Of a stretch of 33,995 nucleotides of DNA, positions 1 to 33,995 are shown one piece after another (the first letter of the stretch is position 1; each line of letters starts with the position of its first letter). The translations under genes were made by a program, and so were the position numbers. The notes below the pieces were generated by a model. It saw only the letters and a program-made list of their open reading frames with translations. It did no database searches and had not been told where the DNA came from. Source of the DNA: Deltaproteobacteria bacterium (GTDB taxonomy: Bacteria > Desulfobacterota > Syntrophobacteria > Syntrophobacterales > Syntrophobacteraceae); the NCBI GenBank assembly GCA_021793275.1, contig JAJYTC010000031.1, positions 1 through 33,995 on the forward strand, in the 5' to 3' direction.

Positions 1-597
1 TCCTGGAATATCCCGTGCAACTTCCATGTGGCCGCTTCATTCGCGGTCGGCTTAAACGACGGCACCACGTCGCCTGGGGACAGTCTTGCTGCGCAGACTC
101 AAATCTACGGTCAGCAGTTGCTTAGCAGGGACGGAAAGAATCTCTACGCCTGGTCGAGCAGCGAGAGTTACCAGTTCACGCCTGATATCGGTATAAGCTG
201 GCTGTACGGCGGCTGGAACATCAGTGCCGAATTTATGTACACCTTCTGGACCAAGGACAATCCCAGCGACATCCAGAACGGCAACCAGTTGGCGATGGAT
301 TACACCCTTACGTATACAGTCAACAAGTGGACGTTCGGTCTTGGCGCTGAAGGCCAGGCGCAGACCAACAACGACAAGGGCAACGTCCTTGTGGACGGTG
401 TACCGGTATACGGCTCGATCCCCAACACTATGAATGAGAACTGGACCGCAGGCCCGATCGTCGGCTACAATTTTGGCCCCTGCAGCTTGCTGTTCACTTA
501 CAACTTCCAGCTCATGACGAAGAACGACGTTGGCGGCGACTGGGCTATGATGCGCCTCGTGGTTCCTCTCGGAAATCCGTACGATTGGTACAAATAG
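1..597 (+). CDS. Outer-membrane beta-barrel protein, phenol_MetA_deg/transporter family (3' part only)
   Basis: The reading frame is open from base 1 and stops with TAG at 595-597, so only the last 198 codons are present and the start lies outside the window. The visible part is built of alternating aromatic/polar strands separated by Asn/Asp/Gly-rich turns, for example around WLYGGWNISAEFMYTFW, and ends in a barrel-like terminal strand. This is the look of the phenol_MetA_deg (PF13557) family of Gram-negative outer-membrane barrels, often annotated simply as 'transporter'. The substrate cannot be read from the sequence. Two hairpins follow the stop, the second a clear intrinsic terminator, so this is the last gene of its transcript. 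The barrel nature is fairly safe; the family name is inferred from overall style. Confidence 0.7.
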   Translation, partial: SWNIPCNFHVAASFAVGLNDGTTSPGDSLAAQTQIYGQQLLSRDGKNLYAWSSSESYQFTPDIGISWLYGGWNISAEFMYTFWTKDNPSDIQNGNQLAMDYTLTYTVNKWTFGLGAEGQAQTNNDKGNVLVDGVPVYGSIPNTMNENWTAGPIVGYNFGPCSLLFTYNFQLMTKNDVGGDWAMMRLVVPLGNPYDWYK

Positions 598-626
598 AAA
601 ACTTTCATAGAAAGATTTAGACGGTG

Positions 627-645
627 CGCTCCCCTCCGGGGAGCG
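627..645 (+). other. Hairpin downstream of the barrel gene
   Basis: A perfect 8-bp stem, CGCTCCCC (627-634) with GGGGAGCG (638-645), closes a 3-base loop. No T-run follows, so by itself it is not an intrinsic terminator. It sits 30 bases after the stop codon and just ahead of a complete terminator, and may protect the 3' end of the mRNA. Confidence 0.6.
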
Positions 646-663
646 TAACCTGAAAGTTCTCGG

Positions 664-696
664 ATGCGCCGCTCTCAATGAGCGGCGCATTTTTTT
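664..696 (+). terminator. Intrinsic terminator
   Basis: ATGCGCCGCT (664-673) pairs perfectly with AGCGGCGCAT (681-690) across a 7-base loop and runs directly into TTTTTTT (690-696). This is a textbook rho-independent terminator for the outer-membrane barrel gene ending at 597. Confidence 0.9.
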
Positions 697-723
697 CGGC
701 CCGCATGAAAGTGCAGCTGATCC

Positions 724-766
724 TTAAAAATATTCCGACCCCCCGGGGTGATCCCTAGGGGGCCGG
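724..766 (-). terminator. Probable intrinsic terminator of the small secreted-protein gene
   Basis: Read on the minus strand, CCGGCCCCC (766-758) pairs with GGGGGTCGG (743-735), a 9-bp stem with one G-T wobble and a 14-base loop. It is followed by AATATTTTT. It lies about 70 bases beyond the stop codon of the minus-strand gene ending at 837. The T-run is interrupted by A bases, so it is weaker than the terminator at 664-696. Confidence 0.5.
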
Positions 767-836
767 CCTCTTTTCACTCAATTGCGCTGTCAGTCGGAAG
801 GTCTTCTTTTCTCCGCTGTTTCAGGTTACAGGTTCA

Positions 837-1082
837 TTACCCGGCTGCGGCACCGCCCATTGTGCCCATCGGAATAGGGGCGGCAGGCCCGTAGCTAAAA
901 GCGCCCTGGCAGGTAGCATTCAAGGGCGCCTGCACAGCGGGTTGGCAAGTACCCGGGCATGAGATGTGAGGCAGACATAAGCACTGGGCGTTTGCATTTA
1001 TAAAAGCGCCGCTCACGAGCACCAGCGCCAAGGCCAGCCCCAGAACGAGTTTCTTGTTCATTCTCATCTTCCTCATCATCAT
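837..1082 (-). CDS. Small secreted protein with Cys-rich mature part
   Basis: A protein of about 81 residues. The N-terminus is Met/Arg/Lys-rich and is followed by a hydrophobic stretch (roughly KKLVLGLALALVLVSGAFI) ending in a signal-peptidase-I-like NANAQ site, so the protein should be exported. The mature part is short, about 50 residues, with five cysteines in a CLCLPHISCPGTCQ-type cluster and one further on, and a Gly/Ala/Pro-rich tail. I recognise no family. The start is set by a very strong ribosome site, AGGAGGTGAT, ending 5 bases before the ATG at 1082; several in-frame ATGs follow immediately. A perfect -35 box lies about 100 bases upstream and a palindrome lies in the leader. The gene stands alone between terminators. 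Real on the strength of the signal peptide and ribosome site; function unknown. Confidence 0.7.
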   Translation of the reverse strand: MMMRKMRMNKKLVLGLALALVLVSGAFINANAQCLCLPHISCPGTCQPAVQAPLNATCQGAFSYGPAAPIPMGTMGGAAAG

Positions 1083-1112
1083 TATCACCTCCTACCTTGT
1101 TCGGGGTTCTAC

Positions 1113-1141
1113 AGCGCTTATACATAGCGTTCTTAAGCGCT
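1113..1141. repeat. 8-bp inverted repeat in the leader of the small secreted-protein gene
   Basis: AGCGCTTA (1113-1120) and TAAGCGCT (1134-1141) form a perfect inverted repeat with a 13-base spacer. It lies between the proposed promoter (1160-1188) and the ribosome site (about 1088-1092) of the minus-strand gene. It could therefore be an mRNA hairpin in the 5' leader or an operator. No protein that binds it is identified. Confidence 0.5.
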
Positions 1142-1159
1142 CCGAACTGTGTTAGCAAT

Positions 1160-1188
1160 AACTTAACTGCGCCATTTGCATATGTCAA
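1160..1188 (-). promoter_or_regulatory. Candidate sigma-70 promoter for the small secreted-protein gene
   Basis: On the minus strand a perfect TTGACA (1188-1183) is followed after 17 bases by TAAGTT (1165-1160), a weak -10. The predicted start point is near 1153, giving a leader of about 70 bases that contains the 1113-1141 palindrome. The -35 is strong and the -10 matches only 3 of 6, so this is plausible rather than certain. Confidence 0.4.
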
Positions 1189-1450
1189 CCGGGTGGGAAG
1201 TCCGCTATTATCGATAGGTTAAGGCGTATGGGGGAATCATTTAAATATTATTAACGATATCCGGATATTGAAATTGTTAAAAAGCCGCCTGGAAATAATT
1301 TGATTCATCCTTTGGAGGAGCACTTCGGAAACGTCTTGTTTTCGGCGATTAACACGGAATCCGGACTTCACTTGACAGAACCTGCCAGGTAACTAATTTT
1401 TATTGGGAAAACATAAAATGTGAATTTCTGATAATTGGAGTGATTATCGG
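1189..1450. other. Non-coding region, AT-rich
   Basis: With the adjoining leader this makes a gap of about 360 bases without a gene. The middle (1225-1300) is AT-rich. TTGACA at 1372-1377 followed after 16 bases by TAATTT (1394-1399) is a possible plus-strand promoter for the gene starting at 1451, with a poor -10. I see no RNA gene or repeat. Confidence 0.4.
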
Positions 1451-2161
1451 ATGGAAACCGCAGACAGATTGCCCGGGATAGATTTCAAAAAGTTTTTTAT
1501 CCGCCTTTACAGCGTGCTCAAATCGAAACGGGGCGAACTTATGGCCGTTGCCGTTTTTGGTTTTTTTATGGTGCAGGATTTTCGCGCCGTTTTCCGGCAC
1601 GCGAGGATAATGGTCCCTCTGAGCTTCCTGAACATCGTTGTGTTCCTCAATGGTTTGCTTGTGGCCGGATACTTTACCATGCTCGTTTGCATTTATCTGA
1701 GCAGGGGCGCGGCAGGCTCGACCACCAGGTCCTTACCTGCAAAGCTTGTTGCCCTGGTTGCGACCTTCATGCCGTTCACCTTCCCCGTGCTTAGCGGCGC
1801 TGCACCATCCGGCGTAATTATTCTGATGGTTTCAAGCCTGATACTTCTTTTGGGGATGATTTTCACACTCGTAGCTCTGGGCACTCTCGGAAGAAGTTTC
1901 AGCCTGATTCCGCAAACCAGGAAGCTGGTTACCGGCGGACCCTATCGCCTGGTGCGCCATCCCGTGTATGTGGGAGAAATCATAGGCGCGTTGGGGCTGG
2001 TGGTGTGGGCGGCGTCAATTCCAAAGTCCGTGGTCTTCGTACTCCTGGTTGGCTGTGAAGTCTATCGGGCGTTGCAGGAAGAGAAGCTTTTAGCGGAGGT
2101 TTTTCCGGAATACCGCGAATATGCTTCGAAGACAAGACGATTCATCCCTGGAATATTCTAG
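1451..2161 (+). CDS. Isoprenylcysteine carboxyl methyltransferase (ICMT)-family membrane protein
   Basis: A 236-residue integral membrane protein with about five hydrophobic segments. The C-terminal third carries the signature of the ICMT/phospholipid methyltransferase group (PF04140/PF04191): GPYRLVRHPVYVGEI, where the RHP..Y element contacts the cofactor, then a hydrophobic hairpin, and an EEKLLAEVFPEYREYASKTRRFIP ending. Family members transfer a methyl group from S-adenosylmethionine to small or lipid acceptors in the membrane; bacterial substrates are mostly unknown, so no specific reaction is claimed. The start ATG has GGAG 10 bases upstream. The gene stands alone, convergent with the kinase-like gene at 2202-3779 and only 40 bases from it, with no clear terminator between. 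Confidence 0.8.
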   Translation: METADRLPGIDFKKFFIRLYSVLKSKRGELMAVAVFGFFMVQDFRAVFRHARIMVPLSFLNIVVFLNGLLVAGYFTMLVCIYLSRGAAGSTTRSLPAKLVALVATFMPFTFPVLSGAAPSGVIILMVSSLILLLGMIFTLVALGTLGRSFSLIPQTRKLVTGGPYRLVRHPVYVGEIIGALGLVVWAASIPKSVVFVLLVGCEVYRALQEEKLLAEVFPEYREYASKTRRFIPGIF

Positions 2162-2201
2162 CCTGAGGTATAATTCGTTCCCGTCTGGAATGCATGTCGA
2201 T

Positions 2202-3779
2202 CTAAATTCCTAGTTTATCGAGGTATTTTTGATATAGATCGTCTCCGGCGCGGCTTACCGCTGTGGGGAAAGACTTTTCCAGGGCGAGCGATATCTGGGT
2301 GGCGCTCCGGAAACGTTTGATCGGGTCGCATGCGAGGCAACGCATTACAAGCTCGTTGAGCTCTTCAGGGATCTCGGATCTCCATACCCTTGGCGGTGTC
2401 GGATACTGTTCGCAATGTTGAATTTCATATTCCTCGAAAGAAGAAGCTTTGAACGCAGGGACGCCGGTCAGCATTTCATAGAGGAGTGTCCCGAAAAGAT
2501 AGATATCGGTAAAAACGGGAGGCCTTCTGCGGGCAAGATATACCCTGAACTGCTCGGGCGCCCTGTAGGAAAGGTGGACGAGCGGGAGTTCTCTCAGAGC
2601 GACCCTGGCGGGACTGGCCTTTTCTATCTCTTTCCACAGGCCTCCGTTGTATATTTTGAGATGCGGTTTTTCTCTGCCCAGAAGGATGCGCGAAGGACGC
2701 AGGTCCAGGTGGAAAAAGTTGCGTATTTTGCCGTCTGCGGCCATATGAAGGTGGAGATCGCCCAGGGCTTCGAGCACCTGGTAGCCAAGCTTTGCGGCAA
2801 GAGGAACCGGCATGCCCGATCCTTCGCAAAGCAGCTCGCCGAGTGAAAGGGGCAGGTGTTCGCGCACTACGAAGAAGTGTCCTTCAAAATTCGCCAGATC
2901 GTAAATCCGGACCAAATGGCGGGAATCGATTAACATCTGCCTTTTTGTCCACGCTGTGAGCCTTTCGACCGGCAGGGCGTCCGTGAGCCTTCCGGTCAGC
3001 GCCTGGCCGGCGAACTTCCTGCCGTTGCTCTGCTCCTGCAGCTCCACGATAAGAGAACTGGATCCGATATGCAGGAGGTCGGTCACTTTGTACGTGTGGA
3101 CGCAGCCGGATAGAGAGTTGCCTGTTTGGTCGGTCCAGGATGTCAACGTCCGTCCGAGAGCGGAGTCGGCCAAATAGGAGTTCAAAGAGAGGACCGACGG
3201 GTTGTTTAATTCAGATTTCGCGCGCAGCTCCACGCCTGTTTTAGCAGATGCTGACGCGCCGGCATGTTCTTTCTTCTGTTCCTGGGAGCATTTCGCGATT
3301 TTTGCCAGTATGCTTTTTTTCTGCTCTTCGCTAAGGCTTTGATCTGAATAGACGTACTGGTAGTAACCGAACGCTTCCTGCCATCTTTCCAGTTTCACGG
3401 AGCAGTCACCGCATAACTCCCGGCATTTGAGCGGTTCAAATCCCAGGTCGGCAGCCAGGCTTAACTCTTTGATGGCTTCCTCCCAGAACTGCCCGTCAAT
3501 GAGCGCCAAACCGTAGTTATAGAGCTGGACCGGATCCGTTGCCTTAAGCTCATCGAAGGAAACTGCCCCCTCGTCGGATTGAGTTCCCAGGCTGTTAAGC
3601 AGTGATTCGGCGTATGAGCGTATCTCTTCTTTCGCAGCGTGAGGGAAGTCTTCCGCCTCGATTTCGCCAAGTATCGCCTTTATGATCTCGGCAGTCCCAT
3701 CCGCCAGGCCCTGCTCCATGTAGAGGCGCGCTTCGGTCAATCGAACAAAGAATTCTTTTACAAGTTGCTCGGGCGGCAT
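2202..3779 (-). CDS. TPR protein fused to a degenerate Ser/Thr protein kinase domain (predicted pseudokinase)
   Basis: 525 residues. Residues about 1-170 are helical with TPR-like units (for example LYNYGLALIDGQFWEEAIKELSLAADLG at 87-114). After a polar linker, residues about 230-505 follow the eukaryotic-like kinase fold. HLDLRPSRIL (357-366) corresponds to the catalytic loop, YRAPEQ (405-410) to the APE motif, FTDIYLFGTLLYEMLTG (423-439) to helix F, and CDPIKRF (484-490) contains the conserved late Arg. Three catalytic positions are lost: the beta-3 Lys is Gln259, the metal-binding Asn of the catalytic loop is Arg364, and the DFG Asp is Asn378 (YNGG). The glycine loop is IGSSSL. I therefore infer little or no phosphotransfer, and a scaffold or nucleotide-sensing role. 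AGAGGTGAT 6 bases before the ATG fixes the start. It is the last gene of the roadblock/MglA operon, 42 bases after the preceding gene. Confidence 0.8.
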   Translation of the reverse strand: MPPEQLVKEFFVRLTEARLYMEQGLADGTAEIIKAILGEIEAEDFPHAAKEEIRSYAESLLNSLGTQSDEGAVSFDELKATDPVQLYNYGLALIDGQFWEEAIKELSLAADLGFEPLKCRELCGDCSVKLERWQEAFGYYQYVYSDQSLSEEQKKSILAKIAKCSQEQKKEHAGASASAKTGVELRAKSELNNPSVLSLNSYLADSALGRTLTSWTDQTGNSLSGCVHTYKVTDLLHIGSSSLIVELQEQSNGRKFAGQALTGRLTDALPVERLTAWTKRQMLIDSRHLVRIYDLANFEGHFFVVREHLPLSLGELLCEGSGMPVPLAAKLGYQVLEALGDLHLHMAADGKIRNFFHLDLRPSRILLGREKPHLKIYNGGLWKEIEKASPARVALRELPLVHLSYRAPEQFRVYLARRRPPVFTDIYLFGTLLYEMLTGVPAFKASSFEEYEIQHCEQYPTPPRVWRSEIPEELNELVMRCLACDPIKRFRSATQISLALEKSFPTAVSRAGDDLYQKYLDKLGI

Positions 3780-3821
3780 TTATCACCTCTGCCGATGTCT
3801 GTGGAATCCGACATCAAGCGC

Positions 3822-5207
3822 TCAGTCCTTTTGTTGAATTGTCGCAGAGCCGGGTGGTGAGCTCCGCAAGCTGCGCAGATCGAATAACGGGACCTCGACA
3901 CGCGAGACGATTTTAAAGAAGAGGGACTCCTCAGCCGGGGACTCGTCGGCGATTTCTGCGTCTGAAATGAAACTTAGAGCATCGCAGAAAATAATCCTGT
4001 GTGTTTGGTCGTCGGCGGCCAGAACAGCTATCGGCCCGGTCGCGTCGGCGTGCCCGGCAAGATCGAACCCAAGCGGTTCGAACTTGTAAGACCTGAGTTC
4101 TTTTGGATGCAGTTCCGCCCATTGGCCCAGGACTCCGCTCTTTACTCCGCGAAAAAGAGGCTTGAAATCGGAAAGAGTCGCATATCCGCGCTTAAAAACT
4201 CTGCGGCCAATCCTGCGCGTTGAGCGCGCAGCCTTGAGCACGCAGGATGCCGGCAAGGCAAAACATTTTCCGTCCGTAACAAGCAGGCAGGCGTCCGCAT
4301 GCCGAATGCCGCGCAGCACCGGATCGCTCTTTTCGCCCGGTTCGGGAGAAGAGGCAACGGCCTGCGCAGTATCCTCTTTTTGTGCCCGAAGAGGTGTTTT
4401 GTCATCGGAGCGATCCGGGACAGTCGTCGATAGGGCCGAAAGCGAAATGTCGGGTTGAGACAGGATGCCGGTGGAAGCTGACGACGTTCCAGTCGGCGGG
4501 GCGCCGGACAAATCGGGGCTTGCGCTTCCCGCCTTTGCCGCGAGAGCCTTCTGCCGCAGGTCCTGAAACTTTTCTACCAGCTCTTTTAACCTTTGTTTCT
4601 CACTCGGTCCCGACTTTCCCTCTATGAGAAGCATGTGCGCAAGCAGTCCCTGGGAATCGCGAATGAGTTGAACGAGTTTGGTGTTTACCGCATTGGGCCT
4701 GTTGAGGAGCCGTTTGAGAATGACCTCCATAATTTTAAATACCGACTTTGCATCCGGGGAATGCGATGCCATTGGCTCAAGTCGCTGGAGGGCGTCGATA
4801 AATTTTTTCAGGTTTTCCCTGGAAAAGTCCCAGTCGAGACTAAGGTATGCGGCATTGAATTGTTCAATCAGTCCTGGCAGCCCGGTGCTCGGAGCGCCAG
4901 GTTCCGAGGAAGTCGATAATCCGGAGAAAAGGTCCGAGTGGCGGGAAGGGACAAAGAGTTTGTCTATCTCCCTGTCTATCTCGATCTGAACGGCGTCGAG
5001 ATTGAGGGGCGCTCCCGGACTCTCCGAGGGCTCGCCTTTCTGTGGATGAGGGTCTTGCCCGGCATTAGCGGCGGCAACCGGATCTCCCTCGGCCCTCCGA
5101 ATGACCGGAACGAACAGGGAGTCGATTCCCTTGTCGATTTCCAGTTCCAGGGTCTTGAGATCCTCTTTCGCCCATGTTTCTGGTTTGGGGGCTTCTTTTT
5201 GAGGCAT
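3822..5207 (-). CDS. Hypothetical signalling protein: two copies of an E-I-D-x-x-I-D-x-LFVP motif, CheW-like C-terminus
   Basis: 461 residues, no family confidently recognised. The N-terminal 100 residues carry one 15-residue motif twice, at 20-34 (LELEIDKGIDSLFVP) and 73-87 (VQIEIDREIDKLFVP), separated by Pro/Gly/Ala-rich sequence. This looks like a repeated docking peptide. Residues about 110-230 are helical; about 230-300 is a low-complexity Ser/Thr/Pro linker. The C-terminal part from about 302 (ACLLVTDGKCFALPASCVLKA) to about 440 has the beta-strand spacing of a CheW-like domain, a protein-interaction fold; this is a resemblance only. GAGG lies 8 bases before the ATG. It sits 73 bases after the MglA gene and 42 bases before the pseudokinase gene, all on one strand, so it probably works with them. 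Confidence 0.65.
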   Translation of the reverse strand: MPQKEAPKPETWAKEDLKTLELEIDKGIDSLFVPVIRRAEGDPVAAANAGQDPHPQKGEPSESPGAPLNLDAVQIEIDREIDKLFVPSRHSDLFSGLSTSSEPGAPSTGLPGLIEQFNAAYLSLDWDFSRENLKKFIDALQRLEPMASHSPDAKSVFKIMEVILKRLLNRPNAVNTKLVQLIRDSQGLLAHMLLIEGKSGPSEKQRLKELVEKFQDLRQKALAAKAGSASPDLSGAPPTGTSSASTGILSQPDISLSALSTTVPDRSDDKTPLRAQKEDTAQAVASSPEPGEKSDPVLRGIRHADACLLVTDGKCFALPASCVLKAARSTRRIGRRVFKRGYATLSDFKPLFRGVKSGVLGQWAELHPKELRSYKFEPLGFDLAGHADATGPIAVLAADDQTHRIIFCDALSFISDAEIADESPAEESLFFKIVSRVEVPLFDLRSLRSSPPGSATIQQKD

Positions 5208-5280
5208 GAACCCTTCCTCTTAAACCGGATTTTGTTACAAAAACCTGATGAATGCCTGCTTCGACAGACTCCCTGGGGTG

Positions 5281-5901
5281 TCAGCAGGTAATCTGGCCGC
5301 CGACTTTGCGTATAACGCTCTTTACGGTCCGCTTGCTTATCTCACGCAGAGTTTCGTAGACGCCGTCTCCATTGGCTGCGCTGGCTTCGAAAAAGGGGAC
5401 GTTCAACCCTTCGTTCAGATCGGATTCAAGTTCGGCTACGGGGAGAAGAGGGATGTTCGACTCCATCAGATCACGTTTGTTATATTGCAGCACAAGCGGC
5501 ACCTGCCCGACAGAGAGCCCTTCGTCGCTCAGGTTTTCAACGAGGTTTTGCAGGCTTTCGATATTCTTGTTCTTCTGGACTTTGAGCGAGTCGGCCACGA
5601 AAACAATGCCGTCAACTCCCCTGAGCACAAGTTTCCTGGTGGCGTTGTACATGACCTGCCCGGGAACGGTGTAGAGCTGGATGCGAATGGTCATGTGCAT
5701 TACCTTGCCGATATTGAGGGGCAGGAAGTCGAAAAACAGCGTTCTGTCTCCCTTCGTGTCGATGGTCACCATCTTACCGCAAACCTGTTTGGACATAGAC
5801 TCGTGTACATAGAGCAGATTCGTGGTCTTACCCCCTCGGCCCGGTCCATAATAGACTATTTTAGCCTGGATTTCGTTTTTGCTCAAATCTATGAACGCCA
5901 C
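5281..5901 (-). CDS. mglA: MglA-type Ras-like small GTPase
   Basis: 206 residues, the usual MglA length. The N-terminus (AFIDLSKNEIQAKIVYYGPG) matches the family. The P-loop is GPGRGGKTT (19-27; Lys25, Thr26), the switch II signature TVPGQ is at 78-82 with Gln82, the guanine-specificity motif NKRD is at 141-144 and the SAANGDG motif at 174-180, so GTP binding and hydrolysis should be intact. MglA GTPases set cell polarity or act as switches in motility and other processes, with a roadblock protein as GTPase activator. The start is a GTG at 5901, supported by AAGGAG 7 bases upstream. It overlaps the end of the roadblock gene by 13 bases, pointing to translational coupling. Whether this copy has anything to do with motility is unknown; no motility gene is near. 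Confidence 0.93.
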   Translation of the reverse strand: MAFIDLSKNEIQAKIVYYGPGRGGKTTNLLYVHESMSKQVCGKMVTIDTKGDRTLFFDFLPLNIGKVMHMTIRIQLYTVPGQVMYNATRKLVLRGVDGIVFVADSLKVQKNKNIESLQNLVENLSDEGLSVGQVPLVLQYNKRDLMESNIPLLPVAELESDLNEGLNVPFFEASAANGDGVYETLREISKRTVKSVIRKVGGQITC

Positions 5902-6305
5902 GGACCCGCTCCTTTGCGCTCTCCGAATACTGCCGACATTTCATTTATAGCGCTGCCAAGCTTTAGTCGGATAAGGCCCAGCGAAACATTGTCATTGAAG
6001 AGCGTTATGATGAGATAGTCCTTGGCAAGGCGGCTGAAATGCACATTCCGCCTGCCTCCCTTGTGGTACAACAGGGCGAAGTCCTCCTCTCCTATGAGCC
6101 TTGCTATCTCGGCGGTAGCCGCAAAATTTGCCGCCGAAACCGCCGCCAGCGAGAAGATGTCCTCCATTTCCAACGAACCGCGCTCCAGGATCAAATTACC
6201 TGAAAGATCAGTCAGGACGACATGTTCGGCGCCTGAATCAAGGAGCTGGTCCGATATGATCTCCTCGAGTTTCCCGATGTCATTTTTTGTAAGTATCAGA
6301 CTCAT
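5889..6305 (-). CDS. Roadblock/LC7-domain protein, MglB-like GTPase partner
   Basis: 138 residues, almost all a single roadblock/LC7 domain: a first helix (DIGKLEEIISDQLLDSGAEHVVLTDLSGNLI), a central helix with FSLAAVSAANFAATAEIARLIG, strands containing FALLYHKGGRRNVHFSRLAKDYLIITLF, and a last helix. Roadblock proteins such as MglB dimerise and stimulate the GTPase activity of MglA partners. Its gene is first in the four-gene minus-strand operon and overlaps the MglA start by 13 bases, the common arrangement for a cognate pair. GGAG lies 11 bases before the ATG. Which roadblock subfamily it belongs to (MglB itself or another) cannot be settled by reading, so no symbol is given. Confidence 0.88.
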   Translation of the reverse strand: MSLILTKNDIGKLEEIISDQLLDSGAEHVVLTDLSGNLILERGSLEMEDIFSLAAVSAANFAATAEIARLIGEEDFALLYHKGGRRNVHFSRLAKDYLIITLFNDNVSLGLIRLKLGSAINEMSAVFGERKGAGPWRS

Positions 6306-6496
6306 TGTCAGAAATTCTCCAAATGGTGGAACCGCGTGTGAAAGTATGTATGCAAGATTTGTGCAGGGGAGTCCAAATTTCGATGGCGTTCTGCAAGGGG
6401 AGTGAAGAGCTGTGTTGAATAGAGGATCAGCGGCAGAATGTGTTTGGTCCCGCGCGCCGAGATCGCCAGTGAGCTCATTCGCTGAATGGTCCGTAT

Positions 6497-6527
6497 GCTG
6501 TTTCCACTGTTAAAACAGCGTTTTTTT
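6497..6527 (+). terminator. Terminator-like hairpin with T-run, without an upstream plus-strand gene
   Basis: GCTGTTT (6497-6503) pairs perfectly with AAACAGC (6513-6519) across a 9-base loop, followed by G and TTTTTTT (6521-6527). In form this is a plus-strand intrinsic terminator, but no plus-strand gene lies upstream. It may stop antisense transcription into or out of the roadblock/MglA operon. The half-site AACAGC is the same as in the array at 6588-6651, so it may instead be part of a binding region. Confidence 0.45.
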
Positions 6528-6587
6528 ATTTTTCTTTTTTGATATCAGACTGATTTAATTGATATTTCAGGATTTAGAGGTCAAAAA

Positions 6588-6651
6588 TAACAGCGAATAA
6601 CAGCATTAAATAACAGCCAGATAACAGCGGGGTAACAGCAGTGATAAGAGC
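6588..6651. repeat. Array of five TAACAGC units with 10-13 bp spacing
   Basis: TAACAGC occurs at 6588-6594, 6598-6604, 6611-6617, 6622-6628 and 6633-6639, and a variant TAAGAGC at 6645-6651. Start-to-start distances are 10, 13, 11, 11 and 12 bases, close to one DNA turn, so the units face one side of the helix. Two more half-sites in opposite orientations lie at 6497-6503 and 6513-6519. This could be an operator array or a decayed minisatellite. Confidence 0.65.
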
Positions 6652-6674
6652 GGTGAGCAGTGATGCAGTGAACC

Positions 6675-6702
6675 GTGATGCGTGAGGAGTGATGCGTGAG
6701 GA
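6675..6702. repeat. 14-bp tandem duplication
   Basis: GTGATGCGTGAGGA occurs twice without a gap (6675-6688 and 6689-6702), preceded by shorter GTGATG/CAGTGA echoes from 6640. It looks like a simple-sequence tract formed by slippage. Confidence 0.75.
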
Positions 6703-7037
6703 GCGGGTGTCGAGCCGGGAATCCGTAACGTTGCGGAGCGATTCTTTTTTCAAAGAGCGGCGTTAGCGAGTGAGGCGGGCTATAGGCCTGTCCTTCGATT
6801 CCGCTTGAATCCACAAAGTTTGTACCACGAAGGTTTTTAGACGCGCAAAGCGGCAACGTGAAACGGAGACGAGAAGCGGCAATAGAAACGGCAACGAGAA
6901 AAGGCAAACTTCGCGAAGGCAAAAATTAAAAGCAGGCCCAAAAGCGCTGCCGGAATGACGGCACGAGGGTTCGTCGTTCTCATGAAGATTTGAACGGTCC
7001 GTATGGTAAAACACTCGTAGATTCCCGCAACTGTCAA

Positions 7038-7097
7038 TCCCGCGAGGCGCGGGACCGCCGGCAGAGCCGGAGGTTTATCCCCTTTATTATTATGGGG
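7038..7097. repeat. Cluster of three hairpins downstream of the pentapeptide gene
   Basis: There are three inverted repeats in 60 bases. TCCCGCG/CGCGGGA (7038-7054) has a 7-bp stem and 3-base loop; CCGGC/GCCGG (7058-7070) lies within a longer imperfect palindrome 7055-7073; CCCC/GGGG (7079-7097) has an AT loop. They begin just past the stop codon (7100) of the minus-strand pentapeptide gene. None has a proper T-run, so they may act as mRNA 3'-end protection, or be REP-like intergenic repeats. Confidence 0.55.
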
Positions 7098-7099
7098 CG

Positions 7100-7996
7100 C
7101 TACCTCGCATCGGCGAGTTGATCGTCAATAAGAAGGCTGCTGTCGAGATCGAGGAAGTTTTTTTCGTCCTCGAGGCGACGCCACTGTAGCACAAGGTGTT
7201 CTACGGGCTTGTCAATGGTTACGGTTCCTGACGGAGTGAAGGGGTAGGCGATAAAACGGCCCTTTCCCCATCCGAGTATCTTCATAAGGGCTTCTTCACC
7301 TTCGAGCCCGCTCGTGTGCGCATGGAGGACCTTGCCCGCGCCGATAAATATATCGCCCCGGTTATCTTTCGAATAAACCTCTATTCTCAGGTCGGAGCGC
7401 GAAAGGCATCCGATCTGGAGCAGGTCTGCGAGCCTGATGGCCTTGATGGCGCCCTGAAAATCCGCGCCGGAGCAGTTTTGTGCTGGGCTGAGGCCGCTGC
7501 ATCCGTCCAATATGGCTTCAGTCAGGTCCGCACCGTCAAGATTTGTCATTTTGAGATTCACATTTGTAATTCTAGCCCTTCTAAGGTTGCTTCCTTCCAG
7601 ATTGGCGCCTTCCAGGTCGGCGCCTTCGAGATCGGCCTCTTCGAGGTCGGCCTTCATCAGAGTGGTCCCTGTGAGGTTGGCTTCCTTCATGTTGGCTCCT
7701 CGAAGGACGGCCATGGACAGGTTGGCAACTCTTGCCTTCACTTTGAACAGGTTGGCTCCTTCGAGATTCGCCCCCAAAAGGTTGGCCGAATGCAGGTTCG
7801 CCATTTCCAGGTTTGCCCCTTTCAAGTTGGCGCGCTTCAAGTTTGCGCCTTCAAGGTCGGCCCCACGGAGATCGGCCTCCTCCAGCCATCCGGCATTTGA
7901 AAGATCAATGGTGGCGAGATTGACGCCCCGCAGATAGGCGGGGCCCCTGCCGGAAATAACTGCCATTAAGACCTGGTAGCGTTTAAGTTCTGACAT
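7100..7996 (-). CDS. Pentapeptide-repeat protein with C-terminal PATAN (DUF4388) domain
   Basis: 298 residues from the ATG at 7996, chosen because GGAG lies 9 bases upstream; a longer open frame to 8038 lacks a ribosome site. Residues about 20-165 are more than 25 A(N/D)LxG pentapeptides, which fold into a right-handed quadrilateral beta-helix. Residues about 185-277 (ADLLQIGCLSRSDLRIEV, DIFIGAGKVLHAHTSGLEGEEALMKILGWGKGRFIAYPF, LEDE ending) match the PATAN/DUF4388 domain, named after the N-terminus of cyanobacterial PatA and common in signalling proteins of deltaproteobacteria. There is no signal peptide, so it should be cytoplasmic. It lies on the same strand as, and upstream of, the roadblock/MglA operon but is separated by about 800 bases, so it is probably transcribed separately. 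The role is unknown; a link to the GTPase module is inference. Confidence 0.85.
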   Translation of the reverse strand: MSELKRYQVLMAVISGRGPAYLRGVNLATIDLSNAGWLEEADLRGADLEGANLKRANLKGANLEMANLHSANLLGANLEGANLFKVKARVANLSMAVLRGANMKEANLTGTTLMKADLEEADLEGADLEGANLEGSNLRRARITNVNLKMTNLDGADLTEAILDGCSGLSPAQNCSGADFQGAIKAIRLADLLQIGCLSRSDLRIEVYSKDNRGDIFIGAGKVLHAHTSGLEGEEALMKILGWGKGRFIAYPFTPSGTVTIDKPVEHLVLQWRRLEDEKNFLDLDSSLLIDDQLADAR

Positions 7997-8253
7997 TCTA
8001 AACTTCTCCCGGGGGGGTTGCTCGTGGAATCGGCGCACCGGTACATCCGGCGCTCGGGCCGGCGCATTCCGGTTCTCGGCTTTCCTTTTTATTATTCGGC
8101 TAATTATAGGAAAATGATAAGGCCAATCGTTGAATATTTTTGATTTGCTCCGTTTGCTGCAGGATCGAACCTGAAATACAAAATGGAAATTGGTTCATGG
8201 ATCGACTCGAGACGACTGGAAAGCAGCGGCACGATCATGTATGATATTCGATT

Positions 8254-9765
8254 ATGATACTATTGATAAATCCCCCACTGGTGAAGCCATCCGAGCCTCC
8301 GCCCGGTCTTGCGCGGCTTTATGGGACTCTAAGAGCCGAAGGTGTCGAGTGTGAGGCGATCGATGCGAACATCGAGGGGATCCTGTATCTATTGGGAAAG
8401 GGTTCGCCTGCTTGTGACAGTTGGACGGCGCGCGCGGTTCGAAACCGGGCGCGCAACCTGGAGTTTATACGCAGCCCGCAGTCCCGCCTGAATTTGGACC
8501 GGTACAAGCGAACGGTTTCGGACCTTAACCGGCTGCTGGGCAAGTCGGCGGATAGCATCGGGCAGGCGCGGCTGACACTTTCCAACTATCAGGATTTGGC
8601 GCTGTCCCCGGTTCGGTCCGCGGATCTATTAAAGGCGGCTGAAAAGTACGAAGCCAATCCATTCTATGAGTATTTTTCGAAAAGAATTTCCAGTGCTATC
8701 GAGCTTATTTCGCCCGGCGTGATCGGTATTTCCCTTAATTTTTTAAGCCAGGCGCTGACGGCGTTTTCGATGATCGGCTTTATAAGGGCGCGGTATGGAC
8801 GGATCAGGCTCGTTTTGGGGGGCAGCCTGGTGACTTCGTGGGTCAGGGGGCCTGGCTTGAAACAGCCTTTCGAGGGGCTGATCGACCTGGTTGTGAGCGG
8901 GCCTGGCGAGCAGGTGCTGCTCGATCTTGCCGGCATAGACAGGATCGCCAAGCGCCGGTTTTCCTATGTTCCATTCCCTGCCAACGATTACCTTTCGCCC
9001 GGCCCGATTGTGTCCTACAGCGCATCTTGCGGATGCTGGTGGAACCGCTGCTCCTTTTGCCCCGAAAAGGCTGAAGGGATCCGCTACGAGCCGGTCCCGC
9101 CAAAGGAAGCGGTGCTGGAAGCAAGGGAGTTATGCTCGGCGCATCGGCCGGCCCTCATTCATTTCGTAGACAGCGCAATGAGCCCGGCGCTTTTGAGCAG
9201 ACTTGCGGAAAACCCGCCGGGTGCACCGTGGTACGGTTTTGCACGGATGACCAAAAGGCTTGCGGATGAAGATTTTTGCCGCGCGCTCAAAGCCGGCGGC
9301 TGCGTTATGCTCAAGCTCGGCGTCGAATCGGGCGATCAGTCGGTCCTCGACCTCGAAGGCAAAGGCATGGAACTCGGCCTTGCCTCAAGAATTCTTGCCT
9401 CGCTTAAAAAGTCCGGCATCGGCACCTACGTCTACCTTCTTTTCGGCGCACCATCGGAATCGGAAGCCGAAGCCCGAAATACGCTCGATTTTACGGTCCG
9501 TCACGCTGCGTTGATCGATTTTTTGAATCTTGCGGTGTTCAATATGCCGGTCAACAGCCCCGATGCAAAGAGACTGGCAACTTCTCCCCATTATGAAGGA
9601 GACCTTTCCCTTTACACGGGGTTTCGCCACCCGAAAGGTTGGGACAGAGCGAAAGTCAGGCACTTTCTCGAATCCGAATTCAAAAGGCGCCCCGCAATCG
9701 CCGCGGTTTTATCCAATGATCCGCCGCTGTTTACTTCCAACCACGCGCCGTTTTTCGTAGGATAG
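8254..9765 (+). CDS. Radical SAM protein with B12-binding-like N-terminal domain
   Basis: 503 residues. The start MILLINPPLVKPSEPPPGLARLYGTLR is that of the B12-binding/radical SAM superfamily; a Rossmann-like stretch continues to LVLGGSLVTSW and DLVVSGPGE. The radical SAM domain begins near residue 255 with SCGCWWNRCSFCPE: Cys259, Cys261, Cys266 and Cys269. The last two fit the usual CxxC end, but the preceding Cys261 gives CX4CX2C instead of CX3CX2C. Downstream are MLKLGVESGDQSVLDLEGKGM and TYVYLLFGAPSESEAEA, typical of the TIM-barrel part. It should bind a 4Fe-4S cluster and cleave S-adenosylmethionine; the substrate is unknown. No clear ribosome site precedes the ATG, and an in-frame stop at 8242 rules out an upstream start. 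It ends 13 bases from the convergent response-regulator gene. Confidence 0.85.
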   Translation: MILLINPPLVKPSEPPPGLARLYGTLRAEGVECEAIDANIEGILYLLGKGSPACDSWTARAVRNRARNLEFIRSPQSRLNLDRYKRTVSDLNRLLGKSADSIGQARLTLSNYQDLALSPVRSADLLKAAEKYEANPFYEYFSKRISSAIELISPGVIGISLNFLSQALTAFSMIGFIRARYGRIRLVLGGSLVTSWVRGPGLKQPFEGLIDLVVSGPGEQVLLDLAGIDRIAKRRFSYVPFPANDYLSPGPIVSYSASCGCWWNRCSFCPEKAEGIRYEPVPPKEAVLEARELCSAHRPALIHFVDSAMSPALLSRLAENPPGAPWYGFARMTKRLADEDFCRALKAGGCVMLKLGVESGDQSVLDLEGKGMELGLASRILASLKKSGIGTYVYLLFGAPSESEAEARNTLDFTVRHAALIDFLNLAVFNMPVNSPDAKRLATSPHYEGDLSLYTGFRHPKGWDRAKVRHFLESEFKRRPAIAAVLSNDPPLFTSNHAPFFVG

Positions 9766-9778
9766 CTTAAAGGGCGTT

Positions 9779-11173
9779 TCAGGCAGGGAAATCGATCTGT
9801 TTCTTTTTCATCTTTTCTATGAGGGTCGTGCGGTTCAGACCGAGCAGCTTGGCGGCCTTGTTCTTGACCCCGCCCGTGCGCTGCAGGGCGTCGAGGATCA
9901 AGCGGTTTTCGAGATTGTCAAGCAACTCCTTTAAATTTATCCCGTCTTCGCCCAATTCTATGAGCGCCGTTTCGGGCTCTTTGCAGTCCTCTTCAAGGAT
10001 CTGCATTCTTTTCGGAAGGTCATGGAGCTGTATTTCGTCCGCATCGGTCAAAATTACCAACCGCTCGATAACATTTTCAAGCTCGCGGACGTTTCCCGGC
10101 CAGTCGTATTGTTTCAAGCTCTCAAGGGCGGCATTGGACAGCCGCTTGATGGGAATGGTTTTTTTCTGACAGTGCTGATTGAGAAAATACCGGACCAGGA
10201 GCGCTACATCGCCCGCACGCTCTCTCAAAGGCGGGACGTGGATGGGGATTACGTTCAGCCGGTAGAAGAGGTCCTCGCGGAATTCGTTTTCAGCTACCGC
10301 GCGCTCCAGATCCTTATTGGTAGCAGCCAAAATGCGAACATCGACTTCAACCGTTCTCGATCCGCCAACCCTTTGGAACTTGGTTTCCTGCAGGAAACGA
10401 AGCAGCTTCACCTGAAGCTTCGGGCTCATTTCCCCGATTTCATCGAGGAAGACCGTGCCTTTATTGGCCAGTTCGAACCGTCCCCGCCTCTCTTTGAAAG
10501 CGCCGGTGAATGCCCCTTTTTCATGGCCGAACAGCTCGCTTTCCAGCAGTTCTTCGGGAATGGCGCCGCAGTTTATGGGCACAAAAGGCATATCGCTGCG
10601 AGGACTTTGGAAGTGGATGGCGTTTGCTATAAGTTCTTTCCCCGTGCCGCTTTCCCCGGTTATGAGCACAGTCGAATCGGTCCTGGCCACCCGTTTGATT
10701 ATACCGTAGAGTTGCTGCATGGGCGCGCTTTGGCCGATAATCCTCTCGAGCCGATGCTGCTCCAGGATTTGAGACCGAAGAGCCACATTCTGTTCCTTGA
10801 GGTCTTTATGCTCGATCGCCCTTTTCAGAGTCAGGACAATTTCGTCGAGATTGGCGGGCTTGGAAAGATAGTCGTAAGCGCCGCGTTTGATCGCTTCGAC
10901 CGCCGTCTCTATTGTTCCAAATCCCGTAAGAACGATTACGGGGGTTTCCGGGTAATGTTGGACGAAATGGTCAAGGACTTCCATCCCGTTGATGTCGGGC
11001 ATAAAGAGGTCGGTGAGAACCAGTTTGAAGCTGCTTTTGTCGGCGGCCTCGATGGCCTCCTTTCCGCAGGACGCAACCTCTAACTCGTATCCTTCGGCCT
11101 CGAGGCGTTCGACCACAACTTCAAGGGTTAGAGGTTCGTCGTCGGCAATGAGAATTTTCGGCTTCAGTCCCAT
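9779..11173 (-). CDS. Sigma-54-dependent response regulator, NtrC family
   Basis: 464 residues from the ATG at 11173, which has AGGT 6 bases upstream; a TTG one codon earlier is the alternative. The receiver domain (1-120) has acidic residues Asp11/Asp12, phospho-acceptor Asp55 (LTDLFMP), Thr83 and Lys105. The AAA+ domain has Walker A GESGTGKE (173-180), the sigma-54 contact loop GAFTGA (220-225) and Walker B FLDEIGEM (Asp244, Glu245). A Fis-type helix-turn-helix ends the protein (KNKAAKLLGLNRTTLIEKMKKK). When phosphorylated it should oligomerise and activate sigma-54 promoters. No histidine kinase gene is in the window, so its partner and targets are unknown. It follows the DtxR-family gene on the same strand after 83 bases and may be co-transcribed with it. 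Confidence 0.95.
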   Translation of the reverse strand: MGLKPKILIADDEPLTLEVVVERLEAEGYELEVASCGKEAIEAADKSSFKLVLTDLFMPDINGMEVLDHFVQHYPETPVIVLTGFGTIETAVEAIKRGAYDYLSKPANLDEIVLTLKRAIEHKDLKEQNVALRSQILEQHRLERIIGQSAPMQQLYGIIKRVARTDSTVLITGESGTGKELIANAIHFQSPRSDMPFVPINCGAIPEELLESELFGHEKGAFTGAFKERRGRFELANKGTVFLDEIGEMSPKLQVKLLRFLQETKFQRVGGSRTVEVDVRILAATNKDLERAVAENEFREDLFYRLNVIPIHVPPLRERAGDVALLVRYFLNQHCQKKTIPIKRLSNAALESLKQYDWPGNVRELENVIERLVILTDADEIQLHDLPKRMQILEEDCKEPETALIELGEDGINLKELLDNLENRLILDALQRTGGVKNKAAKLLGLNRTTLIEKMKKKQIDFPA

Positions 11174-11256
11174 CAATTTACCTGGTTATGCTCAGGGTCA
11201 GCGATCCAGCAATAAGTATCCCCGCAATTCACAGCCACACGGCAACATTGCCGCAT

Positions 11257-11790
11257 CTACCCCTCATGCTCCTCGATGCGTTGGGTTTGCAGGCGCTCCA
11301 TGCAAAGCTTCAGGCACTCGAGGCAGTCCGAGGTCTGGAGGCCAAGCTTGCAGAAACGTCCGAACGCGTCGAACCAGTCATTGCCGGTCCTGGGGCAGAT
11401 GCTCACGAATTCAAGGAACCGCACCAGCCGTTCGGTAGCCGTAGGGTCAATGGCGTGCTCGATGCGGCAGGCATTGGCTTCGGCGTCTTCGACGCCGAGT
11501 TGCAGGGTATTTGCAAAAAACTCTTTCAGCACTTTGTGACGATGGATCACTTCCCGCGCTATGTCACGTCCGGAAGGCGTGAGGGTGATAAAACTATACG
11601 GGCTGTAGTTGATCAGACCTCGACCTGCCAAGGCCTTGAGAGCACCGGTCACTGAAGCGCGCTGCACGCTCATCTGTTCGGCTATGTCCTTCGCTCTCGC
11701 AACACGGTTGGACTGCTCGAGATGGAAGATGACTTCCAGGTAATCTTCCAGGCTGGAGGACAACCCCTCGGTGTTTTCGCCACAGAGCAT
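11257..11790 (-). CDS. DtxR/MntR-family metal-dependent transcriptional regulator
   Basis: 177 residues. The N-terminal winged helix (SSSLEDYLEVIFHLEQ ... AKDIAEQMSVQRASVTGALKALAGRGLINYSPY) is followed by the metal-binding and dimerisation domain with HRHKVLKEFF (His83, His85) and ACRIEHAI (Cys108, Glu111, His112). A Cys at the first of these positions is as in iron-responsive DtxR/IdeR rather than Bacillus MntR, where it is Glu; this suggests iron sensing. The tail is Cys-rich (Cys132, 147, 156, 159 and 163, including CLEC), so a second metal or redox site is possible. GAGAGG precedes the ATG by 5-6 bases. The gene is divergent from the RND efflux operon with 451 bases between, and lies upstream of the NtrC-type regulator. 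Confidence 0.9.
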   Translation of the reverse strand: MLCGENTEGLSSSLEDYLEVIFHLEQSNRVARAKDIAEQMSVQRASVTGALKALAGRGLINYSPYSFITLTPSGRDIAREVIHRHKVLKEFFANTLQLGVEDAEANACRIEHAIDPTATERLVRFLEFVSICPRTGNDWFDAFGRFCKLGLQTSDCLECLKLCMERLQTQRIEEHEG

Positions 11791-12241
11791 TTTATCCTCT
11801 CCGTTCTAACCAGACACTTCCAATCATCACGACTATGAGAAAGATTACTTCATCTTTGCGCATTGAGTCAAGCAAATCGCACGGTTGCGCGACCATTCCG
11901 GCATTTGCCAAAATGAAGCGATTATCGACCGTTTCGCGGTTATTTATAGCGTTGAGTCCCCAAAAAGGCGAATGCCGCACTTTTGGGCGGCCGAGCAAAG
12001 ATTCGGGTCCATGGCGGCAAGGGGGAGCCGGGGTCGGAATGGTGCGAGGAAAAATTTCTCTTGCCCGACCTCCTGCAAGGAGGGTAAAGGCAATTAACAA
12101 ATTTTTACAAAAGTTTATTTGCCCGGGCGACAGCAGATAGCTAGGATGCGCCCATGAATCCGCCCCTGACCATATTAGGCTCGCTAGCGTTCTGAGTGAA
12201 AAGGGCGCTTCCCGATCTGTGATTACTGCAAAGGCAATCGA
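11791..12241. other. Intergenic region between the DtxR-family gene and the RND operon
   Basis: 451 bases that must hold the divergent promoters of the metal regulator (-) and the efflux operon (+). A hairpin CCTCC/GGAGG with a 5-base loop lies at 12069-12083 and an AT-rich block (AATTAACAAATTTTTACAAA) at 12091-12110. I cannot fix a convincing -35/-10 pair or a DtxR-type palindrome. No gene is supported here. Confidence 0.5.
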
Positions 12242-13447
12242 ATGACTTTTTCATCTGAAGTCGAAGAGAACAAGATTCCGATACGGAAACCGCCGCGAGG
12301 CAAGCTTGGAGTTCGGGTATTTACGGCTCTGCTTGCGGGGATTTTAATCTATGCCGGAAGCAGGGTATTTTGGGGAAAACGTGCGGAGGGGCAACGTCCG
12401 CACTTCCAGATGAGCGTTCCTGTTGTGGCCGTTGTCGCCAAGAAGGGAGATATCCCCGTATATATCACAGGACTGGGGACGGTCACCGCGCTGTATACCG
12501 CAACCATACTCAGCCAGGTCGACGGTCAGGTCTTAACGGTCCCGTTTAAAGAGGGCGATGTAGTGAATAAAGGGGCGATGCTGGCGCAGATAGACCCGGC
12601 GCCCTACGAAGCGGCGCTGCTCCAGGCGCAGGGCACGTTGGAAAGAGATAAGGCCTTGCTCGCAGAGGCCCGAAGAGATCTCAAACGATACGATATCCTT
12701 GCACAGCAGAATTCAATAGCCCTCCAGCAGAGGGACGATCAGAAATACCTGGTGCAGCAGTATGAAGGGACTGTCAAGCTGGATGAGGGATTGGTCCAAG
12801 CGGCCAAAGTAAACCTGGCTTTTACGCGGATCAGCGCCCCGTTCTCGGGACGAATGGGACTGAGGTTTGTGGACCCTGGAAACATCGTTCACGCGACCGG
12901 CACCAACGCAATTGCGGTGATCACCAAGGACCAGCCCATTACGGTCATTTTCCCGGTTCCCGAAGAGGACGCGCCTGCGGTCATGAAAGCGCTCAACGCC
13001 AAGAAAAGCCTCAAGGTTGAAGCATTGGATCGCGCCCAAAATCGTGTGATCGCCACAGGCCGCCTGCTTGCCGCGGATAATCAGATCGACACCACCACGG
13101 GTACGATCAGGCTCAAAGCCATTTTCGCAAACGAAGACCATGCCCTTTTCCCCAACGCGTTCGTCAATGCCAGGGTGCTGATGAAAACATTGCGGGGCGT
13201 GACGGTAGTTCCGTCGTCGGCCGTACAGCGAAGCCCGGAAGGAACATTCGTCTATGTTGTAGAGAAGAATAATACCGTTTCGGTGCGCCGGGTTACGCTT
13301 GGTCCTGCCGAAAAGGACAGGCAGTCTATCGCCAAAGGACTTTCTCCCGGCGAAACCGTTGTGGTTGAGGGTGTTGAAAAGCTGCAAGAAGGTAGCATGG
13401 TCCGAGTTCAAGCTCCGCGCGCGAATCCATCCGGAAAGCAAAGCTGA
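12242..13447 (+). CDS. mdtA: RND efflux pump periplasmic adaptor subunit, MdtA-like
   Basis: 401 residues. An N-terminal anchor ([20 protein letters not shown], about 24-43) follows a short cytoplasmic tail. Then come the biotinyl-lipoyl half-domains ([51 protein letters not shown] and [23 protein letters not shown]), a helical hairpin between them, a beta-barrel domain and a membrane-proximal domain ending near [17 protein letters not shown]. The adaptor bridges the inner-membrane RND pump and the outer-membrane channel. AAGG precedes the ATG by 7 bases. Its TGA overlaps the ATG of the next gene by one base, so the operon is translationally coupled. The symbol follows the MdtABC arrangement (adaptor plus two unlike pumps); the exported compounds are not known. 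Confidence 0.9.
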
Positions 13448-16400
13448 TGAACCCTTCTCGCACCTTCATCCTCAGGCCTGTTGCGACCACCCTGCTGATG
13501 GTGGCCATTCTGCTGGCAGGCGCGGTGGCATATTATCAATTGCCTGTCTCCGCCCTGCCGCAGGTGGAATATCCCACCATCCAGGTATTGACATTCTTTC
13601 CAGGCGCAAGCCCCGACGTGATGGCTGCAACCGTAACGGCGCCCCTGGAGCGCCAGTTCGGTCAAATGCCCGGCCTAAAACAGATGATCTCCAACAGTTC
13701 GAACGGCAGTTCGGTGATCATACTCCAGTTCAGCCTGGATCTGAGTCTGGACGTCGCCGAGCAGGAGGTGCAGGCGGCAATCAACGCTGCGGCGACTTTC
13801 CTGCCTTCGAACCTTCCGAACCCGCCGGTCTACAGCAAGGTCAATCCTGCGGACGCTCCGATTTTGACGCTGGCGCTCACCTCGAAGACTCTCACTTTGC
13901 CCAGGGTCGAGGATTTGGCCGACACGAGACTTGCCCAGAAAATCTCGCAACTGCCCGGAGTAGGGCTGGTCAGTATAAGCGGGGGGCAGAGGCCCGCGGT
14001 CCGCATAGATGTCAACCCGGTGGCCCTGTCCGCTTACGGGCTGAGCCTGGAGGACATTCGCGAGGCTATCGACGCCGCCAATGTGAACATGGCCAAAGGG
14101 TCTTTCGACGGCCCGAGGCAGTCTTCGCTGATAGGAGCGAACGATCAACTTCTAAGCGCCGGGGAATACCGTCCTTTGGTCGTCGCATATCGCAACAACG
14201 CCCCGGTGGTGTTGTCCGACGTGGCGACGGTGAGCGACGGGGCTGAAAATGAAGACGAGGCTGCCTGGATGAACACCACCCCGGCAGTGATAGTCAATAT
14301 ACAGAGACAGCCGGGGGCCAATGTTATCCAGGTTGTAGACAGGATCAAACGGTTGCTGCCCGTGCTGAAGAGCACACTGCCGGCAGCCGTGAATGTTCGG
14401 ATTTTGACTGACCGCACCACGACGATCCGCAGCTCGGTCGAGGATGTTCAGTCCGAACTCGTGCTGGCCGTAGCGCTTGTCATTATGGTGATATTTCTAT
14501 TTTTGCGCAACCTTTCGGCCACGATCATTCCCGGCGCCGCAGTTCCGCTGTCACTGGTCGGCACATTCGGTGTCATGTACCTGCTGGGGTTCAGCCTCAA
14601 CAACCTTTCTCTCATGGCGCTCACTATATCCACGGGGTTCGTTGTCGATGACGCCATCGTCATGATCGAAAACGTCGCGCGCTACATCGAGCAGGGGGAC
14701 TCTCCCGTTGAGGCCGCGCTGAAGGGTTCGGCTCAGATCGCCTTTACGATCATGTCTCTTACCGTTTCGCTCATTGCCGTCCTCATTCCGTTGCTTTTCA
14801 TGGGCGACGTGGTGGGAAGACTGTTCCGCGAGTTCGCCGTTACCCTTGGCGTTACAATCCTGATTTCGGCGGTTGTCTCGCTGACTTTGACGCCAATGAT
14901 GTGCGCCCGCCTGCTGCGCCATACGCCCGAGGAAGAACAGGGCAAGTTATACAGGAAATCCCAGATAGCCTGGGAGAAGCTCATCAGCTTCTACGGAAGA
15001 ACTCTGCGCTGGGTGCTCGACCGGCAGACGGCCGTCCTTATCGTGGCGGCGGTGACACTGGTGGTGACTGTCTTGCTGTATATTATCGTGCCTAAAGGTT
15101 TTTTCCCGGTGCAGGATACGGGCCTTATCCTGGGCATCTCGGAAGCGCCCCAGTCGATATCTTTCCCGGCCATGGCCGAAAAGGAACAGGCCCTTGCCGG
15201 GATAATCCTCAAGGACCCTGCGGTCCAAAGCCTGTCCACATTCATCGGCATAGACGGAACAAACCTTACCATGAACTCGGGCCGGATGTTGATCAATTTG
15301 AAACCGCTAAAAGAGCGCCGCATCAGCGCCAGCGCGGTAATTCGCCGTCTTCAAAAAGAAGTGTCAAAACTCCATGGCATTACGCTGTATATGCAACCGG
15401 TGCAGGATCTAACGGTCGAAGACCAAGTGGCCCGTACGCAGTTTCAGTACACTTTGGAAGATCCTAATATCAAGGAGTTGAATAAATGGGTAGTGAAGTT
15501 TGTCGCAGCCTTGCGTAAATGTCCCGAGCTAAGCGATGTGAGCAGCAATCTTCAGGACCAGGGGCTGGAGGCGCACTTAACCATCAACCGCTCCGCCGCT
15601 TCACGCTACGGGATTACGCCCGAGTTGCTGGACAATACTCTCTACGACGCTTTTGGCCAGAGACAGATATCGACCATTTTTACCCAGTTGAATCAGTATC
15701 GTGTTATCCTCGAGGTAGAACCCGCTTTCAGACAAAGCCCCGCCGACCTTAAGGACATCTACATCCCGACGCAAACAACCTCGATTCCCACTACGGCCGC
15801 GGTAACGACCCCTGTCTCGCCTGTTCCCGATACACTGTCCCCGGTGACGCCTATCGCTTCGACAACCAAACCGGTGACATCCCCGGCCGCATCCGCCCCG
15901 GCAACGCCTTCCGCCGTTACAACGAATTCGACCACTGCCGGAGTGATCATGACCGGCCCGGAGGGACAAGTGCCTCTGAGCGCAATCACGCGCCTTGCAA
16001 TGGGCACTGGCCCTCTTGTGATCAGCCACCTGGGACAGTTCCCGGCCGCGACCGTTTCTTTCAACCTGGCGCCGGGGGCGTCGCTCGGGCAGGCCACCGA
16101 CGACATCGAGGAGATTGCGGCCAAACTGGGCATGCCGCGCAGCATTCAGACAAGCTTTCAGGGAACGGCCCAAGCATTCCGGGCGGCCCAGGTCAATGAA
16201 CCGATTCTTTTACTGGCGGCCCTGGTAACCGTCTATATCGTGCTCGGCGTTTTGTACGAAAGCTACATACACCCGATCACGATTCTTTCGACGCTGCCTT
16301 CCGCGGGCATAGGAGCACTTCTGGCGCTGCTGATCTTTCATTTGGAATTCAGCGTGATCGCGCTGATCGGCCTTATTCTGCTGATAGGTATCGTTAAGAA

Positions 16401-16743
16401 AAACGGCATCATGATCGTCGACTTCGCGCTCGAGGCTGAACGAAAAGATGGCAAGGGACCCAGGGAGGCCATTTATCAGGCTAGTCTATTGAGGTTCCGG
16501 CCTATTATGATGACCACGATGGCCGCCATCCTGGGCGCTCTCCCTTTGGCCATGGGGAGCGGCATGGGGTCCGAACTGCGCCGCCCCCTGGGCATTACCA
16601 TAGTGGGCGGCCTCATAATCAGCCAGGTCCTCACCCTCTATACGACTCCCGTCATTTACCTGTGGTTCGACCGTTTGGCCAGGGGCCTGCACAGGATTCG
16701 TTCCAAAAATCGTGATGACGACAATGGGGTAGGGCCGGCATGA
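13447..16743 (+). CDS. mdtB: RND efflux pump, MdtB-like, with a Thr/Pro/Ser-rich insertion
   Basis: 1098 residues, about 60 longer than its paralogue in the next gene. It has the duplicated RND architecture: [45 protein letters not shown] at the start, the proton-relay aspartates Asp401/Asp402 in TM4 ([14 protein letters not shown]), and Lys984 in the second half ([19 protein letters not shown]). It should form a proton-driven trimer exporting hydrophobic or anionic compounds together with its neighbours. Residues about 775-836 are a low-complexity Thr/Pro/Ser/Ala/Val segment inserted in the second periplasmic loop, just before the PLSAI strand; the partner pump has no such segment. It overlaps the adaptor gene by 1 base and the next pump gene by 4 bases (ATGA). 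Confidence 0.92.
15769..15954 (+). other. Low-complexity insertion encoded in the first RND pump gene
   Basis: Codons 775-836 encode a segment of roughly 62 residues dominated by Thr, Pro, Ser, Ala and Val (motifs such as [25 protein letters not shown]). It lies between YIPTQ and [11 protein letters not shown]. In the paralogous pump (16740-19853) the equivalent stretch is the short [15 protein letters not shown], so about 60 residues are extra. The position corresponds to the periplasmic docking part of the second large loop. Confidence 0.8.
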
Positions 16744-19700
16744 AATTTTCCGAAATTTTCATAAAGCGCCCTGTAGCAACAACGCTTCTGACAATTGGAA
16801 TGACGCTGGCCGGGGTCCTCGCTTTTCATTTCCTGCCGGTTGCGCCGCTGCCGCAGATAGATTTTCCAACAATAGCGGTCTCTGCGGCCCTTCCCGGAGC
16901 GGACCCCGAGACCATGGCCACATCGGTGGCCGCCCCTCTGGAACGGCAATTCGCCCATATTGCCGGGGTCACCGAGATGACATCTACCAGCACACTGGGC
17001 AGTACGTTTATCGTACTTCAGTTCGACCTCAACCGGAATATCGACGGCGCAGCGCGTGATGTGCAGGCAGCGATAAACGCGGCGCGCAGTTATCTGCCAT
17101 CCAATCTGCCCCGCAATCCGATTTATCGCAAAGTTAATCCGGCGGACGCGCCGATCCTCATCCTTGCTCTTACTTCCACCCTGGTGAGCAAGGCGCAGAT
17201 GTATGATACTGCCTCGACCGTCCTGGCGCAAAAACTCTCCCAGCTGAAGGGCGTAGGCCAGGTTTTTGCGGGAGGAGGCGCTTTGCCGGCTGTCCGGGTG
17301 GAATTGAATCCGGGACCGCTTAGCAAGTATGGGCTGGGCCTGAATGAGGTAGCCTCCGCAATACAACGCGAAAGCGTGTACCAGCCGGAGGGAGAGTTCC
17401 AAAACGGGTGGGAAACCGTGGAAATCCATGCAAACGACCAACTGCATACAGCCGCCCAATACCGCCGGATCATTGTAAAATATCAAAACGGAGCGCCGGT
17501 GCGCCTTGGCGATCTCGGGACCGTGGACAATTCCGTCCAGGACCTTCGAACGGCAGGCGGGGTAAACGGCAAGCCGGCCATAATGCTGATTATATTCCGC
17601 TCGCCGGGCGCAAATATTATCAATACGGTTGAGCGGATCCGCGCAATACTGCCGGAATTATCCGCCCTGCTGCCCGGAGGGGTCCATCTATCGGTGGTTC
17701 TGGATCGCAGCCCGCCAATCCGCGGCTCTTTGGAGCATGTCGAGCATACCCTCATCATTTCGGGCATACTGGTCGTTCTGGTCGTTTTTGCCTTTCTGCG
17801 GAACCTGCGGGGTACGTTCATTCCGGCCGTCGCCGTCCCGGTATCGCTCATAAGCACCTTCGGGGTCATGTATCTATTGGGCTACAGCCTCGACAACCTC
17901 TCTCTCATGGCGCTCACCATCGCCACCGGCTTTGTGGTGGACGACGCAATAGTTGTGCTCGAAAACATCACCCGGTATTTGGAAGAAGGGCAGTCTCCGA
18001 TGCAGGCGGCGCTGGGGGGCGCACGCGAGATTGCTTTTACGGTGTTGTCGATGAGCGTCTCGCTGGTGGCGGTATTCATTCCGATCCTCATGATGGGCGG
18101 AATGGTGGGACGGCTGTTTAGAGAATTCGCGGTAACCCTTTCCGTGGCGATTACCATCTCCCTTGCGGTCTCACTTACAACAACGCCGATGATGTGCGCG
18201 GCGCTCCTGAAAAAAGAAAAACCCGGGGCTCACGGCTTGCTTTACAGGGCTACGGAGTGGGTGTATGAGCATTTGCGAAACCTCTACGAGGTAAGTCTTC
18301 GCTGGGCGCTTCGGCATTCACTCATCATGCTCTCCCTTACGGTGCTGACCCTCGGTGTCAACATTGTGTTGTTTGTCTATATCCCCAAAGGATTTTTCCC
18401 CAATGAGGACACCGGACGTATCATGGGCCGGATGCAGGCGGCGCAGGACATTTCTTTTCAGGCTATGAGCAGGAAGCTGACTCATGCAATGAACATCATC
18501 AGGAAAGACCCCGACGTCGCCTATGTGATGGGTTTTACCGGCGGGGGAGGGTATGGCGCCAGCACGACAAATTCCGCTCGAATGTTCATCTCGCTGAAAC
18601 CTTTTTCAGAGCGGAAGGCGACGGCGATGCAGATTATCGGACGGCTGCGCAAGAAGCTTGCCAGGGTGGCCGGCGCGCCGACCTATCTTCAAGCGGTCCA
18701 GGACCTGCAAGTGGGCGGCCATATGAGCAATGCCGAATATCAATACACCTTGCGGGACGAAAACCTGTCCGAGTTGGATAAATGGGCGCCCCGCGTACTG
18801 GCTATGGCTCGTAAATTGCCGGAATTGAGGGACGTGAGCAGCGATCAGCAGGACATGGGGAGGCAGACATTCGTTCAAATCGATCATGCGACCGCTTCTC
18901 GTCTCGGCATTTCCACCCGGCTTATAGACAACACTCTCTACGGCGCTTTCGGCCAGTCCGAGGTCGGCATCAACTACACCCCGCTCAACCAGTATTACGT
19001 GGTGATGGAGTTGGCGCCGCCCTTCCTGCAGCGGCCTGCGACCCTTAGCAACGTTTATATTCGCTCTTCGACCGGGGCCGAGGCGCCGCTCAGCGCGATC
19101 GCCCACTATGTACAGCGGGCCACGCCTCTTGAGGTCAATCACGCAGGTCAGTTCCCGGCCGTTACGATTTCCTTCAACCTCGCTCCCGGCGTGGCCCTCG
19201 GAGATGCAGTGGACGCCATTGAGGCGGCAACCGAACATATGAGAATGCCGGATACCGTTCATGGAAGTTTTCTGGGCACAGCCCAGGCGTTCCAGGCCTC
19301 TCTTGCCAATGAACCATTCCTGATCCTCGCGGCGCTGATTTCGGTATACATAGTGCTTGGAATCCTCTACGAAAGCTACGTCCATCCGGTTACAATCCTC
19401 TCCACACTCCCGTCCGCAGGCGTAGGAGCTCTTGTCGCCCTGCTGATCTGCCGAATGGACCTCAGCCTGATAGCGGTGGTTGGGATTATCCTTCTGATCG
19501 GTCTGGTCAAGAAAAACGGCATAATGATAGTCGACTTCGCCCTGGAAGCCGAGCGAAGGGAAGGCAAGAGCCCCGCGGAGGCCATTTATGAGGCTTCTTT
19601 GCTCAGGTTCCGACCGATCATGATGACTACTATGGCGGCTCTGCTCGGGGCACTGCCACTGGCGCTCGGCACGGGTGTCGGCCACGAGTTGCGCCGGCCG

Positions 19701-19853
19701 CTCGGGATATCGATCGTCGGCGGTTTGATTTTTAGCCAGATGTTGACCTTGTTCACCACTCCCGTGATCTACCTCTACATGGACCGTATGCGATTTTGGC
19801 TCCTGCGCATGCGGGGCAAAGGTTGCGAACATGGAAACTTGGAAAGAATTTAG
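16740..19853 (+). CDS. mdtC: RND efflux pump, MdtC-like
   Basis: 1037 residues, the usual RND length. It starts [45 protein letters not shown] and is clearly paralogous to the preceding pump along its whole length. Asp401/Asp402 ([14 protein letters not shown]) and the [23 protein letters not shown] block of the proton relay are present, so it should be active. MdtB and MdtC are known to form a mixed trimer with two unlike subunits; two adjacent, coupled, unlike pumps here fit that. The start codon overlaps the previous stop (ATGA). The following outer-membrane factor gene begins at or inside its 3' end. Confidence 0.93.
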
Positions 19854-19896
19854 GGCCGCGCCTTTGGCGGGATGGATCAAACCAGGGATAACAAGT

Positions 19897-21357
19897 ATGG
19901 CGCCGGCAAAACTGATCAGGCTCGCAACCATCCCGTTCATGCTCGTGGCTCTTGCCGGATGCCTGGTAGGCCCCAACTATGTCAGGCCGAAAACTGAGAT
20001 TCCGCCATCCTACAAGGAACTGAAGGGCTGGAAGCAGGCGCAGCCGCAGGCCTCCATTCCTCGGGGCCAATGGTGGAAAATCTTTGGCGATCCTGAGCTC
20101 AACTCGCTCGAGGCGCAGGTCAGCATCACGAACCAGAACCTTGCCGCGGCCGAAGCCCAGTTCAGAGAGGCCCTTGCAGCGGTTCAGGTCGCTCGCGCCG
20201 GCTATTTCCCGGTGGTGACGGCCGGAATCTCCACCAGCCAGACGCGAATAGGGACGGGTTTTTCCAGCAGCGGCTCCGCCGTAAGCGGTGCGCCGGTGTC
20301 TTCGAGCTCTACAACGTCCGAACTGCGGCTTTCGGGCGACGTTTCCTGGGAACTCGATCTATGGGGCGAGATCCGCAGGACGGTCGAGGCAAGCAGGGCA
20401 AGCGCCCAGGCCAGCGCCGCCGACCTGGAAGGAGTCCTCCTGGCGGCAACCGGTCAACTTGCAGAGGATTACTTTCAGCTTCGCGCCCTGGATTCCGAGC
20501 AACAGATCCTGCATACAACCGTGGCCGCCTACGGGGAGTTTCTCAGACTTACCAAAAACAGGTATGCAACAGGCGTGGCGTCCCAGGCCGATGTGCTTCA
20601 AGCCCAAACGCAACTAAAGACCGCCGAGGCCCAGGAAATCAACATAGGCGTGCAACGCGCCCAACTTGAACACGCAATAGCGTTGCTAATGGGCAAGGCC
20701 CCTTCGGATGTGAGTATTCCTCCCTCACCGCTCAACCTGGCGCCGCCGCCCGTGCCCGCAGGCATACCCTCTGAGCTTCTCGAACGCCGGCCCGATATTG
20801 CAGCCGCCGAACGCGCGGTGTCCGCTGCGAATGCCGAGATAGGGGTAGCTATAGCAGCGTTCTATCCAACGGTTACCCTCAACGCATCGGGCGGATTTGA
20901 GGCTACCAATGTTGCTCAATGGCTGGCATGGCCGTCTCGGTTCTGGTCGCTCGGCCCGGGCATCCTTGGGCAGCCCATATTCGAAGGAGGACTGTTAAGA
21001 GCCGAGAGTGAAGAGGTCAGGGCCGCTTATGACGCCGCCGTGGCAAACTACCGTCAGACCGTGCTCACTGCTTTTCAGCAGGTTGAGAATGAACTGGCCG
21101 CGCTTCGCATACTGGAGCGGGAGGCGCTTGTCCAGGACGAGGCGGTAGAGGCGGCGAAGAAATCCGTTGTCGTGGAAACCAACCAGTACAAGGCCGGGGT
21201 GGTAAGCGCCCTGGATGTAATCACCACTCAAACCATAGCCCTTAGCGACGAACTGACGGCAGCCAACATCCTTGGCCAACGCATGGTCGCCGATGCGCTT
21301 CTCATCCAATATCTGGGAGGCGGCTGGCAAGCCGGCAGCCTGCCCTTGTGCGAGTAG
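19897..21357 (+). CDS. RND outer-membrane efflux lipoprotein, NodT/OprM family
   Basis: About 486 residues from the ATG at 19897. I chose this start because it gives a classic lipoprotein signal ([22 protein letters not shown], lipobox LAGC) and has AGGG 9 bases upstream. An in-frame ATG at 19831, overlapping the pump gene by 23 bases, would add 22 residues with AAGG 8 bases upstream and is the alternative. The start of the mature protein, [18 protein letters not shown], is typical of the NodT subfamily. Two repeats of the outer-membrane efflux domain follow, with [55 protein letters not shown] and a YLGGGW ending. It forms the trimeric outer-membrane duct of the pump. Its last three residues (LCE) come right at the junction with a truncated sir2 fragment, so the extreme C-terminus may not be original. 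Confidence 0.9.
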
Positions 21358-21363
21358 GTTCCA

Positions 21364-21507
21364 ATTCCAAAGACCGCCTTTGCCCCGGAAAGCGGGAACG
21401 CCCGATTCGGCTGAAATTCCCGCTCCGGTAAGGACCGCGACGCGCCTGGCCTTCCGCAGCTTTTCTGCGAGTTCCCTCATGCCGGACTCGCCAGTCAGTA
21501 CCGCCAT
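21364..21507 (-). pseudogene. Truncated Sir2-family (NAD-dependent protein deacylase) gene, N-terminal fragment
   Basis: From an ATG at 21507 (or 21480) the minus strand encodes [38 protein letters not shown]. This is the N-terminal NAD-binding motif of Sir2/CobB deacylases ([20 protein letters not shown]). A full protein needs about 240 residues, but homology ends after about 48 codons, 6 bases from the stop of the convergent NodT gene. The frame then continues only as antisense of that gene down to about 20995. None of the later catalytic elements (the GxxH region or zinc cysteines) is present. It lies 12 bases after the epimerase gene on the same strand, as a second operon gene would. This is a 5' remnant of a gene cut by a rearrangement or deletion. 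Confidence 0.75.
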
Positions 21508-21519
21508 TTGTTCAGCTCA

Positions 21520-22512
21520 CTACGCCACACTCCGAGCATTCGTTGGGGAAACAGCCTCGGACCCGTTTGTTCGCAGCAGGTCGTCGAAGTAATCGATCGT
21601 GTTTTTCAGTCCCTGTTGCAGTGGAACCTTGGGCTGCCATCCAAGTTTTTCCTGTGCCAAAGATATATCGGGTTTTCGTTTGACCGGATCGTCCTGGGGA
21701 AGGGGTTTTCGAATCAACGGGGACTTCGATCCCGTCATTTCGATAACCATGTCCGCAAGTTCGAGGATGGTGAACTCGGAGGGATTTCCGAGATTGACCG
21801 GGCCCGTAAAACCCTTGGGGGAGTTCATGAGTCTTATGAAGCCCTCTATCAGGTCATCGACGTAGCAAAAGGAACGGGTCTGTTTGCCGTCTCCGTAGAT
21901 GGTTATGGGCTGAGCGGTAAGGGCCTGGACGATAAAGTTGGACACGACCCGGCCGTCGTTAGGGTGCATCCTTGGTCCATAAGTATTGAAAATCCTGGCT
22001 ACCTTGATATCCAGTGCGTGTTGCCGGTAATAGTCGAAAAAAAGGGTTTCGGCGCACCGCTTGCCCTCGTCGTAGCAGGAGCGTGGCCCTATGGGGTTGA
22101 CGTTGCCCCAGTAGGTCTCCTTCTGCGGGTGCTCGAAGGGGTTGCCGTAAACCTCGGAAGTGGAGGCCTGCATGATTTTTATCTTCAGACGCTTCGCAAG
22201 CCCCAGCATGTTGATGGAGCCGTGCACGTTCACCTTGGTGGTCTGGACCGGATCGTTTTGATAGTGAATAGGAGAGGCGGGACAGGCAAGGTTGTAAATC
22301 TCGTCGACCTCGACATACAAAGGATAAGTAATATCGTGTCTCATCAGTTCGAAATAGGGGTTGTTCAAAAGATCTACGATATTTCTTTTGCTGCCCGTAT
22401 ATAAATTGTCGATACACAGAACGTCCTGCTGTTCTTTTAGAAGCCGTTCGCAGAGATGGGAACCAAGAAACCCGGCCCCGCCGGTTACTGCACATCTTTT
22501 CCGAAGATGCAT
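21520..22512 (-). CDS. UDP-glucuronate decarboxylase (UDP-xylose synthase-type SDR epimerase)
   Basis: 330 residues from the ATG at 22512, which has GAGG 9 bases upstream; an in-frame ATG at 22527 lacks a ribosome site. The extended short-chain dehydrogenase fold is clear: [12 protein letters not shown] (10-21) binds NAD, D38 region [33 protein letters not shown], the catalytic [10 protein letters not shown] with its YxxxK, and [21 protein letters not shown]. The ACPASPxHYQ and SCYDEGKR blocks are characteristic of UXS enzymes, which convert UDP-glucuronate to UDP-xylose for surface polysaccharide or lipopolysaccharide. A strong sigma-70 promoter lies upstream (22594-22621). The next gene on the strand was a sir2 homologue, now truncated. 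dTDP- or GDP-sugar specificity cannot be fully excluded. Confidence 0.85.
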
Positions 22513-22593
22513 GGCTGTTTTCCTCATAATTGGCAAATTGTGACAGAGTCTTTCTGAAACGGACGATTATTCCGAACTGCCGGAGTCGGCGCC

Positions 22594-22621
22594 ATTATAC
22601 CCGTTTGCTCTATGTTGACAA
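22594..22621 (-). promoter_or_regulatory. Strong sigma-70 promoter upstream of the UDP-glucuronate decarboxylase gene
   Basis: On the minus strand TTGTCA (22621-22616; 5 of 6 consensus) and a perfect TATAAT (22599-22594) are separated by 16 bases. The predicted start point is near 22587, about 75 bases before the ATG at 22512. It lies in the 180-base gap after the M48 peptidase gene, so the sugar-nucleotide gene has its own transcription start even though the genes upstream point the same way. Confidence 0.7.
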
Positions 22622-22692
22622 TCTTTTTACGAATTTTGTCCGTCGGAAATAGGCGTTAAAGGGCGCGGGACAAAGAGAACCCATAATCGGTC

Positions 22693-24525
22693 TTAAGTGA
22701 CTCGCAATTGACCCGCCAATGCTTTTTCAAATTTTTCTTTCTCCTTGAGGAGGTAATTGCGCAGATTGCCGCCCTCCGCGAGCGCATCGTCGATGACAGA
22801 GACAGCCTCCGCATACCTGCCGTTGACGAAATAAGCCTCGGCGAGCGTATCGAGAATATCGGGCGCCGGGTCCAGGGTAGCAGCCTTCAAAGCGAGTTTG
22901 AGAGATTCCTCCGGGTGGCGGAAGGAATAGGGGCCGGTCGCATAAAGCCAGGCCAGGTTGTTCAGAGCAGAGGCATTGTCCGGCGCCTCGGCAATAGCGG
23001 ACCTGAGGACCGATTCGGCTTGCGAGTATCTGCCCTTCTCGCAGAGAAGCGCCCCGTAGGCCGAAAGATATTCCACATTGCCGGGGTCCCTGGCAATGGA
23101 GCGTTCGACTATCAGAAGCTTGACGTCGGTTCGAAGGTCCTTGCTCAAGCCTGCCTTGTTGGCGCTCCAATTGGCGAAAAGAAGGGCGGCTATCACCGCC
23201 GTGAAGAGCAGGGCGGACCCGTAGAGTTTTCGGTTGTGCCTGCGGATGAGGTTCCGGTTCCTGAACGCCTCTACCAAAAAGTCCACTCTCTGCCTGATGC
23301 TGTAATGATGCCAACTGGGCAGGTCTTCTATCCTGCCGCTGTGAAAGGCGATCTTCTGAAGCGAGGAGATCAGAGGCTCGGGGTCGCCCACGAGTTCCAT
23401 GGCGTACAGGTCGGCCTGCCGCTCGCTGTTGCGGAGAAAATAGCCGAAAACGAACCGAAGAAAGAGAACCATTGCCAGGACTATCGGCAGGGCGGAAAGC
23501 AGAGAAAACATCGAAGCGGTAAAAGTGCTCGTGGAAACCGACCAGTTGAATATGGTCCCGTTGGACAGTGCGAGCCACTTTACAGTATCGCCCAACTCGA
23601 GGATGAGAAGGACGAAAAGGATCAAAAGGACTACGAAAAAGAGCAGGTGCTTTTTTCGCACGTGCCCCATCTCGTGGGCAATTACGGCCTTGAGTTCGCC
23701 AATGTCAAGGGTCCTCAACAACCCGGATGTGATAAGGACATAGCGCAGGCGGGGCAGAATACCGACTACTCCGGCCGTGAGAACCTCCGATCCGAAAAGC
23801 GGCCAGATGAGAAGTCCGCCGGTCTTGAAGTCATGTTGGTCGCAAAAGCTTTGCAGTTCGTTCTTTATAAAGTCCTGTGGAAGCGGTTTGCAGCCCCACA
23901 TTCGAATGATCAGCCAGGGCCCGAACAGCACGAAGGCGAACAGCGCAATGGAAATGATCGCCAACTGTGCGAAATCCGAAGCCATGAAAGCGGGCGCTTT
24001 AATTAACTCGAGCAGGTCGGCGGAGATAGAAATCAGGAACCATGGGACCAGGATGACTGAGGTGAAAGAAACGTGCCCCTTTATGAAATGCGCTCGAGAT
24101 GACCTGGCGCCCGAGAGCGCCTCGTGGACCGGCTGGCCGAAATACCAGACCACCACCAGATGGAGCATGTAGATTGCCAGGCCGGTAAACCCGGAGACGG
24201 TCGTGAACTTAGTGTATCCCGGAATTACGGAAAGGTAGGCGCCAAGGTTCAAACCGTACAGATATACCGCGATAAATCCGATGGCAGTGATCGAAAGAAG
24301 GGTCTCCGCGCGAAAATAGGCGCGGGTCAGGACGGAATGTGAAACGGACTCGTCTGCAGACCTTTGGAGTCTTGCAAAAGTGCGCCTGCAGTTGAAGACG
24401 AAAAAACAAAACAGTACGACGCTATAGAGAGCATCCGGCCAAGACGGGACAGGCGGCTTGCCTGTTGAAGGCAGGGTGCTGAAAAGCAGCAGAACGACGA
24501 TAAAGTAGATAAGTTGATTATACAT
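22693..24525 (-). CDS. M48-family membrane metallopeptidase with C-terminal TPR domain
   Basis: 610 residues. About six hydrophobic segments in the first 215 residues and further ones around 295-310, 340-362 and 435-450 make it an inner-membrane protein. The zinc site is HEMGH (284-288; His284, Glu285, His288) with Glu368 in NSERQADLYAM as the third ligand, as in Ste24/HtpX-type M48 peptidases. Residues about 480-590 form TPR units (EYLSAYGALLCEKGRYSQAESVLRSAIAEAPDNASALNNLAWLYA, then DTLAEAYFVNGRYAEAVSVIDDAL). Such proteins take part in envelope or membrane-protein quality control; the substrate is unknown. The ribosome site is weak (GAGG 16 bases from the ATG). It follows purF by 52 bases on the same strand. 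Confidence 0.88.
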   Translation of the reverse strand: MYNQLIYFIVVLLLFSTLPSTGKPPVPSWPDALYSVVLFCFFVFNCRRTFARLQRSADESVSHSVLTRAYFRAETLLSITAIGFIAVYLYGLNLGAYLSVIPGYTKFTTVSGFTGLAIYMLHLVVVWYFGQPVHEALSGARSSRAHFIKGHVSFTSVILVPWFLISISADLLELIKAPAFMASDFAQLAIISIALFAFVLFGPWLIIRMWGCKPLPQDFIKNELQSFCDQHDFKTGGLLIWPLFGSEVLTAGVVGILPRLRYVLITSGLLRTLDIGELKAVIAHEMGHVRKKHLLFFVVLLILFVLLILELGDTVKWLALSNGTIFNWSVSTSTFTASMFSLLSALPIVLAMVLFLRFVFGYFLRNSERQADLYAMELVGDPEPLISSLQKIAFHSGRIEDLPSWHHYSIRQRVDFLVEAFRNRNLIRRHNRKLYGSALLFTAVIAALLFANWSANKAGLSKDLRTDVKLLIVERSIARDPGNVEYLSAYGALLCEKGRYSQAESVLRSAIAEAPDNASALNNLAWLYATGPYSFRHPEESLKLALKAATLDPAPDILDTLAEAYFVNGRYAEAVSVIDDALAEGGNLRNYLLKEKEKFEKALAGQLRVT

Positions 24526-24577
24526 TCGAAAAGTTTTGAGTCCTCAATTCCTCTCTATGGAAAACTGAACTTAAGAC

Positions 24578-26080
24578 TCAAAGGCGCAAGTTACATCCGC
24601 AACGCTCTACATTTTTTTCTTCGAAGCAGTGCTTTCCGACCTCATCGACGAATTGAACCGGATAGTCCCCGTTAAAACAGGCAAGGCAGAAGGGATGATT
24701 GTCCGAGACTGCCCCGGCTGCCTCGAGCAATCCTTCGATGCTCAGGTAATTCAAAGAATCGAGCCCGATGAAATCGCGTATTTTCTCAACCGTGTGTGAG
24801 GCGGCAATCAGTTCGCCTTTGGTGGAAAAGTCGATTCCGTAATGGCAGGGGAAGCGGTGAGGGGGGCAACTGACCAGCATGTGAACTTCTTTTGCGCCGG
24901 CCTGCCGCAGCGAATTTATTCTGGTCCTGGTCGTAGTGCCGCGAATTATGGAGTCCTCGACAATGAGAACGCTTTTGCCCTTGAGCAATCCACGCACGGG
25001 GTTCAATTTGACCCTGACCTGGAAATCCCGCATCGCCTGGCTGGGTTGAATGAAAGTTCGGCCCACGTAATGATTTCGTATCATGCCCATCTCCAGTGGA
25101 ATATTGTTGGCCTGGGCGAAGCCGATGGCGGCGTAATTTCCCGAGTCGGGGAAGGGCATCAGCATATCAGCGTGAAGAGAGGGGTTCTCCTTGGCCAGCA
25201 GAGATCCCAGTTTCTTTCTGAACATATAGACGTTCTGGTTGAAAATATTGCTGTCGGGCCTTGCGAAGTAGATGAATTCGAAAATACAATAAGAAGAACG
25301 CCTTTTGGGGAAAGGGAAAATCGAACGCAGGCCGTCCTCGTCGATAATGAGAATTTCGCCCGGCTCCAGATCCCGGATGTAGGTCGCCTCTATCAAGTCC
25401 AAAGCGCAGGTTTCTGAAGCGAGCACATAGGCGCCGTCCAATTCGCCCAGACAAAGAGGCCTGAATCCGTTGGGGTCCCGCACCCCTATGAGCATGTCCC
25501 GGGTGCTCATTACCAGCGAGTAGGCGCCCTTTACCATTTTCAGTGTTTCGACGAGGGCTTCCTCGATTCCGTACGAGAGGTTTCTCGCCAGCAGATGCAT
25601 GAAAATTTCGGTATCCATTGTGGAGCGAAAAATCGCTCCCTTTCTCTCCAGTTCACGCCGCAACTCGACCGCGTTTACCAGGTTGCCGTTGTGGCCGATC
25701 GCATAATGGTTGTTGCCGTGAAAGACAACGAAAGGCTGCGCGTTGGCGGGAAGAGAGGATCCGGTGGTGGAGTAGCGCACGTGGCCTATGGCCAGGTAAC
25801 CCCTGAGGCTCTTGAGGATTTCTTCGTTAAATATATCGTGGACCAGCCCCATGCTTTTGTGCGTGGTGATCCGGCTTCCGTCCGAGACGGCGATCCCGGC
25901 GCTTTCCTGGCCACGATGTTGAAGCGCGTAAAGGCCAAAATAAGAGAGCTTGGCCGCATCTTCATGGCCGAAAATCCCGAAGATGCCGCACTCTTCCTTT
26001 TTGGTCGGAATATAGGGCGCCAAAATCCGCCGTTTTGCGGAGGCTGTCATTTTGCGCTCAAACAGCCTGTTTTTTGTCAC
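24578..26080 (-). CDS. purF: Amidophosphoribosyltransferase, iron-sulfur type
   Basis: 500 residues. It catalyses the first committed step of purine synthesis, from PRPP and glutamine to phosphoribosylamine. Cys31 (KKEECGIFGIFGH) should become the N-terminal nucleophile after removal of a propeptide. The class II glutaminase domain has LQHRGQESAGI and IGHVRYSTTG; the phosphoribosyl domain has the PRPP loop VLIVEDSIIRGTTT. Cysteines in CIFEFIYFARPDS, PCHYGID and FCLAC occupy the four positions that hold the 4Fe-4S cluster in the Bacillus subtilis enzyme, so this is the oxygen-sensitive regulatory type. The start is a GTG with AAGGA 7 bases upstream. It is 80 bases downstream of carB, placing a purine gene behind the carbamoyl-phosphate genes. 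Confidence 0.96.
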   Translation of the reverse strand: MTKNRLFERKMTASAKRRILAPYIPTKKEECGIFGIFGHEDAAKLSYFGLYALQHRGQESAGIAVSDGSRITTHKSMGLVHDIFNEEILKSLRGYLAIGHVRYSTTGSSLPANAQPFVVFHGNNHYAIGHNGNLVNAVELRRELERKGAIFRSTMDTEIFMHLLARNLSYGIEEALVETLKMVKGAYSLVMSTRDMLIGVRDPNGFRPLCLGELDGAYVLASETCALDLIEATYIRDLEPGEILIIDEDGLRSIFPFPKRRSSYCIFEFIYFARPDSNIFNQNVYMFRKKLGSLLAKENPSLHADMLMPFPDSGNYAAIGFAQANNIPLEMGMIRNHYVGRTFIQPSQAMRDFQVRVKLNPVRGLLKGKSVLIVEDSIIRGTTTRTRINSLRQAGAKEVHMLVSCPPHRFPCHYGIDFSTKGELIAASHTVEKIRDFIGLDSLNYLSIEGLLEAAGAVSDNHPFCLACFNGDYPVQFVDEVGKHCFEEKNVERCGCNLRL

Positions 26081-26160
26081 GGTTCTATCCTTTTCGCCTC
26101 GGAAAACATAATACTTACCCCAAAGTCTACCGCAGAAGCGCAGTGGGCGCAGAGGAAAAC

Positions 26161-29415
<3,255 letters not shown>

Positions 29416-29444
29416 TTAACTCGGTTTCCTTGAATGCTCGCTCG

Positions 29445-30608
29445 TTATACGGCTGCTTTTATTGCCGGCTTATTGTCCCGAATCATTTCAATAAACCGGT
29501 CGAAAAGGTAAGAAGCGTCATGCGGACCGGGCGAGGCTTCCGGGTGATACTGGACGCAGAAAGCGGGAATCTCCAGGTGAGCCATGCCCTCCAGCGTATT
29601 ATCGTTGAGATTTATATGCGTAAGCCTCACAGGCATGCGCGAAAGCGAATCCGGATCGACGCTGTACCCGTGGTTCTGCGATGTAATTTCGATCTTGCCT
29701 GTAGTGAGGTCTTTTACCGGCTGGTTTGTGCCCCGATGGCCGAACTTCAGCTTGAAGGTCCTGCCCCCGAGCGCAAGTCCCATCATCTGGTGGCCGAGGC
29801 AGATGCCGAAGATGGGTTTTTTGCCGAAAAGGTCCCGAACGGTTTCAATAACATAGTGGACGGCAGCCGGGTCGCCCGGTCCGTTTGAGAGAAAAATTCC
29901 GTCCGGGTTGCACGAAAGAATCTGGGAAGCGGTGCTGTGAGCGGGGAAAACAAGCACCTGGCAGCCGGCATTCTCCAGCATGCGAAGAATATTATACTTT
30001 ACTCCGCAGTCAAGAGCGGCCACGCGCAACCTGCCGTCGCTCGGCAGCCATTGGGGGGAATCTATTTCCTCTCTTTTGCCGTTTCGCCACCTGTAAGGTT
30101 TTTGGCACGTCACTTCCTTCACCAGATCGATGCCGTTCAACCCCGGATATGTCTGGACCTGGTCCATGAGTTCAGCCAGGTTGTCCGTATCGGTGGCGAT
30201 AATTCCGCGCATAGCGCCCCTTACCCGCAGGTGCCTGGTAAGGGCGCGCGTGTCGATGCCTTCGATGCCGATCTTACCGTATTGAGCAAGGAAAGCGGCC
30301 AGGGAGCGGTCGCTTCGCCAGTTGCTGGCAAATTCCTGGTATTCCTTTACGATGAAACCTTCTACCTGGACGGCTGCCGATTCCATGTCCTCCCTGTTTA
30401 TACCGTAAGTGCCGGTCAGAGGATAGGTCATCGCTACGATCTGGCCTTTATAGGAAGGATCGGTCAGCACCTCCTGGTAGCCGGTCATGCCGGTGTTGAA
30501 AACCACCTCTCCCAGCGTCCTGCCGCTGCCGGAAAAGGCGTATCCATGAAAAACGGTCCCGTCCTCGAGCAAAAGAACTGCTTTGGGGCGATTCCAGGGA
30601 AGGCTCAT
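29445..30608 (-). CDS. carA: Carbamoyl-phosphate synthase small (glutaminase) subunit
   Basis: 387 residues from the ATG at 30608, supported by GAGG 8 bases upstream and by alignment of MSLPWNRPKAVLLLEDGTVFHGYAFG-type starts; the open frame reaches 30695 but without a ribosome site. The N-terminal domain has GEVVFNTGMTGYQEVLTDPSYKGQIVAMTYPLTGTYGIN. The class I glutaminase domain has the triad Cys270 (FGICLGHQ), His355 and Glu357 (QYHPEASPGPHD). It hydrolyses glutamine and passes ammonia to CarB. carA is the first gene of the carA-carB-purF-M48 set and is divergent from glnE, so two glutamine-related functions share one intergenic region of 243 bases. Confidence 0.97.
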   Translation of the reverse strand: MSLPWNRPKAVLLLEDGTVFHGYAFSGSGRTLGEVVFNTGMTGYQEVLTDPSYKGQIVAMTYPLTGTYGINREDMESAAVQVEGFIVKEYQEFASNWRSDRSLAAFLAQYGKIGIEGIDTRALTRHLRVRGAMRGIIATDTDNLAELMDQVQTYPGLNGIDLVKEVTCQKPYRWRNGKREEIDSPQWLPSDGRLRVAALDCGVKYNILRMLENAGCQVLVFPAHSTASQILSCNPDGIFLSNGPGDPAAVHYVIETVRDLFGKKPIFGICLGHQMMGLALGGRTFKLKFGHRGTNQPVKDLTTGKIEITSQNHGYSVDPDSLSRMPVRLTHINLNDNTLEGMAHLEIPAFCVQYHPEASPGPHDASYLFDRFIEMIRDNKPAIKAAV

Positions 30609-30740
30609 AAAATGTTCCTCGCAACTTCGATCCAACAGTGAAAATTCTAAATGTTCCGGAAAGTTTCCTGAAACCCAATTGTAACGAGTGTGCACAAAAT
30701 GGCAAACTTTTATAAAGCCCCGGAATTTTCAGCGCGCGCC

Positions 30741-30770
30741 ATACTATGCTAAACTTGTGACTGGATGCAA
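30741..30770 (-). promoter_or_regulatory. Candidate promoter for carA
   Basis: On the minus strand TTGCAT (30770-30765) and TAGTAT (30746-30741) are 18 bases apart, each matching 4 of 6 consensus positions. It would give a leader of about 125 bases before carA. No pyrimidine attenuator or riboswitch structure was recognised in that leader. Confidence 0.3.
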
Positions 30771-30851
30771 CAAAGACTTTGCCTGATGTTTATAAATGGC
30801 CGGCCACCTTAAACGCCGGTCGGGCTTTGCCTGCTTTTCGAAGGAAAATGG

Positions 30852-33608
30852 ATGACCGAGATCGAATATGTTCGAAAATGCTCCCAGTACTTTAATATTC
30901 TTCTGCGCAACGATCCAGACTGCGAGGAATGGCTCCTAAACGGTGGAAACCTCAGGCGCAGGTATCCTCTTACGGGGCTGTATTCAGCCCTCCAAGCCGA
31001 GGCCGCGAAGGCGGGGTCCTTTAACGACCTGCTCCGGATCTTCCGCCGTTTTAAGCAGCGCCATTTTTTGAGAATAGGCGCAAGGGATTTTTGCCGTTAC
31101 GCAGACCTTGCCGAAACGACGGGGCAGTTGAGCGACCTTGCATCGGTGGCGCTCCAGGTTGGCCTGGAGGTCCTTTCGGCCCATGCCGACTGGTGGATGC
31201 CGGAGGAAGAGTCGGAGGGGCGGCGGCTGTTTGACGGCCCTGTCCCGCTCGTTATTCTGGGTCTGGGAAAACTGGGCGGCCATGAGCTGAATTACGTATC
31301 CGACATCGACCTCATTTTCCTTACCGGCGTACCCCCGGCAGGCGTGCCGCCGGAGTCGGGTTGCGCTCTTGCAGAATCGCCGGGCGCCGGTGTGCCGCCG
31401 GTGCGGCTGCTCAGCCTGCTGACCCATCGGCTCTCGAGGCTCATGTCCGACCAGTTCGAGGGCGACCGCGTCTTCCAGGTGGATTTCCGGCTGCGGCCAA
31501 GCGGTAAAGAAGGCGTTCTGGTGCCGTCGATGAGCGGGGCGATCGAGCATTATCTGCTGCACGGCAAGGCGTGGGAGCGCCAGATGCTGTTAAAGTGCCG
31601 GCCCGTTGCAGGGGATCGATCCGAAGGAAACGGTTTTATCCGCGAAGTCCGCCCGTTTGTGTTCCGCAGGTTTCTCGATTTCCAGGCGCTTTCGGAAATC
31701 AAAGAGATGCGAAACCGGGTCCTGGAGGAAGCCGGCCGGTTCCACCCGGGTGCAAGAGGCTACGATGTGAAGCTTGGCATCGGCGGGATAAGGGAGATCG
31801 AATTTCTCGTCCAGTCGATGCAACTCATATACGGCGGGCGCAAGCCCGAACTCGACGAACCCAACACTCTGCGCTGCCTTGACAAGCTTTCCGGCCTCGG
31901 GCTCCTGCCGCAGGATACCGCTTTCGATCTCAAGGCTTCCTACACTTTCCTGCGAAACGTCGAACACCGTGTTCAACTCGATCAGAACCGTCACACCCAG
32001 CGGATGCCTCTCTCGGAGGAAGCGCGGATGAGGCTCACGTTGGCAATGGGCTTCGAAGACGACGAGAGTGCGTTTCTAAAGGCGCTGGAATCGCACTGTC
32101 AGATCGTGCACGCCGCATTCGGCAACCTTTTCGAGGAAAAGTCCAAGCCCTCTAAAGCCGTTGCGCGCGGCGATTTTGCAAGCGCGGAAGCCGGTTCCGG
32201 GGTTGTACCGGTTTTCGCCGGCGGCGATTCTGCAAGCCGGCAACCCGACACCGGCGGCACGCCGGCCCGGACGATGGAAAGATTTTCGCATATTGGCGAC
32301 CGGGAGCTTTTAGAAAAGGTTTTTGTGAGGCTGGATACCTACTTCGCAAGGGTGGCCCGCAGGACAGGGCTCAGGAAACTGTTCGGTTCCGATGAGCCCT
32401 GGCTTGAGCCTTTCTGCATGGCGATCGGATCGAGCGAGCTTGTGGCTGCGCTTCTTACTCACAACCCGGCGCTTGTCGAAGGCTGCACGGGAGGGCCGGA
32501 GAGCTTTGAACCCTACCGGAAATGGGAGGAGTCCGCTATTGAACTAGTGGAAAGGGCGGGGGATTACGGGGAGAAACTGGAGTGGATCAGAAAGCTCAAA
32601 AACGAGCGCACCATCCGGCTTGCGCTGGGCGACCTTGGTGGGTGGCTCGATTTCGCGGCCCTCGAAGAAGAACTGAGTTCTCTTGCCGATTTCGCCGTTC
32701 GCAATACGCTTGCTGCGGTCAGGGGCAAGCTCGGACTCCCGGAGGACCTGCCTCTTTCCGTGCTCGGAATGGGAAAGCTTGGAAGCGGGGAAATGAGCTA
32801 TCTCTCCGACCTCGACCTGGTTTTCGTTTACGCGCCGCGAGCACACGAGCAGGAGAATATGATTCCCGGCGACGTAATACGGCTCATTCAGCGTTTGATG
32901 AACATGCTCCAGGTCCCCCTGGCCGAAGGACCGGGCTACCCGATGGACGTGAGGCTGCGGCCGACCGGGACCCACGGCCCGCTCGTTGTGACACCGCACT
33001 CCTGGCTCGAATATTATGGCAAGGCGGACATATGGGAAATCCAGGCGCTTCTCAGGCTGCGTCACGTTGCGGGAGATGATCGGCTTGGACGCTGGATCGA
33101 GGACAAAGCGGAGAAAATCTGCTTAAGACCCAGACCTGCCGAATCGGTATGGCCCAGGATTTGTCACTTGCGAGGCCGCATGGAAAAGGAGCGCGCAGCG
33201 GAAAGCGGCGGAGAAATCGACTTGAAGCTTGGGATGGGGGGGCTGGCGGACATTGAATTTATCGTTCAAGGCGAAATACTTACCGGCGGTATGGCGCCGG
33301 CGCCGAAGTCCAGGTCGGCATTTTCCGGCCGCTCAGTCAGGCGAATTGTGGAGGAGATCTCGAAAAGTTACACAAAACCTGGGTTAGACAAACTTGCGGG
33401 CTCATTTCGCGCTCTGCGCGCCCTGGACCACAGAGTGAGGCTTCATACCAACTCGAGCTCTGCCAAACTCGATGCGAGCCGCTTCGAGGCCATGAGTTTG
33501 CTTGGACTCTGGCCCCCGCATGTCAACGGAGAATGGATCGAAACCTGGCAGGACGTCCTGCGGTTGAGAAGGGAGATAAGGGCCGTTTTCAGGGAGTTTT
33601 GTCCGTAG
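30852..33608 (+). CDS. glnE: Glutamine synthetase adenylyltransferase/deadenylylase
   Basis: 918 residues, about the family length. It has two nucleotidyltransferase domains: N-terminal with GLGKLGGHELNYVSDIDLIFL (137-157; Asp151, Asp153), which removes AMP, and C-terminal with GMGKLGSGEMSYLSDLDLVFVY (about 637-658), which adds AMP to glutamine synthetase. Each is followed by its second motif (VDFRLRPSGKEG; MDVRLRPTGTHGP) and a helical GlnE domain. It links nitrogen status, through PII, to glutamine synthetase activity. AAGGA lies 6 bases before the ATG. Residues about 159-184 and 440-472 are encoded by copies of a palindrome-bearing DNA repeat; both lie at loop positions and keep the frame. 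A terminator-like hairpin begins at the stop codon. It is divergent from carA. Confidence 0.96.
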   Translation: MTEIEYVRKCSQYFNILLRNDPDCEEWLLNGGNLRRRYPLTGLYSALQAEAAKAGSFNDLLRIFRRFKQRHFLRIGARDFCRYADLAETTGQLSDLASVALQVGLEVLSAHADWWMPEEESEGRRLFDGPVPLVILGLGKLGGHELNYVSDIDLIFLTGVPPAGVPPESGCALAESPGAGVPPVRLLSLLTHRLSRLMSDQFEGDRVFQVDFRLRPSGKEGVLVPSMSGAIEHYLLHGKAWERQMLLKCRPVAGDRSEGNGFIREVRPFVFRRFLDFQALSEIKEMRNRVLEEAGRFHPGARGYDVKLGIGGIREIEFLVQSMQLIYGGRKPELDEPNTLRCLDKLSGLGLLPQDTAFDLKASYTFLRNVEHRVQLDQNRHTQRMPLSEEARMRLTLAMGFEDDESAFLKALESHCQIVHAAFGNLFEEKSKPSKAVARGDFASAEAGSGVVPVFAGGDSASRQPDTGGTPARTMERFSHIGDRELLEKVFVRLDTYFARVARRTGLRKLFGSDEPWLEPFCMAIGSSELVAALLTHNPALVEGCTGGPESFEPYRKWEESAIELVERAGDYGEKLEWIRKLKNERTIRLALGDLGGWLDFAALEEELSSLADFAVRNTLAAVRGKLGLPEDLPLSVLGMGKLGSGEMSYLSDLDLVFVYAPRAHEQENMIPGDVIRLIQRLMNMLQVPLAEGPGYPMDVRLRPTGTHGPLVVTPHSWLEYYGKADIWEIQALLRLRHVAGDDRLGRWIEDKAEKICLRPRPAESVWPRICHLRGRMEKERAAESGGEIDLKLGMGGLADIEFIVQGEILTGGMAPAPKSRSAFSGRSVRRIVEEISKSYTKPGLDKLAGSFRALRALDHRVRLHTNSSSAKLDASRFEAMSLLGLWPPHVNGEWIETWQDVLRLRREIRAVFREFCP
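31339..31381 (-). repeat. 43-bp repeat unit C inside glnE (reverse orientation)
   Basis: Read on the minus strand this is GGCGATTCTGCAAG..., 43 bases, identical at 38 positions to unit B (32223-32265). It is preceded and followed on the plus strand by extra copies of its palindromic end, GGCGTACCCCCGG (31326-31338) and GGTGTGCCGCCGG (31389-31401). Read through by glnE it gives GVPPESGCALAESP. Confidence 0.8.
32169..32211 (+). repeat. 43-bp repeat unit A inside glnE
   Basis: Begins GGCGATTTTGCAAG and shares 29 of 43 bases with unit B, in the same reading frame 54 bases upstream of it. Encodes GDFASAEAGSGVVPV. The second half, CCGGT...ACCGG, retains a short palindrome. Confidence 0.7.
32223..32265 (+). 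repeat. 43-bp repeat unit B inside glnE
   Basis: Begins GGCGATTCTGCAAG and ends in the hairpin CCGGCG-GCA-CGCCGG (32251-32265). It matches unit C (opposite strand, 31339-31381) at 38 of 43 positions and unit A at 29 of 43. Encodes GDSASRQPDTGGTPA in glnE. Confidence 0.8.
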
Positions 33609-33645
33609 CACACCGCTTTTCTTTATCGTGGGTGCACTATTTTTT
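33606..33645 (+). terminator. Probable intrinsic terminator of glnE
   Basis: TAGCACACC (33606-33614, containing the glnE stop codon) pairs with GGTGCACTA (33631-33639) except at two internal positions and is followed by TTTTTT (33640-33645). The stem is imperfect and the loop long (16 bases), so termination may be incomplete. Confidence 0.45.
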
Positions 33646-33726
33646 AACCACGAAGCGGGCGAAGAACCCTACAACGACATTTATTTCTTGACTGTTAGCG
33701 GGATCTCAATATTGTGCTCTCCAAAA

Positions 33727-33877
33727 CCTTAGCCAGTGTCCATCCGGAAACTTCTTGGCGGGCAAGATAAAGCTTTTGCCCACCCTACCTGGATCCGCAC
33801 CTGGTGTAGAGTGGGCACGGGATTGCCGTGCCCACCATTCCCCTGGACCGGGGTTTCCGGATGGACACTAGCTAAGG
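33727..33877. mobile_element. 151-bp MITE-like element with 25-bp terminal inverted repeats
   Basis: The ends are inverted repeats of 25 bases matching at 24: 33727-33751 (CCTTAGC, one mismatch region, then AGTGTCCATCCGGAAAC) and 33853-33877 (its complement). Inside lie two more inverted repeats: TGCCCACCCTAC (33777-33788) with GTAGAGTGGGCA (33806-33817), and a perfect hairpin GTGGGCACGG/CCGTGCCCAC (33811-33835). It has no coding capacity. It fits a non-autonomous element moved by a transposase elsewhere in the genome. I see no certain target-site duplication. Confidence 0.55.
33811..33835. repeat. Perfect 10-bp hairpin inside the MITE-like element
   Basis: GTGGGCACGG (33811-33820) and CCGTGCCCAC (33826-33835) with a 5-base loop GATTG. 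GGGCACGGC-type palindromes are common intergenic repeats in bacteria, so this may be a repeat nested in the element. Confidence 0.65.
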
Positions 33878-33949
33878 AGGAGCAGTCTATGTTGCCACTT
33901 TGCCGATGCCTTGATGAACCTTGTCCGGCACTTCCATAATTTAGTGCAC

Positions 33950-33979
33950 CGCGAATGAACGCAAATGGACGCGAATACG
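33950..33979. repeat. Three 10-bp tandem units
   Basis: CGCGAATGAA, CGCAAATGGA and CGCGAATACG follow each other at exact 10-base steps (33950, 33960, 33970). It resembles the degenerate ACGCGAATGA-type tracts seen between genes in many bacterial genomes. Confidence 0.55.
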
Positions 33980-33995
33980 TAGAGAGTGACCTGAG

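Follow-up and report, generated by a model that had tools for sequence, protein, structure and literature searches.

A conserved four-gene MglA/roadblock cassette in Desulfobacterota and its possible role in regulating type IV filament machines

What do four adjoining genes, encoding a roadblock protein, an MglA-type GTPase, a 461-aa protein and a TPR-pseudokinase, do together in a deltaproteobacterium of the family Syntrophobacteraceae? The window, meaning the whole 33,995-nucleotide stretch analysed (GCA_021793275.1, contig JAJYTC010000031.1), carries all four on the minus strand, as the first-pass annotation had described. The roadblock and GTPase genes overlap by 13 bases, and the gaps downstream are 73 and 42 bases. 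The features discussed are:

5889..6305, minus strand: roadblock/LC7 (MglB-like) protein, 138 aa (Pfam Robl_LC7)
5281..5901, minus strand: MglA-type small GTPase, 206 aa, GTG start (Pfam Ras/Arf and PDB MglA match)
3822..5207, minus strand: 461-aa putative scaffold with motif repeats, a CheA-P1-like helical domain and a CheW/P5-like domain (motif counts, predicted fold)
5112..5138, minus strand: short motif 1, residues 24-32 of the 461-aa protein, IDKGIDSLF (motif pattern)
4953..4979, minus strand: short motif 2, residues 77-85 of the 461-aa protein, IDREIDKLF (motif pattern)
4533..4886, minus strand: helical domain of the 461-aa protein, residues 108-225, probably CheA P1/Hpt-like (predicted fold)
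3864..4310, minus strand: CheW/CheA-P5-like domain of the 461-aa protein, about residues 300-448 (predicted fold)
2202..3779, minus strand: TPR-pseudokinase, 525 aa (Pkinase E 1.9e-17, catalytic residues substituted)
3270..3743, minus strand: TPR domain of the fourth protein, about residues 13-170 (hhalign with the N-terminal domain of TPR-PilB/GspE-type proteins)
2271..3098, minus strand: pseudokinase domain of the fourth protein, about residues 228-503 (Pfam Pkinase, residue check)
7100..8038, minus strand: pentapeptide-repeat and DUF4388 (PATAN) protein (Pfam; homologues in loci of family f1)

A conserved, co-inherited unit

The cassette was complete in order and strand in 30 of 36 related loci (L031-L066), five of the remaining six being cut by a contig end and one interrupted within the 461-aa gene by a scaffold gap (a run of N). 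Loci L067-L070, which are second sites or have no cassette, were excluded from this tally. Among the 30 complete loci, the end of the stretch cuts the pseudokinase gene in L047, L057 and L058 and the roadblock gene in L033. In the 38 nearest relatives, from families f1 to f3, mglA, the 461-aa gene and the TPR-pseudokinase gene were either all present (24) or all absent (14). The four genes are a conserved, co-inherited unit, with order and strand kept beyond chance, and therefore the two large genes are neither absent nor unlinked in relatives, the outcome that would have spoken against the initial grouping. Such constancy around a Group 1 MglA is unexpected because a survey published in 2014 reported, in its available part, that Group 1 neighbourhoods vary widely (PMC4316618).

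Upstream of the cassette, 14 of the 30 complete loci carry a same-strand homologue of the pentapeptide-repeat and DUF4388 protein. Every one of these loci belongs to the window's family f1, in which the protein is probably an upstream partner of the cassette. Profile tests of the flanks in f1 relatives covered the window's six query proteins.

The switch pair and the 461-aa protein

The GTPase scored over the cut-offs of both Pfam Ras and Pfam Arf, was the sole match in its own genome at E <= 1e-15, and has M. xanthus MglA as its best solved relative (PDB, E 2.5e-56). It had been described as intact, and GPGRGGKTT, R53, TVPGQ with Q82 and NKRD are all in place in the window protein; G24-K25-T26, R53, T78-Q82 and N141-D144 are invariant in all 20 rows of the MglA alignment (A4). 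NKxD is a further motif of Group 1 MglA proteins. The definition of the group, as given in the available part of PMC4316618, comprises the P-loop, an intrinsic arginine finger beside the G2 threonine and TVPGQ in G3. Judged by these motifs, the GTPase is a Group 1 MglA. The roadblock protein matches Robl_LC7 over cut-off (E 5e-7, 29.8 bits against 23) and the NCBIfam MglB model below that model's cut-off (E 3.2e-11), and its gene adjoins mglA in all 30 complete loci. It thus combines the domain and the gene position of an MglB/roadblock protein, and is probably the GTPase-activating partner of MglA.

The 461-aa protein is a single match in its own genome and has no Pfam family over cut-off; a DUF6610 match fell below cut-off and was discarded. 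The motif repeat noted at first pass is found at residues 24-32 and 77-85. The corresponding pattern, EIDxxIDxLF, occurs in 53 of 60 helical-domain proteins linked to mglA (encoded on the same strand no more than 4,000 bases away); shuffling gave a mean of 0.095. These counts are not independent, because many rows are close relatives. Among the seven linked proteins missed by the pattern, L049, L139, L144 and L147 carry degenerate look-alikes by eye, and none was seen in L069, L158 and L159. Ten proteins were counted as unlinked: three at contig ends (L032 without a motif match, L034 and L035 with one), three whose mglA lies over 4 kb off and whose motif is a variant that escapes the pattern (L132, L137 and L141), and four with neither mglA in the stretch nor the motif (L067, L068, L070 and L146).

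The helical domain that follows the motifs was modelled with pLDDT of 89-97 in ten-residue blocks from 111 to 220. Its best structural row was CheA P1 (1i5n_D; Z 13.3, 118 aligned, rmsd 3.4), a Z close to what helical bundles can attain by common shape; a CheA P1/Hpt-like fold, an Hpt bundle of four or five helices, is a probable assignment. No conserved histidine was found in this domain, histidine reaching at most 11 of 35 homologues at any position. Residues from about 300 to 448 matched 6s1k_A (Foldseek E 5.5e-4) and CheA P5 (Z 10.8 over 118-119 residues; for 1b3q_A, 119 aligned, rmsd 2.6), and the predicted fold of the C-terminal domain is CheW/CheA-P5-like. The earlier label of CheW-like therefore holds by predicted fold and fails by Pfam, where CheW (PF01584) was not matched over its curated cut-off; one of 25 members reached E 0.025 and the window protein gave no match. 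Nor was HATPase matched, whether in the window protein or in any of the 25 members aligned. The protein has neither the phospho-accepting P1 histidine nor the kinase core of a CheA, and in its predicted folds it resembles a CheA without the kinase core.

MglA was modelled as a read-through fusion to the N-terminal half of L079, a relative of the 461-aa protein, with no clear docking. The motif blocks of this model had pLDDT of 52/44 and 71/60; those of the window protein modelled alone, a different sequence from L079, had 53-58. Both large proteins look like scaffolds or adaptors, as first suggested, because they are built from protein-binding or catalytically dead signalling folds.

Filament and chemosensory links and the fourth protein

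The proteins tested in the window included no pilus gene product. In this genome the cassette is not near pilus genes, and the PilB match over cut-off (a 565-aa open frame) lies on another contig. The first-pass annotation placed the system outside type IV pilus loci, which is right for this genome but does not extend to the whole phylum. In some distant Desulfobacterota the fourth gene encodes a related TPR domain in fusion with a PilB/GspE-type ATPase (T2SSE E 6e-117 to 4e-122), and it adjoins the scaffold gene in L093, L096 (Desulfurivibrio), L132 and L135 and lies about 4.4 kb downstream in L147. The best NCBIfam model for the five TPR-ATPases tested was PilB (below cut-off), followed by GspE. 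Five more were found by similarity, and most of the 20 distant stretches had no TPR-ATPase beside the scaffold gene. In L138 the cassette is followed by a PAS-HisKA kinase, a sigma-54 regulator, PilM, PilO and PilP, and pilM also lies downstream in L142. Directly upstream of the roadblock gene, gspG is present in all five f3 loci (T2SSG E about 1e-42), two of which have CheW and MCP genes downstream (L055 and L056, the former with an Hpt protein as well). REC-DUF4388 genes occur in distant loci. This linkage to pilus and chemosensory genes in distant relatives suggests that the operon may steer a pilus-like machine.

Co-occurrence at the level of whole genomes did not discriminate. Matches over cut-off were found for PilB in 65, PilT in 72, PilM in 75 and CheW in 69 of 77 genomes (own included); pilus genes are common with or without the cassette, and co-occurrence therefore lends no support. 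With the threshold set at E <= 0.001, PilB and PilT matched in all 77 genomes, counts that say little because 13 of 14 control genomes matched too. The idea that the TPR-ATPase serves as the sole PilB-like ATPase was ruled out, all nine carrier genomes tested having other PilB-like ATPases. No TPR extension was matched on the longer PilB-like frames (L148-L154; genomes G059, G068, G057, G056, G062, G044 and G018), the one in G044 being a T2SSE-receiver fusion. In S. fumaroxidans, the available part of a transcriptome study names an MglA together with pilus genes that go up early in aggregation (PMC10787695); as its locus tags are not tied to this cassette, the study was set aside as evidence. 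The MglA of PMC11378808 is, by the available text, the E. coli MglA, another protein.

The TPR domain of the pseudokinase family aligned with the N-terminal domain of the TPR-PilB/GspE-type family at an hhalign probability of 99.6 (E 5.8e-25, 162 columns), and the window protein alone matched the TPR-ATPase profile at 1.2e-16. Two stand-alone TPR proteins that each adjoin a cassette, L143 (3.3e-22) and L142 (5.9e-21), outscored the window protein on this profile, so the TPR tie is not specific; many pseudokinases of f1 and f3 scored lower than these two as well (as weakly as 7e-7). From its TPR content and the TPR-ATPase fusion, we infer that the fourth protein may be an SgmX-type MglA effector.

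Cassette order, all-or-none presence, Group 1 residues, the TPR-ATPase, linkage to pilM, gspG, CheW and MCP genes, the predicted CheA P1-like and P5-like folds and the SgmX precedent together point to a switch module of Group 1 MglA and roadblock protein whose target is a type IV filament machine (a type IV pilus or its type II secretion relative), regulated probably via the assembly ATPase. We give this reading slightly better than an even chance. The view of the first-pass annotation, that the cassette is a signalling device standing alone, with an output of its own and no relation to type IV filaments, is unlikely; the distant pilus links would then be reuse of common domains. The absence of pilus genes among the tested window proteins, the upstream run of PheT and a MerR regulator in family f5 (L057), the presence of pilus genes irrespective of the cassette and the unspecific TPR tie would all fit such a device. 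Against it, three kinds of lineage show separate links to filament genes, and the ATPase carries a related TPR domain. A role in cell polarity, or in type II secretion only, without pili, would account for gspG in the f3 loci and for GspE as second-best model of the ATPases; with PilB as the best model for the five tested and pilM downstream in L138 and L142, we consider it quite improbable.

The name pseudokinase given to the fourth protein is apt. Its Pkinase match covers a kinase fold in which, in the window, the Lys is replaced by Gln, the DFG Asp by Asn and the HRDxxxxN Asn by Arg. In 35 homologues (L047 and L058, cut before this region, were dropped) the Lys, HRD Asp and DFG Asp that mark an active protein kinase never occur together, and every homologue has Arg or Lys in place of the HRDxxxxN Asn. 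That it is an active atypical kinase phosphorylating MglA or the scaffold is accordingly very improbable, even though the kinase fold is conserved, f5 members retain the Lys and DFG Asp, and the window's type retains the HRD Asp. Hitchhiking, with the four genes neighbours by descent only and without joint function, can practically be dismissed, since, for all that many loci come from related genomes, the four stay together while flanks differ between f1, f3 and f5, and are jointly present or absent in f1-f3.

In the favoured filament-regulating module, the roadblock protein would reset MglA to GDP, and the N-terminal EIDxxIDxLF helices of the scaffold may capture MglA or the MglA-roadblock pair. 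The CheA-P1-like and CheW-like domains would seat the scaffold with chemosensory or PATAN inputs, the scaffold itself carrying no phosphate. The TPR protein would be the effector that reads whether MglA is in its GTP state, the part played by SgmX in Myxococcus; the dead kinase fold that ends it in the window's lineage may act as a binding or allosteric module, and in other lineages a related TPR domain is fused to the ATPase instead. A more specific proposal, which we regard as speculative and rather unlikely, is that the 461-aa protein is a kinase-less CheA turned receptor-to-GTPase adaptor, whose CheW-like domain sits in or beside the chemoreceptor array and whose EIDxxIDxLF helices hold MglA, so that receptor state is passed by contact and not by phosphate, with the output of the TPR effector alternating between pseudokinase and assembly ATPase along the phylum. 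If true, a histidine-free scaffold with P1-like and P5-like domains would represent a new type of link between chemosensing and a small GTPase.

Comparison with known systems

Titles and abstract openings in the open-licence literature yielded no description of this four-gene composition. Actinobacterial conservons (CvnA-D), in the available descriptions, are likewise four-gene clusters with a roadblock protein and an MglA-family GTPase, and the MfpA of the mfp conservon is a pentapeptide protein, as is the protein upstream of the cassette here. Conservons, however, have the histidine kinase-like CvnA and CvnC; no CvnA histidine kinase or CvnC match was found in the four genes (Pfam, NCBIfam), and the GTPase here has Group 1 features. 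The 461-aa protein shares with CheA and CheW the predicted folds (a probable one for P1) and the order of the P1-like and P5-like domains, but has no kinase core or conserved histidine and has added EIDxxIDxLF motifs. DUF4388 (PATAN) genes near mglB/mglA have been reported (PMC4316618, available part), and one lies upstream in the window's family; unlike those reported, it is joined to pentapeptide repeats.

The closest parallel is with M. xanthus, where, as stated in the available parts of PMC7519303 and PMC11580455, MglA-GTP acts on PilB localisation through SgmX, a TPR protein of 1,060 aa (PMC7519303). Both systems have Group 1 MglA motifs, a roadblock partner and a TPR protein, and in some relatives of the window a PilB/GspE-type ATPase is tied to the module. 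The system described here differs from that of M. xanthus in its clustered genes, in the pseudokinase borne by the TPR protein and in having a CheA-like scaffold. In Myxococcus the way in which MglA and the TPR effector influence the PilB motor is an open question; the available part of PMC11580455 reports that direct SgmX-PilB contact was not detected. Where the gene cluster encodes TPR domain and PilB/GspE-type ATPase as one protein, this effector-to-motor step becomes directly testable.

Conserved linkage of the four-gene cassette

The window is the complete contig C58 of a 4.65 Mb genome in 278 contigs. The first-pass annotation had placed four genes on one strand, with one 13-base overlap and intergenic gaps of 73 and 42 bases; this arrangement was confirmed, on the minus strand.

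2202-3779, minus strand: cassette gene 4, TPR-pseudokinase, kinase fold
3822-5207, minus strand: cassette gene 3, 461-aa scaffold, for which the family search gave nothing over the cut-off
5281-5901, minus strand: cassette gene 2, mglA, with Myxococcus MglA as nearest solved structure (E 2.5e-56)
5889-6305, minus strand: cassette gene 1, roadblock protein, Robl_LC7 family match
6483-7005: dispersed repeat between the PATAN and roadblock genes
7100-8038: pentapeptide-repeat and DUF4388 (PATAN) fusion, upstream of the roadblock/MglA pair
12242-21357: single, ordinary run of efflux genes, encoding a membrane-fusion protein, two neighbouring RND pumps and an efflux protein of the outer membrane

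Of 77 genomes, counting the window's own, 38 contain the 461-aa protein, and its named relatives carry labels such as Syntrophobacteraceae, Syntrophobacterales, other Deltaproteobacteria and Desulfobacterota. Of 40 stretches fetched around relatives, 36 (L031-L066) hold the cassette, and the conserved neighbourhood that the earlier annotation proposed to look for was found, with the full order roadblock, mglA, 461-aa gene and TPR-pseudokinase on one strand in 30/36 loci (the stretch end cuts the last gene in three of these and the first in one). In the incomplete loci the 461-aa gene is interrupted by a contig end (L032, L034, L035, L048, L061) or contains a run of 100 N (L053).

Among 38 relatives from family groups f1 (that of the window) to f3, 24 carry mglA together with the 461-aa and TPR-pseudokinase genes and 14 lack all three, with no mixed case at thresholds of 1e-15, 1e-3 and better than 1e-30, respectively; the top kinase match in the 14 cassette-free relatives was 3.9e-16. 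Exceptions among class relatives are genomes G042 (roadblock, mglA and helical-domain protein, no kinase gene), G039 (mglA alone), G053 (no 461-aa gene, mglA retained only as a cut gene) and G044 (no mglA, at an assembly gap). The cassette is cohesive while its surroundings vary, since the upstream flank holds DUF4388 in 14 f1 loci, gspG in f3, and PheT and a MerR regulator in the f5 locus L057.

The repeat at 6483-7005 resembles a mobile or miniature element that has inserted there. It is bounded by an imperfect 15-base direct repeat (6483-6497 and 6991-7005), several other copies span 355-482 bases at 70-83% identity, and a 661-base query matched at least 41 places in the window's genome, itself counted, with 40 of 59 candidates scored.

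Predicted folds and lost catalytic residues

All 20 aligned MglA rows keep R53, TVPGQ with Q82, the P-loop GKT and NKRD. In the pseudokinase, the catalytic Lys, HRD Asp and DFG Asp occur together in none of the 35 homologues with a readable region, and the Asn of HRDxxxxN is replaced by R or K in all 35. The triad positions read Q/D/N in f1 (one H/D/N) and in both f6 sequences, K/A/D or K/G/D in the nine readable f5 sequences, and retain only the HRD Asp in the five f3 sequences; since the triad is broken differently in these groups, their sequences indicate a kinase fold kept with catalysis disabled by several routes.

The N-terminal region of the scaffold carries a short helix motif, EIDxxIDxLF, in two copies in the window and up to four in relatives. 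A match precedes the helical domain in 53 of 60 mglA-linked helical-domain proteins (shuffles of the same 60 stretches: mean 0.095, maximum 2/60), and the motif is missing in four homologues with no mglA in their stretch.

An AlphaFold2 model of the window scaffold has two confident parts, at residues about 108-225 and 297-421, for which Foldseek returned CheA and CheW chains as top matches, with CheA P1 chains among the helical ones. A second structural aligner placed CheA P1 (1i5n_D) on residues 103-224 (Z 13.3, 118 aligned, rmsd 3.4) and CheA P5 (1b3q_A) on 300-448 (Z 10.8, 119 aligned, rmsd 2.6). Because helical bundles can attain a Z of about 13.3 through shape alone, assignment of the modelled helical domain to P1 is probable, not proven; it is strengthened by the P1-then-P5 order. 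The helical domain has no conserved histidine column (maximum 11/35), no kinase core was matched in the scaffold, and Pfam CheW matched one of 25 aligned members (E 0.025).

Links to type IV filament and chemosensory genes

A profile of the 461-aa family matched 90 of 395 Desulfobacterota genomes, the window's own counted, many by the helical part only. In 16 of 20 distant stretches fetched from matched genomes, a helical-domain protein is the co-oriented neighbour of a roadblock-mglA pair (with roadblock in between in L145 and mglA cut in L136); L146 has no mglA nearby. In the f43 stretches L132, L137 and L141, a separate CheW-like-only protein and DUF4388-type matches come after roadblock and mglA, and the full scaffold and TPR-ATPase lie some kilobases further on, as if the scaffold had been duplicated and split. 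Genome G046 has a further roadblock-mglA pair away from its main cassette, accompanied by a short motif-free helical-domain protein (L069, 6853-8610).

The gene after the helical-domain protein encodes TPR fused to MshEN and T2SSE domains in L093, L096, L132 and L135; L147 has one about 4.4 kb downstream, and similarity adds L092 (cut by the contig end), L094, L095, L137 and L141. Most other fetched distant stretches have no TPR-ATPase gene beside the scaffold. NCBIfam models on the ATPase part ranked PilB best (below its cut-off) and GspE second.

Profile-profile comparison matched the TPR of the TPR-ATPases to that of the pseudokinases (probability 99.6, E 5.8e-25, 162 columns); with the TPR-ATPase profile, pseudokinases of f5 and f6 score 4e-45 to 4e-29. 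This link is less specific because the window protein (1.2e-16) and many pseudokinases of f1 and f3 are outscored by the stand-alone TPR proteins of L143 (3.3e-22) and L142 (5.9e-21). These two TPR proteins adjoin a cassette, as does one that follows the scaffold in L161 (1.1e-28).

Filament genes also occur nearby. Downstream of its module, L138 encodes a PAS-HisKA kinase, a sigma-54 regulator, PilM, PilO, PilP and an AMIN-domain protein, with PilM at the corresponding position in L142. In each of the five f3 loci, gspG is immediately upstream of roadblock. Downstream of the f3 locus L055 are a substrate-binding protein, a receiver-domain protein, CheW, an MCP and, truncated where the stretch stops, an Hpt protein; L056 has CheW and the MCP at equivalent places, and such genes were not seen downstream of the remaining three f3 loci. 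The window's genome has PilB, PilT, PilM and CheW matches on other contigs. The cassette-bearing genome G044 has another chemosensory-filament ATPase link (L153, 1-7222), where one strand holds a T2SSE ATPase bearing a C-terminal receiver, two CheW genes, an MCP and a CheA-like gene truncated at the stretch end.

Proposed mechanism and comparison with known systems

We rate the cassette as MglA/roadblock control in which the scaffold family is new and the TPR output exchangeable. The scaffold would connect the MglA switch to input proteins, the TPR protein would act as effector, by analogy with SgmX, and the output would be a type IV filament machine; what the data establish is linkage, homology, predicted folds and the loss of catalytic residues, and every interaction, as well as the output in the window's genome, we infer. 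A read-through model of MglA with the N-terminal half of the L079 relative's scaffold showed no clear docking, with motif pLDDT values of 52/44 and 71/60, versus 53-58 for the window scaffold alone, a comparison that spans two different sequences.

Open-licence papers on MglA in connection with pseudokinases, PATAN, Syntrophobacter or Desulfobacterota, PilB fusions, or CheW and pili included none whose title or abstract opening described this composition, a negative result made weak by the restriction to open licences. A 2014 survey (PMC4316618) assigns an intrinsic arginine and TVPGQ to Group 1 MglA, with widely varying neighbourhoods and PATAN genes close to some Group 1 genes. In Myxococcus, polar PilB depends on SgmX, a TPR protein bound by MglA-GTP (PMC7519303; PMC11580455). 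The mycobacterial mfp conservon includes a pentapeptide protein, and the window likewise has a pentapeptide-repeat protein upstream of roadblock/MglA.
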